Shown here: piece after piece, positions 1-64,000 of the stretch
Layout of the letters: the number at the start of each line of letters is the position of its first letter
How positions within the stretch are numbered: position 1 is the stretch's first letter
Source of the DNA: Sphingomonadales bacterium
GTDB lineage: Bacteria > Pseudomonadota > Alphaproteobacteria > Sphingomonadales > Sphingomonadaceae
Length of the DNA: 64,000 nt
Direction: 5' to 3'
Assembly (NCBI GenBank): GCA_004173185.1
Contig: SEFZ01000011.1
Span: 62,001-126,000, forward strand
Notes under the pieces: generated by a model
Seen by the model: only the letters and a program-made list of their open reading frames with translations
Databases searched by the model: none
Told to the model about the DNA's origin: nothing
Translations under genes and position numbers: made by a program

Positions 1-67
1 GCCAGTATCACACGCGTATCACAAGGGCCGGCGCGAGAAGCGACCGGCCCTTGTTGTTTGTTCGGGG

Positions 68-2041
68 TTAGAACTGTGCTCGCACGCCCGCGAACACGCT
101 GCGCCGCTCGACCGGATAAAACACTGCGCTCGCCGGGGTATAAGCGATCACCGCGGAGATATCCCCGGCCGCCTTTTTGTCGGCCAGATTGCGGGCATCC
201 ACGAACACCGTAACGCGCTCACCGATTTTCGCCTGCGCGCCGATCCCGAGCAGCGCATAGCCGCGCGGGCGGAAGCTGTTGGCATAATCCACGAACGCGC
301 CTTCGGGCATCCACTCTACATTGGGCGAGATGCTGAGCGCGTCGGTGCCCAGTCGAAGTTCGGTGCGGAAGACATGTTCTGGGACGACCGGCAGGCGGTT
401 GTTGTGGAACTGCGCGTCGTCGCGGAAGCGGAAGTCGCTATACATATAGACCTGACGCAGCCGCGCCCATTTGCCGATATCCAGATCGAGCCCGGCTTCG
501 ACGCCCTGATGCCGCGTGCGGCCAGCGTTGAAGGTCGATGCGGGGATCGTGCTCGACACGGTATATTGCAGCAGTTCGCCGTCCAGATCGGCGCGATAGG
601 CGCTGATATCGAAGCGTAGCGGCCCGATGCTGCCGCGCGCGCCGATCTCGCTGGTCCATGCGCGCTGGGCATCGAGCGGCACATAGCTGGCGATCTGGGC
701 GAGTTCGGAGAAGCCCGGCAGTTCGTGGCTGCGGCTGAAATTCCCGTAGAACTGGACGTCTTTCGAGACCTCATAGAGCAGGCCGAATTTGGGTGAGAGC
801 TGATCGAAGCTCCGGCGGCCCGAGACGATTGCCGGGAATGTCTGATCCTGCCGCCGAACGCCCGACGTGTAGATCGCGCCCGCGATCAGCGTCAGCCCGG
901 GCAGGGGACGGATACGGCCCTCCGCATACGCGTCGAGTGTGCGCGCTTCGAGATCTGCCTCAAAGGTGCGCGCGGCGCGCTTGCCGTTGACGTTCACATA
1001 ACGCTTCGAATCCAGATTGCCGAAGCGCGCGGTGACGCCCGCGACGAAACCGAACGCGCCGAAATCCTGCTCGAGCCGCGCATAGCTGCCCCAATCGAGC
1101 GACTTCTGATCCACCACCTGAAAGATCGGGTGATAGAGCTTCTTCGAATTGAGGAACACGCCGACATCGAGCCCGCCATTGCCCAGCACGAAGCTGGTGC
1201 GGTTTTGCACGCGGATCGAATCGACGTTGCGATGCTGATCGCCCGCGAACGATCCGGTCTGCGGGCGCGTCGTCGCCATCGCATAAGTCAGCGCGCCGGG
1301 AAGCTCCTGATCGATCGACTGGACGTTCGCGTAGAAGCGCGTCTCGATCCCGTCGGTCAGGCGGATGCCGATATTGCCCGCAATGCGCAGCGCTTTCCGG
1401 CGAGCATGCTCGCGATCACCGTTCGAACGATCCCCCGCGACTGCGATATACGCATCGCCGCGCGCATCGGCGAAGCCCGCGCTGGCAAAGCCACGCAGCG
1501 TATCGAAGCTGCCGCCATCGAGGCGGACGGTCACGCCCTTGGCGCTGCGCCCGGTCGGCGTCACGCCGTTGACTGCGCCGCCAAGCGTGGAGGCACCGAA
1601 GCGCAGCGCATTGGCGCCGCGAAACACTTCGACATGCTGGAGGAAGCTTGGGTCCAGCTCCTGGAAATCGCCATTATCGTCGGCGAGGTTGATCGGCACG
1701 CCATCCTGCAACAGCGTCAGCCCGCGCATATGGAAGCCACGGCTGATGCCGGAGCCACGTATCGAGATACGCACTTCCTGCCCGAAGCGCGGCTGGGTGT
1801 AGACGCCCGGGGAGAAAGCGAGAACGTCGCGCAGCGACACGGCCTGGCGGTTTTCGAATTCGCTGGCGGGGACGACATTCGATCCGCCGGGGGTCTCGCG
1901 AACCCGCTGGATCGCTTCCTCGATCAGCCGCTCGGCGCTGACGACGATCTCGTCGGGATGGGGTGGAGCTTCCTGCGCGAAAGCGGGGAGGGCGGCGAAC
2001 AGGCAAGGTGCGCCGATCAGGGCGCGGAGTAATCTGGACAT
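68..2041 (-). CDS. TonB-dependent receptor
   Basis: Signal peptide (MSRLLRALIGAPCLFAALPAFAQ), plug motifs (SLRDVLAFSPGVYTQPRFGQEVRISIRGSG; HVEVFRGANALRFGASTLGGAVN) and aromatic C-terminus. ATG at 2041 preferred over the upstream ORF start. Confidence 0.93.
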   Translation of the reverse strand: MSRLLRALIGAPCLFAALPAFAQEAPPHPDEIVVSAERLIEEAIQRVRETPGGSNVVPASEFENRQAVSLRDVLAFSPGVYTQPRFGQEVRISIRGSGISRGFHMRGLTLLQDGVPINLADDNGDFQELDPSFLQHVEVFRGANALRFGASTLGGAVNGVTPTGRSAKGVTVRLDGGSFDTLRGFASAGFADARGDAYIAVAGDRSNGDREHARRKALRIAGNIGIRLTDGIETRFYANVQSIDQELPGALTYAMATTRPQTGSFAGDQHRNVDSIRVQNRTSFVLGNGGLDVGVFLNSKKLYHPIFQVVDQKSLDWGSYARLEQDFGAFGFVAGVTARFGNLDSKRYVNVNGKRAARTFEADLEARTLDAYAEGRIRPLPGLTLIAGAIYTSGVRRQDQTFPAIVSGRRSFDQLSPKFGLLYEVSKDVQFYGNFSRSHELPGFSELAQIASYVPLDAQRAWTSEIGARGSIGPLRFDISAYRADLDGELLQYTVSSTIPASTFNAGRTRHQGVEAGLDLDIGKWARLRQVYMYSDFRFRDDAQFHNNRLPVVPEHVFRTELRLGTDALSISPNVEWMPEGAFVDYANSFRPRGYALLGIGAQAKIGERVTVFVDARNLADKKAAGDISAVIAYTPASAVFYPVERRSVFAGVRAQF

Positions 2042-2090
2042 GGTAATTCCTGGCATGACTTGAACGGTCGCGCGGGCGCGCGATGACGGG

Positions 2091-2492
2091 TCAGGCGAGG
2101 AGGGGCGGTCCGGTCGAGAGCGGCGGCGGGGCGGCGAGGCCATGGCCGGGGAATAGTATGAGCGTCGTAATGAACAGCGGCTCGGGGCTGGCGACGGGCT
2201 CGAGTTCCGGCAGCGGGTCGGCGGCGGCCAAGGGCTGCGCGGCGGCGGCGAACGAACAGGGCTGATCGGCGGGCTTCTGCTTGGGCGCAGGGCGATCCTT
2301 CAGCGCGGCATCGAGCAACGCCTGGCCCTCGGTCATCGCCTGCGCATCGACCGCGTTGCACCAGCCGATGGTTATCCCGCCTGCGCGTGCCTCGGGCATC
2401 CAGCCGGCGGGGAATTTGAGCAACAGCGCGCAAGCGAGCAGCAGCAGCGCGATGCGCCGCCCTGTGCCCGAATGCTCTGCACGATTGCTCAT
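2091..2492 (-). CDS. DUF2946-like small secreted/membrane protein
   Basis: 133 aa with an N-terminal hydrophobic segment and a CSFAAAAQP segment; lies directly upstream of the TonB receptor on the same strand. Confidence 0.55.
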   Translation of the reverse strand: MSNRAEHSGTGRRIALLLLACALLLKFPAGWMPEARAGGITIGWCNAVDAQAMTEGQALLDAALKDRPAPKQKPADQPCSFAAAAQPLAAADPLPELEPVASPEPLFITTLILFPGHGLAAPPPLSTGPPLLA

Positions 2493-2541
2493 GATTCGCG
2501 CTCTAGCCGCTTGTGCGGCTCAGGCAAGCGGACAGATTGTC

Positions 2542-2886
2542 CTAGCCGGTCACGGGAAGCCGCAGTGCGCCATCTTCCTGATAGTGCAACTCGCTATACG
2601 CGGTGACGGCGCCGAGGGTCAGATCGCCATAGATGTGCGGGAAAAGCTGACCCCCGCGCGATTCTTCCCATTTGATCGCATCGCCCAGCGCCTCGAGATC
2701 GACTGCGGCGAGCCACAGTCCCTCTTGCCCGGCGAAATGCTTGTCGAGCGTTTCCTGAAGCTGGGCCTGGGTGGAGAGGTGGATATAGCCATCTGCCACG
2801 TCGACCGGCGCGCCCTCGAAGCTACCCGCTTCGAGTGCGGCCATCTGATCGCTGGTCAGGACTTTATAGGCGATGGTCTCGGGCAT
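2542..2886 (-). CDS. DUF952 domain-containing protein
   Basis: MPETIAYKVLTSDQMAALEAGSF...GYIHLSTQAQLQETLDKHFAGQEGLWLAAVD...FPHIYGDL is typical of DUF952. ATG at 2886. Confidence 0.85.
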   Translation of the reverse strand: MPETIAYKVLTSDQMAALEAGSFEGAPVDVADGYIHLSTQAQLQETLDKHFAGQEGLWLAAVDLEALGDAIKWEESRGGQLFPHIYGDLTLGAVTAYSELHYQEDGALRLPVTG

Positions 2887-2913
2887 AATTCTCTCCGTCT
2901 TCCCACCAAATCC

Positions 2914-3020
2914 TGTCACCCCGGACTGGTTCCGGGGTCCGCCAAGCGGCGCGCGATTGCCTTGATTGGCGGGTGCATCGCGAGCGGCACCGTGGACCCC
3001 GGCACGAGGCCGGGGTGACA
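2914..3020. repeat. Paired inverted intergenic repeat, GTCACCCCGG...CCGGGGTGACA family (family A)
   Basis: tgtcaccccggactggttccggggtcc and tggaccccggcacgaggccggggtgaca face each other; related elements at 21831, 44781, 52561 and 59791. Confidence 0.8.
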
Positions 3021-3031
3021 GTCGTCAGGTT

Positions 3032-5770
<2,739 letters not shown>

Positions 5771-5847
5771 ATCTCAGGTTTCCGATTGGCTAGGGTGTAA
5801 TCAAACTGCCCTAGACGGCCCGCGCCCTGCTGCCAAGCCTCGCGTAG

Positions 5848-5908
5848 GCGCATGTACGTACGCGCGCTCATGTACGCGCGCGCCTGTACGCGCATACGCG
5901 TGCGCGCG
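5848..5908. other. Alternating purine-pyrimidine tract (potential Z-DNA) upstream of gyrA
   Basis: gcgcatgtacgtacgcgcgc (5848-5867), catgtacgcgcgcgc (5869-5883) and tgtacgcgcatacgcgtgcgcgcg (5885-5908) alternate R/Y almost without interruption. Confidence 0.75.
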
Positions 5909-6073
5909 AGGAAACCTAACGTGCGCCCGCATGAGAAAGCCGAAAAATGAACCCTCTCATTCAATTGGCGTTCACGCCCTGTGCTGCATCGGGATCTAGA
6001 TGCGCTTGAATGGCGCGGTGCGGCCAACTAGAGGGCTTTCAAACCGCTGCGTTCCCCTTGAGGAGAGTTCCAC

Positions 6074-7372
6074 ATGACGTTTGTTTCGAAGCTCGCGATG
6101 GCTGCTGTGCTGACGCTGGGCACCACTGGGCTCGTCGCAACGCCCGCTTTTGCCCAAAAGGCCGATAAGAAGGCGAAAAATGAGAACGGCGATATCAAGG
6201 TCAGCCCCGAATTCCGCAAGGCTGCAGCAGCCGCGGAGACGGCGATTGCGGCAGCCGCAGCAGCCACGGATGCCAAGATCAAGGCCGACAACCAGGCGCT
6301 GGCCGATACCAGCCTGATCGCCGCCGAAGGCATTGCGAAGAACGACGACGAGAAATATTATGCGGCGTTCCTGCGCCTGCGGCTCGAATTCGCCCGCAAG
6401 AATGACGATGCGCAGCTCAAGGCGTTGAACGTCCTCATCAACAACCCCAAAACCCCGCCCGAGAACGTGAAGCTGTATGGCGCGGTGTTCAACTATCAGA
6501 TGGGCGCGCGTGCTTCGCAGGCCAAGCAGCATGACGAAGCAATCAAATATATGCTGAAGGCGCGCGAACTGGGCTCGACCGAGATCGACGTGCCGATCGT
6601 GCTCGCCAATGCCTATTCGGCAACCGGCAAGAATGCCGAGGCGATCGTCGAGGTCGATCGTGCGATCACGACGGCGAAGGCCAAGAGCGGCAAGGCGCCC
6701 GAGGCCTGGTATCAGTTCGCGATTCCGCGCGTGAATGCAGTGGGCGATCGCGCGGCAATGGCTTCGTGGCTGTCGCGCTTCATCACCGATTATCCGACGC
6801 TCAAGAACTGGCAGTGGGGCGTGCAGGTGTTCCGCAGCACGGCGCCCGCCGGCGCCAACGTCAAGAGTGAGCGGATCGACACCTATCGTCTGCTGCGCGC
6901 CACCAACGCGTTGCCGAACCGCGGCGAATATGCCGATTACGCCTTCGCCGCGCAGCAGTTTGGCCTGCCGTGGGAAGCATTGTCGGTGATCGCCGAGGGC
7001 GAGAAGGCGGGCAAGCTGCCAAAGGGCGATCCGGATGTCGCCAAGACTTTCAAGGCTTCGAGTGCGCAGGTGAGCGGTAGCGGTTCGCTCGAGGCGCTGG
7101 CCAAGGCCGCCAAGACCGGGGAAGATCTGTCGCAGACCGCCGACGCATTCCTCGCATCGGGCAACCAGACCCGCGCGATCGAGCTTTACGATCAGGCGCT
7201 CGCCAAGGGCGGAGTCAACGCGGACGAGGTCAATCTCCACCGCGGCATCGCCTACCAGCAGCTTGGCCAGAAGGATCAGGCGCGCACTGCATTCGCCGCG
7301 GTCAAGGCTGGCCCGCTCGCCAACCTCGCGACGCTGTACACCACGTCGCTCGATCTGCCGCCGCTCAGCTGA
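6074..7372 (+). CDS. Secreted/periplasmic TPR-like protein
   Basis: Signal peptide (MTFVSKLAMAAVLTLGTTGLVATPAFAQ), helical repeat-like segments; SD aggaga upstream of ATG 6074. Confidence 0.75.
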   Translation: MTFVSKLAMAAVLTLGTTGLVATPAFAQKADKKAKNENGDIKVSPEFRKAAAAAETAIAAAAAATDAKIKADNQALADTSLIAAEGIAKNDDEKYYAAFLRLRLEFARKNDDAQLKALNVLINNPKTPPENVKLYGAVFNYQMGARASQAKQHDEAIKYMLKARELGSTEIDVPIVLANAYSATGKNAEAIVEVDRAITTAKAKSGKAPEAWYQFAIPRVNAVGDRAAMASWLSRFITDYPTLKNWQWGVQVFRSTAPAGANVKSERIDTYRLLRATNALPNRGEYADYAFAAQQFGLPWEALSVIAEGEKAGKLPKGDPDVAKTFKASSAQVSGSGSLEALAKAAKTGEDLSQTADAFLASGNQTRAIELYDQALAKGGVNADEVNLHRGIAYQQLGQKDQARTAFAAVKAGPLANLATLYTTSLDLPPLS

Positions 7373-7396
7373 GCCGCGGCACCGAGCGCTGAAACA

Positions 7397-7424
7397 AAAA
7401 GGGCGGCCCAGACGGGCCGCCCTT
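7397..7424. terminator. Rho-independent terminator, likely bidirectional
   Basis: aaaagggcggccc-agac-gggccgccctttt hairpin between convergent genes. Confidence 0.85.
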
Positions 7425-7446
7425 TTCTTTTGGCTTGAGGCCGAAA

Positions 7447-7698
7447 TTACGGGCTGTCGCCGCGGCCACCGTCGGTTGCTTCGGTGATGCCATAGACCAT
7501 GCCGGCGACCAGAAGGATGCCGCCGACGACAGCGCCAGCTGCCACATTCGAGCCCTTCTTGCTTTTGGTGCCGGCGCGCTTGGCCGAATCGAGGCTCAGC
7601 TTCGAAGCTCCGTTCTGCGGAGCGGCCTGCGCCACTGTCGCAGTGCTGGCGAAAACCAGCGAGGCAGCGGCGAGCGCGGCCAATTTGCGTGAAATCAT
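7447..7698 (-). CDS. Small secreted/membrane protein, hypothetical
   Basis: MISRKLAALAAASLVFASTATVAQA signal peptide and a GAVVGGILLVAGMVYGI transmembrane segment. Confidence 0.65.
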   Translation of the reverse strand: MISRKLAALAAASLVFASTATVAQAAPQNGASKLSLDSAKRAGTKSKKGSNVAAGAVVGGILLVAGMVYGITEATDGGRGDSP

Positions 7699-7845
7699 GA
7701 GTTTCTCCCGTTTACGAAACCTAGCGGACCGTAACGCAATGGCCTGCGCGACCAAGCTACACCCCGAATCGCGCAAATCATATAAGCGTTCCGACATTCT
7801 GCTGCATCGCAGAAAAAAGTCAGACACTATTGTGAAACAAGCTTG

Positions 7846-8307
7846 TTACGGAACAGGGACACCCGGCAGCGCCTTCGAGGTGCGGATCGTCAGCGACGTC
7901 TTTACATGCTCGACATTCGGCGCGGTGGTCAGCTTGGTCGTCAGGATTCGCTGGAAACTCTGTAGATCGGGCGCGACGATCTTGAGGATGAAGTCGATCT
8001 CGCCGTTGAGCATATGGCATTCGCGCACTTCGGGAATCTCGGCGACGAGCTGCTGAAATGCCTGAAGGTCGCTCTCTGCCTGGCTTTTGAGGCTGACCAT
8101 CGCGAAGACGGTGAGGTTATAGCCCAGCGCGCTCGGATCGAGCGCTGCGTGATAGCCGGTGATCGCGCCCGATTGCTCCAGCGCGCGGACACGACGCAGG
8201 CAGGGCGGGGCGGTCAACCCAACGCGTTCGGCCAGTTCGACATTGGTCATCCGGCCATTATCCTGAAGCAGCGATAAAATCCGGTAGTCGATGTCGTCGA
8301 AAGCCAT
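7846..8307 (-). CDS. Lrp/AsnC family transcriptional regulator
   Basis: DIDYRILSLLQDNGRMTNVELAERVGLTAPPCLRRVRALEQSGAITGYHA. Confidence 0.95.
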   Translation of the reverse strand: MAFDDIDYRILSLLQDNGRMTNVELAERVGLTAPPCLRRVRALEQSGAITGYHAALDPSALGYNLTVFAMVSLKSQAESDLQAFQQLVAEIPEVRECHMLNGEIDFILKIVAPDLQSFQRILTTKLTTAPNVEHVKTSLTIRTSKALPGVPVP

Positions 8308-8459
8308 TCTATTGCCTCAGGATGTTGATTCGTGTCCGATTACTGCGCTTAGGCATAATATTATTACGCCGCAACGCAATTGTCCCACATTGAACCGTAC
8401 CGAAATCGGCTGTTTCTGAGGCGGGCTGAACCCGTTAAAGAATCGTTACGGCGCGCGTT

Positions 8460-10838
8460 TTGGCGCCTGTAACGGGTGGGTCCGCATTGCGTTTCGATGA
8501 TACTCTGGAGACCGTGCTGGCCGCCGATCTGGGCTCTCCCCAGGCAGCGCAATCGGCATGGCGACAGGTCGTCGATCTGATTGGGCGCAGGCGGGTAGCA
8601 GCGGATAGTCGCGCGATGAGCGTGCTGCGCGCAATTCGCGGCAAGGTGCCCGTCGCCGTTCGTGCCGCCAGCGCTCGCGCGCTCGAATTCGCCGATCCGC
8701 CCGCGCCGCTGGTTCGCCTGTTTGCCACCGACGAGCTGAACGTTGCGCTGCCCGTGCTGCGCAACGCGCGGATGAACTCTGCCGAATGGATCCAGCTGCT
8801 CCCCGATCTCGCGCCCGGCGGCCGCGCGGTGCTGCGCAATCGCCGCGACCTCGGCCCGGTCGTCAAGCGCGCGCTCGAGGCATTCGGCCCGATCGATTTC
8901 GTACTTCGGGACGAAAGCGTGAAGGAAGTGGTCGCGGTGGCGATCGAGGCGGTGGCGATCGCGCCCGAACCTGTTATCGAGCCCGTGATGGAGCCTGTGC
9001 CTGTTATAGAGCCGGAGCCCGTCATCGAGCCTGTGCCGGTTATAGAGCCGGAGCCTGTTATCGAACCCGCGCCTGCTCTCGAAATTGTCGAGGAACTGGC
9101 GGTGCTGGTTGAGCCCGTGGTGGAGGAAGTGCCGGTCGTGTTGCCTGAGCCGGTTGCGGAACTGCCCGAACCCATTGCCGAACTGCCCGTGGAGATCGCA
9201 GCGGAAGCGCCGCTGTTCGTCGCGCCAGAGTATGTCGCCGAAGTCGCGCCGGGGCTGGAGCCGGTTTTGGAGCCCGCACCGGTGCTGGAAACCCCGCCCG
9301 TCACCTTCTGGACGCCCACCTATCTCGCGACGCCTGCTACGGCTCTCGCGGCGGGTGCCGCCGTTACGGACATATTCGCGGGGCCGATTGCCTCCGAAGC
9401 ACCCGAAACTGTTGTTGCGGACGATATCGTTGCGGTAAGTGACGAAGAAATAGAAGATTTCTCGTTCGTCGCGCTCGCGGATCCTGCTGTCGCGTTGCCG
9501 TTTTCCGCAAGCTTTTCGGCTGGCCAGAGCGAAGTTGTTTCTGCCCCGATCCAAAGCGGGACAGTCGAGCCAATCGCCCCCGCCGAAGCGATTGCGCCGG
9601 ACGCATCCGAGTTCCACGGTTCCGAAATGGAAGAGGGTAAACTGTCTGTCGTCGGGCCGTCGGGCGACGCGCTTGATATGCTCATGGGACCGCCGGATCA
9701 GGCTGTCCCGGCGGCGGATGGCGGCACGTTCGAGATCGCCGAAGTGGTCGCGCGGATCGATGCATTCTGGCGGCATCGCGAAGAGACCGGGCCGGATCCG
9801 ATCCAAATTGCCGACACGTTCCGTTTCGAGACCGATGCCAAGGGCGTGTTCCGCTGGGTCGAGGGCGTGAGCCGCTCGGCGCTCGTCGGGCTGTCGCTCG
9901 ATGCACAATCGGGACCGGGCGTTCCCGAAGCTTCGCGCATCGATGGCATCGCCGCCGGTGCCTTCCGCCGCCGCGCCGGCTTCTCGAACGCGCGGCTTTC
10001 GATCGAAGGCGAGTCGGATGCTGCGGGCGATTGGCAGATCTCGGGCATTCCGGTCTTCGATCCCGCCAATGGCCGCTTCACCGGCTATCGCGGCACAGCG
10101 CGCCGCCCGCGCGCCGATGAGCGCGCCGAGCCGGTGCGCCAGACACCGCCGCCGATCCCCGCCGATTCGCTCCGCCAGCTTGTTCACGAGCTGCGCACGC
10201 CGACCAACGCCATCGCGGGCTTTGCCGAGATGATCGAGAGCCAGATGCTCGGCCCGGTCAGCACACCCTATCGCGGCCGCGCTGCTGAGATCCGTGCCCA
10301 GGCGCGCGAACTGCTCGGCGCGATCGACGATCTCGATCTTGCCGCGCGGATCGATAGCGCGGCGCTGGCGCTGGTTCCGGGGCGCGTTGCGCTGCGCCCG
10401 GTGCTGTCGGCTATCGCCGATGATCTCACGCCGCTTGCCGAATTGCGCGGTTCGATCCTTGCACTGCCGATCGACGACCTCGCGGTCACAGGAGACCGCC
10501 GCGCGGTCGAGCGCCTGCTCGCCCGCCTGCTCGCCACGTTGGTCTCGGCCAGCGGCGAGGGCGAACGGATCGGCGTTCATATGACGCACGCCAGCGACGG
10601 CATGATCGCAGTCTCGATCGATCGTCCGCGTGCTTTGGCGGACTATCCGGGTGATTCGGTGCTCGGCATCGATGACGAGGGCGAGGATTCGACCTTGCTC
10701 GGCACGGGCTTCGCGCTCCGTTTGGCGCGTAATCTTGCCCGCGAACTGGGCGGTGCGCTGGTCATTGAGCCGGAGAGCTTGACTTTACGCCTCCCAGCCT
10801 CCGAGAATAAAGAAGTGGGTCAGGCACATCTGAACTAG
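8460..10838 (+). CDS. Sensor histidine kinase with Glu/Pro-rich repeat linker
   Basis: HisKA H-box LRQLVHELRTPTNAIAGFAEMIE; kinase-like C-terminus (GTGFALRLARNLARELGGAL); (P)VIEPEPVIEP repeats. Start is TTG at 8460 or further downstream. Confidence 0.85.
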   Translation: MAPVTGGSALRFDDTLETVLAADLGSPQAAQSAWRQVVDLIGRRRVAADSRAMSVLRAIRGKVPVAVRAASARALEFADPPAPLVRLFATDELNVALPVLRNARMNSAEWIQLLPDLAPGGRAVLRNRRDLGPVVKRALEAFGPIDFVLRDESVKEVVAVAIEAVAIAPEPVIEPVMEPVPVIEPEPVIEPVPVIEPEPVIEPAPALEIVEELAVLVEPVVEEVPVVLPEPVAELPEPIAELPVEIAAEAPLFVAPEYVAEVAPGLEPVLEPAPVLETPPVTFWTPTYLATPATALAAGAAVTDIFAGPIASEAPETVVADDIVAVSDEEIEDFSFVALADPAVALPFSASFSAGQSEVVSAPIQSGTVEPIAPAEAIAPDASEFHGSEMEEGKLSVVGPSGDALDMLMGPPDQAVPAADGGTFEIAEVVARIDAFWRHREETGPDPIQIADTFRFETDAKGVFRWVEGVSRSALVGLSLDAQSGPGVPEASRIDGIAAGAFRRRAGFSNARLSIEGESDAAGDWQISGIPVFDPANGRFTGYRGTARRPRADERAEPVRQTPPPIPADSLRQLVHELRTPTNAIAGFAEMIESQMLGPVSTPYRGRAAEIRAQARELLGAIDDLDLAARIDSAALALVPGRVALRPVLSAIADDLTPLAELRGSILALPIDDLAVTGDRRAVERLLARLLATLVSASGEGERIGVHMTHASDGMIAVSIDRPRALADYPGDSVLGIDDEGEDSTLLGTGFALRLARNLARELGGALVIEPESLTLRLPASENKEVGQAHLN
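8960..9180 (+). repeat. Imperfect coding tandem repeats encoding PVIEPEPVIEP-like units
   Basis: cctgttatagagccggagcccgtcatcgagcctgtgccggttatagagccggagcctgttatcgaa. Confidence 0.8.
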
Positions 10839-10840
10839 GC

Positions 10841-11866
10841 GTGGGGGAACGCTTCTCAGAACCGGCCGGGGGCTATCGCGTCCCCGCGCCAGAACGGCAT
10901 TCCTTTGTCGAATGGCCAGCGGACTTCGGCACGCGCTTTACGGTCTTTGTTGATGCCGAAGAGGAGTTTGACTGGGGCAAGCCGGTCGACCGCGCTTCGC
11001 AGGGCACGAGCCACATGGCCGCGATGCCCGCTGCGCATGCCCGCTTTGCCGCGCACAATGTGCCGCTCACCTATCTGGTCGATTATCCGATTGCGACCTC
11101 GCCGCTGGCCATCGAGGTACTGAACCGCGCGATCGAGGATGGCCGCTCCGCCATTGGCACGCAGCTGCATCCCTGGGTGAATCCGCCGTTCGACGAAGAA
11201 GTTACTGCTTTCAACAGCTTTACGGGCAATCTTCCGCTAGCGTTGCAGGAAGCCAAGCTCGCCGCACTGACCGATGCGATTACGGCTGCGTTTGGCGCGC
11301 GTCCGATTTCCTATCGCGCTGGGCGCTATGGGATCGGGCCGCATACGCTCGATCTGCTCGCGGGGCAGGGCTACCGCATCGATACCTCGATGCGATCGGC
11401 CTATGATTATTCGCCTGAGGCTGGCCCGGATTTCTCGGCAATCCCGAATCACGCTTTTCGCATCGGGCCGATGCTCGAACTGCCGCTGACCACGGTGTTC
11501 ACCGGCTGGGGCAAAGGCGGTGGGGCGGGGCTGCACCGCGCGATGGGCGGGCTCCCCAGGGGGCATGGCATCGCCGCTAAGCTCCGCATGCTCTCGCGTG
11601 TCGCGCTGACGCCGGAAGATATGCCGCTTGCCGAGGCCAAGGAGGCGGTTCGCATTGCGATGGGCGAGGGGCTGCGGCTGCTCAATTTCAGCTTCCATTC
11701 GCCCTCGGTCGAAATCGGGCACACGCCCTATGTGCGCGATGCCGCTGATCTGGCGGCATTCTTCCGCTGGTGGGACGAGATTTTCGGACTGCTGCATGGT
11801 CTGGGCGCTACGTCTGCCTCGCTTGCCGAAATTGTCGATGCAGCGGACGCTTGCAGGCCGGCCTAG
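10841..11866 (+). CDS. Polysaccharide deacetylase-like (WalW-type) protein
   Basis: FTVFVDAEEEFDWGKP...GTQLHPWVNPPF...SYRAGRYGIGPHTLDLLAGQGYRIDTSMRS resembles NodB-fold deacetylases. Confidence 0.75.
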   Translation: MGERFSEPAGGYRVPAPERHSFVEWPADFGTRFTVFVDAEEEFDWGKPVDRASQGTSHMAAMPAAHARFAAHNVPLTYLVDYPIATSPLAIEVLNRAIEDGRSAIGTQLHPWVNPPFDEEVTAFNSFTGNLPLALQEAKLAALTDAITAAFGARPISYRAGRYGIGPHTLDLLAGQGYRIDTSMRSAYDYSPEAGPDFSAIPNHAFRIGPMLELPLTTVFTGWGKGGGAGLHRAMGGLPRGHGIAAKLRMLSRVALTPEDMPLAEAKEAVRIAMGEGLRLLNFSFHSPSVEIGHTPYVRDAADLAAFFRWWDEIFGLLHGLGATSASLAEIVDAADACRPA

Positions 11867-11890
11867 GCATCCGCTAGGGCGATCCGCTGG

Positions 11891-11967
11891 GGGCCTGTAG
11901 CTCAACTGGTTAGAGCTGTCCGCTCATAACGGATAGGTTGCGGGTTCAAGTCCTGCCGGGCCCACCA
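11891..11967 (+). tRNA. tRNA with anticodon CAT (Ile2 or Met)
   Basis: gggcctgtagctcaactggttagagctgtccgCTCATAAcggataggttgcgggttcaagtcctgccgggcccacca; cloverleaf complete and CCA encoded. Confidence 0.95.
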
Positions 11968-12161
11968 CGCTTAATTCTCATATCGTCCATATCTTCTCAC
12001 CACGTCTTGTTTTCAGCAAGGCGCGGTGGGAATTTTCTTCTCAAGGCCGCTCATCAGGCCTCCGGCGCTCTCGGAGCGGTCGGGGGTATTTGTGGGGGTA
12101 TCAGCCTTGGAGAGTGGGGGTATCGGCCCGGTTTGGCTGCCGGCGAATCGGGGGTGGCAGC

Positions 12162-12311
12162 ATGAGCGCGGTCACCGGGTTCATCGCGGGCAGCGCGCTC
12201 GCCTTCACGCCAATCGAAGTAGACGGTCTCTTCATCGACGGCTTTGCCGGCGGCGGCGGGGCCATCACGGCGCGCCCGCGTGGAGGTGCCGCGCCGAGCG
12301 ACTCAATCTAA
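12162..12311 (+). pseudogene. Possible remnant of a C5 cytosine DNA methyltransferase 5' end
   Basis: MSAVTGFIAGSALAFTPIEVDGLFIDGFAGGGGAI resembles an N-terminus with motif I (FAGxGG), but the frame ends after about 49 aa. Confidence 0.4.
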
Positions 12312-12533
12312 GCGTCACAGCTTGCCGAAGATCAGACGACGCGTCGCGGTTACAAATGACGGGATCGATCTCAGCCACACAATGCTCCGGGATTGTGTAC
12401 GGACACTAAGGTGTGGCAGCCTCGGGTAGTACCGCCGTCAGGTGTCACAGGTTCTCCGGACTTTGGATTTGAACCGCTAACTGGTCCGAAGCCCGCATTG
12501 CCTTCACCAGCGAACCCGGTACCAAGTCTCCAG

Positions 12534-13559
12534 ATGTCGAATTCGCCGCTATCCGCCGATGGGCGAATGCCCGCACTGGACGGACTGCGTGGTTTCGCGG
12601 CGCTTTGTGTGCTTGTTGGGCATGGCTTCTCGATCTTCACCGAGCAGAAAGTGCACGAAGGCGTCGGGCAGATGGCGGTCGCGCTGTTCTTCATGTTGAG
12701 CGCATTTCTCCTGACGCACATCTACACAGCGCAGGAGCTAAGCCGTGCGACAGCATGGCGATATTCGGTCAATCGTGTAGCGCGTGTGCTTCCCTTGTAT
12801 TGGCTATTGGTGCCCGTGCATCTGATCGTCTTCTCGGCGGACGCTCCGACATTTGAGGTCCTTAAGACAGGGGCCGTCTGCGTCGCCGCGATAAAGTGCC
12901 CGTGGGCGATGTGGACAATCCCCGTCGAACTGCAATTCTACGCGCTCTTCCTGTGCATTTGGAGCGGGGCGAGGCGGTCGCGGCCCATATTGAGGCTCTG
13001 CGCGATAGGGACCGGGATGCTGCTGGCGTGGTGGTTACTGCGCGACCATGAGCCTGCCCGAATGCTCCCGATGTGGGCGCACTTCTTCCTTTTCGGCTCT
13101 GCTGTGGCGATAGTTCAAATGCGCGCACCTACGACAGCGCCCACGAAACATCCGTATCTCGACGTGGCGCTTCTGGCCTTCTTCTTCCTTGCCGTGCCCG
13201 GCGTTAGAAACGCGCTGGATCTGCCCGGCCTCGCAGCCAATGCAGACCCGTTAGCTATTGCCGCGACAACTCTGCTCTTCATGGCGGCCGTTCGAGGCGG
13301 GGCGCTCACCGGACTATTTAGTGCCCGGCCAGCCCGGTTGTTTGGGAACATCAGCTATGGTGTCTACTTGATCCACCTTCCGGCCATGTTTCTTGTCCAG
13401 CGACATATCGCCGGTGGGTTTGGCGGGTTGGTGATAGGGGTGGGGGTCACAATCGTGATAGCCGCCCTATCGTTCTGGCTGTTCGAGACGCCCGTGCGGC
13501 GTTGGATTTCCGCAACTGGCAACCGCGCGCAAAGGCGGTTGCCAAACATCTTCACATGA
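12534..13559 (+). CDS. Acyltransferase family 3 (OafA/YrhL-like) membrane protein
   Basis: MPALDGLRGFAALCVLVGHG, several transmembrane segments, FGNISYGVYLIHLPAMFLV. Confidence 0.9.
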   Translation: MSNSPLSADGRMPALDGLRGFAALCVLVGHGFSIFTEQKVHEGVGQMAVALFFMLSAFLLTHIYTAQELSRATAWRYSVNRVARVLPLYWLLVPVHLIVFSADAPTFEVLKTGAVCVAAIKCPWAMWTIPVELQFYALFLCIWSGARRSRPILRLCAIGTGMLLAWWLLRDHEPARMLPMWAHFFLFGSAVAIVQMRAPTTAPTKHPYLDVALLAFFFLAVPGVRNALDLPGLAANADPLAIAATTLLFMAAVRGGALTGLFSARPARLFGNISYGVYLIHLPAMFLVQRHIAGGFGGLVIGVGVTIVIAALSFWLFETPVRRWISATGNRAQRRLPNIFT

Positions 13560-13568
13560 GCGAATCTT

Positions 13569-14630
13569 TTGCCCATGGATGTGCTTGCCATCGGCCATCT
13601 TCCGCCGCCCACGCACGGGCAGGCTGTCGCTACGGCTCACATGATCCGGTTGCTTCGCGGAAGCCGGCTGGAGGTGCAGGTTTGCGACATCGCAAGGCCG
13701 GCGAAGTTCGGTGCCTGCCGCAAGATATTGCGACACATCGCTGCGGCTTGGGCCATCGTGAAAACCGATGCGCCGCACGTCTACCTTACCGTGAACGATC
13801 ACCGGGGCATGGTCTTGACGGTAGCGCTGGCATTGCTCGCTACTCGCGTCGGTAAGCGTCTCACGCTGCACCATCATTCCAGCCGCTACATCGACAAGCG
13901 CTATCGGATTGCGGATTGGCTCGCTTGTGTTTCCGGGCACGATACCCTCCACCTGAGCCAATCGCCCTCTCTGTGCCAGCGTTACCAGTCGATGTACCCT
14001 GCTGTCCGCCGTACCTTGCCATTCAGCAATGTTGGCGCTGTTGAGGCGATGCCGGCGAGAAGCGAGCGCACCGGCCCGCTTTGCTTTGGCCATCTCGGCA
14101 ATCTCAGCGAGGCAAAGGGGATCGCAGACGTGATCGCGACCCTGCGCCGCGCGCCGGGTGCGCATCTCTTGGTCGCCGGCCCTTGCGTAGACAGCTTCGC
14201 GAAGCACGCGGTTGAAGCCGCGGTGCATGAATTCGGGCCTCGCTTCCGCTACATCGGGGCCGCCTATGGTGCCGATAAGCAGCGGTTCTTCAACTCGATC
14301 GATGTCTTCCTTTTCCCCAGCCGTTACGCTGCTGAGACCCAAGGCATTGTGAACCTCGAGGCGCTGGCCGCGGGTGTGCCGGTGGTCGCGTTCGATCGTG
14401 GGCGCATTCGGCGTGACATCGGATCCACGGGCGGACTCGTCGTTGATCTCGATGGCGACTTCGCCGCCGCTGCCGCGGGCTTCGATCCCAAAGCGGCCGA
14501 CGCGTACAGCCGTTTTTGCACGCTCCGGGCAGAGCATGAAGGCGAGCAAAGCGCCGTAATCGCCGCATTCGGTGGGACCCGTCCGATGATCGCAGTCCCG
14601 CTTAGCCGCGCGCTGACAGGACCTTGCTGA
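13569..14630 (+). CDS. Glycosyltransferase family 4-like
   Basis: LCFGHLGNLSEAKGIADVIATL and FLFPSRYAAETQGIVNLEALAAGVPVVAFDRGRI. Confidence 0.88.
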   Translation: MPMDVLAIGHLPPPTHGQAVATAHMIRLLRGSRLEVQVCDIARPAKFGACRKILRHIAAAWAIVKTDAPHVYLTVNDHRGMVLTVALALLATRVGKRLTLHHHSSRYIDKRYRIADWLACVSGHDTLHLSQSPSLCQRYQSMYPAVRRTLPFSNVGAVEAMPARSERTGPLCFGHLGNLSEAKGIADVIATLRRAPGAHLLVAGPCVDSFAKHAVEAAVHEFGPRFRYIGAAYGADKQRFFNSIDVFLFPSRYAAETQGIVNLEALAAGVPVVAFDRGRIRRDIGSTGGLVVDLDGDFAAAAAGFDPKAADAYSRFCTLRAEHEGEQSAVIAAFGGTRPMIAVPLSRALTGPC

Positions 14631-15318
14631 CTGAGTCGGCGGTCCAGATGCCCAACAGCCGTCCGTCCGCCACCGCACTGTCCTCGATCGTGTCGATGGG
14701 TCGGGGCAACCGAAACGGCGCGCGCTCTAGGTTGAGCGGCCGGAAATCGCCGGTCGCGATATCCGAATTGAACACAGTTCCGCGATCGGTAGTCATTATG
14801 AGATATCGTGCCTCCGTCGCCAGCGCGTTCCTTAGAAGTGCCAACCCATCCGCGAATGACAAATGGAAAAGCACTTCTCGACAAAGCACGATATCGGCGG
14901 TTGGCAAGGGGTCGGTGACCGCATCCAATTCTATGAATTTTCGGCGCAACGAGCCGAATTGCGCCTGGTTCTGGGCAATCACGGAGCCAACTATGTCCAC
15001 GCCGACATATGGGCATGGCAAGTCCAGCGCCTGCATCCAAGTGAAGTCGCCGCAACCGATGTCGAGCACCGACGTCGCCTGCAGCCGATCCAGCAAGCCT
15101 GGGAGCGAGGCGCGCAGTTGGGTAGTCGCCGGTAAAGAAGACCCTTCGCCGGACGATGGAACGTCGTCGCGCCCGTGCACCCACGTGCCGTCGGAATAGA
15201 TCGTCGAAAAAGTCTCGGCACGACCGGCTCGCACATGCTGCTTCGGCCTGCGCAGCCTCATCTTGAAAACTAGATGCCGAGCGATCTCTTTCGCCGTGTT
15301 GAGCGCTGTTTTCATCAA
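14602..15318 (-). CDS. Class I SAM-dependent methyltransferase
   Basis: SVLDIGCGDFTWMQALDLPCPYVGVDI...ADIVLCREVLFHLSF. Convergent 29-bp overlap with the glycosyltransferase. Confidence 0.85.
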   Translation of the reverse strand: MMKTALNTAKEIARHLVFKMRLRRPKQHVRAGRAETFSTIYSDGTWVHGRDDVPSSGEGSSLPATTQLRASLPGLLDRLQATSVLDIGCGDFTWMQALDLPCPYVGVDIVGSVIAQNQAQFGSLRRKFIELDAVTDPLPTADIVLCREVLFHLSFADGLALLRNALATEARYLIMTTDRGTVFNSDIATGDFRPLNLERAPFRLPRPIDTIEDSAVADGRLLGIWTADSVSKVLSARG

Positions 15319-15866
15319 TCCGATATAGCAGTTCTGTCATCGAACTAAATACCTCGCCCTTGGCCATAGGCGAAGTTCTTGATCGAAGCTGAGCGCGGTG
15401 ACAGCACCGTCGAGGATGGAGGGGCCAGACACTGGCACGAGTCTCGAGCTCGTTGCCGAAGCCACGATCGGATATCCGTGCCCCCGCAGGCGAGATCAGC
15501 ACCTCGGACACTCGACGCTAGGATTGATTTGCGATCGATACCGAAACGCCTGCCTTGCGAGCTGCCAGTAGCCGGAGCCCTCGCGATCGAAAGTTGTTCA
15601 AGGGATGGCGCACGTCTCTAAGCGCACGACGAGATCGAGGACGTCGCCACCGATTCTGACGCCGACGCCGTCGCCGACAGCCCCAAGGTCAGGGAACTGG
15701 AAGACCGGCTCGAAGCGCTAGAGCGCAAGCTGGAGGCTTAGCGGTGAATCGGCACGCCGCGGCGATCGGGGCGGTGCGGGCCGGCGGCCCCTTCAACGGG
15801 GGGTGGTGCCGCTACAGCGACTGCTACAGCGCTCCCAAGATATGTCAGTTAAATCAACATGTTGGG

Positions 15867-15947
<81 letters not shown>

Positions 15948-16020
15948 ACGCTCGGCGCGCTTAGAACAGAAAATGGCGCGGTGCAAAGCCCTTGGTGGTG
16001 TTTATCCACAACCAACGCAA

Positions 16021-16050
16021 AAAGGGCGCCCCCTTGCGGGAGCGCCCTTT
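16021..16050. terminator. Rho-independent-type hairpin
   Basis: aaagggcgc...gcgcccttt downstream of the small lipoprotein gene. Confidence 0.7.
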
Positions 16051-16091
16051 CGCTAGATCTCAGGGGAGCGCGAACGCTCCGCCGTCAAATC

Positions 16092-16325
16092 TCAATGCGC
16101 GTTGGCGAGGGCAGCGTCAGCCTTGTTCTCGGCGACGGCTTCCTTGTTCTCCAGAACAGCTTCCTCGATCGAGTTCGAGGTGTTGTCTGCGAGCGCGTCA
16201 TAGGTTGCTGCGTTTGCTGCTTCGTCAGCGGCAACGTTCTCAGCAACGGTGTTGGTCGGGGTGGTGTTGCAAGCAGCCAGCGAAACCAGGCTAGCAGCTG
16301 CAGCTACGATAAGGATCTTCTTCAT
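16092..16325 (-). CDS. Small Ala/Asn/Glu-rich lipoprotein
   Basis: MKKILIVAAAASLVSLAACN carries a lipobox (LAAC); 77 aa. Confidence 0.75.
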   Translation of the reverse strand: MKKILIVAAAASLVSLAACNTTPTNTVAENVAADEAANAATYDALADNTSNSIEEAVLENKEAVAENKADAALANAH

Positions 16326-16498
16326 GCGATCGCTCCCAATGGAACTTAAACGTTTCGCATGCGGCCCGATTGGCCGACGCGAAATGCTGCAATAGCGGGC
16401 TTTACGCGCCGGTCAATCTTATTTGCGACGAAATGAGGCTAATTCGACATTTTCTTGCCGCAATTGGGTCAAGATTGGACGCGTAACCGCGCCGCGCC

Positions 16499-17869
16499 TC
16501 AGGGGGCGGGCTTTTCGACTGGCCCGATCTCCTCCGCCGCGTTTGCCACAATTGCCAGAGTCGCGGTCCATGCGGCGACGTTCTGGCGGAGCTGGACCGG
16601 GTCGATTTTGTCGAGCGTGTCGTCCGGCGTGTGGTGCAGATCGAAGTAGCGCAGGCCGCTTTGCTGCAGATCGATGCCCGCTGCGCCCGCTGCGATCACC
16701 GCCGCCACATCGGCGCCGCCGCCCGCCGGCTGCTGGCCGCGCGAGATGCCGATCGGTACAAGCGCCGCCGCCACGCGGTCACCCACCGCCTTGGCGCTGG
16801 CCGGAAGCTTGAAATCGACGCGCCAGACGCGATCGGCTCCGAAATCGGATTCGGCGGCAAGCGCGTGATATTCGGTCTTGTGCGATTCGAAATAGGCGCG
16901 TCCGCCGAACACGCCCGGCTCTTCGGCCCCGGCCCAGAGTATGCGGATCGTGCGGCGCGGCTGGCCGGCGTCCATCACGCGCTTGGCCGCAGCAGTGACG
17001 ATCCCGCAGCCCGAGGCGTCGTCGATCGCGCCGGTGCCGAGATCCCAGCTATCGAGATGGCATGCGACCAGCACGATGCCCGCGGCAGGATCGCTGCCGG
17101 GCACTTCGGCGAGGACGTTGCCCGACGTGCCTTCGCCCTTGAACTCGGGGGTGATCACCAGCTTCATCTTGACCGGACCGCGCTTGAGCAGGCGTTCGAG
17201 TTGTTCGGCATCGGGCAGCGCCAGCGCGGCGGCGGCGATCGGCTTTTGGTCCTTGGCCCAGCCGGTGCCGCCGGTATGCGGATTGCGGTGATAATCGGTG
17301 CCGATCGAGCGGATCAGCACGGCGACCGCACCCTTGGTTGCCGCGATGCTCGGCCCTGTCCGGCGTGCGCCGCCCGACGGGCCATATTGCGAGCCGTCCT
17401 GCGTGGCCGTCATCGAATGGCTGATGAAGGCGATCTTGCCCTTCAGGCTGTCAGCCGGTGCGGCCTGGAGATCGGCGAAGGTGGAGAAATAGATGATTTC
17501 GCCTTCCACGCCCTTGGGGCCGGTGGTGCCCGAATTGCCGAGTGCCGCGATGGCCAGCTTCTGCGCCGATCCGCCGAGTACTTCGGCTTTTTCCTCGCCG
17601 CGTACCCAGACGGGCATTTTGAACGGCTCGACGCGGACATTGTGGAAGCCGAGCGCGGTGAGCTTCTTGACGCTCCAGTCACGCGCGCGCGCTTCGGCTT
17701 CGGTCGCGGCGAGGCGCTGGCCGATCTCGGTGGTCAGCCCTTCGGTGATCTCCCAGGCGAGATCGTCCTTGAGCGCTGCGTCGCGCAGGGCGGCCACATC
17801 AGTTTGCGCCAGAGCGGGGAAGGGAAGGGCGAGGGCCGCGGCAGCCGCGAGCAGGGTGCGCTTGTTCAT
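16499..17869 (-). CDS. M28 family metallopeptidase
   Basis: Signal peptide; IVLVACHLDSWDLGTGAIDDASGCGIV and ILWAGAEEPGVFGGRAY. Confidence 0.93.
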   Translation of the reverse strand: MNKRTLLAAAAALALPFPALAQTDVAALRDAALKDDLAWEITEGLTTEIGQRLAATEAEARARDWSVKKLTALGFHNVRVEPFKMPVWVRGEEKAEVLGGSAQKLAIAALGNSGTTGPKGVEGEIIYFSTFADLQAAPADSLKGKIAFISHSMTATQDGSQYGPSGGARRTGPSIAATKGAVAVLIRSIGTDYHRNPHTGGTGWAKDQKPIAAAALALPDAEQLERLLKRGPVKMKLVITPEFKGEGTSGNVLAEVPGSDPAAGIVLVACHLDSWDLGTGAIDDASGCGIVTAAAKRVMDAGQPRRTIRILWAGAEEPGVFGGRAYFESHKTEYHALAAESDFGADRVWRVDFKLPASAKAVGDRVAAALVPIGISRGQQPAGGGADVAAVIAAGAAGIDLQQSGLRYFDLHHTPDDTLDKIDPVQLRQNVAAWTATLAIVANAAEEIGPVEKPAP

Positions 17870-18024
17870 GGGGGTAGGTGCTAACCACCCCCGGAACGTT
17901 TGCCAATGCGCTGCCGGGTTTCGCGGTTCGCTTCCGTGCGCGCCCGAATTGCAAAGCGGCAGGCTCGGCGCTACATGCCCGGCCAACTTTCCAGCTCTCG
18001 AATTTCCCGAAACGGAGTCCACCG

Positions 18025-19704
18025 ATGTCCGCCCAGTACGCCTATGTCATGAAGGACATGACCAAGACCTTCCCCGGCGCGCCCAAGCCGGTGCTCAGCA
18101 ACATCAATCTGCAATTCTATCAGGGTGCCAAGATCGGCATCGTCGGCCCCAACGGCGCCGGTAAATCGACGCTGATGAAGATCATGGCGGGCGTGGATAA
18201 GGATTTTACCGGCGAGGCATGGCCGGGCGAATATATCACGGTCGGCTATCTGGAGCAGGAGCCCCAGCTCGATTCGACCAAGACCGTGCTGGAAAACGTC
18301 AAGGAAGGCGCGCGCGAGACCGCCGATCTGGTCGACCGCTTCAACGCGATCACCGCCGAGATGGGCGATCCGCAGGACGACACCGATTTCGATGCGCTGA
18401 TGGAAGAGATGGGCGACCTTCAAGCCAAGATCGACGCCGTCGATGGCTGGACGCTCGACAACCAGCTCGAAGTCGCGATGGAAGCGCTGCGCTGCCCCCC
18501 CGGCGACTGGTCGGTGGAGAACCTGTCGGGCGGTGAACGCCGCCGCATCGCGCTGACCCGCCTGCTGATCCAGAAGCCGTCGATCCTGCTGCTCGATGAG
18601 CCGACCAACCATCTGGATGCCGAAAGCGTCCAGTGGCTTGAGCACCACCTCAAGGAATATGCCGGCGCGGTGCTGATGATTACCCATGATCGCTACTTCC
18701 TCGACAATGTCGTCGGCTGGATCCTCGAAATCGATCGCGGCAAATATTTCCCCTACGAGGGCAATTACTCGACCTACCTGGAGAAGAAGGCCAAGCGCCT
18801 TGAGCAGGAGGATCGCGAGGAATCGAGCCGCCAGACTGCCATCAAGAACGAGCTGGAATGGATTCGTCAGGGTGCCAAGGCGCGCCAGACCAAGTCCAAG
18901 GCGCGTATCGCGAAGTTCGACCAGCTTGTGGAGCAGCAGAAGAACCGCAAGCCGACCGGCGCCCAGATCGTCATCCAGGTGCCTGAGCGCCTCGGCGGCA
19001 AGGTCATCGAGGTCGAGAACATCTCCAAGGCCTATGGCGATAAATTGCTGTTCGAGGATCTGAGCTTCACGCTGCCAGCGGGTGGCATCGTTGGCGTGAT
19101 CGGGCCGAACGGCGCAGGCAAGTCCACGCTGTTCAAGATGATCACCGGTCAGGAAACGCCAGATAGCGGCACGATCGAAATGGGTTCGACCGTCCGCCTC
19201 GGTTATGTCGATCAGAGCCGCGATCACCTCGATCCCAAGAAGAATGTCTGGGAGGAAATCTCGGACGGCCATGATTATATGAAGGTCAACGGCCACGATG
19301 CCTCGACCCGCGCATATGTCGGCGCGTTCAACTTCAAGGGCTCGGACCAGCAGAAGAATGTCGGCAAGCTATCGGGCGGTGAACGCAACCGCGTGAACAT
19401 CGCCAAGATGCTGAAGCGCGGCGGCAACGTCCTGCTGCTCGACGAACCGACCAACGATCTCGACGTGGAAACGCTGGGCGCGCTGGAAGAAGCTATCGAG
19501 AATTTCGCAGGCTGCGCCGTGGTCATCAGCCATGACCGCTTCTTCCTCGATCGCCTCGCGACGCACATTCTGGCGTTCGAGGGCAATTCGCACGTCGAAT
19601 GGTTCGAAGGTAACTTCGAGGCATATGAGGAAGACAAGAAGCGTCGTCTGGGCGACGCGGCGGATCGTCCTACGGCGCTGTCGTACAAGAAGCTGACGCG
19701 CTGA
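18025..19704 (+). CDS. ettA: Energy-dependent translational throttle protein, ABC-F
   Basis: MSAQYAYVMKDMTKTFPGAPKPVLSNINLQFYQGAKIGIVGPNGAGKSTLMKI; two ABC domains with LSGGERRRIALTRLLI and LSGGERNRVNIAKML. Confidence 0.95.
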   Translation: MSAQYAYVMKDMTKTFPGAPKPVLSNINLQFYQGAKIGIVGPNGAGKSTLMKIMAGVDKDFTGEAWPGEYITVGYLEQEPQLDSTKTVLENVKEGARETADLVDRFNAITAEMGDPQDDTDFDALMEEMGDLQAKIDAVDGWTLDNQLEVAMEALRCPPGDWSVENLSGGERRRIALTRLLIQKPSILLLDEPTNHLDAESVQWLEHHLKEYAGAVLMITHDRYFLDNVVGWILEIDRGKYFPYEGNYSTYLEKKAKRLEQEDREESSRQTAIKNELEWIRQGAKARQTKSKARIAKFDQLVEQQKNRKPTGAQIVIQVPERLGGKVIEVENISKAYGDKLLFEDLSFTLPAGGIVGVIGPNGAGKSTLFKMITGQETPDSGTIEMGSTVRLGYVDQSRDHLDPKKNVWEEISDGHDYMKVNGHDASTRAYVGAFNFKGSDQQKNVGKLSGGERNRVNIAKMLKRGGNVLLLDEPTNDLDVETLGALEEAIENFAGCAVVISHDRFFLDRLATHILAFEGNSHVEWFEGNFEAYEEDKKRRLGDAADRPTALSYKKLTR

Positions 19705-19921
19705 GCCTTGCCTGACTATCCTCCTTGCCGCACGATTGCGGCAGGGGGGATGCAGTTTGCGCGCTACCAACTAGACACTCCGCTCTTCAGGGCGCGGTTT
19801 CAAATGTTGGCGGTCCGAAGATTTCCGTCCGTTTGCTTCGCCTTGCCCCGCCAACTTACCAAGCCTTGTGCCGGTTGCACCTTGAGCCTAGCCTCCTTCC
19901 AACGGGGGATTTTCGCACAAA

Positions 19922-21823
19922 ATGAACAAGCCGAGTTTGCGGGCGCGTCTGCGCTATCAGTTCGACAAGAGCATGGCCGGGGGAACGATCGCGCTGATCG
20001 GATGGCTGGGGCTCGTATCGCTCGGCATGATCCTGGCCGCCGCGCTGGTGCTCGCGCTCAGCGGCATCGCGCCGCCGGATAGCGGCCCGATCGATTTCAT
20101 CGAGGCGCTGTGGGAAGCCGGGATGCGCGCGATGGACGCGGGCACAGTGGGTGGCGACACGGGCTGGCCCTTCCGCATCATCATGCTGCTGGTCACGCTC
20201 GGCGGTCTTTTCGTGGTTTCGGCGCTGATCGGCGTGCTCAATTCGGGGCTGGAGGCGCGGCTCGATCAGCTGCGCAAGGGCCGTTCGCTCGTGCTCGAGA
20301 CCGAGCATACGATCATCTATAACTGGTCGCCCTCGATCTTTGACATCATCTCCGAACTCGTCATCGCGAATGAGAGCCGCCACAAGCCACGGATCGTCAT
20401 CATGTCCGACAAGGACAAGGTGGAGATGGAGGATGAGATCGCGGCCAAGGTGCCCGATCTGAAGAACACCCGCATCATCTGCCGCAGTGGCGATCCGACC
20501 GATCTGTACGACATCGGCATCGTCAATCCGCAGACCTGCCGCTCGATCATCGTGGTCTCGCCCGGGGATGATGGTGAGGATGCGGATTCGCGCGTGATCA
20601 AGACGATCCTGGCTTTGGTTAACGATCCCAATCGTCGCGCCGAACCCTATCAGATTGCCGCCGAAATCCGCGAAGAGGGTAATGCCGAGATCGCCCGCGT
20701 GGTGGGCGGCAGCGAAGTCCAGCTGGTGCTGGCCGACGATCTGATCGCCCGTATCGTGGTGCAATCGACTCGCCAGCCGGGGCTGAGCGCAGTCTTCACC
20801 GAATTGCTCGATTTCGACGGGTGCGAGATTTACGCGCTCCCGCAGCCCGGCCTCACCGGCAAGACCTTTGGCGAAGCGATCCTTGCCTATGAAAGCTGCG
20901 CGCTGATCGGCCTGTGCGGCGAGGATGGCGTGGTCGCGCTCAATCCGCCGATGGACACCCGGATTACTGCCGGCATGCAGGCGATCCTGATCGCCGAGGA
21001 TGACGACAAGATCGCGCTGGCCGAGCGTCCGAAGGGGGCAGGGGCCAAGCCGCCGCGCCTGAAGAAAGCGCCCGCGCCCAAGCCCGAGCGCACGCTGTTG
21101 CTCGGCTGGAACCGCCGCGGGCCGATCATTGCCGACGAGCTATCGCGCTATGTTGCGCCCGGCTCGCTACTCACCATCGCGGCTGACACGCCCGAGATCG
21201 AACTCGACATTGCGGGCATCAAGCTCTCCCGCGAGAATCTCACGGTCGAGCTCGAACGGATCGACACCAGCCGTGCCGCTGCGATCGCGGCGCTCGATCC
21301 GGCGCGCTACGACAGCATCCTCGTGCTGGGCTATAGCGACCATATGGCGCCGCAGGCCGCCGATACCCGCACGCTGGTGACGCTGCTGCATCTGCGCGGT
21401 CTTGGCGAAAAGGAAATCGAGGGGCTGAGCGTGGTCAGCGAGATGATCGACGTGCGCAATCGCGCGCTCGCCGAAGTCACGCGGGTCAATGATTTCGTGG
21501 TCAGCAACAAGCTGGTCAGCCTGATGCTCGCGCAAGCCTCGGAGAACGAGCATCTCGAAGCGATCTTCAAGGACCTGCTCGATGAGGATGGCTCGGAAAT
21601 CTGCCTGCTCGCAGCCGAGCGCTATGTCGCTCTGGGTGAGCCGGTCGATTTCTATGACGTCACCGAAGCCTGCCGCGCCCGTGGCGAAGTCGCGATCGGC
21701 TATCACCGGCTTGCCGGCGGCGGCGAGCGCAGCGATCTGGGCGGGATCGTGGTCAACCCGTCAAAGACCGAGAAGCTGAACTACCAGGCGGGCGACCGTA
21801 TCATTGTGCTGACTAAGGGGTAA
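19922..21823 (+). CDS. CASTOR/POLLUX-like ion channel protein
   Basis: Two N-terminal transmembrane segments, then ETEHTIIYNWSPSIFDIISELVIANES...IVIMSDKDKVEMEDEI and a second Rossmann-like domain (LLLGWNRRGPIIADELSRY). Confidence 0.85.
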   Translation: MNKPSLRARLRYQFDKSMAGGTIALIGWLGLVSLGMILAAALVLALSGIAPPDSGPIDFIEALWEAGMRAMDAGTVGGDTGWPFRIIMLLVTLGGLFVVSALIGVLNSGLEARLDQLRKGRSLVLETEHTIIYNWSPSIFDIISELVIANESRHKPRIVIMSDKDKVEMEDEIAAKVPDLKNTRIICRSGDPTDLYDIGIVNPQTCRSIIVVSPGDDGEDADSRVIKTILALVNDPNRRAEPYQIAAEIREEGNAEIARVVGGSEVQLVLADDLIARIVVQSTRQPGLSAVFTELLDFDGCEIYALPQPGLTGKTFGEAILAYESCALIGLCGEDGVVALNPPMDTRITAGMQAILIAEDDDKIALAERPKGAGAKPPRLKKAPAPKPERTLLLGWNRRGPIIADELSRYVAPGSLLTIAADTPEIELDIAGIKLSRENLTVELERIDTSRAAAIAALDPARYDSILVLGYSDHMAPQAADTRTLVTLLHLRGLGEKEIEGLSVVSEMIDVRNRALAEVTRVNDFVVSNKLVSLMLAQASENEHLEAIFKDLLDEDGSEICLLAAERYVALGEPVDFYDVTEACRARGEVAIGYHRLAGGGERSDLGGIVVNPSKTEKLNYQAGDRIIVLTKG

Positions 21824-21830
21824 CTGCCAT

Positions 21831-21860
21831 TGTCACCCCGGCATTTCGGCCGGGGTGACG
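21831..21860. terminator. Family A palindrome between convergent genes
   Basis: tgtcaccccggcatttcggccggggtgacg; genes end at 21823 (+) and 21869 (-). Confidence 0.7.
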
Positions 21861-21868
21861 GGTAAGCG

Positions 21869-22681
21869 TCAGAAGCGCCGCGCCACGCCCACATAAACTT
21901 CCAGATCCGCGCTGGCATCGTTCAGGCCGGCCACCGCGCCGATATCGAACTGCAACCCATCCTGCGGAGCCCAGGCGAAGGACAGGCTCGCCAGCTTTTC
22001 GGTCGAGTGCCCGCTCGGGTCTTCGTCTCGCGTCGCCTGAAATTCCAGCGCCGCGCCCAGCGTCTCGGTCAGCGATGCGCTCAGGCCGATCACACTGCCA
22101 TAGGCCGCGTGCCGTCCACGGCGGTCGCCGTCGGTAGCGGCTTCGATGCTTGGCGAAAGCCCGATCGCGATACCGTCCGAAAGCTCGAAGCTGATCGGCA
22201 CGACCAGTCCGGCGCTCCAGTCGCCCGCGCCGATTGTCGCGCCGCCCGTGGGGAGCGAGGCATAGGGCATGAGCGCGACCGAAACGCCCGACCCATCCGG
22301 GTTCCTCAAATTCTGGCGGAGCGCCACCGATACATCGCCGGTGCCGCTGCTCTTGCCGATCGCCCCGGTCAATTTATCGCGGGCGCGGACATGGCCGAAC
22401 GCGGTCCAGCCGGCCTGGACCTCCAGCGTATCGGTCAGGCCGAGCCGCACGAGCAGATCGCCTGCCACCAGCGTGTCGGTGCGCGTCGCGGAGTCGCGCT
22501 CCAGCGTCCAATCCACACCGCCCAGTTCGACCGCGACCCGGGCCTTGTCCATCGTGCAGGCAGGCGTGCCGAGTCCCGGCCGGTCGGCGCAAAAGGGGCG
22601 CACATCCTGCGCCTGCGCCACGCCAATCCCACCCCCGCCGCACGCCAGCAGTACCGCCGCGCGCACCAAATATTTCCGCAT
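21869..22681 (-). CDS. Outer-membrane transporter-like protein
   Basis: Signal peptide; PFCADRPGLGTPACTMDKARVAVELGGVDW; beta-rich with C-terminal VYVGVARRF. Confidence 0.65.
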   Translation of the reverse strand: MRKYLVRAAVLLACGGGGIGVAQAQDVRPFCADRPGLGTPACTMDKARVAVELGGVDWTLERDSATRTDTLVAGDLLVRLGLTDTLEVQAGWTAFGHVRARDKLTGAIGKSSGTGDVSVALRQNLRNPDGSGVSVALMPYASLPTGGATIGAGDWSAGLVVPISFELSDGIAIGLSPSIEAATDGDRRGRHAAYGSVIGLSASLTETLGAALEFQATRDEDPSGHSTEKLASLSFAWAPQDGLQFDIGAVAGLNDASADLEVYVGVARRF

Positions 22682-22778
22682 GAACCAATCCCCCCTGGCC
22701 CATAGCTAACACGGTATATCGCACGACACACTGTGCGCTTTGTGACCCCGCAGGGACTGAATAACGATCCGCCCCTAG

Positions 22779-24299
<1,521 letters not shown>

Positions 24300-24314
24300 G
24301 GCCAGGCGCTGGCG

Positions 24315-24677
24315 ATGATGAAACCCGCCACGCCTATCCTCTTCGTTCGCGACGTAACCGCCGCCGCTGCATTCTATCGCGACAAACTCGGCTTCACGGT
24401 CGATTTCCTCCACGGCAGCCCGCCTTTTTATGGTGCGGTGTCGCGGGGTGAGGCTTGTCTGCATCTGCGCTTCGTGGGGCAGCCCAATTTCGCGGCGCTG
24501 GCGGAGGCGGAGGAGTCGCTGATTCTCGCGACGATCGAAGTCAGCGATGTGGCTGCGTTGTTCGCCGAGTTTAGCGGGGTGGATATGCCGCAGGCTTTGG
24601 TCACGCAGGATTGGGGCGGCACCGATTTCCACGTCCGCGATCCCGACGGGAATGTGATAAGCTTCGTCCAGTTCTGA
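24315..24677 (+). CDS. VOC family (glyoxalase-like) protein
   Basis: PILFVRDVTAAAAFYRDKLGFTVDFLHG...DWGGTDFHVRDPDGNVISFVQF. Confidence 0.93.
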   Translation: MMKPATPILFVRDVTAAAAFYRDKLGFTVDFLHGSPPFYGAVSRGEACLHLRFVGQPNFAALAEAEESLILATIEVSDVAALFAEFSGVDMPQALVTQDWGGTDFHVRDPDGNVISFVQF

Positions 24678-24790
24678 GGGGACGACCACGCCGCCAGAGG
24701 CGAAATGTCTCCACGCCGCCGGGCGTAGCGAAATGCGTTGCAGCGTCACAACGCTTCCCATGCGGGGCTAGCTCTGCTCTAGCCGCAGCC

Positions 24791-25975
24791 ATGACACCCG
24801 CAGCACGTACTCAGGCCGCCATCGAATTGCTCGACCGGATCATCGCCGCCGCCCGCGATCAGGGCGCGGCAGCCGACACGCTGATCGCGCGCTGGTTCGC
24901 CGAGCGCCGTTATGCCGGCTCCAAGGACCGCCGCGCGATCCGCGAACTGGTCTATGATGCGATCCGCATGTTTGGAAAACCGCCCGAAAGCGGCCGCGCT
25001 GCGATACTGTCGCTGGCGAAGGACCGGCCCGAGATGGCCGAGTGGTTCGATGGCTCGCCTTATGGCCCCGCCGCGATCGAGCCCGATGAGCCGGTCGCCA
25101 AGCCCGCCTTCGCGCATGACTGGTTGATCAAGGCGCTGCGTGCGTCGGACATCGGCATCGAAGAACAGGCCGCGCTGCTCCAGCGCGCGCCGCTCGATGT
25201 CCGCGTAAACAGTCTCAAGGCCGATGCCGACGCCGTGCTCGCCACGATCGAGGGCGCGGAGCCGATCCCGTTCACGACCGACGGCCTCCGCCTGCCCAGC
25301 GACGCGCCGGTCGAGCAATTGCCTTCGTTCCGCGACGGCGAGATCGAAGTGCAGGATGCCGGCAGCCAGATCGTCAGTCTCGCCAGCGGCGTGCGGCGCG
25401 GGCAGCATGTCATCGATCTGTGCGCAGGCGGTGGCGGCAAGACGCTGGCGTTGGCTGCGATGATGGCGAACCATGGCAGCATCCTCGCTTGTGACGTCGA
25501 TCGTGGCCGCCTCCAGCGCCTGCCGCCGCGTGCCGAGCGGGCAGGGGTCACCATTGCGGAAACCCGGCTTCTCAATCCCAAGCAGGAGGATAGCCAGCTT
25601 GCCGATCAGGCGGGCCGAGCCGATGTCGTGCTGATCGATGCGCCTTGCTCGGGCACCGGCACCTGGCGCCGCAACCCGGAGGCACGCTGGCGGCTTACCC
25701 CGCATCGGCTGGCCCAGTTGGGCGAGACCCAGCGCTATCTGATGCGGATGGCGGCCGAACTGGTCCGCCCCGGCGGGCATCTGGTGTATATCGTCTGCTC
25801 GGTGCTGGACGATGAGGGCGCGAACCAGGTCGATGCGTTTCTCAAGGCCTATCCCGGCTGGACCGCCGAGCCGCTGGCACCCGGCGCGGGCACCCCGCGC
25901 GGCGCAGGGCTTCGCCTCACCCCGCTGGGGGACTCGACCGACGGCTTTTTTGTCGCGAAGATGCGGCGGCCATGA
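24791..25975 (+). CDS. RsmB/NOP family rRNA m5C methyltransferase
   Basis: VIDLCAGGGGKTLALAAMM...VLIDAPCSGTGTWRRNPEARWR...YIVCSVLDDEG. Confidence 0.92.
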   Translation: MTPAARTQAAIELLDRIIAAARDQGAAADTLIARWFAERRYAGSKDRRAIRELVYDAIRMFGKPPESGRAAILSLAKDRPEMAEWFDGSPYGPAAIEPDEPVAKPAFAHDWLIKALRASDIGIEEQAALLQRAPLDVRVNSLKADADAVLATIEGAEPIPFTTDGLRLPSDAPVEQLPSFRDGEIEVQDAGSQIVSLASGVRRGQHVIDLCAGGGGKTLALAAMMANHGSILACDVDRGRLQRLPPRAERAGVTIAETRLLNPKQEDSQLADQAGRADVVLIDAPCSGTGTWRRNPEARWRLTPHRLAQLGETQRYLMRMAAELVRPGGHLVYIVCSVLDDEGANQVDAFLKAYPGWTAEPLAPGAGTPRGAGLRLTPLGDSTDGFFVAKMRRP

Positions 25976-26007
25976 TAGCCACAAAGGCCAGTTTCTCGGA
26001 GTTATCG

Positions 26008-26511
26008 ATGCGCGTTACCGCGATTTCTGCTGCTGCTGCCCTGTTGCTCCTCTCGGTTTCGACCTCGCTGATGGCACAGCGCCCGGATGCCCAGATCGAT
26101 CCGCGCTCGCTGGCGCTGCTGCAGGAAGGCCGCGCCGCACAGGCTGCCGGCAATATCGACGGCGCCACCGATGCGCTGGAAAGCGCGCTCGCGGTCGATC
26201 CGCGCAACCGTCAGGCATTCGTGCTGCTCGCCGAGATCGCCCGCGGCCGCGATCTGCCCGGCAAGGCGATCCGCCTCTACCGGGAAGCGCTGCTGCTGGA
26301 GCCCAACGATCTCGCGGCGCTGCGCGGACAGGGTGAAGCGATGGTCAGCAAGGGCGCGATGGAGAAGGCCAAGGCCAATCTCGCCAAGATCAAGACGATC
26401 TGCACCACGGGCTGCAACGACGCCAATGTGCTTGCCGCTGCGATCGACAAGGGGCCGCCCGTTACGGTGACGGCATCAGCCGAGAAGCCCGCGGAGCCGG
26501 CCAAGCCCTGA
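26008..26511 (+). CDS. Tetratricopeptide repeat protein, secreted
   Basis: Signal peptide; TPR-like NIDGATDALESALAVDPRNRQAFVLLAEIARGRDLPGKAIRLYREALLLEPND. Confidence 0.85.
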   Translation: MRVTAISAAAALLLLSVSTSLMAQRPDAQIDPRSLALLQEGRAAQAAGNIDGATDALESALAVDPRNRQAFVLLAEIARGRDLPGKAIRLYREALLLEPNDLAALRGQGEAMVSKGAMEKAKANLAKIKTICTTGCNDANVLAAAIDKGPPVTVTASAEKPAEPAKP

Positions 26512-26714
26512 AGCTGTCGCGCAACTGCTTGCGCCGCAGCGTAGGGGAAGGGCGGGCCAAAGCCGCTGTTTCACGGTCTCGCGGCGCGAATGTTCCCCAA
26601 TGTTCGCACTGACCATGGGGGGGCGGAGCGACGATTTCAAAGAGCAGGTGGCAGAGCCACCAGAGCATGTCGCTCTTAGCCAAGCAGGCGAAATCCTACT
26701 TTGCAAGGTGATGC

Positions 26715-26745
26715 TTGGCGGATTCTGGGTGGGAAGCGGTCATTC
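26715..26745 (+). repeat. Cassette-type repeat copy 1
   Basis: ttggcggattctgggtgggaagcggtcattc. Confidence 0.6.
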
Positions 26746-26764
26746 CTGCTCGCCAGTTTCAACG

Positions 26765-27295
26765 CTACCAACCTAGACGGTGGCGCGTCCGCTGCCACCA
26801 TGAGCCCTGCCCCGAAGAGGCCGCTGCCAAGAGTCGCTTCGCTTGCGTTGCGGTGACACCAAGCAGAAGCGCGATCTCCTCCACAGAGATGTCGGGCCGT
26901 TCCTTCCGCAAGTGTTCTGCAGTCCAGACCAGCGACGGAGAGAGTCGCTCTAAGAAGACGCAGGGTCGAATGCGCAAGGCGTGCCCTGTTTTAAGCACGC
27001 GCTCGTAGCTGAGAAACTCAATCGGCCATTCGGCATCGACAGAAATGCGGTTGGCCTCATCGACGGTCAACCGCCGTAGAAAGTGCTCATCGAAGATGCG
27101 CTCTTCCTGAGCAATCATCCAGTGTTGAGCGCAGGCGCGGCACTGAGAAAGGTGTAGCCACCAAGCACCTCCGCCATGATCGACGAGATTCTCGATAGTC
27201 GAGAACACTCTCTCGTCGAGACCGTCGCCGCCCATTGGAACTGCGGCTAAGTCAGGCAGGGATGCGCAACGGCAAGAGCTTGCGGCTTCATTCAT
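26765..27295 (-). CDS. Hypothetical protein with C-terminal HTH-like segment
   Basis: MNEAASSCRCAS...CRACAQHW...PDISVEEIALLLGVTATQAKRLLAAA. Confidence 0.6.
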   Translation of the reverse strand: MNEAASSCRCASLPDLAAVPMGGDGLDERVFSTIENLVDHGGGAWWLHLSQCRACAQHWMIAQEERIFDEHFLRRLTVDEANRISVDAEWPIEFLSYERVLKTGHALRIRPCVFLERLSPSLVWTAEHLRKERPDISVEEIALLLGVTATQAKRLLAAASSGQGSWWQRTRHRLGW

Positions 27296-27319
27296 CAAAG
27301 CATGATGCGGCCAAGGGTG

Positions 27320-27350
27320 AACGTCCGCAACTGGGTGGGAAGCGGCCAGC
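27320..27350 (+). repeat. Cassette-type repeat copy 2
   Basis: aacgtccgcaactgggtgggaagcggccagc. Confidence 0.8.
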
Positions 27351-27392
27351 CTGCTTTCTGGCGGCGGGCACCATTTCATGTGAAAAGGTGGT

Positions 27393-27809
27393 ATGGGCAT
27401 CTTGTATAAATCCGCCGCCACTATTGGCTTCTATGGTGATGATCTCGACCCGGCAGAGGTTACAGCGGCGTTGGGTGCCGAGCCTACCGTGGGGGTGCGT
27501 AAGGGCGGCCAATGGGAAACCAAGCTAGGAGCGATAAAAGTAGCGGTGACGGGATCGTGGCGCATGAAAGCTGAGCGTTGCGAGCCGGGTGATCTGGACG
27601 GCCAAATCAACGGCTTGCTCGATGGCTTATCGAATGACCTCGTTGCATGGCGGTCTTTTTCACAGCGATACCGTGGCCGGGCTTTCTGTGGACTGTTCCT
27701 CGACAGCGGAAACGAAGGTCTGACATTGCGCGCCGAAACGCTGTTGCGTTTAGGAGAGCGCGGGCTGCTGATCGACTTGGACATCTACGGCTTGGACCAG
27801 CCTGACTAA
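27393..27809 (+). CDS. DUF4279-like protein
   Basis: ATIGFYGDDLDPAEVTAALGAEPTVGVRKGG...LDGLSNDLVAWRSFSQRYRGRAFCGLFL. Confidence 0.75.
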   Translation: MGILYKSAATIGFYGDDLDPAEVTAALGAEPTVGVRKGGQWETKLGAIKVAVTGSWRMKAERCEPGDLDGQINGLLDGLSNDLVAWRSFSQRYRGRAFCGLFLDSGNEGLTLRAETLLRLGERGLLIDLDIYGLDQPD

Positions 27810-27838
27810 CGGCCGCAAATGGGTCGAATGCGGACACG
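27808..27838 (+). repeat. Cassette-type repeat copy 3
   Basis: aacggccgcaaatgggtcgaatgcggacacg; overlaps the stop codon of the upstream ORF. Confidence 0.8.
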
Positions 27839-27841
27839 CGG

Positions 27842-28147
27842 TCACATTCCGCCTGTGTAGAAAATAAGGTCCGGAGGCATTAGGACAAGCATAATAGCGC
27901 CGACACAACCGGTTGCACCTGCCCACCCATTACGCAGTGATGCTCCAAGGAGCGCAAGTGATAGCAGCGCCATGCCGAGTGGGATGTGCAAATAATAGTT
28001 TCGTTGCCCGCTATTGGGAAAGCCGGGCACGTTCTGCGCCGCTATGTCGGACATCACGTCAAAGCCGCGCAGCGCGAGATAGCCCCATGCAAGCGATGCC
28101 AGTAAGATTGGCAGGCGGGACAACAACATGCCTCCAAGCCTAATCAT
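27842..28147 (-). CDS. Small membrane protein, hypothetical
   Basis: MIRLGGMLLSRLPILLASLAWGYLALRGF...; three hydrophobic segments. Confidence 0.6.
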   Translation of the reverse strand: MIRLGGMLLSRLPILLASLAWGYLALRGFDVMSDIAAQNVPGFPNSGQRNYYLHIPLGMALLSLALLGASLRNGWAGATGCVGAIMLVLMPPDLIFYTGGM

Positions 28148-28163
28148 CCAACCGCATCGCCAC

Positions 28164-28195
28164 AACGTCCGCAATTGGGTCGCTACTGGCGTGAC
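28164..28195 (+). repeat. Cassette-type repeat copy 4
   Basis: aacgtccgcaattgggtcgctactggcgtgac. Confidence 0.75.
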
Positions 28196-28223
28196 CGCTG
28201 TTGGTCGCCCTGCCATGACGCCC

Positions 28224-28255
28224 AACGGCGTCAAATGGGTGGACAACGGACGTTC
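28224..28255 (+). repeat. Cassette-type repeat copy 5
   Basis: aacggcgtcaaatgggtggacaacggacgttc. Confidence 0.75.
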
Positions 28256-28291
28256 GTGGTGAAGATTAGAGACACGGCTCGGAGCGTGACG

Positions 28292-28585
28292 ATGCGGCAG
28301 AACGACAGCCTTATGACGGTGATGGCATGGCAGCAAACATCGCGCTTCGTAGTCTTGGGCCTGCTGTTTCTCAGCGGCTGCCAGTTCCTTGCCGCTGCCT
28401 TGGTATATCGCACCGTCGGCAGAAGCGAGACCGATACGCTGATCTTTGCCGGTTGCCTCATGATGGCCGGGTTCGCTTTCGCCCTTGGCTTGGCGTTCAG
28501 AAAGTCAGGGGCGCCCACTTGGAAGCACAAGTTGGCGGTCGCCGTCGTAGCGCTGCCAGCGGCGATAAGTTTGCTTTTACGCTAA
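28292..28585 (+). CDS. Small membrane protein, hypothetical
   Basis: MRQNDSLMTVMAWQQTSRFVVLGLLFLSGCQFLAAALVYRTVG...; three to four hydrophobic segments. Start 28292 or 28313. Confidence 0.55.
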   Translation: MRQNDSLMTVMAWQQTSRFVVLGLLFLSGCQFLAAALVYRTVGRSETDTLIFAGCLMMAGFAFALGLAFRKSGAPTWKHKLAVAVVALPAAISLLLR

Positions 28586-28612
28586 AGACCGCAATTGGGT
28601 TTTTACCGGCCC
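28584..28612 (+). repeat. Cassette-type repeat copy 6
   Basis: aaagaccgcaattgggtttttaccggccc; overlaps the stop codon of the upstream ORF. Confidence 0.7.
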
Positions 28613-28644
28613 GGCGTCTTTTGGCGCAGCAGATCGAGGGCCGC

Positions 28645-28676
28645 AAAGGCTGAAATTGGGTGAAATGCCGACATTG
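28645..28676 (+). repeat. Cassette-type repeat copy 7, degenerate
   Basis: aaaggctgaaattgggtgaaatgccgacattg. Confidence 0.5.
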
Positions 28677-28688
28677 GCATGCCCAACG

Positions 28689-29330
28689 TTATGCCGCTGC
28701 TGTTCGACGCCAGCGTTCGTTTATCATTGCCCAGATAGCTGCGCCAGCTAACAAGAGAATCCCAGCGCACAACGCTATCATTTGTCCGATAGCGTTGCTT
28801 TCCATTAGACCGGGCGCACCAGCCGCCGATATAACCAAGTGTGGTTGCGCCGATTGAAGCGATGACGCCCGACCTATCGAGCGGACGTCCAGGTGGTAGG
28901 TTTCTCCGGTGGCGAGGCGAATGTGTGCGCCCACCCAAGTATAGGTATCCGCACCTTCATATTGGCCGCCTGCCAGCGAAGTGGACGGGGTGATTTCACC
29001 GGTTAAGTTGCGCCCGTTTGACGACGCTTTGAGCGCTAAAACCACTGGCCAAGGCGAGGCTGGAGTTTTGCACTCCGCCTTCTGCATCGCGTCTACAGAC
29101 ACCGTGCAGGGATACATCCGTTCTGCCGTCTCCCGGTTCATCCTGACGCCAATTGCGTACGTTTCCGTGTATCCGGCCTGAAACGTTACCTGCTTTGTCG
29201 TCCCAGGCGTGAGATCGAATGGCCCGAAATCAATCACGGGGTTAGGACGAAGCGCCACTACCAAGTTTAGCAGCACGGCCAATCCGATTAAACCTAGCGG
29301 ACCAAGTTTGCGCAAAAGACGCGTTTTCAT
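28689..29330 (-). CDS. Membrane-anchored hypothetical protein
   Basis: N- and C-terminal transmembrane segments around a predicted extracytoplasmic domain. Confidence 0.6.
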   Translation of the reverse strand: MKTRLLRKLGPLGLIGLAVLLNLVVALRPNPVIDFGPFDLTPGTTKQVTFQAGYTETYAIGVRMNRETAERMYPCTVSVDAMQKAECKTPASPWPVVLALKASSNGRNLTGEITPSTSLAGGQYEGADTYTWVGAHIRLATGETYHLDVRSIGRASSLQSAQPHLVISAAGAPGLMESNAIGQMIALCAGILLLAGAAIWAMINERWRRTAAA

Positions 29331-29352
29331 CCCTACGGTCTAAAGGCGGACG

Positions 29353-29383
29353 GAGTGTCCGCAAGTGGGTCGTGAGCCGCCCC
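29353..29383 (+). repeat. Cassette-type repeat copy 8
   Basis: gagtgtccgcaagtgggtcgtgagccgcccc. Confidence 0.7.
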
Positions 29384-29391
29384 TACAGCCC

Positions 29392-30216
29392 TTAGTCTTT
29401 CGGGCTCAACACCCGCGCGAGTTCGACGAACTCCCCGACGGAGACCGTCTCGGCGCGTCGGGCGGAATCGATCCGGAGCGTCTCCATCGCCTCCAGCGCG
29501 CCGGGCACGCCTTTCAGGCTTTGGCGCAGCATTTTGCGGCGCTGGCCGAACGCGGCGGCGGTTAGCGCCTCCAGCGTTTTGAAGCGCACGCCCTTGGGCT
29601 CGGCGGCGGGGGTGATGTGCACCACGGCCGACATCACCTTGGGCGGTGGGGTGAAGGCCGAGCGATGGACCGTCATTGCGATCTTCGCGGTCGAGCGCCA
29701 TTGGGCCAGCACCGCGAGCCGGCCATAAGCATCGTCGTTCGCGCTGGATACGATCCGTTCGGCGACTTCCTTTTGGAACATCAGCGTCAGGCTTGCCCAC
29801 CAGGGCTCCCACTGTGCCGAGAGCCAGCCGACCAGCAACGCGGTGCCGACATTATAGGGAAGGTTTGCCACGACATGCGGCTTGCCGGTGAACAGCGACG
29901 GGGCGTCCACCTCCAGCGCGTCGCCCTCGATCACGCGCAGCTTGCCGGGGAAAAATTCGCCCAGCTCGGCCAGCGCGGGGATGCAGCGGCGATCGCGCTC
30001 GACTGCCACTACGCTGGCGCCCGCTTCGAGCAGGGCGCGCGTCAGTCCGCCTGGTCCCGGGCCGACCTCGAACACTTCCTGACCGGCAAGCGCACCCGGC
30101 ACCTTGGCGATGCGGGCGAGCAATTGGTGGTCGAACAGGAAGTTCTGTCCCAGCGCCTTGCTGGCGCTCAGACCGTATCGCTGGATGACGTCGCGGAGGG
30201 GAGGTAGGTCATTCAC
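29392..30216 (-). CDS. rsmA: 16S rRNA dimethyladenosine transferase
   Basis: [49 protein letters not shown]...[14 protein letters not shown]. Confidence 0.97.
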
Positions 30217-30229
30217 TCAGCCCACATAC

Positions 30230-30296
30230 CGCTCATGCCGAGCTTGTCGAAGCACGTTTATCGCGGTGCCCTTCGACACGCTAAGGATGCGCGGGG
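30230..30296. repeat. Family B intergenic inverted repeat (GAGCTTGTCGAAG / CTTCGACA)
   Basis: gctcatgccgagcttgtcgaagcac...gtgcccttcgacacgctaaggatgcgc. Confidence 0.65.
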
Positions 30297-31292
30297 TCAG
30301 GAGGCGGCATCGGCCCTGCGCTGCGCGGCGCTGGCCGCCATGCGGATCGCCGCGATCATCGCGCCCGGATGCGCCTGATCCTTGCCCGCGATGCCGAATG
30401 CAGTGCCGTGATCGGGCGAGGTGCGGACGATCGGCAGGCCGAGAGTCATATTCACGCCCTCGTCGAAATAGAGCGTCTTGATCGGGATCAGCGCCTGATC
30501 GTGATAGGGGCAGAGCGCGACGTCATATCCGGCGCGGGCGCGGGCATGGAACATCGTATCGGCCGAGAACGGCCCGACCGCGTCGATCCCCTCGGCGCGG
30601 AGCAGTTCGATCGCGGGCGCGATAATGTCGATCTCTTCGCGGCCGATCGCGCCGCTCTCGCCCGCATGCGGATTGAGCCCCGCAAATGCCAGACGCGGCC
30701 GCTCGATCCCGAAGTTGCGGAGCAGGCCGCGCGCAGTCACGCGGGCCTTGGCGACGATCAGGTCGATGGTGAGCGCGTTCGGCACATCGGCAAGCGCGAT
30801 ATGCACGGTGAGCGGCACGACGCGCAGCGTTGGCCCGGCGAGCATCATCACGGCGTTCTCGCCCGAAATCCCGCAGCGCTCGGCGACGAACTCGGTCTGG
30901 CCCGGATAGGCGAATCCGATGCCGTAAAGCTGCGCCTTGGAAACCGGACCCGTGACCACGCCGCTCGCCGCGCCCGCATTGGCTAGACCCACGGCCAGTT
31001 CGAGGGACTGGAGCGCGATGCGCGCAGTGCTGTCATTCGGGGTGCCGGGCGACACATCGTCGGCATCGCCCATCGCGAGGACCGGCAGGGCATCGGGAAA
31101 CGCCCGAAGCGCCTGCTCCGGATCGGTGATGCGCGCGATCGGGCCATCCCACACCTTTTCGATGGCGCGGGGATCGCCCACGGCAAAGAAAGGCGCGAGC
31201 GTATGTAGCTCGCGCGCCTTCCAGGCCTTGGCGGTGATTTCGGGGCCGACTCCGGCGGAGTCGCCCATCGCGACAGCGAGCGGACCGATCAT
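30297..31292 (-). CDS. pdxA: 4-hydroxythreonine-4-phosphate dehydrogenase
   Basis: MIGPLAVAMGDSAGVGPEITAKAW...GLNPHAGESGAIGREE...YHDQALIPIKTLYFDEGVNMTLGLPIVRTSPDHGTAFGIAGK. Confidence 0.97.
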   Translation of the reverse strand: MIGPLAVAMGDSAGVGPEITAKAWKARELHTLAPFFAVGDPRAIEKVWDGPIARITDPEQALRAFPDALPVLAMGDADDVSPGTPNDSTARIALQSLELAVGLANAGAASGVVTGPVSKAQLYGIGFAYPGQTEFVAERCGISGENAVMMLAGPTLRVVPLTVHIALADVPNALTIDLIVAKARVTARGLLRNFGIERPRLAFAGLNPHAGESGAIGREEIDIIAPAIELLRAEGIDAVGPFSADTMFHARARAGYDVALCPYHDQALIPIKTLYFDEGVNMTLGLPIVRTSPDHGTAFGIAGKDQAHPGAMIAAIRMAASAAQRRADAAS

Positions 31293-31308
31293 CCGCCCGT
31301 CTGCCGGA

Positions 31309-32664
31309 TCAACGATATTCGACAAGCGCGTCCCGGCGCAGATCGCGAAGCATGCGCTGCGCACGCACGTTGGTGCGCTGCTCGACGAGCACGTCCTTCA
31401 ACTGATCTTCGGATGGTATGCCAGCTGCGGGCGGATCGTCGCGGCCGCAGAGCACGAGCACGCTCACGCTATCCTCGATCGCGCCGAACGGGCGGGTGAC
31501 CTGCCCGATCTGGAGCGGGAGCAGCATGTTCTGAATGCCGGGCGGCAAATCCTTGATCACAATGCCATCGCGATCGGCCACTTCGGCGTTCAGCCCTGCG
31601 GCAACCTTTGGCACGTCGCCGCAGCCCTGGATCACCTGGGTACCCTTGGCGAACTCGGTGGCAAGCGCGGTCGCCTGGGTTTCGGACGTGCCCTTGGGGA
31701 AGCGAATAGTGACCTGACGCAGGCTGACCTTGGCTTCCTTGGGATCGGCCATCAGCACCTGACGCTTGTCGGCAAGGTAAAGGATCGAGAAGCCGGTGGG
31801 CAGTTCGATCGGTCCTGCGACCTGACCGGGCTCCATCGTCGTCACGACCGTGGCGAGTTGGTCGGGCAGCATAGACGGACGGATCCAGCTCAGATCGCCG
31901 CCGACTGACTTGGAAGAGGATTCCGAAAAGGTCTTGGCGAGATAATCGAACGGCGTGCCTTCGCGCATCTGGGCGATCATGCGCTGCATGCCGGTCGCGA
32001 CTTCCTGTGCGCGATCGGGCGTGGCGTTCTGATAGATTTCGAAGACGTGATATTCTTCGGTACCCTTGGATGCTTCCAGCCGCGCGATGATTTCCTTCAC
32101 CTCGGCATCGCTGATGTTGATGTCGATGCGGCGGCGCAGCAGGCGGCTCCAGGCCAGTTCGCCTTCGATCTGGCGACGCAGCGAGCGCTCGGACGAGCCG
32201 ATGTCGCGCAGCCAGATGCGGAACGCATCCGGATCCTTCTGATAATTCTTGGCGACCCGCGCATAGGTCTGGTCGATCTCTTTCTTTTCGACCGTGATGT
32301 CGTTGGCCTTGGCCTCCTGAATCTGCAGCGTTTCGTCGATCAGCTGGCGCAGCACCGTGAGGCGCAGCTCGTCGCGTTCGGCGGGCTTCAGGTTGAGCTT
32401 GTTGAGGCCGATGATCTGGTTGACGCGCTGTTCGACATCGGTGCCGGTGAGGACCCAATCATTGACCACAGCCGTCGCCTTGCGAATCGTCGGGTCCGCC
32501 TTGCCGAAAATCATCAGATTTGCTGGCAGATCCAGGCCAGCCGCGACCGTGCCGAGATCCTGATCGGGAACCGTCTGGGCCATCGCCCCGGATGCCATTC
32601 CCGCAAGCGCCAGCGCCAAGGCCGTCTTTGCAACACCGATTTTCACGTGAATCCGTACCCTCAT
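31309..32664 (-). CDS. surA: SurA-like periplasmic peptidylprolyl isomerase/chaperone
   Basis: Signal peptide; VNDWVLTGTDVEQRVNQ...parvulin-like region; conserved lptD-surA-pdxA-rsmA context. Confidence 0.9.
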   Translation of the reverse strand: MRVRIHVKIGVAKTALALALAGMASGAMAQTVPDQDLGTVAAGLDLPANLMIFGKADPTIRKATAVVNDWVLTGTDVEQRVNQIIGLNKLNLKPAERDELRLTVLRQLIDETLQIQEAKANDITVEKKEIDQTYARVAKNYQKDPDAFRIWLRDIGSSERSLRRQIEGELAWSRLLRRRIDINISDAEVKEIIARLEASKGTEEYHVFEIYQNATPDRAQEVATGMQRMIAQMREGTPFDYLAKTFSESSSKSVGGDLSWIRPSMLPDQLATVVTTMEPGQVAGPIELPTGFSILYLADKRQVLMADPKEAKVSLRQVTIRFPKGTSETQATALATEFAKGTQVIQGCGDVPKVAAGLNAEVADRDGIVIKDLPPGIQNMLLPLQIGQVTRPFGAIEDSVSVLVLCGRDDPPAAGIPSEDQLKDVLVEQRTNVRAQRMLRDLRRDALVEYR

Positions 32665-32725
32665 CCTAAACGGAGATCGTCGCGCTTACTGACGAATTGT
32701 GCCTGAACCAAGGCTGAGCGGAAGT

Positions 32726-35047
32726 CTAGCGGCCCAGATTCTTGAATGCCAGACTAAGGATATAACTGTTGCCGCGGCGGGCGTCGCCAGTGGTTTCATA
32801 GTCGCGCTTCCAGGTGAGGCCCAGACGAAGACAGTCATCCTCATAGGAAACGCCGAGCCGGTGGCGGACCGGTTCGAAGCCGTCGGACTGCGAAGTGATA
32901 TCCTCCTGCCGATCGGTCAGATCGACCAGAACCGAGCCCGAGACTGCCCAGAATTTGGAGATCTGGACGCGCGCGCCAACGCGGGCCTCCTCGCGATCCT
33001 GCAAATCTTCCAGCGCGGGGCCGATGTTGCGATTGAGGCGCAGATAGCCGAGCTGGACATAGGTGGCGCGCGAGCCGATCGCGGCATCGAGTTCGTTGCG
33101 GCGGATGCCGAACGTATCTTTGTCGATCCGGTAGCGGTGCGTGACGCTCACAAAGTCGCGGAAGCGGACCACGGTGCGCCCGACAATGTCGGACAGGCGA
33201 TCGGTGAGGCCCGTGCCATCCGGGAAGATCGTCGCGTTGGAGGAGAGCCGATAACTTTGGCCGACATTCGCATCGAGCGTGAAGCCCGGCAGATATAGCG
33301 AGTAATCGATGCCGAAGGTGAAGCGGGTCGAATCCTCGAAGCGATCATATCCGGGAAAGCGATTGAGCGCGAAGAGGTTGGAATCCTCCAGATCGACTGC
33401 GCGCGCGTCTTCGTTGGGTACGGCGAGGTTCTCGATCCGGGGTGCTGCAACAACCTGTACGCGTGGCGAAATCCGCTGGGTGCCGCCGAACATCTCGCCG
33501 ACCAGCGGCCATTTCACGTCGAACGCCACGGCGCCGATGCCGCGGAAACCGATGCCGTCCTTTCCGCGATAGCTCGCGACGGTGGTGAGCAGCGAATCGC
33601 TGGTATTGTAGACGTCGCCGCGCCCATAGGCGGTCAGCGTCAATTCCTGACCCCAGGCGGTGAGCCTGCGCAGATCCCAGCGCGCGCTGGCAAAGGCACG
33701 CTGCGAATCCTGGCCGTCCGACCGGCTGATCGCGAGCGTATTGACCTGAAACTCGAAGCGCCCGCCGATCACGCCGTCGTTCATCCGGCGGCGATAATCG
33801 AGTTCGGGCAGCGCAAAGGGCTGCAACCCCTGGCGCTCACCCACGCGCAGCGTCTGGATCACCCAGGCGTTGATCGAGAAATAGCTGTCCGGATCGATCC
33901 GTTCGATCCGGATATTGTTGCGCAGCCGATCGTCGCGCGAAATATCGTAGCGGCGCAGGAAGGTGCGGTCGCTGGTGAGGCGGAGCGATGCGCTTGCGGT
34001 CCAGTTGGGATCGAGCTGATAGCGGCCAACCATGTCGAGATAGCCGCGGAAATCATTCTTCGACGTTGCCGGCGTGATCGGTACGGTGAGATCGTCCGAG
34101 CGGCGGCTATACGTGCCATAGGCATTCACCCGGAACGAGCCGAGCGCATTGAGTTCGCGATACTCGGCCTGCATCATCGGCAGCACGCTGGAGTAAACGC
34201 GCGGCGTGATCGTCAGATCGCGATTGGGCGCGAGGCTGAAGAAATAGGGGAGAGCGAACTGCACGCCGTTCGTGCGGCTGTAGCGAATGTCCGGCGTCAG
34301 GAACCCGTCATCGCTTTGGCCGCCGATGGGATGCGAGAATACCGGAAGCGGGATGCTCGCAATGCCGAATATCGAGATACGGGCGCCGGTATAGCGGATG
34401 CGATGCACCTCGGGATTATAGACCACGCGATCGGCAGTGATCTTCCACGAAGGCTCTTTGGGGCAATTGGCGGAGTCGGTGACCGAGCAGGGCGTGTAAG
34501 CGGCGTTCTCGACCGTGATGATCCCGCCGTTGCGCACGCCGCGCCGCGCCGCGATGCGGCCGCCGGCATCGAGCACGACGAGCATGTTCTCGACCATGCC
34601 GTCTTTCAGCGAATCGGTCAGTTCGATCCGGTCGCCATAAGCGGCGTCGCCCTCCGGGCTGACGAGAACGATGTTGCCTTCGGCCACGACCTGACCGGTG
34701 TTGCGGTTCCACACGACGCGATCGGCGCGCAGGCGCTGGCTGTTGCGGTATAGGCGCACGTCGCCGGTCGCCGTGACGATCTCGGCTTCATAGTCGTAAT
34801 CGATCTGATCGGCGTTGAACTGAATCTCGTTCGCATCTTCAGACGAAGCGGTTGCGAGCGGGGGCGGGAGCGCAGTGCCGCGATCCTGCAGATCCGCAGG
34901 GAGTAGCGGCGGTTGCTCTTGCGGCGATTCGGGCGGCGCAGCCGTGTCCTGGGCGCGCGCCTGTGCGGCAAGGCATAGCCCCAATGCGGCCGACAGCAGC
35001 AAAGCCTTGCGCGTCACTATGAATCCCACCTTTGTTTCTACTCCCAC
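32726..35047 (-). CDS. lptD: LPS assembly protein LptD
   Basis: FNADQIDYDYEAEIVTATGDVRLYRNSQRLRADRVVWNRNTGQVVAEGN and a large outer-membrane barrel. Confidence 0.95.
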   Translation of the reverse strand: MGVETKVGFIVTRKALLLSAALGLCLAAQARAQDTAAPPESPQEQPPLLPADLQDRGTALPPPLATASSEDANEIQFNADQIDYDYEAEIVTATGDVRLYRNSQRLRADRVVWNRNTGQVVAEGNIVLVSPEGDAAYGDRIELTDSLKDGMVENMLVVLDAGGRIAARRGVRNGGIITVENAAYTPCSVTDSANCPKEPSWKITADRVVYNPEVHRIRYTGARISIFGIASIPLPVFSHPIGGQSDDGFLTPDIRYSRTNGVQFALPYFFSLAPNRDLTITPRVYSSVLPMMQAEYRELNALGSFRVNAYGTYSRRSDDLTVPITPATSKNDFRGYLDMVGRYQLDPNWTASASLRLTSDRTFLRRYDISRDDRLRNNIRIERIDPDSYFSINAWVIQTLRVGERQGLQPFALPELDYRRRMNDGVIGGRFEFQVNTLAISRSDGQDSQRAFASARWDLRRLTAWGQELTLTAYGRGDVYNTSDSLLTTVASYRGKDGIGFRGIGAVAFDVKWPLVGEMFGGTQRISPRVQVVAAPRIENLAVPNEDARAVDLEDSNLFALNRFPGYDRFEDSTRFTFGIDYSLYLPGFTLDANVGQSYRLSSNATIFPDGTGLTDRLSDIVGRTVVRFRDFVSVTHRYRIDKDTFGIRRNELDAAIGSRATYVQLGYLRLNRNIGPALEDLQDREEARVGARVQISKFWAVSGSVLVDLTDRQEDITSQSDGFEPVRHRLGVSYEDDCLRLGLTWKRDYETTGDARRGNSYILSLAFKNLGR

Positions 35048-35136
35048 GCACGCGGATTGTCCGCCCTATCGCAGCGGTTCAACCATCGCAACGTCGTGCG
35101 CATTGGCCGCAACGCACGGAGAGGCTAACAGGAGCC

Positions 35137-35577
35137 ATGCTGGTCGATTTCTATCATCTTACACGCACTCCGCTAGAACGCGCGCTGCCCCAGATCGCCG
35201 AAAAGGTGCTGGAGAGCGGCGGGCGGCTGCTTGTGGTCACGGAGGACGTGGTGGCCCGGGGCAAGATCGATCAGGCGCTCTGGTCGTACAAGGCCGAAAG
35301 CTTCCTGCCGCATGGTCAGGCGGGCGGCGCGGAGGATGCGCGCCAGCCCGTGCTGATCGGCGAGACAGCCGATGCGGCGAACGGCGCGCGCCATATCGCG
35401 CTGGTGGACGGCGTGTGGCGCGACGAGGCGCTCGGCTTTGACCGGGTTTTCCATTTTTTCGACGAGGACGCCATTCGGGAGGCGCGCATTGCCTGGAAAG
35501 GGCTGGCCGATCGCGACGGGGTTGAACGGCGCTATTGGAAGCAGGACGAGAATGGACGCTGGGAGAAGGCGGCGTAG
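35137..35577 (+). CDS. holC: DNA polymerase III subunit chi
   Basis: VDFYHLTRTPLERALPQIAEKVLESGGRLLVV...LWSYKAESFLPHG...QPVLIG. Confidence 0.9.
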   Translation: MLVDFYHLTRTPLERALPQIAEKVLESGGRLLVVTEDVVARGKIDQALWSYKAESFLPHGQAGGAEDARQPVLIGETADAANGARHIALVDGVWRDEALGFDRVFHFFDEDAIREARIAWKGLADRDGVERRYWKQDENGRWEKAA

Positions 35578-35664
35578 CGCTACCGTCACACGCTTGCATC
35601 ATCGTGCTGCCAAGACTAGAGAGCCGCGACTTTTCCACAACTCAAATAACAGGAGCCGCAGGCA

Positions 35665-36087
35665 ATGGCCGCGACCCGTACTTTTTCGATCATCAAGCCC
35701 GATGCCACCCGCCGCAACCTGACCGGCGCAGTCACCAAGATGCTGGAAGAGGGCGGCCTGCGCGTCGTTGCTTCCAAGCGCATCCAGATGACCCGCGAGC
35801 AGGCCGAAGGCTTTTACGCGGTGCATAAGGAGCGTCCGTTCTTCGGCGAACTGGTCGAGTTCATGATCTCCGGCCCAGTCGTCGTTCAGGTTCTCGAAGG
35901 CGAGAACGCGATGCAGCGCAACCGCGACATCATGGGCGCGACCAACCCGGCGAACGCCGATGCCGGCACGATCCGCAAGGAACTGGCCGAGTCGATCGAA
36001 GCCAATTCGGTTCACGGTTCGGATTCGGACGAGAACGCAGCGATCGAGATCGCTTACTTCTTCAAGCCGGAAGAAATCGTCGGCTAA
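35665..36087 (+). CDS. ndk: Nucleoside diphosphate kinase
   Basis: [19 protein letters not shown]...[43 protein letters not shown]. Confidence 0.98.
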
Positions 36088-36109
36088 GCTGTTCGCAGCT
36101 TGACGACCC

Positions 36110-36143
36110 GAACGGCGTCTTCCCGAGGGGGGAGGCGCCGTTC
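36110..36143. terminator. Hairpin terminator after ndk
   Basis: gaacggcgtcttccc-gagg-gggaggcgccgttc. Confidence 0.7.
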
Positions 36144-36145
36144 TG

Positions 36146-37540
36146 CTATCTCGGCAAGGTGATCACGGCGGCCAGCCCGCCGCCTTCGCGGTTGGTGAGC
36201 GTGATCTCGCCACCGGCATCGCGGACGATGGCGCGGGCGAGGGCGAGGCCTAGGCCGACTCCGCCAGTGTCGCGGTTGCGCGATTCCTCCAGCCGGGTGA
36301 ACGGATCGAAGACCTTGTCGATCGACTCCTGCGGAATGCCGGGGCCGCGATCGCAGACCTGGATCGCGACCGACTTGCCTTCGTTTTTCAGGAATACCTC
36401 GGCACCGCCGCCATATTTCACGGCGTTTTCGATCAGATTGCGCACTGCGCGGCGCATCAGCGTGGGGCGCAGGCGCATGGCGAGGCGCGGCGCTTCCTCG
36501 AAGGTCACATCCTTGTCGAGATCGCGGAAATCCTCGACCACGGCATCGACCAAAGCCGAGACATCGACATCGGTGAGCGGCTCGCTTGGGCGGCCGAGAC
36601 GGGCGAGCGAGAGGATGTCATCGAGCGTGCGGCTCATTTCCTCGATCGTGTCAGCCATCTTGTTGCGGTCTTCGTCATCCTCGACCGATTCGATGCGGAC
36701 GCGCAGCGCCATCAATGGCGTGCGCAGATCGTGACCGATTGCGCCGAGCATCCGATCCTTTTCATCCAGCATCGCGTTTACGCGCAGGCCGAGCGCATTA
36801 TAGGCCGCGATCACCGCGCGAACGTCAGACGGGCCGCGTTCCTCGACCGGATCGCGCTGCTCGCCGGGGCGGAAGCGCTGGGTGGCCAGAGCGAGGTTGC
36901 GCAAGGGGCGGGCGATGCGGCGGCCAGCGAGCAGCACCGGGACCAGCACCACGGCATAAAGGATCAGCGTTTGCGCGATCAGCTGCCAGATCAGCGTGCG
37001 CTCGCTGCGCGGCCAGCCCGCGCGGAGCATCAGCCAGCCCTTGCCGGGAAGCTCGACCGCGACATTTAGCTCGGCACCGAGACGACGCAGACGCTCGGTG
37101 CGATCGGGCGGCAGGTTTTTGAAGGCAGGCTTGGCGAGATCGACCGGGCGGATCATCACGAAAACCTGTCCGGTCTGGACACCGGCATCCGCCAGACCGG
37201 CGCGGATGTCGTCTTCGAGCTTCAGATTGCGCTCATGGCCCGGCTCGATCGGATTGGTTTCGCTGAAGGCGACGCGCTGAAACTGGCGGCGCTCAGGGCG
37301 TTCACGCGGGCCGCGTTCGATGCGCTCGGCGCGCTCTTCGCCGCCCCGCAAATTCGGGTTGTTCAGCCGCTCGGTCGCATCGGCCAAGCGGGCGACGGCC
37401 GGCGCGATCACACCAGCAAAGCGCAAGCCGCGACGCTCGTTGAGCAGCAAGCCGAAATTGATGGCCTGCGCCACGAACAGCGCCACGCCCACGAGCAATG
37501 CGATCTGGCCGGTCAGCGATTTCGGGAGGAAGCGTCTCAA
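36146..37540 (-). CDS. Sensor histidine kinase (HAMP, HisKA, HATPase)
   Basis: AIGHDLRTPLMALRVRIESV...DRGPGIPQESIDKVFDPFTRLEESRNRDTGGVGLGLALARAIV. Confidence 0.96.
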   Translation of the reverse strand: MRRFLPKSLTGQIALLVGVALFVAQAINFGLLLNERRGLRFAGVIAPAVARLADATERLNNPNLRGGEERAERIERGPRERPERRQFQRVAFSETNPIEPGHERNLKLEDDIRAGLADAGVQTGQVFVMIRPVDLAKPAFKNLPPDRTERLRRLGAELNVAVELPGKGWLMLRAGWPRSERTLIWQLIAQTLILYAVVLVPVLLAGRRIARPLRNLALATQRFRPGEQRDPVEERGPSDVRAVIAAYNALGLRVNAMLDEKDRMLGAIGHDLRTPLMALRVRIESVEDDEDRNKMADTIEEMSRTLDDILSLARLGRPSEPLTDVDVSALVDAVVEDFRDLDKDVTFEEAPRLAMRLRPTLMRRAVRNLIENAVKYGGGAEVFLKNEGKSVAIQVCDRGPGIPQESIDKVFDPFTRLEESRNRDTGGVGLGLALARAIVRDAGGEITLTNREGGGLAAVITLPR

Positions 37541-38256
37541 AGACGGGTGACCTCTGCCGCGAGGGTATAGCCGCCGCCCCAGACGGTCTTGATGAGGCCG
37601 GGGTTTTTCGGATCGACTTCGATCTTCTTGCGCAGGCGGCTGACCTGATTGTCGATCGCGCGATCGAACGCAGCGGCCTCGCGGCCCTGAGTGAGATCGA
37701 GCAACTGATCGCGGGTGAGCACGGCGCGGGGGCGCGTCACCAGCGCGTGGAGCAGATTATATTCGCCGGTGGAGAGCGGCACCGAGACGCCGTCGCGATC
37801 GACAAGCGCGCGCTCGCCGGTCTTGAGCACCCAGCCGGCAAAGGCGAAGCTGCCGCTGTCGGGCGCGGTCTGGCGGGTGCCGCCAGCCGAGGCGCGGCGC
37901 AGGATCACCTTGATGCGGGCGGAAAGCTCGCGCGGGGAGAAGGGCTTCACGACATAATCGTCGGCACCCATTTCGAGGCCGACGATGCGATCGGTTTCTT
38001 CGCTGCGCGCAGTGAGCAGGATGACGGGAATTTCGCTCGTCTCGCGGATATGGCGACAGAGGCTGAGGCCATCCTCGCCCGGCATCATGATATCGAGCAC
38101 CACCAGATCGATCGCATAAGCAGCCATGCGGGCGCGGGCGCCCTCGGCATCGCCGGCCTGGGTTACGCGAAAGCCCTGCTTGGTCAGATACTGCGCAAGC
38201 GGCTCGCGGATCGAACGCTCGTCATCGACGAGCAGGAGGTGGGGCATCTCTGACAT
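37537..38256 (-). CDS. OmpR-family response regulator
   Basis: LLVDDERSIREPLAQYL...DLVVLDIMMPGEDGLSLCRHIRE...; 4-bp overlap with the kinase gene. Confidence 0.96.
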   Translation of the reverse strand: MSEMPHLLLVDDERSIREPLAQYLTKQGFRVTQAGDAEGARARMAAYAIDLVVLDIMMPGEDGLSLCRHIRETSEIPVILLTARSEETDRIVGLEMGADDYVVKPFSPRELSARIKVILRRASAGGTRQTAPDSGSFAFAGWVLKTGERALVDRDGVSVPLSTGEYNLLHALVTRPRAVLTRDQLLDLTQGREAAAFDRAIDNQVSRLRKKIEVDPKNPGLIKTVWGGGYTLAAEVTRL

Positions 38257-38290
38257 ATCAGTGCCGTAACATCTCTCTTGGGGAAGGGAA

Positions 38291-38330
38291 GTGCCGAGCG
38301 GGGGAGGAGGGGGAATACCCCGCCCGGCAC
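38291..38330. terminator. Possible hairpin terminator
   Basis: gtgccgagcgggg...ccccgcccggcac downstream of the EF-hand gene on the minus strand. Confidence 0.5.
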
Positions 38331-38342
38331 AACGGTTACGCC

Positions 38343-38936
38343 TTAGCTGCCGGTGGCAGGTGCGGCGGGCATGCCGCCGCCGTGATGACGACCATGGCCA
38401 CGACCGCCATGGCCACCGCGCTTGCCGCCCATTTCGCGGAGCATGCTGCGCACGGTCTCGCGCTCGGTCTGGTCGATCTTGCCATCACTGTTGCGGTCGA
38501 CGAAATCGAAGCGCTTGAGCGCCTGCGTGCGCTGTTCTTCGAGCGTGATCGAGCCGTCGCCATTGGCTCCGGGGCCTCGCTTCATGCCGTGGCCATCCGG
38601 GCCGCCGCGCATGCGCTTGCCCATGCGACCTTCGGCCTTGTCGCCCTTTCTGTCACCCATCTCGGCGCGCATCGCGGCGCGAGCCGCCTTGCGCTCCTCG
38701 ACGGTGATCTTGCCGTCCTTATTGGCATCGAGCTTGGCGAAGCGGGCAGTGACGGCGGCGATGGTTTCGTCACGGGTGACGATGCCGTCCTTGTTGGTAT
38801 CGGCCATCATCATCGGATCGCGCATCATGCGATGCTTGGGGGCATCTTGCGGCGAGGTCTGTGCCTGCACCGTGGCAATCGTGCCGGTGGTCAGCAATGC
38901 CGAGCCCAGCAGGGCGGCGATCGTGGTTTTCTTCAT
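38343..38936 (-). CDS. EF-hand domain protein, secreted
   Basis: Signal peptide and several EF-hand-like loops: DTNKDGIVTRDE, DANKDGKITVEE, DRNSDGKIDQTE. Confidence 0.92.
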   Translation of the reverse strand: MKKTTIAALLGSALLTTGTIATVQAQTSPQDAPKHRMMRDPMMMADTNKDGIVTRDETIAAVTARFAKLDANKDGKITVEERKAARAAMRAEMGDRKGDKAEGRMGKRMRGGPDGHGMKRGPGANGDGSITLEEQRTQALKRFDFVDRNSDGKIDQTERETVRSMLREMGGKRGGHGGRGHGRHHGGGMPAAPATGS

Positions 38937-39042
38937 CTTGGCGAACTCCTGAGCGGGGTCAGTCCCGCGACGATGGCCTTTCTGCAGGGAGGCTGTCGCA
39001 GCGGTTTGTCACAGGTTCAGGAAAGTGTCGCAGTTTGTCGCA

Positions 39043-39144
39043 GGTGTGTTGGGGCTCAGCCAAAAATGGCGACGCGGTTTTGTTTGGGCTTAGCCAAAAA
39101 TGGCGACGTGGTTTTGTTGGGGCTTAGCCAAAAATGGCGACGCC
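39043..39144. repeat. Three tandem copies of a 34-bp unit
   Basis: Unit gttttgttggggcttagccaaaaatggcgacgyg at 39043, 39077 and 39111; the third copy contains the 3' end of the adjacent thioesterase CDS. Confidence 0.9.
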
Positions 39145-39897
39145 CTGCATCGCATCGGCGATGGGCTCGCCCGCGGCGTTCCACAGCGACATGCGCTGGC
39201 TCGAATAGCCGTCATGCGCGGTGTCGGTGCTTGCGGTGAGGAGCCACCAGCCATTGTCGGTTTTGGGCGCGGGGGTCAGGAAATTGATCTGCCAGGTGAG
39301 CGAGCTGATCGGGACGCCCATGCCGGAGAGCTTCATGCCGGCCGGGGGCAGCGCATCGCCGATCGCCATCAACTCCACAAACGGATGCAGGCCGTCGCGG
39401 GCACGCAGGCGGGCCCAGCGCTGCCATTCGGCGGGACCGGCGCCTTCCTTCACATCGACGAACTCGAAATTGCCGATGAACATCGTGTCGGGGCCGATGA
39501 ACACCTTGGCATCCGGCGCAGGCGCGGGGACGGGCGCGCGGGGGGCCGTGTCATGCGCGAGTTGCGATTGGAGCGCGGACATGAAGACGAAGGTGGCGCG
39601 GAAGCCTAACCCGGCTTCGCTGGAGACATCGGCCTGGATGAACGCGGCGTTGCGGCCCCGGCGCAGCTTGGTGGCGGTGACCGTCACTTCGCCAGAGAGC
39701 GGCCCGATAAAGGCGACCTGCGCCGAGCGGAGCGGCGGGAGATCGGGTTCGAGTTCGAGCGCCGCCTGTAGCGCAAGTGCAGCCGAAAGCCCGCCATAAG
39801 CGGTGCGGCCTTGCAGCCAATCGGGCGTGACGGTGACGCTGAAGCCGCCATCGGGCAGCATGATGCGGGCGGCGAGGATATCGGTGATGGGGGTCAT
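39124..39897 (-). CDS. Acyl-CoA thioesterase family protein
   Basis: DWLQGRTAYGGLSAALALQAALELEPDLPPLRSAQVAFIGPLSGEVTV. Confidence 0.88.
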   Translation of the reverse strand: MTPITDILAARIMLPDGGFSVTVTPDWLQGRTAYGGLSAALALQAALELEPDLPPLRSAQVAFIGPLSGEVTVTATKLRRGRNAAFIQADVSSEAGLGFRATFVFMSALQSQLAHDTAPRAPVPAPAPDAKVFIGPDTMFIGNFEFVDVKEGAGPAEWQRWARLRARDGLHPFVELMAIGDALPPAGMKLSGMGVPISSLTWQINFLTPAPKTDNGWWLLTASTDTAHDGYSSQRMSLWNAAGEPIADAMQGVAIFG

Positions 39898-41390
39898 TTG
39901 CTGAGATACCGGTCGCGCAGCTCACGCTTCAGCACCTTGCCGATCGCGCTGCGGGGGAGAGTTTCGATCTTTTCCAGCGCGGAGAGCCGCTGGGTCTTGC
40001 CTGCCTGCGCATTGAACCAGGCGAGGATTTCGGCGGGGTCGCCACTGCCGGCGTAGAACCCCACCGGCGTTTCGCCCCAGGCTTCGGAGGGCACGCCGAC
40101 GACGCTGCAATCGCTGACATCGGGATGCCGGATCAGGACGGCTTCGAGATCGGACGGATAGAGATTGAACCCGCCCGAGATAATCATGTCTTTCTTGCGA
40201 TCGAGCAGGGTCAGGAAGCCATCCTCGTCGAAGCGGCCGATATCGCCGTGGCGGATGAACCTGTTGCCCTCTGCATCGAACCATTCGGCGTCCGACGTGG
40301 CTTCCTTGCGGCCATGATAGCCGGTCATCATCGCGCCGGAGCGACCGACGACTTCGCCCATCTCGCCTTGCGGCACTTCGCGGCCCTCGTCATCGATCAG
40401 GCGGATATCGTGGCCCGGGACGGGCGTGCCGACGGTGTGGAGCTTATCCGGAAAGTTGTTGCAGACCAAAGCGCAGGTGCCGCCGCCTTCGGTCATGCCG
40501 TAATATTCCACGAGAAAGCCCGGCCAGCGCGCGAGGACATCGGCCTTGAGTGCGGCGGAGAAGGGCGCGCTGGTGCAGGTCTTGAAGCGGAAGCTGGACA
40601 GATCGTGCGTGTCGAAATCGGGGAGCGCCATGATCCGCTGATATTGGACGGGCACGAGCATCGCGTGGGTGGCGCGGTGCCGGGCGGCGGTGCGGACGAA
40701 CGCGGCGGCGTCGAACTTGCCCAGCAGCAGCACGGTGCCGCCCCATGCGAGCGTGGGGATGAAGCTGACCAAAGTGGTGTTCGAATAAAGCGGTGTGGCG
40801 ATCATCGTCACCGCATCGCCAAAGCCCGCGGCGGCGCGCGAGATGTGCGCCCAGCGCATCGCATGGGGCTGAACGATGCCCTTGGGCGTGCCAGTGGTGC
40901 CCGAGGAATAGATGATGTTGAACGGGTCGGCGGGGGCGATCTCGACCGGCGCGGGCTTGGTGCCTTCGGGGGCGAGCCATGCTTCGAGCGATTCGAGCGC
41001 CACTTTTCGCACGTCGGCGGCAAGATCGTGCCCGGCATCGTGGAACAGGATAGGAGCGCCGCAATCGCGGATCATCGCGACGAGTTGTTCGTGCGTGGCC
41101 GAGGGCTGGAGCGGGGCGGGGACGCAGCCCGCGCGCAACGCGCCGAGAAAGGCCAGCGCATATTCCATCGAATGTAGCGCGACGATCGCCACCGCATCAC
41201 CCTTAGCCAATCCGTCGCGCTGGAGGCTCGCGGCAAAGCGATCCGTCAGGGCGTCGAGCGCAGCATAATCGAGCGTGCGATCCTCGAAGATAATCGCCGG
41301 CTGGTCCGGCTTTTCCCGGGCATGGGCGCGGATCAGATCGGAAAGCGTCGCAAACCCGCTAGCCAGCATTTCGTCTGCGCGCATCATCAT
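39894..41390 (-). CDS. AMP-dependent acyl-CoA synthetase/ligase
   Basis: FNIIYSSGTTGTPKGIVQPH...YYGMTEGGG...DRKKDMIISGGFNLYPSDLEAVLIRHPDVSDCSVVGVPSEAWGE. Confidence 0.95.
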   Translation of the reverse strand: MMMRADEMLASGFATLSDLIRAHAREKPDQPAIIFEDRTLDYAALDALTDRFAASLQRDGLAKGDAVAIVALHSMEYALAFLGALRAGCVPAPLQPSATHEQLVAMIRDCGAPILFHDAGHDLAADVRKVALESLEAWLAPEGTKPAPVEIAPADPFNIIYSSGTTGTPKGIVQPHAMRWAHISRAAAGFGDAVTMIATPLYSNTTLVSFIPTLAWGGTVLLLGKFDAAAFVRTAARHRATHAMLVPVQYQRIMALPDFDTHDLSSFRFKTCTSAPFSAALKADVLARWPGFLVEYYGMTEGGGTCALVCNNFPDKLHTVGTPVPGHDIRLIDDEGREVPQGEMGEVVGRSGAMMTGYHGRKEATSDAEWFDAEGNRFIRHGDIGRFDEDGFLTLLDRKKDMIISGGFNLYPSDLEAVLIRHPDVSDCSVVGVPSEAWGETPVGFYAGSGDPAEILAWFNAQAGKTQRLSALEKIETLPRSAIGKVLKRELRDRYLSK

Positions 41391-41466
41391 CCCTTGCCGA
41401 TCGCGCTCTGGCTAGGCGAGGCGCAAGGCAAATGCCATACGCAATCTTCGAAAATCGCGGGAGAGG

Positions 41467-42258
41467 TTGATGCAGGACAGGATGACAGGCGGCGTCGCAA
41501 TCGTGACGGGCGGCGGCACGGGGATCGGCGCGGCAACGGTGCGCATGCTGGCCGCGCGCGGTGTGCGCTGCGTGATCAATTATGCGAGCAGCCGCGACGA
41601 CGCCGAGGCACTGGCGAGCGAGACCGGCGGGATCGCAGTGCAGGCCGATGTCGGCGAGGACGCGCAGTGTCGCGCACTGGTCGCGGCGGCACTGGATGCG
41701 TTCGGGCGGATCGATTTTCTGGTCAACAATGCCGGGCGGACCAAATTCGCCAACCATGAGGATATGGACGCGCTGACCGCGGAGGACTTTCTCGACATCT
41801 ATCGGCTCAACACCGTCGGCCCGTTCCAGATGATCCGCGCCTGCACGCCCGCGATGCGCGAAGGGCCGATGAGCGCGGTGGTCAACCTCGCCTCGGTCGC
41901 GGGGCTGCACGGGAATGGCAGTTCGGTGGCCTATGCCGCATCCAAGGGCGCGCTGATCACGATGACGCAGAGCATCGCGCGCGTGCTGGCCCCGGCGATC
42001 CGGGTGAACGCCATCGCGCCGGGCTATGTCGGCACCGGATGGTTCGAGAAGCGGATGGGCGCGGAGGCCAAGGCGGGGCTGGATGCGCATATCGCGGCGA
42101 GCGTGCCGCTGGCGCTGGCGGCAGTGGCCGAGGATATTGCGGGGCCGATCGTCAATCTGCTCGATCCGGCGTCTCGCGCGATCACGGGCGAAACGCTCAG
42201 GGTCGATGCGGGCGCGCATCTCGACGTGGGTTTGTCGCGGCGGCCGGGTAAGGCCTAG
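41467..42258 (+). CDS. SDR family oxidoreductase
   Basis: VTGGGTGIGAATVRMLAARG...NNAGRT...VAYAASKGALITMTQ. Confidence 0.95.
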   Translation: MMQDRMTGGVAIVTGGGTGIGAATVRMLAARGVRCVINYASSRDDAEALASETGGIAVQADVGEDAQCRALVAAALDAFGRIDFLVNNAGRTKFANHEDMDALTAEDFLDIYRLNTVGPFQMIRACTPAMREGPMSAVVNLASVAGLHGNGSSVAYAASKGALITMTQSIARVLAPAIRVNAIAPGYVGTGWFEKRMGAEAKAGLDAHIAASVPLALAAVAEDIAGPIVNLLDPASRAITGETLRVDAGAHLDVGLSRRPGKA

Positions 42259-43457
42259 CGCTCGACCTTTGGCACCACTTTTAGCAGCACGATCACCAGC
42301 GCCGCAAAAGCGAGGATCGCGGCGACGAGGAAGTTGCCGCCGGTAAAACCGCGCTCTGAGCCGTAGGCGAGCGACTGGGTGAGCAACAAGGGCGCGAGGA
42401 TCAACGCGAGGCTGTTGAGGCTCGCCATGCCGCCCTGCAACGCGCCCTGATGCGAGGGGTCGGTCATCCGCGAGAGCAGCGCGTTAATCGAGGGCCAGAC
42501 CAGCGCCTGAAACGCGCCGAGGACGATCAATATGCCGATCATCCACAGTTCGCGCGCGAAGATGTAGCCGATGAACACCGAGCCTCCGGCGATTATGCCG
42601 AACACGACGGTCTTTGCCTCGCCAAAGCGCTTGACCGCGCGGCCCATCACCAGCGTCTGCACCAGCGCCATCGTCACGCCCGATGCGGCTAATGACAGGC
42701 CGATCGCGCGCTCGTCCCAGCCCAGCGCGATCTCGCCGAAGAACGCCCAGGTCGCGGGATAGACCATGTGCGCGAACTGCCAGAGGAAAGCGGCGAGCAG
42801 CAGCCATTTGGCGTTGCCGGCGTGGAAGATTGGCTTGAACGCCGCGAAGACATGCGCGTTGCGCCATGCAAAGGGCCGGCGGTTTTCGGGCGCCAGCGTC
42901 TCGGGCAGCGCGACGAGGATCCAGATGGCGTTGAGCCCGGACAATATGGCGGCCGCGATGAAGGGCGCACGCGGGCCGAGTTCGGCGAGCAGCCCGCCCA
43001 TTGCTGGCCCGATGATGAAGCCCATGCCGAACGCCGCGCCCATCAGGCCGAACGTCGCGCCGCGCTTCTCAGGCGGAGTGACATCCGCGAGAATCGCGTT
43101 GGCCGGGCCGAACGATGCGCCGGTAATCCCCGCAATCAGACGCCCGACGAATAGCCAGCCGATCGTTGGCGCTACGGCCATCAGGCCATAGTCGATCGAG
43201 AAAGCGAGCATCGAAAACAGCATCACGCGCCGCCGCCCGATACTGTCACCCAGCGTGCCAAGGACTGGCCCGGCAAAGAACAGCGTGACGGCATAAGCGA
43301 CGAGCATATAGCCGCCGATCCGCGCGGCATCGGCCAGCGTCGCGCCCGATAGTTCGACGATCAAGCGAGGCAGTACCGGCATGACGATGCCGAAGCCGAT
43401 TGCGTCGATCAGCACTGCGCTAAGCGCGATCGGTACTGCCCGATGATGGAATTGCAT
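42255..43457 (-). CDS. MFS transporter, TCR/Tet-like
   Basis: ALSAVLIDAIGFGIVMPVLPRLIVEL...GPVLGTLGDSIGRRRVMLFS; 12-TM pattern. Confidence 0.9.
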   Translation of the reverse strand: MQFHHRAVPIALSAVLIDAIGFGIVMPVLPRLIVELSGATLADAARIGGYMLVAYAVTLFFAGPVLGTLGDSIGRRRVMLFSMLAFSIDYGLMAVAPTIGWLFVGRLIAGITGASFGPANAILADVTPPEKRGATFGLMGAAFGMGFIIGPAMGGLLAELGPRAPFIAAAILSGLNAIWILVALPETLAPENRRPFAWRNAHVFAAFKPIFHAGNAKWLLLAAFLWQFAHMVYPATWAFFGEIALGWDERAIGLSLAASGVTMALVQTLVMGRAVKRFGEAKTVVFGIIAGGSVFIGYIFARELWMIGILIVLGAFQALVWPSINALLSRMTDPSHQGALQGGMASLNSLALILAPLLLTQSLAYGSERGFTGGNFLVAAILAFAALVIVLLKVVPKVER

Positions 43458-43552
43458 TGCTGAAACCTTCAAAACCTTAGCTGTCACTTGACGCGCGCCG
43501 CGCCATACCGCAAATTCGAAACTAGAAGCAGGATGGAAATCCGGGGAGAGAG

Positions 43553-44773
43553 ATGGCTACCGCACCCGAAATCGATGCGCCGGTGAATGCGCTTGACGAA
43601 TTCCGCACGCAAGTCCGCGATTGGCTTGCCGCGAACTTCCCACCGAGCCTGAAAGGGCGCGACAATGCGATGTCCGCCGTCGAAGGCCCCACCGACGAGG
43701 ATGCCGAGCAACGCGCGTGGCGCGAGGCGATGGGCGAAAAGGGCTGGGGCGTGCCGACCTGGCCGAAGGAATATGGCGGCGGCGGGCTGAGCCGTGGCGA
43801 AGCGCGCGTGCTGCAGGAAGAGATGGCCAAGGCAGGGGCCTGGAACCCCATCGGCGGCATGGGCGTGATGATGTTTGGGCCGACCTTGCTCGAATATGGA
43901 TCGGACGAGCAGAAGAAGGCGCACATCCCGTCGATCGCCAAGGGCGAAATACGCTGGTGCCAGGGCTATTCGGAGCCGGGCGCGGGATCGGATCTCGCGT
44001 CGCTTCAGTGTTTTGCCGAAGATCACGGTGACCATTATGTCGTCAACGGCCAGAAGACCTGGACCAGCGGCGGCCAATGGGCGGACAAATGCTTCATGCT
44101 GGTCCGCACCGACAAGACCAAGAAGCATGAGGGTATCACCTTCCTGCTTTGCGACATGGACACGCCGGGTGTCGAAGTGAAGCCGATCGGGCTGATCAGC
44201 GGTTCCTCGCCGTTCTGCGAGACGTTTTTCACCGATGTGAAAGTGCCCAAGGCAAACCGCGTCGGGCAGGAAGGCGAGGGCTGGACGATCGGCAAGCGCC
44301 TGCTCCAGCATGAGCGCAACAGCCTGTCGGGCGGTGGCACGGCTGCGGGGCGGATGTTTGCAGGCACGCCGCTGGCGCAGATCGCCAAGAAGTTTGTCGG
44401 CGTGGATGCCGAGGGGCGGATCGCGGATGCCGATCTGCGCACCCGGATCGTGAAGCATGAGATGGATTTGCGCAGCTTCATGCTGACGCTGCGCCGTGCA
44501 TCGCTGGAGGCTAAATCCAATCAGGGGCCATCCGCCGCTACGTCGATCATGAAGAATGTCGGGGCGCGGATCATGCAGGAACGCTCGGAGCTGCTGATCG
44601 AGATCCGCGGGATGGCGGGGCTTGGCTGGGAAGGCGAGGGCTTTGACGAAGATGCGCTCAAGGACGTGCGCCACTGGCTCTTTGGCAAAGCGGTGTCGAT
44701 CTATGGCGGCTCGACCGAAATCCAGAACAACGTGATCGCCAAGCGTATCCTCGGGATGCTGGATCACCAATAG
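43553..44773 (+). CDS. Acyl-CoA dehydrogenase
   Basis: RWCQGYSEPGAGSDLASLQCFAE...VNGQKTWTSGGQWAD...YGGSTEIQNNVIAKRILGM. Confidence 0.95.
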   Translation: MATAPEIDAPVNALDEFRTQVRDWLAANFPPSLKGRDNAMSAVEGPTDEDAEQRAWREAMGEKGWGVPTWPKEYGGGGLSRGEARVLQEEMAKAGAWNPIGGMGVMMFGPTLLEYGSDEQKKAHIPSIAKGEIRWCQGYSEPGAGSDLASLQCFAEDHGDHYVVNGQKTWTSGGQWADKCFMLVRTDKTKKHEGITFLLCDMDTPGVEVKPIGLISGSSPFCETFFTDVKVPKANRVGQEGEGWTIGKRLLQHERNSLSGGGTAAGRMFAGTPLAQIAKKFVGVDAEGRIADADLRTRIVKHEMDLRSFMLTLRRASLEAKSNQGPSAATSIMKNVGARIMQERSELLIEIRGMAGLGWEGEGFDEDALKDVRHWLFGKAVSIYGGSTEIQNNVIAKRILGMLDHQ

Positions 44774-44780
44774 CTAAATC

Positions 44781-44860
44781 CGTCACCCCGGCGAAAGCCG
44801 GGGTCTCCCTCCACCGGGCGCGCGCTGGCGGCCTGAGATCCCGGCTTCCGCTGGGATGAC
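44781..44860. repeat. Family A paired palindromes
   Basis: cgtcaccccggcgaaagccggggtc...gatcccggcttccgctgggatgacg. Confidence 0.8.
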
Positions 44861-44863
44861 GAA

Positions 44864-45946
44864 ATGGGACAGAACATGGCAATACTCACCGAAGAACAGA
44901 CGATGCTGCGCGATATGGCGCGCGAATGGGCGGACAATGAATCGCCCGTCACGGCCTTTCGCAAGATGCGCAACGGCGCGCCTGCGAGCTTTTATGATCC
45001 CGAGGCGTGGACCGCGCAGGCCGAAATGGGCTGGGCAGGCATCCTTGTACCCGAAGAGCAAGGCGGGGTGGGCATGGGCTTCCTGTCGCTCGGGCTGGTG
45101 CTTGAGCAATTGGGCCGCAACCTTGCCGCGACGCCGCTTGCCGCGACTGCGGCTGCGACCAGTGCGATCGTGATCGGTGGATCGGATGCGCAAAAGGCCG
45201 AGTGGCTGCCGAAGATCGCCAGCGGTGAAGTCGTTGCGACGCTCGCTATCGATGAGGGCCCGCGCTTCACCGGCGCGGCCGCGAGCGCAACGGTCGTCGG
45301 TGGTAAGCTCAGTGGCACCAAGGAATTCGTTGCCGAGGGTGATAGTGCGCAGCTGTTCGTCGTCTCGGCGGCGGACGGGCTGTATCTCGTCCCGGGCGAT
45401 GAAGGCGTGACGCGCAGCTCGCGCAAGCTGGCGGATTCACGCAGCCATGCGCAGGTGGCGTTCGATGGTGCGCCGGCGGAGAAACTGGAAGGCGGCAGCG
45501 ACCTCGTCACCCAGGTGACCGATCGCGCGGCAATTGCCATCGCCGCCGAAATGCTCGGCATGGCCGAAGCCGCGTTTGCCCAGACCAATGACTATCTCAA
45601 GACGCGGGTGCAATTCGGTCAGGTGCTGGCGAGCTTTCAGGCGTTGCAGCATCGCATGGCCAAGATGTTTACCGAGCTCGAGCTGATGCGCTCGGTGGTC
45701 GAGGCGGCGCTGGAGGCAGCCGAGTCCGGCCGCGCTACGATCAGTCAGGAAGCCAGTCTGGCGAAAGCAGTGGCGAACGAGACGCTGCATCTGGTGAGCC
45801 GTGAGATGGTGCAGCTCCATGGCGGCATCGGCATGACCGACGAGCATGACGCGGGCTTCTATCTGAAGCGCGCCCGCGTGCTCGAACAGATGTGGGGCAA
45901 TGCGTCGTGGCACCGCGAGCGTTTTGCGCGACTCAACGGTTATTAG
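44864..45946 (+). CDS. Acyl-CoA dehydrogenase, short partner type
   Basis: TEEQTMLRDMAREWADNESPV...VQFGQVLASFQALQHRMAKM...QLHGGIGMTDEHDAGFYLKRA. Confidence 0.93.
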   Translation: MGQNMAILTEEQTMLRDMAREWADNESPVTAFRKMRNGAPASFYDPEAWTAQAEMGWAGILVPEEQGGVGMGFLSLGLVLEQLGRNLAATPLAATAAATSAIVIGGSDAQKAEWLPKIASGEVVATLAIDEGPRFTGAAASATVVGGKLSGTKEFVAEGDSAQLFVVSAADGLYLVPGDEGVTRSSRKLADSRSHAQVAFDGAPAEKLEGGSDLVTQVTDRAAIAIAAEMLGMAEAAFAQTNDYLKTRVQFGQVLASFQALQHRMAKMFTELELMRSVVEAALEAAESGRATISQEASLAKAVANETLHLVSREMVQLHGGIGMTDEHDAGFYLKRARVLEQMWGNASWHRERFARLNGY

Positions 45947-46147
45947 TCCATTCCGGTTGGTAATATGCCTCGAGCACCCGTCTGCGTGCGGCGATCCACC
46001 TTCATTATATGACATTTGCGCAACACTGCGGGGTAAGTCCCGCTTTGCAACGTTAGTTATGCTTGACGGGCCTTAGTAAAATCGATGTATTCGAGTTTAC
46101 GGTATGGAGCCGCAAAGTGCTCCAGCCATGTGGTGGGAGAGAATGCG

Positions 46148-48874
46148 ATGCGGTTACGCTTTTTGACGGCTTGTGCGGTTCCGGCACTTATCCTGGGTGC
46201 TGCTGCACCCGCTTTCGCGCAGGACGCACCGGCAAGCGCCGAAGCGACGCAGGAAGATGACGACAACCAGATCATCGTGACGGCGCAGGGTCGCTCGCAG
46301 GTTCTGTCTGAAGTGCCGCTCGCGATTACTGCGATCAGCGCGGACAGCCTGGAAAATACCGGCGCGAGCGACATTCGCCAGCTCAACCAGATCGCGCCAT
46401 CGCTGATGGTGTCGTCGACGGGCAGCGAAGCGAACGGCTCGGCCCGTATTCGCGGCATCGGCACCGTGGGCGACAATCCCGGTCTCGAAAGCTCGGTCGC
46501 AGTGTTCATCGATGGCGTTTATCGCTCGCGTTCGGGCATGGGCCTGAACGAACTCGGCGATATCGATCGGATCGAAGTGCTGCGTGGACCGCAGGGCACC
46601 CTGTTCGGGCGCAACGCATCGGCCGGCATCATCAGCATCGTCAGCAAGGCGCCGTCGCCCACGTTCAGCGCGGGCGCCGAAGCAACCTATGGCAATTATG
46701 ATTATATCCGCGTGGCCGGGCATGTGAACGTGCCGCTCACCGAAGCGCTCGCTGCGCGCATCGACGCGACTTATGTGAAGCGCGATGGTTTCTACCATGA
46801 CGTGACCAACAATGTGGACGTCAACAATCGCGACCGCTTCTTCATCCGCGGCCAGATCCAGTATGAGCCATCGAGCGATCTGACGATCCGTCTGATCGGC
46901 GACTATACCAAGCGCAACGAATCCTGCTGCGGCGCGGTCTATGTCGATTCATCCACCAACCAGTATATCGGCGCGCTCAACGATCCGGCGCAGAACAACA
47001 TCGTCGCCGTGTTGCGCGATCTCGGCCAGCCGCTCGCGGCTTTCTCGAACCCCTATAGCCGCAACCTCTATGTCACGCGCGGGCGCTCTTATGGCGGCTC
47101 GACCACCGATGGCGGCGTATCGGCGCAGGTCGATTGGGATCTGGGTGGCGCGAAGCTGACCTCGATCACCGGCTATCGCGATTATAAGAGCGATCAGGCG
47201 TCCGACACCGATTATAGCTTCGCCGATCTCCTCTATCGCGCGGACAATGGCGGTTCGGCGCGTTCGTTCAAGACGTTCAGCCAGGAATTGCGCCTGCAGG
47301 GCACAGCATTTGGCGAAGCCGTCGACTGGCTGATCGGCGGCTATTACGGCAACGAAGACCTCGAAGTGACCGACAATCTGCGTTTCGGCACCCAATATGG
47401 CCGCTTCGCCACCTGCCGCATCATCTCGGGCGGTGGTCTGTCTGCGCTATATTCGCCGACTTCGCCGGGTTGCCTTGCGGCACGTCCGGCAGCGTTCGGC
47501 GCGGCATCGCCGATCATCTACGCTGCCTTTGATCGTCTCGATGCCGTCAACGACAAGGGCTCAACGCGCGATCTCTACACGCAGAACAGCCGCAACTATG
47601 CGTTCTTCACGCATAACATCATCCACATGGCGCCCGGCCTCGATCTGACGCTGGGCCTGCGCTACACCAACGAGCGCAAGCGTTTCGCTGCCACCTTCGG
47701 CAACGACAACACCGCCTGCGTCGCCAACCAGACCGCGCTGCTGCCGTTCCGCTCCACCGCGGCGCTCACGGCAGTCATCGATGGTCTGCTCGGCCTGTCG
47801 TGCCAGGGCAATTCGACTTCCGAACTGAACGGCGTCAGCATCAATTCGAGCCGCAAGGAGAACCGCTGGACCGGCACTTCGGTGCTCTCGTACAAGTTCA
47901 ACGAGCAGCTGATGGGCTATGCCAGCGTATCATCCGGCTACAAAGCGGGCGGTTTCAACCTTGACCGTTCGGCGCTCAAGATTCCGATCCTGCCGTTCGG
48001 CGGACAGGCGGGCACGCAGGCACTGGCTGCCAATCTCCAGTTCGATCCGGAGACGGTGACCTCCTACGAACTCGGCCTGAAATACGGCTCGGGGCCGTTT
48101 ACCGCGAGCGTTGCTGTCTTCCGTCAGGAGTTCCGGAACTTCCAGCTGAACACGTTCAACGGCACGGTCTTCCTCGTCCAGAACATCAACGGTTGTAAGA
48201 CCGATCTGGGCGGTGGCGATCGCGATCAGAGCAAGTTCACCGGTGGGGCGAACTACAACGCCAATGCTTCCGCCACCGGATCGTGCGCGCCCGGCAACGT
48301 GACGCACGGCGTGGTCTCCAGCGGCATCGAGATCGAAGCCTCGCTGGTTCCGATGCGTGATCTGCGCATCGGTCTGGGCCTGACCTATGCCAAGACCAAG
48401 TATAACGACCAGCTCGTCGGCAATCAGCGCGGCGTGCCGCTCGATCAGGCGTTGCGCCTGTTGCCGGGCAAGAACCTGTCGAACGCGCCCGAATATGTCG
48501 CCACGGCATCGGTGGCGTGGACGCCGGAACTTGGCGGCGGCCTGAGCGGCCTGCTCTACATGGATACACGTCTGACCGACGATTATAACACCGGCTCTGA
48601 CCTGTTCCCGCAAAAGGCACAGACCAGCTTCGCGGTGTTCAACGCTCGCATCGGCATCCGCGGGCGCGATCAGCGCTGGGGCATCGAGTTCTGGGGGCAG
48701 AACATCTTCGAAAAGAACTATGCCCAGGTCGCGTTCAACTCGCCGTTCCAGGAAGGCGGGACCAGCACGACCACGGCCTTTGCCGATCCGCAATATCCGG
48801 GCGGCCGCCAGATCTTCTCGGCCTTCCTTGCGGAGCCGCGGACCTATGGTCTTACGCTGCGCACCAAGTTCTGA
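46148..48874 (+). CDS. TonB-dependent receptor
   Basis: Signal peptide; QIIVTAQGRSQVLSEVPLAITAIS; VEVLRGPQGTLFGRNASAGIISIVSKAPS; C-terminal LTLRTKF. Confidence 0.96.
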   Translation: MRLRFLTACAVPALILGAAAPAFAQDAPASAEATQEDDDNQIIVTAQGRSQVLSEVPLAITAISADSLENTGASDIRQLNQIAPSLMVSSTGSEANGSARIRGIGTVGDNPGLESSVAVFIDGVYRSRSGMGLNELGDIDRIEVLRGPQGTLFGRNASAGIISIVSKAPSPTFSAGAEATYGNYDYIRVAGHVNVPLTEALAARIDATYVKRDGFYHDVTNNVDVNNRDRFFIRGQIQYEPSSDLTIRLIGDYTKRNESCCGAVYVDSSTNQYIGALNDPAQNNIVAVLRDLGQPLAAFSNPYSRNLYVTRGRSYGGSTTDGGVSAQVDWDLGGAKLTSITGYRDYKSDQASDTDYSFADLLYRADNGGSARSFKTFSQELRLQGTAFGEAVDWLIGGYYGNEDLEVTDNLRFGTQYGRFATCRIISGGGLSALYSPTSPGCLAARPAAFGAASPIIYAAFDRLDAVNDKGSTRDLYTQNSRNYAFFTHNIIHMAPGLDLTLGLRYTNERKRFAATFGNDNTACVANQTALLPFRSTAALTAVIDGLLGLSCQGNSTSELNGVSINSSRKENRWTGTSVLSYKFNEQLMGYASVSSGYKAGGFNLDRSALKIPILPFGGQAGTQALAANLQFDPETVTSYELGLKYGSGPFTASVAVFRQEFRNFQLNTFNGTVFLVQNINGCKTDLGGGDRDQSKFTGGANYNANASATGSCAPGNVTHGVVSSGIEIEASLVPMRDLRIGLGLTYAKTKYNDQLVGNQRGVPLDQALRLLPGKNLSNAPEYVATASVAWTPELGGGLSGLLYMDTRLTDDYNTGSDLFPQKAQTSFAVFNARIGIRGRDQRWGIEFWGQNIFEKNYAQVAFNSPFQEGGTSTTTAFADPQYPGGRQIFSAFLAEPRTYGLTLRTKF

Positions 48875-48900
48875 TCGAAGCTTCAAAGGCTCAACAGGGG

Positions 48901-48937
48901 AATGGGCTCGCGGGAAACCGCGGGCCCATTTCTTTTT
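48901..48937 (+). terminator. Rho-independent terminator
   Basis: aatgggctcgcgg-gaaa-ccgcgggcccatttcttttt. Confidence 0.85.
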
Positions 48938-48989
48938 CAGACAGCATTCATGCGGACGAGCGCAGGGACGGGGCCAAGGAGACCGACCC

Positions 48990-49361
48990 GTGAACCAGTT
49001 GATCGTCGCCAGCCTCGCTCTGATCCTGACCGCCGGAAGCGCCGCCGCGCATCCACAGGCGGCCAAGGCATGCGATCTCACCGTGAATTTCGGCAGCTAT
49101 GCGATGGGGATCGACCGGCCGACCTTCACCAAGGTCGAGCAGCTTCTGGCGCGCGACCGGGGCGTGGCGCGCAGCGATCAACAGCGCTGGGGCCGCGAAG
49201 GCGAAGTGACGATCTGCGTGGACACCAAGCGCCGGGCCGATACGACGCGGCTATATTCCAGGATCCGCGCGCTATTTCCCCGCAAGCCGCGCGGGCCGCT
49301 GACCGTGGAAACTGCGAGCGGCGCGAAATTTCAGTCTCCGCGCAGCTTGCCACACGGCTGA
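48990..49361 (+). CDS. Small secreted protein (UrcA-like), hypothetical
   Basis: GTG start after an aagga SD; signal peptide NQLIVASLALILTAGSAAAHP. Confidence 0.5.
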   Translation: MNQLIVASLALILTAGSAAAHPQAAKACDLTVNFGSYAMGIDRPTFTKVEQLLARDRGVARSDQQRWGREGEVTICVDTKRRADTTRLYSRIRALFPRKPRGPLTVETASGAKFQSPRSLPHG

Positions 49362-49365
49362 CCGG

Positions 49366-49890
49366 CTATTGCCCGAAGTGACGCTTTCCCTCGGCAACGG
49401 GCGTCGCCGCCTGAATGCGCTTAAGCGCGCTGAAATTGTCGGTGCACACGGCGGTAGCCACGCGCTGTGCGACCGATTCCGGGTTTAGTTTGACTGGGTC
49501 TCCGGGATGATCGCCTCCGAACACGACGGCATTGTTCAAGCGCAGCGAAGAGCCAAGGATCGTGTAGGTGTTGGCCGTGCAATCGTAGCGATTGCGGATG
49601 CGCACTTCGTCATATTGCCTGCCGTCATGGAAAGCGCGGGTTTTGGGATAGACCCCCGAAGTCCATACGTCGCGGACGTTTGACGAGGGTGCCATGACGG
49701 ATCGTGCGTCGACCATGGTCAGCAAACGATTATCGCCTTCGCCCGTTTGCCCTGCCACGTACCAAGTTGCGGTTTGCGCCATCGCGCTTGCTGGCATGAG
49801 TGCAGCGAGAAATATGGCGGCAAATGCTGGGTTCACGGGGCGCTCCTTTGTTGCCCGCACGGTATCGACGAATAGACCGAAGGCAAGCAT
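49366..49890 (-). CDS. Surface-adhesin E-like secreted protein
   Basis: TATWYVAGQTGEGDNRLLTMVDARSV...YDEVRIRNRYDCTANTYTILGSSL. Start may be internal. Confidence 0.6.
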   Translation of the reverse strand: MLAFGLFVDTVRATKERPVNPAFAAIFLAALMPASAMAQTATWYVAGQTGEGDNRLLTMVDARSVMAPSSNVRDVWTSGVYPKTRAFHDGRQYDEVRIRNRYDCTANTYTILGSSLRLNNAVVFGGDHPGDPVKLNPESVAQRVATAVCTDNFSALKRIQAATPVAEGKRHFGQ

Positions 49891-49909
49891 CGAAGCGGCG
49901 CTTTGAGGC

Positions 49910-51154
49910 TCAGCGGTTCAGCGCGCGATCGTCGAACAGGCCGAATGCCAGCGATGAGGCGTAATACGCGATAGCCTGTTCGCGCGGCATGGTGCTCGCC
50001 CATTTGCGCATGTCGAACGCGGCGTTCTGGAGCGCCATCAGCGCTTGCGAGGCGACCAGCGGATCGATCGCGCGGATCGAACCCTCGGCAATGCCATCGG
50101 AGAGCATGCCGGCGAAGCGGCGGGCGATGCGGTTCGAACGGTCGATCATCGTGGTGCGCACGCGCGGGGGCAGGCCGGATAGTGCCGTGGTGCGCAGTAG
50201 CGGACCGCGCTCGGAAAATTGAACGTCGAGCAGGGTGGCGATGGTGCTTTCGAGCCGCTGCCAATGGCTGCCTTCATGGCTCTCCGCCAGGCGCTGGGCA
50301 TCGGCAATGATGTCGAAGCTGCGCTTGTAGCAGGCGATGACCAGCTCATCCTTGGCATCGAGATGGTGGTAGAAGCTGCCCTTGGTGACGTTGAGTTCGC
50401 TGGCGATCTTCTGGACCGATGCGCCGCGATAGCCGAGTTCGTTGATCAGCCGGGTGGCGGCGAGCAGAAAGGCTTCGCGACCGGGTTCGGGCTCTTCATT
50501 CTCGATATTGAACATCTCCGGGGCCCAGCTCTCGCCCTGCGCGGCGATGCCGTGGCGGAACACGTCCATCAGGCGCGCCTCGACGCGCGGATATTCATCG
50601 ACTTCGTAGCGGGTGAGCCAGGCGGGGAGCCAGAAGGTGTTTTCCAGCAGCACGTGCGCGCGGGCGCCGTGCAGATCGGTTTCGGCGCGGTTGGCGGGCG
50701 GACCCCACAGGCTGCGCGTCTTGCGGAAAACGCCGCGCCAGCGCTCGAGCAGTTCGCGCTTCACCGGGTCTTCCATCGCGCGAAGATCGGAGAGAATCGC
50801 GAAATCGCGTTCTTCGCCGCGGCGGATGCTGGCAAGGCGCTCCATGTTGATCGTCAGATAGCGCGCGACTCGCGCCTCGGGCGTGGCCTCTTCGGCAGCC
50901 TCGGCAAGCATTGCCTCCAGCCGATCGAGCGTCTGTTCGAACGCGGCGGCGGCAAGGTCTTCCTTGCGCTTGAAATAATAGGTGACCGACGTGGTGTTGA
51001 GCCCGACGCGGCGGGCCACATCGGCAAAGGTCATGCCCTTCGCGCTCTGTTCATTGATCGCATCGGCGGCGGCCGCCAGAATAGCGTCGCGTTTCGCCTG
51101 AAAGCGTTTGGTGCCGCTTTCGATTTTGGAACCTATGTCATTTGGCGCATTCAT
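49910..51154 (-). CDS. TetR-family regulator with two tandem TetR DNA-binding domains
   Basis: First HTH GMTFADVARRVGLNTTSVTYYFKRKEDLAAAAF; second HTH GASVQKIASELNVTKGSFYHHLDAKDELVIACY in one 414-aa ORF. Confidence 0.92.
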   Translation of the reverse strand: MNAPNDIGSKIESGTKRFQAKRDAILAAAADAINEQSAKGMTFADVARRVGLNTTSVTYYFKRKEDLAAAAFEQTLDRLEAMLAEAAEEATPEARVARYLTINMERLASIRRGEERDFAILSDLRAMEDPVKRELLERWRGVFRKTRSLWGPPANRAETDLHGARAHVLLENTFWLPAWLTRYEVDEYPRVEARLMDVFRHGIAAQGESWAPEMFNIENEEPEPGREAFLLAATRLINELGYRGASVQKIASELNVTKGSFYHHLDAKDELVIACYKRSFDIIADAQRLAESHEGSHWQRLESTIATLLDVQFSERGPLLRTTALSGLPPRVRTTMIDRSNRIARRFAGMLSDGIAEGSIRAIDPLVASQALMALQNAAFDMRKWASTMPREQAIAYYASSLAFGLFDDRALNR

Positions 51155-51295
51155 GGATGCAGTTTAGACATTTTGCGGCAACGCCAAAGCGCTTTTTTGA
51201 ATATGCGATTTGCCAAATTTTCTAGGGTCTGCGGCCTTTACCGAATATCGGGTACGCTCTAAGCCGGGCCCGACGACAGATTGGGAGAGTATGCC

Positions 51296-52561
51296 ATGGA
51301 CTTCACGCTGACCGAGCGCGAAACCTATTTCCGCGACCGCGTGAAGGGGTTCATCGACACCCGCATCCGCCCGCGCGACAAGGATTATGCCACCGAAGCG
51401 CATACCGGCGAACGCTGGAAGGTGAACCGGGTTTTGGAAGAAGTGAAGGCCGACGCCAAGGCGCAGGGTCTGTGGAATTTCTTCATGCCGCCGCATTCGG
51501 GGCAGAGCCATGTCGATGACAGTTTCGAGTTCAAGGGAACCCAGCTCAGCAACCTCGAATATGCGCTGTGCGCTGAGGAAATGGGCCGCATCGGCTGGGC
51601 GTCGGAGGTGTTCAACTGCTCGGCGCCGGATACCGGCAACATGGAAGTGTTCCACCGTTACGGCACGCGCGCGCAGAAGGAACAGTATCTCCAGCCGCTG
51701 ATGGAAGGCGAGATTCGCTCGGCATTCCTGATGACCGAGCCGGCGGTGGCTTCGTCCGATGCGACCAATATCCAGACCGCGATGGTGCGTGACGGCGATC
51801 ATTATGTGATCAACGGGAGGAAATGGTGGTCCTCGGGCGTGGGCGATCCGCGCTGCAAGGTCGCGATCGTGATGGGCAAGACCAATCCCGACGCTGCCCG
51901 ACATGCCCAGCAAAGCATGATCCTTGTCCCGATGGACGCGCCCGGCGTGAAGATCGAGCGGATGCTTTCGGTCTATGGGTATGATCATGCGCCGCACGGC
52001 CATGGCGAAGTGGTGCTCGAAAATGTCCGCGTGCCGGCCGAGAATGTCCTGCTTGGCGAAGGGCGTGGCTTCGAGATCGCGCAGGGCCGGCTTGGGCCGG
52101 GCCGCATTCATCACTGCATGCGCACGATCGGCGTCGCGGAAGAAGCGATCGAAGCGATGACCAAGCGCCTGCTGAGCCGTGTCGCTTTCGGCAAGCGGCT
52201 CGCGGATCATTCGGTGTGGGAAGAGCGGATCGCCCGTGCCCGCATCGATATCGAAATGACCCGTCTGCTGTGCCTAAAGGCCGCCGACATGATGGACCGG
52301 GCGGGCAACAAGGCCGCGCAGCTCGAGATCGCGATGATCAAGGTTCAGGCGCCGCTGATGGCGCTGGAGATCATCGACAATGCGATTCAGGCGCATGGCG
52401 GCGGCGGCGTTTCGGGCGATTTCCATCTGGCGCATGACTGGGCCGCCATTCGTACGCTGCGTTTCGCCGACGGTCCGGATGAGGTTCATAACCGCGCCAT
52501 TGCCCGGAACGAGTTTGGCAAATGGGGCGACTGGAAGGTCGAATTGCCACCGCGCACCTGA
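51296..52561 (+). CDS. Acyl-CoA dehydrogenase, ACAD10/11-like
   Basis: [58 protein letters not shown]. Confidence 0.95.
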
Positions 52562-52643
52562 CCCTCCTCCCGGCGAAAGCCGGGGGCCGGGCTTACTCAA
52601 ACATCGCCTGTAACGCTGGACCCCGGCTTTGGCGGGGGTGACG
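52561..52643. repeat. Family A paired palindromes
   Basis: cccggcgaaagccggg...ggaccccggctttggcgggggtgacgg. Confidence 0.75.
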
Positions 52644-52654
52644 GAAGGAAGAAG

Positions 52655-53740
52655 ATGAAGGCCGCAGTCCTGTACGAAGCCGGAAAGCCGCTCGAGATCG
52701 TTGAGGTCGAGCTTTCCGCACCTGGCCCCCGCGAAGTGCTGGTGCGCACCGTGGCGGCGGGCGTGTGCCGATCCGATCTGCATTTCGCGGACGGGGCATG
52801 GCCACACCCGATGCCAACGGTGCTGGGGCATGAAGCGGCGGGCGTGGTGGAAGCCGTTGGCAGCGACGTGATGCACGTCAAACCCGGCGACCATGTCATC
52901 ACTTTCTTCACCGTATTCTGTGGCACCTGTGAGTTCTGCGTGAGCGGGCGGCCTTCGCTGTGCGTCGATCCCTCCACCAAGCGCGGCAAGGATGCGGAGC
53001 CCCGGCTGAGCCTGCCCGATGGCACGCCGGTCAACCAGTTCATCAACCTCTCGGCCTTTGCCGAATATATGCTGATCCACGAAAATGCCTGCGTCGCGAT
53101 CGACAAGGCGATGCCGCTCGATCGGGCGGCGCTGCTTGGCTGCGCAGTGATTACCGGCGCGGGCGCGATCTTCCATGACAGCAAGGTGCAGCCGGGCGAG
53201 AGCGTCGCGGTGATCGGTGCAGGCGGGATCGGGCTTTCGGCGATCAACGCAGCGAAGATTGCGGGCGCGGGGATGATTATCGCGATCGATCCGGTGCCCG
53301 AGAAGCGCGAACTCGCCACCAAGATGGGCGCGACCCATGTGATCGACGCGGGCGATGCGGATGTCGCCAAGCAGGTGCTCAAGCTCACCAATGGCGGCGC
53401 GCATTATGCGATCGAGGCGGTTGGCCGCTCGAACACTGCCGAGCTGGCGTGGAATATCCTGCGCCGGGGCGGCACCGCGACGATCCTGGGCATGATCGCG
53501 CCGGGCAATAATGTCAGCATTCCGGGACACACGTTCCTGAGCGGCAAGAAGCTTCAGGGCTCGTCGCTGGGCAGCACGCGCTTCCCGATCGACATGCCCC
53601 GGCTGGTGAAAATGTATCTCGATGGCGTGCTCGATCTCGACAGCATGGTGGCCGAACGGATCAAGCTGGAGGACGTCAACGACGCGATGGAGAAACTCCG
53701 CAAGGGAGACACCGCGCGTTCGGTGATCCTGTTCGAATGA
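52655..53740 (+). CDS. Zn-dependent alcohol dehydrogenase (MDR)
   Basis: GVCRSDLHFADGAWPHPMPTVLGHEAAGVVEAVG...CGTCEFCVSGRPSLC...VIGAGGIGLSAINAAK. Confidence 0.95.
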   Translation: MKAAVLYEAGKPLEIVEVELSAPGPREVLVRTVAAGVCRSDLHFADGAWPHPMPTVLGHEAAGVVEAVGSDVMHVKPGDHVITFFTVFCGTCEFCVSGRPSLCVDPSTKRGKDAEPRLSLPDGTPVNQFINLSAFAEYMLIHENACVAIDKAMPLDRAALLGCAVITGAGAIFHDSKVQPGESVAVIGAGGIGLSAINAAKIAGAGMIIAIDPVPEKRELATKMGATHVIDAGDADVAKQVLKLTNGGAHYAIEAVGRSNTAELAWNILRRGGTATILGMIAPGNNVSIPGHTFLSGKKLQGSSLGSTRFPIDMPRLVKMYLDGVLDLDSMVAERIKLEDVNDAMEKLRKGDTARSVILFE

Positions 53741-54750
53741 GCGATCTGGACGAAGCGAAACTGGGCGAGTGGCTGGCGGGCAATGTCGCCGGGTTTGCCG
53801 GGCCGTTCGCGATCGAGAAGTTCGCAGGCGGGCAGAGCAATCCGACCTATCGCATCGATGCGGCGAGCGGCGCTTATGTTCTGCGCCGCAAGCCGTTCGG
53901 CCCGATCCTTCCCTCGGCGCACGCAGTCGAGCGCGAGCATAAGCTGATCGCGGCGCTGCATCCCACCGGCTTCCCGGTCGCGCGGCCGTATGGGCTTTGC
54001 GAGGATAGCGACGTCATCGGATCGCCTTTCTACATCATGGAAATGGTGGAGGGGCGGACGTTGTGGGACGGTTCGCTGCCGGGCATGACTCCCGCCGAGC
54101 GGACCGCGCATTACGAAGCGATTACCGATACGCTGGCGGCGCTGCATTCTGTGGATTATGCCGCCGTCGGCCTTGGCGATTATGGCAAGCCCGGCAATTA
54201 TTTCGAGCGCCAGGTCGCGCGCTGGTCGAAGCAATATCGCGCCAGCCAGACCGACGATGTGCCCGAGATCGAGAAATTGATCGAATGGCTGCCGCGCACC
54301 GTGCCCGAGCAGACCCGCACTTCCATCGTCCATGGCGATTTCCGCATCGACAACATGATCTTCGACGCGACCCAGCCCAAGGTGCTGGCGGTGCTCGATT
54401 GGGAGCTGTCGACGCTCGGCGATCCGCTGGCGGATTTTTCATATTATCTGATGAGCTGGGTGACCGAGCCCGAGGGCCGCTCGGGCGTGAAGGGGCTGAC
54501 CGGCGACAGCGGCATCCCGACCATCGAGCAGGTCGTCGCGCGCTATTGCGCCGCCACGGGCCGCGACGGGGTGCCCGATCTCAACTGGTATTTCGCGTAT
54601 AATCTCTTCCGCCTGACCGGCATCGTTCAGGGCATCAAGAAGCGCTTGATCGACGGCAATGCTTCGTCGGCACAGGCGGCGCAGACGGTCGAGCGGCTAC
54701 CGGGGCTGGCAGCGGCGGCATGGGGATTTGCGCAGGAGGCGGGGGCTTAG
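53737..54750 (+). CDS. Phosphotransferase, ACAD10/11 N-terminal kinase-like
   Basis: FAGGQSNPTYRIDAASGAYVLRRKPFGPILPSAHAVEREHKLIAALHPTGFPVARPYGLCEDSDVIGSPFYIMEMVEGRTLWD; IVHGDFRIDNMIFD. Confidence 0.95.
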   Translation: MSDLDEAKLGEWLAGNVAGFAGPFAIEKFAGGQSNPTYRIDAASGAYVLRRKPFGPILPSAHAVEREHKLIAALHPTGFPVARPYGLCEDSDVIGSPFYIMEMVEGRTLWDGSLPGMTPAERTAHYEAITDTLAALHSVDYAAVGLGDYGKPGNYFERQVARWSKQYRASQTDDVPEIEKLIEWLPRTVPEQTRTSIVHGDFRIDNMIFDATQPKVLAVLDWELSTLGDPLADFSYYLMSWVTEPEGRSGVKGLTGDSGIPTIEQVVARYCAATGRDGVPDLNWYFAYNLFRLTGIVQGIKKRLIDGNASSAQAAQTVERLPGLAAAAWGFAQEAGA

Positions 54751-54766
54751 CAGGCCCTCTTCACCG

Positions 54767-54814
54767 CTCGTGCTGAGCCTGTCGAAGCACCCTTCGTCAA
54801 GCTCAGGGTGAGCG
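54767..54814. repeat. Family B intergenic inverted repeat
   Basis: ctcgtgctgagcctgtcgaagcacccttcgtcaagctcagggtgagcg. Confidence 0.8.
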
Positions 54815-54832
54815 GGTTTTGGGAGTGACGAT

Positions 54833-55636
54833 ATGAAGCGGCTCGAAGGCAAAATAGCGATCGTCACTGGGGCGGGTTCCGGTATCGGGCGCGCGACTGC
54901 GCGGCTGTTCGCGGCCGAGGGCGCCAGGGTGGTTGCGGCGGATCTGAGCGATGCGGTCGAGGAAACGGTCGCCGGGATCGACGGGATGATCGCGGTGCGG
55001 ATGGATGCGGGCAACGAAGCCGATGTCGAGCGCGTCGTGGCGCTGGCGTGCGACACGTTTGGCGGGCTCGATATTTTCTACGCCAATGCCGGGATTTCGG
55101 GCGGGGGCGAGGGCATCTTCGATACCCCGGTCGAGTTGTGGACCGAAGTGCTGCGCGTGAACCTGATCGGCCCCGCGCTGGCGATCAAGCATGCCGGCCC
55201 GAAGATTGTCGAGCGCGCCAAGGAAACCGGGAAGGGCGGGGCGATCGTATGCACCGCCAGCGTTGCGGGTCTGCGCTCGGGCGCGGGCGGCCCGGCATAT
55301 TCGGCGAGCAAGGCGGGCGTGATCAATCTCGTCCAGACCGCCGCCCAGCAACTCGCGACTTCGGGCGTGCGCATCAACGCGATTTGCCCGGGCCTGATCG
55401 AGACCGGCATGACCCAGCGCGCCTTCGATTACGCGCGCGATGCGGGCAAGGAAGACAAACTCGGCCAGCTCAATCCGCTGCGCCGCGCAGGCGTGCCCGA
55501 GGAGATTGCGCGGGTGGCCTTGTTCCTGGCGAGCGACGAAGCCAGCTACGTCAATGGCCAGTCCTGGGTAGTGGACGGCGGGCTTTCGACCAGCCATCCT
55601 GTGACGCGTCAGCTGTTCGGAAAGACCTCGTTCTAG
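54833..55636 (+). CDS. SDR family oxidoreductase
   Basis: [27 protein letters not shown]...[20 protein letters not shown]. Confidence 0.95.
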
Positions 55637-55670
55637 CAGGGGTGCTTTCCGGTATCGGAGAGGGATCACC

Positions 55671-56381
55671 ATGCGTCTGTTCTGCACTGCTCTCAGCGCC
55701 TTCACTTTGTGCGCCGTCGCCATGCCCGCCGGCGCGCAAGAAGTGGTGGTCACCGCCAATCGTGCACGGGGCGGCGGCTATATGGACACGTCCGCGCCGT
55801 CGCCAGCACTCGCGCTGCGCCGCACTGCCGACTTTGCGGTGCTTCAGGTAAAGGTGACGGGGGACACGCGCGATCCGGCAAAGCGGCGTGAGGAAATCTA
55901 CGCGATGATCCGCGGCGCCATCGTGCTCGCGCAGAAATCGGGCGTCGAACTGGCGACGGGCGAGACAATCGTCGAGCCATTGACGCTCGCCAACTACCAG
56001 AGCCTGATCCTGACCGACGATGACGACCGCGACGATACGCAGGCAGCCAGCTTCCTGATCAAGTCGGCGCTGAGCCAGGGCGGCGATCCCAAGGCCGCGC
56101 TGGAGCGCATCGCGCGCTTCGTTCGCGAAGTGCCGGCGGTCGGCCGCGCCGAGATGAAGACCGAGGGTGAGATGACGCTGTCGGTGGTCAATCCGGAGCA
56201 ATATCGCGGCCAGATTGTCGCTTTGGTGGCGGCAGATGCCACGGGCAGCGCGGGCAAGTTCGGTGACGACTATCGCGTGCAGGTGCAGGGGCTGGATCGC
56301 CGCATTCAATGGGGCCGGGCGAGCCTGAGCGAAGTCTATCTCTACCTGCCGGTCAGCTATGTGATCCTGCCGAAGAACTAA
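55671..56381 (+). CDS. Secreted hypothetical protein with TonB-box-like N-terminus
   Basis: Signal peptide ending MPAGAQ, then EVVVTANRARGGGYMD; 236 aa with no barrel-length C-terminus. Confidence 0.65.
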   Translation: MRLFCTALSAFTLCAVAMPAGAQEVVVTANRARGGGYMDTSAPSPALALRRTADFAVLQVKVTGDTRDPAKRREEIYAMIRGAIVLAQKSGVELATGETIVEPLTLANYQSLILTDDDDRDDTQAASFLIKSALSQGGDPKAALERIARFVREVPAVGRAEMKTEGEMTLSVVNPEQYRGQIVALVAADATGSAGKFGDDYRVQVQGLDRRIQWGRASLSEVYLYLPVSYVILPKN

Positions 56382-57262
56382 TTCTTCAGCCGGATCAGCC
56401 CTTCCTGTGTGACGCTCGCCACCAGCCGACCGTCCTGCGAATAAATCCGCCCGCGATTGAAGCCGCGCGAATGGCCGCTCCATGGGCTGTCGGTCGAGTA
56501 GAGCAGCCATTCGTCGAAGCGGAAAGGCTCGTGCATCCATACCGCGTGATCGAGGCTGGCGGTCTGCACCTTGCCGCCCATCCAGGAGACGCCGTGGGGC
56601 AGCATGGAGGTGCCTAGCAAGGTCATGTCAGTTGCGTAGGTGAGCATCGCGCGGTGGAGCGCGGGATCGTCGGGTAGGGGGGCGACAACGCGAAACCAGC
56701 TATTCTGGACGGCGGGATCGACCTTGTCGGGCCGGAACCAGTTGCGCGGGGTTACAGGGCGGATTTCGATGGGCCGGGCGCGCAGGAAGAGGCGGCGCAT
56801 TTTCTCGGGCACCTGCTCCTCGATCTCGCTGCGCAGTTCGCGTTCGGAGCGAAGCGCTTCGGGCGGCGGCACATCGGGCATCGATTCCTGGTGGTGCAGG
56901 CCCTCGGCTGGCGATTGGAAGCTCGCCGTCATGTTGAGGATCGGCTGACCCTTTTGCATCGCGATGATCCGGCGATTGGCGAAGGTGCGCCCCTCGAAAT
57001 CGCGGACGACGCGGTAGATGATCGGGTGATCTTCATCGCCGGGGCGCATGAAATACGCGTGGAGAGAGTGCGCGGCCTTGTCGCCATCGATCGAGCGCTG
57101 GGCTGCCTGAAGCGCCTGCGCCACGACTTGTCCGCCAAAGACGCGGCCAACGCCACCGGGGTTGCGCGGGCCGCGATAGAGATCGGTGTCGATCTGCTCG
57201 ACATCGAGCAGGTCCGTCAGTGCGGTGACCAGTTCTTCGGGAGATTTTTCTTCAGGCATCAT
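56378..57262 (-). CDS. tesB: Acyl-CoA thioesterase II
   Basis: LYRGPRNPGGVGRVFGGQVVAQALQAAQRSIDGDKAAHSLHAYFMRPGD...FNRGRIYSQDGRLVASVTQEGLIR. Confidence 0.95.
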   Translation of the reverse strand: MMPEEKSPEELVTALTDLLDVEQIDTDLYRGPRNPGGVGRVFGGQVVAQALQAAQRSIDGDKAAHSLHAYFMRPGDEDHPIIYRVVRDFEGRTFANRRIIAMQKGQPILNMTASFQSPAEGLHHQESMPDVPPPEALRSERELRSEIEEQVPEKMRRLFLRARPIEIRPVTPRNWFRPDKVDPAVQNSWFRVVAPLPDDPALHRAMLTYATDMTLLGTSMLPHGVSWMGGKVQTASLDHAVWMHEPFRFDEWLLYSTDSPWSGHSRGFNRGRIYSQDGRLVASVTQEGLIRLKN

Positions 57263-57271
57263 TCTAATTCC

Positions 57272-57358
57272 GCGAACCCTGAGCTTGTCGAAAGGTGCCT
57301 ATCCACTTGCGTTGCGCTGGTGGCAAGCGGCCCTTCGACGGGCTCAGGGCGAGCGGGA
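57272..57358. repeat. Family B intergenic inverted repeat
   Basis: cgaaccctgagcttgtcgaaagg...cccttcgacgggctcagggcgagcg. Confidence 0.8.
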
Positions 57359-57373
57359 AGGACCGGGCCAAGC

Positions 57374-58480
57374 TCAATATCCTGCGGCTTCGGCCAGCGC
57401 GTTGGCGTGGAAATTTGAATCGCCAAACATCTCCGCGAGGACGCGCGCGCGCTTCATGTAGAAGCCGATATCATATTCGTCGGTCATGCCGATGCCGCCA
57501 TGCATTTGGACGCCTTCCTGCACCGCGAGCGTGGTGGCGAGGCCGGTCATTGCCTTGGCGACCGAGACGGCCTGGGTGGCGTCCTCACCGCTATCAAGAA
57601 GCTGCGCGGCCTTTAGGACCGCCGCGCGGGCGACTTCCATCTCCGAATAGAGATGCGCGGCGCGATGCTGGAGCGCCTGGAAGCTGCCGATCAGTAAGCC
57701 AAACTGCTTGCGCTCCTTGAGATAGTTCACCGTCATATCGGCAGCACCGCCACCGACGCCGAGGAGTTCGGCAGCGGCACCCGTGCGACCGGCGGCTAGG
57801 AGGCGGGCGAGGGGCGCATCGCCTGCGTCGACTTCGCCGATCACGGCATCGGCATCGACTTCAACGTCATCGAATTTGAGGTGCGCGGCGAGCGAGGCAT
57901 CGGCGAGACGCTCGGGCGTTGCCGTGAGCCCCTTGGCGTCATTCGGCACGGCGAACAGCGTGACGCCGTTTGCCGTCTTGGCGGCGACGAGGATGAGGTC
58001 GGCGATATGGCCGTGCGCGACGAAGGTCTTGGTGCCGGTGAGGCGGAAGCCGTTGCCGGAGCGCTCGGCCTGCATCTCGATTCTGCCGTTGTGCTTGTGG
58101 CTCTCGTCGATCGCGAGCGCGGCGACGGTTTCACCCGCGAGGATGCCGGGGAACCAGCGCGCGGCATGGGCAGTGCCCTTGAGCGCTTCGACAGCCGCGA
58201 CGGCAGTGCTGAGGAACGGCGAGGGCGAAAGGTTTCGGCCAATCTCCTCGAGCACCACGCCCGCTTCGATATGGCCGAGGCCAAGGCCGCCATCGCTTTC
58301 AGGGATCAGGATGCCGGTGAAGCCCATTTCGGCGAACTGCTTCCACAGGTCACGGCTGAAACCGGTGGCGTCGTTCGCATCGCGCAGCGCGCGCATATGG
58401 CTGACGGGGGCGTGCTCGGCGACGAAATCCTTCGTCGTATCGCGGAGCATCTGCTGATCGTCGTTCAGGTAGAGAGGCAT
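57374..58480 (-). CDS. Acyl-CoA dehydrogenase, short partner type
   Basis: LNDDQQMLRDTTKDFVAEHAPVSHMRALRD...KQFGLLIGSFQALQHRAAHLYSEME...MHGGIGMTDEYDIGFYMKRA. Confidence 0.93.
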   Translation of the reverse strand: MPLYLNDDQQMLRDTTKDFVAEHAPVSHMRALRDANDATGFSRDLWKQFAEMGFTGILIPESDGGLGLGHIEAGVVLEEIGRNLSPSPFLSTAVAAVEALKGTAHAARWFPGILAGETVAALAIDESHKHNGRIEMQAERSGNGFRLTGTKTFVAHGHIADLILVAAKTANGVTLFAVPNDAKGLTATPERLADASLAAHLKFDDVEVDADAVIGEVDAGDAPLARLLAAGRTGAAAELLGVGGGAADMTVNYLKERKQFGLLIGSFQALQHRAAHLYSEMEVARAAVLKAAQLLDSGEDATQAVSVAKAMTGLATTLAVQEGVQMHGGIGMTDEYDIGFYMKRARVLAEMFGDSNFHANALAEAAGY

Positions 58481-58492
58481 GGTTTCTTCTTT

Positions 58493-58624
58493 CCTTCTCC
58501 ACTCTCGCGCCTTCGCAGGAGAGGGCAGGGGTGAGGCTCTTCTTTTCTAGGCCGGCGGAGGAAGAAGAAGACCCTCACCCTCCTGCTTCGCGGACCAATT
58601 CCTCCCCCGCGAAAGCGGGAGAGG
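58493..58624. repeat. Third intergenic repeat family (family C)
   Basis: ctctcgcgccttcgcaggagagggcaggggtgaggctc...gaccctcaccctcctgcttcgcgg...ctcccccgcgaaagcgggagag. Confidence 0.65.
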
Positions 58625-58630
58625 CGTGTT

Positions 58631-59797
58631 TCACGAAGGCAAATCCAGGATCCGCTTGGCGATGATGTTGAGCTGGATTTCGCTCGTGCCGCCTTCGATC
58701 GAATTGGCCTTGGTGCGCAGCCATGCGCGGGGCGCGGCGCCATGCGCGGAGGCTTCGCTTTCCCATTCGAGCGTGTCGCTGCCGCCTGCCGCCATCAGCA
58801 GTTCGTGGCGCTTGATGTTCAGCTCGGTGCCGTAATATTTCATCATCGAAGGCTGGGCAGGGTGCGCCTTGCCAGCCTTGAGCTCGTCGATGAACCGTTC
58901 GGACATCGCCGAGAACGCCTTGGCCCGGACGTCGAAGATCGCGATCTGGGCGCGCAGGATCGGATCGACGCCCTTGCGCGCCGCGTCGATCAGCGGATCG
59001 CCCGCAGCCGCGCCAAGGCCCATGCCGGAGATCATCTCACGCTCATGGCCGAGCAGATATTTGGCGACGTCCCAGCCCTTGTTTTCCTCGTGAATGCGAT
59101 TGGCTTTGGGGACCTTCACATTGTCGAAAAACGTCTCGCAGAACGGGCTGTTGCCGCTGATCAGCAGGATCGGCTTGGTCGAAACGCCTTCGCTGGCCAT
59201 GTCGAACAGGACGAAGCTGATGCCGCCCTGCTTGGTCGTCTTGTCGGTGCGGACGAGGCAGAAGATCCAGTCGGCCTTGTCGGCGTAGCTGGTCCAGACC
59301 TTCTGGCCGTTGACGATGTAATGATCGCCCGCGTCATCGGCGGAAGTGGCGAGGCCGGCGAGATCGGAACCGGCGTTCGGCTCCGAATAGCCCTGGCACC
59401 AGCGGATTTCGCCGCGAGCGATCTTGGGCAGATGCTCGAGCTTCTGCTCCTCGGTGCCATATTTCAGCAGCGCCGGCCCGAGCATCGAAATGCCGAAGCT
59501 GTTGAGCGGATTGCGCGCATGGATGCGAGTGAGCTCCTCGCGGAGGATCTTGGTCTCGGCAGGCGAGAGGCCACCGCCGCCATAAGCGCTCGGCCAATCC
59601 GGCACCGTCCAGCCGCGCGCGCCCATGCGATCCATCCAGACCTTCTGATCGGGATGGGCATATTGGGGATTGCGGCCGCCCCAGGTGGCGTCCTTTTCCC
59701 CGCGCATGGGTTTGCGCATTTCGGGGGGGCAGTTTTCCTCGAGCCATGCTCGGGTTTCTGCGCGGAATTGGTCGTCGCTCATGTATCTCTCCGTCAT
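58631..59797 (-). CDS. Acyl-CoA dehydrogenase
   Basis: RWCQGYSEPNAGSDLAGLATSADDAGDHYIVNGQKVWTSYADKADWIF...SIEGGTSEIQLNIIAKRIL. Confidence 0.95.
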   Translation of the reverse strand: MTERYMSDDQFRAETRAWLEENCPPEMRKPMRGEKDATWGGRNPQYAHPDQKVWMDRMGARGWTVPDWPSAYGGGGLSPAETKILREELTRIHARNPLNSFGISMLGPALLKYGTEEQKLEHLPKIARGEIRWCQGYSEPNAGSDLAGLATSADDAGDHYIVNGQKVWTSYADKADWIFCLVRTDKTTKQGGISFVLFDMASEGVSTKPILLISGNSPFCETFFDNVKVPKANRIHEENKGWDVAKYLLGHEREMISGMGLGAAAGDPLIDAARKGVDPILRAQIAIFDVRAKAFSAMSERFIDELKAGKAHPAQPSMMKYYGTELNIKRHELLMAAGGSDTLEWESEASAHGAAPRAWLRTKANSIEGGTSEIQLNIIAKRILDLPS

Positions 59798-59873
59798 CCC
59801 GGCGAAGGCCGGGATCGCATATCTCAGGCCGCGCGCTCGCGGCCTGAGATCCCGGCTTTCGCCGGGGTGCCGA
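59791..59873. repeat. Family A paired palindromes
   Basis: ccgtcatcccggcgaaggccgggatc...gatcccggctttcgccggggtgccg with an inner ctcaggccgcgcgctcgcggcctgag palindrome. Confidence 0.85.
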
Positions 59874-59877
59874 TATG

Positions 59878-61902
59878 TCAGTTAAACCGCTCGCCCTTTT
59901 CCGCCTTTTCGCGGAGGAGGGGCGCCACTTCGAAGCCGTATTTTTCCAGACCCTCGACGACCTTCTTTAGGCCGATCGTGTCTGCCCAGAACATCGGCCC
60001 GCCGCGATAGACCGGCCAGCCATAGCCATAGATCCACACCACATCGATGTCCGACGCGCGCTGCGCCTTGCCCTCGGCGAGGATCAGCGCGCCTTCATTG
60101 ACCATCGTGTAAAGCGTGCGGACGATGATCTCGTCCTCGGTGATCTCATGCTGCGGGGTCCCGGTTTTTTTGCGGAAATCCTCGATGATCTCGGCGACGC
60201 GCGGGCTGTTCGAAGGCTGGCGCTTCTCGTCATAATCGTAGAATCCGGCGCTCTTCTTCTGGCCCCAGCGCCCTTCGGCGGCGAGCGCGTCGCGGATATT
60301 CTCGATGCGGGTGGGATCGCGGTGCCAGCCGATATCGACGCCGGCGAGATCGCTCATCTGGAACGGACCCATCGGCATGCCGAACCCGACATGCACCTTG
60401 TCGATCTGCTCGGGCGAGGCGCCCTCATGCAGCATCTTCATCGCTTCCATCTGGCGCGGGATCAGCATGCGATTGCCGATAAAGCCGTAGCAGACGCCCG
60501 CCACGACAGCGACTTTCTTGATCTTCTTCGACAGCGCCATTGCGGTTGCGAGCACGTCGTCAGCCGTCTTGTCGCCGCGCACGACTTCGAGAAGCTTCAT
60601 GATGTTGGCGGGCGAGAAGAAGTGGAGGCCGAGCACGTCCTGCGGGCGCTTGGTGGCTGCCGCGATCTCGTTGACGTCGAGATAGGAGGTGTTCGAAGCG
60701 AGGATCGCGCCGGGCTTGCAGATCGCGTCGAGCTTGCCGAAAATGTCCTTCTTGACCGACATTTCCTCATAGACGGCTTCGATGATCAGGTCGCAATCGG
60801 CGAGATCGTTGAACTCGAGCGTGGGCTTGAGAAGGCCCATGGCCTGCTCGACCTGCTCGGGCTTCATCCGGCCCTTGGCGGCGGTCGCCTCGTAATTCTT
60901 GCGGATCGTGCCGGTGCCGCGATCGAGCGCGTCCTGCTGCATCTCGACGATGGTGACGGGGATGCCCGCCGACAGGAAGTTCATCGAGATGCCGCCGCCC
61001 ATCGTGCCTGCGCCGATCACACCGACGCGCTTGATGTCGCGCAGCTTGATGTCGTCGGCGACGCCGTCGATCTTGCTGGCCTTGCGCTCGGCGAAGAAGA
61101 TGTGGCGGAGCGCTGCGGACTGGACGCTCATGATGAGCTTCATGAAGCCGTTGCGCTCAAGCTGGACGCCTTCGGCATAGGGCTTGCCGACGCTGTTTTC
61201 GATCACCGAGATGATCTCGGCGGGTGCTTCGAAACCACGGAAGCGCTTGGCGTTGGTCTTGCGGAAGGCTTCGAACACGGCTGCATCGGCGGCGAAGGGC
61301 TTTTCGCTGGCGCGCGGGATCGGCTTGCCGACGACTTCGTTGGCGAACGCGACGGCATCGGCGAGCAGGCTGTCGTCGCCTGCGAGGCGATCGACCAGAC
61401 CTGCATCCTTGGCGACCTTTGCCGAAACCGGATCGCCCTTGGCTGCCAGTTCGAGCGCGAACTCGACGCCTGCGACGCGCGGCATGCGCTGGGTGCCGCC
61501 TGCGCCCGGCAGGATGCCGAGCTTCACTTCGGGCAGGCCGAATTTCGCCGAGGGGACAGCGATCCGGTAATGCGATGCCAGCGCGACTTCGCAGCCGCCG
61601 CCAAGCGCCGTGCCATGCACCGCCGCGATCACCGGCTTGTCGAGCGCTTCGATTGCATCGACGAGGGTGGGGAGGCCCGGCTCCTGCATCGGCTTGCCGA
61701 ACTCGGTGATGTCAGCGCCTGCGAAGAAGGTCCTGCCCGCGCAGGTGATGACGACGGCCTTGATGCTGTCGTCGTTCTTCGCTGCCTCAAGCCCGGCCTG
61801 CAGGCCCTGGCGCACGGCCGCGCCGAGCGCGTTTACCGGCGGGTTGTCCGAAGTGAGGATCAGGACGTCGCCCTGGCGGCTGGTGGTGATCGGCGAGGTC
61901 AT
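59878..61902 (-). CDS. Bifunctional 3-hydroxyacyl-CoA dehydrogenase/enoyl-CoA hydratase (FadJ-like)
   Basis: Hydratase half ([38 protein letters not shown]) and dehydrogenase half ([41 protein letters not shown]-like segment). Confidence 0.96.
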
Positions 61903-61961
61903 TGCGGTCTCCAGTTCATTTTTCTGTTCGTCTTCCCGGCGCTTGCCCGGGTGACGGATGG

Positions 61962-63179
61962 TTATGTCAAAGCCGAGTAAATCAGCGTCTTGAGTTCGCG
62001 GCGGATGGTGAAGGCCGAGGAGGGGCTGACCTGGGTCATGAAGACCATGTGCAGCCGTTCGACCGGATCGATGAAGAAGGCGGTCGAGAACATTCCGCCC
62101 CAATAATATTCGCCTTCGCTGCCCGGGATCATCGTTTTGGCGACGTCCTTGTTGATCGCGAAGCCGAGGCCGAAACCGACACCGGCATTGGTCGTCTCGC
62201 TGAACAGCGATTTCGACATGGCGGCGAGATCCGAATCATTGGGCAGATGGTTGCGCGTCATCAGATCGATCGTCTTGCGGCTGACGATGCGCACGCCATC
62301 CAGCTCGCCGCCGTTCAGGCACATCTGGCAGAAGCGGTGATAATCGAGGCTGGTGGAGACGAGGCCGCCGCCGCCCGAAAGCTGGGTGGGCGGCTTGGCC
62401 CAAGCCGATTCCGCGCCGGTGTCAAACATCACGCGCTCGCCCTTTGGCGTCATCGTGTAGCAATCGGTCAGTCGGTGGAGCTTGTCGGCCGGAACCGTGA
62501 AGAACGTATCGTCCATGCCGAGCGGGGCGAAGATATGCTCGCGGAAATATTCGTCGAGGGTCTGGCCCGAGACGCGCTGGACCACGGCACCCAGCACATC
62601 GGTCGATACCGAATAATTCCATTCGTCGCCGGGCGAGAATTCGAGCGGGAGCTTGCCGAGTTCGGCGACGAACTCATCGAGGGTCAGCCCGCCATGCCAG
62701 CGTTCCAGCTTCAATTCGCGATGCGCGGCATCGATCGGGGTGCGTTCCTGAAAGCCATAAGTGAAGCCGCTGGTGTGGCGGAGCAGATCGATCATCCGCA
62801 TCGGCTCGGCCGTGGGGCGAGTCTGGTAGTTGCCCAGCGTGCCGCCATCGAACACCGCCAGCCCGCGAAGTTCGGGCAGGACCCGGTGGACGGGCGTATC
62901 GAGCGCGACCTTGGCCTGTTCGGCCAGCATCATGAAGGCGATCGAGGTGATCGGCTTGGTCATCGAGGCAATGCGGAACAGCGACGTCTCATCGATTGTC
63001 GCGCCGCCTTCGCGCGCCGTGCCCTGATGCGAGAAATGCGCGATCTCGCCGGCCCGCGCGATCAGCAGCTGGCAATGAGGCAGCAAACCGGAATCGATAT
63101 AGCGGGCCTGCAAATACGACTCGATTCGAGCAAGCCGCTTGCTATCGAAACCCAGCCCCTCGGCCGCGGTGCTAGTCAT
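61962..63179 (-). CDS. Serine hydrolase, beta-lactamase family (class C-like)
   Basis: [24 protein letters not shown] (SxxK); [20 protein letters not shown]. Confidence 0.94.
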
Positions 63180-63327
63180 TGAAACGCCATACCTCTCGTT
63201 CGAATCCCTGTCACCGCTTCGGTTCGGCGATGTTCGACTCCTATTGCCTTGAGCGCAGCGATAATCAACACTAACGTGGTGTTTGGTGGGGCTTTCGGGT
63301 CCAAACCCAACATTCAGAAATAGATTG

Positions 63328-64000
63328 ATGGAGAGAATCCGCTTGGCTTCCGAACCGATCGTCCCGCTGGACCCCAATTGGCCCGCTATGTCGCTGGACC
63401 AGGCCAAGGCACTCCTGACCGCGCCCGGCGCAAAGTTCGAAATGGATACGGTGGATATTCGCGGCGTGCAGACGCGCGTGTGGAAGAACGCACCGCCAAC
63501 GCTACGGATTCTCGCGCAGATGGTGCGCGCTTACGGCCCGCACGACTTCACCGTCTATGAGGACGAGCGGGTTTCCTATGAAGCCAATTACCGCGCGACT
63601 TCGCATATTGCGCACAAGCTGATTGCGATGGGCGTGGGCAAGGGCGACCGAATCGCGCTGGCGATGCGCAATCTGCCCGAATGGCCGGCGATCTTTTTCG
63701 CGGCGGTGAGCATCGGCGCGATCATGGTGCCGCTCAATGCGTGGTGGACCGGCGGCGAGCTGGAATATGCGCTCAACGATTCGGGCGCGAAGGTGCTGTT
63801 CGTCGATGGTGAGCGGCATGAGCGGCTCAAGGAATGCTACGACAAGCTGCCTGCGCTGGAGCGCGTGGTGGTGAGCCGGGCCAAGAGCGAATTGGACGGC
63901 AATGCCACCCGGCTCGAAGTGCTGATCGGGCTGCGCAACGAATGGGCCGCGCTCGAGGATATCGGCTTCCCCGACATTGCAGTCGCGCCCGATGACGATG
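63328..64000 (+). CDS. AMP-dependent synthetase/ligase, truncated by window end
   Basis: Translated from ATG 63328: MERIRLASEPIVPLDPNWPAMSLDQAKALLTAPG...VGKGDRIALAMRNLPEWPAIFFAAVSIGAIMVPLNAWWTGGELEYALNDSGAKVLF. Confidence 0.9.
   Translation, partial: MERIRLASEPIVPLDPNWPAMSLDQAKALLTAPGAKFEMDTVDIRGVQTRVWKNAPPTLRILAQMVRAYGPHDFTVYEDERVSYEANYRATSHIAHKLIAMGVGKGDRIALAMRNLPEWPAIFFAAVSIGAIMVPLNAWWTGGELEYALNDSGAKVLFVDGERHERLKECYDKLPALERVVVSRAKSELDGNATRLEVLIGLRNEWAALEDIGFPDIAVAPDDD

Follow-up and report, generated by a model that had tools for sequence, protein, structure and literature searches.

What kind of element fills the gap between a TPR protein gene and rsmA on a Sphingomonas chromosome with five small-gene cassettes? 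The gap, here 2.9 kb long, lies in a 64-kb window (the whole stretch of DNA that we analyzed, 64,000 nucleotides) whose contig is C47 of a 5.07-Mb draft genome. Integrons are the textbook route by which bacteria collect single genes. They are nearly absent from the Alphaproteobacteria, with 5 in 2879 genomes (PMC6054849). The array described here works like an integron cassette array, yet by three tested features it is not an integron. Its parts are given below, with B denoting the left-end type of site and A the right-end type.

25972 to 26511, plus strand: TPR protein gene (Pfam TPR), the left flank, preceded by an RsmB/F-type rRNA methyltransferase gene.
26714 to 26741, plus strand: site 1, left-end type, CTTGGCGGATTC-TGGGTGGGAAGCGGTC (cassette right arm, outer left arm).
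26726 to 27331, minus strand: cassette 1, core to core, with an ORF of ~176 aa at 26765-27295 on the minus strand.
27320 to 27347, plus strand: site 2, a single hybrid junction (left arm of right-end type, right arm of left-end type).
27393 to 27809, plus strand: ORF of cassette 2, DUF4279, 138 aa (Pfam PF14106, E=2.7e-18), its stop codon overlapping site 3.
27808 to 27835, plus strand: site 3, a single hybrid junction (A left arm, B right arm).
27842 to 28147, minus strand: ORF of cassette 3, a small membrane-like protein from the ORF list, its ATG at 28147, 17 nt from site 4.
28164 to 28251, plus strand: compound junction of sites 4 and 5, with 60-bp spacing, 1 of 53 such junctions.
28164 to 28191, plus strand: site 4, A type, in the compound junction with site 5.
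28224 to 28251, plus strand: site 5, B type, in the compound junction with site 4.
28292 to 28585, plus strand: ORF of cassette 4, a small membrane-like protein, its stop codon abutting site 6.
28584 to 28672, plus strand: compound junction of sites 6 and 7, with 61-bp spacing.
28584 to 28611, plus strand: site 6, in the compound junction with site 7.
28645 to 28672, plus strand: site 7, in the compound junction with site 6.
28689 to 29330, minus strand: ORF of cassette 5, 213 aa, with hydrophobic segments at both ends and its start codon 24 nt from site 8.
29354 to 29381, plus strand: site 8, right-end type, AGTGTCCGCAAG-TGGGTCGTGAGCCGCC; homology to the nearest relative, G081, restarts at 29385.
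29392 to 30216, minus strand: rsmA, 16S rRNA adenine dimethyltransferase, the right flank (Pfam RrnaAD, E=7e-45).

When scanned with a matrix derived only from 98 sites in other genomes, the 64-kb window yields exactly eight matches, scoring 17.3 to 36.0, with no match on its minus strand. As a control, 12 Markov-shuffled windows gave 5 matches scoring at least 10, the best reaching 12.1. The original prediction had described eight copies of a repeat, each of which we recover within 1 bp of where it was placed (26714, 27320, 27808, 28164, 28224, 28584, 28645, and 29354). Its claim that the TGGGT center keeps a constant orientation agrees with the matrix search, which puts all eight sites on the plus strand, and the ORFs do point both ways, three minus and two plus. 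Its remark that the repeat was not seen elsewhere in the window holds, as the window has just these eight; in the genome, more copies lie on contigs C5, C33, C89, C111, and C120. DUF4279, in cassette 2, is the only Pfam family among the cassettes of the window; the ORF of cassette 1 has no Pfam or NCBIfam family, and that of cassette 3 gave nothing above the cut-off in Pfam. An Rfam search of the window array returned no match.

The consensus of 305 sites is AAYGTCCGCAAY-TGGG-KSG-WWAGCNGMC, 28 bp in total, a dyad in which the inverted arms GNCNG and CNGNC flank an asymmetric TGGG center. Counted as two 11-bp arms and a 6-bp center, it has the geometry of Xer sites, defined as 28 bp in an 11+6+11 arrangement (PMC6449649). 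On the cassette side, a left-end (B) site reads TGGGTGG-NNAGCNGNC and a right-end (A) site reads AACGTCCGCAA. Internal junctions take two forms, either a single hybrid, with an A left arm and a B right arm, or a compound, in which an A core and a B core lie 60 to 61 bp apart (53 of 70 close pairs in the pooled loci) with a conserved GNCNGCTTTTGG arm between them. The 60-bp linker of the compound junctions may serve as an additional binding region, or it may be a cassette reduced to its minimum. Pairs 4-5 and 6-7 had been taken for empty units because compound junctions hold two sites so closely spaced; the conserved 60- to 61-bp spacing identifies them as compound junctions instead.

The description of the repeats as palindromic fits the inverted arms GNCNG...CNGNC; it fails for the asymmetric TGGG between them and for any hairpin conserved by base pairing. 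Neither RNAalifold nor mutual information found a covarying stem in 17, 25, or 56 aligned sites, and single-strand folding was no better than that of shuffled or neighboring sequence (mean z of -0.34 for the top strand, -0.48 for the bottom strand, and -0.54 for the control). The R boxes RYYYAAC/GTTRRRY do not occur in canonical order, either in the position frequencies of the 305 sites or in the compound alignment. The substrate at attC is a folded bottom strand (PMC8618304), and the lack of a conserved fold therefore sets these sites apart from attC.

The same design recurs widely within one order. Genome-wide site counts rest on pattern and model searches; the model search of 121 genomes of the genus returned tens of matches in some (53 in the complete genome G126, 51 in G102, and 50 in G112), often as same-orientation series, and the regions around them repeat the design of the window. 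More than 12 cassettes are packed within 6 kb in S. leidyi DSM 4733, which belongs, as does S. kyeonggiensis DSM 101806, to the genus of the window genome. When 85,488 species genomes were searched for exact matches, 43 loci emerged, all in Sphingomonadales (Sphingomonas, Erythrobacter, Altererythrobacter, Croceicoccus, and relatives) except for one in a MAG labelled Parvibaculum. The 305 sites come from 919 kb of carrier loci, in which a reversed control found 0; neighboring sites share an orientation in 190 of 203 pairs, and lone sites also occur. Between sites lie 133 intervals of median length 484 bp, each with roughly one small ORF, and this recurrence of one-ORF units at same-orientation sites in many genomes bears out the proposal of a cassette or mobile-repeat system. 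In the pooled loci the longest ORF opposes the TGGGT strand in 88 intervals and follows it in 44; 15 of the opposing ORFs end exactly at a TAA inside the B site, and the start codons of opposing-strand ORFs cluster 24 to 26 nt after the A site. Genes are thus coded mostly on the ACCCA strand and have the site at their 3' end.

The cargo is varied. Between them, 101 cassette proteins match 50 Pfam families, nearly all matched once, including DUF4279, DUF4272, Imm33-like, SUKH/SMI1, Rap1a immunity, beta-lactamase-fold hydrolase, alpha/beta hydrolase, Excalibur, and pentapeptide families, and the genes are mostly small ones with no assigned function or for membrane or immunity-like proteins. PADLOC gave a single weak defense match among the 101 proteins, and there is no recombinase among the best 25 of the 50 Pfam families. 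The exact site was not found in viral contigs, and in a comparison with plasmids the S. leidyi array matches three Rhizobium replicons only, through one cargo gene and not through the sites.

Comparisons between species, with one genome per species, provide the evidence for mobility. Cassette 1 of the window has an 80% identical copy at an unrelated locus in G023 (L326:5679-6283), adjoining a SURF1/cytochrome oxidase cluster, and the homology is confined to 26725-27330, bounded by TGGG on the left and GTCCGCAA on the right. The window genome has one 250-bp cassette at two loci: one lies upstream of arsC, the other in the interval separating a YkuD-type gene from ppc. Between G112 and its sister G228, whose rsmA identity is 94%, a 338-bp cassette is replaced by a 1562-bp one at the same cores, and at a second locus 444 bp is replaced by 487 bp, again at the same cores; flanks and outer site halves are common to both species. 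S. kyeonggiensis carries a tandem duplicate of a 484-bp cassette, with identity running from a TGGG to 8 nt past the next TGGG. Across the array zones, 56 of 151 ends of homology fall within 15 bp of a core, against 7.8 expected. Several Sphingomonas species show that such units insert, exchange, and duplicate and that the breakpoints lie within the 28-bp sites, and we are confident that the cassettes are mobile at these sites. The original prediction had proposed looking for gain or loss of whole units, and whole units are indeed gained, swapped, and duplicated between species, with their edges inside sites; we also looked for the two contrary outcomes that it named, elements scattered without ORF association and ORFs in one unvarying order across relatives, and observed neither.

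Relatives also show the loci without cassettes. The gap between the TPR gene and rsmA measures 0 to 355 bp and has no sites in 26 of the 29 nearest relatives; GNAT and arsC genes lie 9 bp apart in ten relatives and 776 bp apart, with two cassettes, in the window genome; and the array of G143 is absent from G098. We considered the gap of G081, the nearest relative, as the empty target site of the window array and rejected it, as an unrelated 2.5-kb insert (L150:5252-7752) fills it; given this insert, the gap looks like an insertion hotspot. Core-by-core exchange does not explain how a cassette first enters a locus such as the one between GNAT and arsC, where the insert supplied the left arm itself and begins behind CTGAA, ~12 nt beyond a TGGGGCG in the end of the gene. 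The arsC locus is a shared hotspot, with different cassettes in the distant species G000 (the window genome) and G126 (L013/L218, L101/L225) and none in most relatives.

We consider it likely that the window array comprises five mobile cassettes, each with a single gene, and that they are moved by a site-specific recombinase with a geometry like that of Xer. Each cassette extends between the TGGG cores of two successive 28-bp sites; one of its ends is the right arm of a left-end site, TGGGTGG-NNAGCNGNC, and the other is the left arm of a right-end site, AACGTCCGCAA. The recombinase would bind the two inverted ~11-bp arms and exchange strands in or beside the ~6-bp TGGG-containing center; recombination between two direct sites would release a cassette as a circular molecule, which would then insert at another site. 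Such a circle would carry one core-joined site, AACGTCCGCAA-TGGG-TGGNNAGC. The asymmetric core would set orientation, and under this proposal arrays are head-to-tail because it does so. Less firmly, the enzyme may be a tyrosine recombinase, either the host XerC/XerD, given the dif-like 11+6+11 layout, or one supplied from outside.

Which enzyme might do this? The original prediction likened the array to integrons while noting that neither an integrase nor canonical attC boxes were in evidence, and both remarks hold: an integron integrase gave no match above the cut-off in the window genome, and the R boxes do not occur in canonical order. Among the 121 genomes of the genus, IntI exceeds the cut-off in one, G076, which is not array-rich, and a RAYT-type Y1 transposase occurs in 12 and is absent from most array-rich ones, so the suggested check for co-occurrence of an integrase or Y1 transposase found neither co-distributed with the arrays. 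The G076 integron integrase is itself genuine, at 508 bits (L285, G076:C15:13996-14940), and rare for Alphaproteobacteria. The one RAYT-type match of the window genome is on contig C71 (L039, G000:C71), the composition of which is unlike the rest of the genome and which is probably contamination of the draft (reported contamination, 5.55%). No enzyme was tied to the arrays by position or co-occurrence among the cargo or the recurrent neighbors examined; those neighbors are syntenic housekeeping genes or RHS proteins.

The array-rich, complete genome G126 narrows the field, as it has only three tyrosine recombinases: an XerC-like one, whose gene we take to lie beside gshB; an XerD-like one, presumably beside accA; and one of prophage type, with an Arm-DNA-bind domain, ~32 kb from the nearest listed site. 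A resident mover of the tyrosine recombinase family would therefore be XerC/XerD or the prophage enzyme; otherwise the mover would be imported from outside or belong to a different recombinase family. That host XerCD moves the cassettes is our tentative guess, and a minority one. Two Xer-like integrases (L031, L032) lie beside IS91-type transposase genes, with similar integrase matches in several relatives, G107 and G069 among them.

Three other explanations were weighed. The one that survives best, though we think it unlikely, is that the sites are dispersed REP-like repeats with no dedicated enzyme, brought beside accessory genes by a different route, with RecA-type or illegitimate recombination between them shuffling the intervening DNA. 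They resemble REP/BIME elements in being short, numerous, and scattered between genes, in having inverted arms, and in frequently touching stop codons; lone sites exist, the enzyme searches found none, and exchange directed by homology between scattered repeats would produce breakpoints much like these, which counts against the recombinase explanation. Yet 28 bp, of which ~20 positions are informative, offers little length for exchange by RecA, the breakpoints lie only a few bases from a single 4-base core, and head-to-tail orientation, fixed 60- to 61-bp spacing, and one-ORF packing are unexpected of passive repeats; unlike REP/BIME elements with their RAYT, moreover, most carriers here have no RAYT, no hairpin is conserved, and the units between repeats are mobile. 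Somewhat less plausible still are cargo-carrying MITEs, in which the A and B ends would be the terminal repeats of nonautonomous transposons that a transposase inserts beside or into each other. Single B-ORF-A units at new loci with no visible resident site would suit such transposons, as would arms inverted relative to one another at the two ends; however, we saw no consistent target duplication, the cargo differs in every unit while the ends are alike, sister species swap cassettes inside fixed ends, most array-rich genomes have no Y1 transposase, and neither recombinase nor transposase was seen in the cargo (best 25 of 50 Pfam families). We think it very improbable that the array is a strongly diverged integron or CALIN whose atypical attC sites depend on an IntI that is absent or imported, for although head-to-tail single-ORF cassettes gained and swapped at sites (here between species), sites at gene 3' ends that often hold the stop codon, and mostly uncharacterized or immunity-like cargo are all integron traits, most carriers have no IntI (1 of 121 genomes, G076 not being array-rich), the sites have neither an attC-like fold nor a covarying stem in 56 of them, R boxes are absent in order, the breakpoint lies in a double-strand dyad with a TGGG core, and the coding strand is mixed at ~2:1. 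The cargo of small, uncharacterized, membrane, and immunity-like genes is also that of sedentary chromosomal integrons.

For site-specific recombination at Xer-like sites, the closest comparison is with dif. The dif consensus has the inner arms ATAA/TTAT; compared by eye with this consensus, the sites here are unrelated in sequence and do not have these arms. Like the pdif (Xer) modules of Acinetobacter, the arrays place 28-bp 11+6+11 sites around small accessory genes with no module-borne recombinase (PMC6449649). Unlike them, they have direct sites (190 of 203 pairs) rather than alternating XerC/D and XerD/C inverse pairs, and they form chromosomal tandem arrays with compound 60-bp junctions. 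The array matches none of the other known families tested, and we found no description of such a cassette system in the open-access literature (full text); on these two grounds, we regard the system as new. The original interpretation is supported except where it took the 30-bp gaps for empty cassettes.

We incline, with some reserve, to the view that Sphingomonadales have a cassette system of their own, independent of integrons and based on TGGG-core dyads, worked by XerCD on non-dif sites or by a new enzyme. If so, cassette trading evolved more than once, with the same logic on unrelated sites, and single genes, a number of them immunity-like, are captured, stored, and shuffled in a class nearly without integrons. 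The sites would then open a reservoir of uncharacterized small genes, some immunity-like, that can be mined by site; a complete genome leaves few candidates for the enzyme; and sphingomonads might gain a new genetic tool.

Several cassettes encode immunity-type domains. Some arrays lie near large RHS-repeat (polymorphic-toxin-like) genes: L102, L103, L104 (S. kyeonggiensis), L207, L208 (G176). A second dispersed repeat, GCCAAGCAGGCGAAATCCTACATTGCAAG, sits at window positions 26650-26712, immediately left of the array; it also lies left of three G112 arrays (L109, L110, L111), is solitary in relatives (L153; L150; L151), and may be a preferred landing place for arrays.
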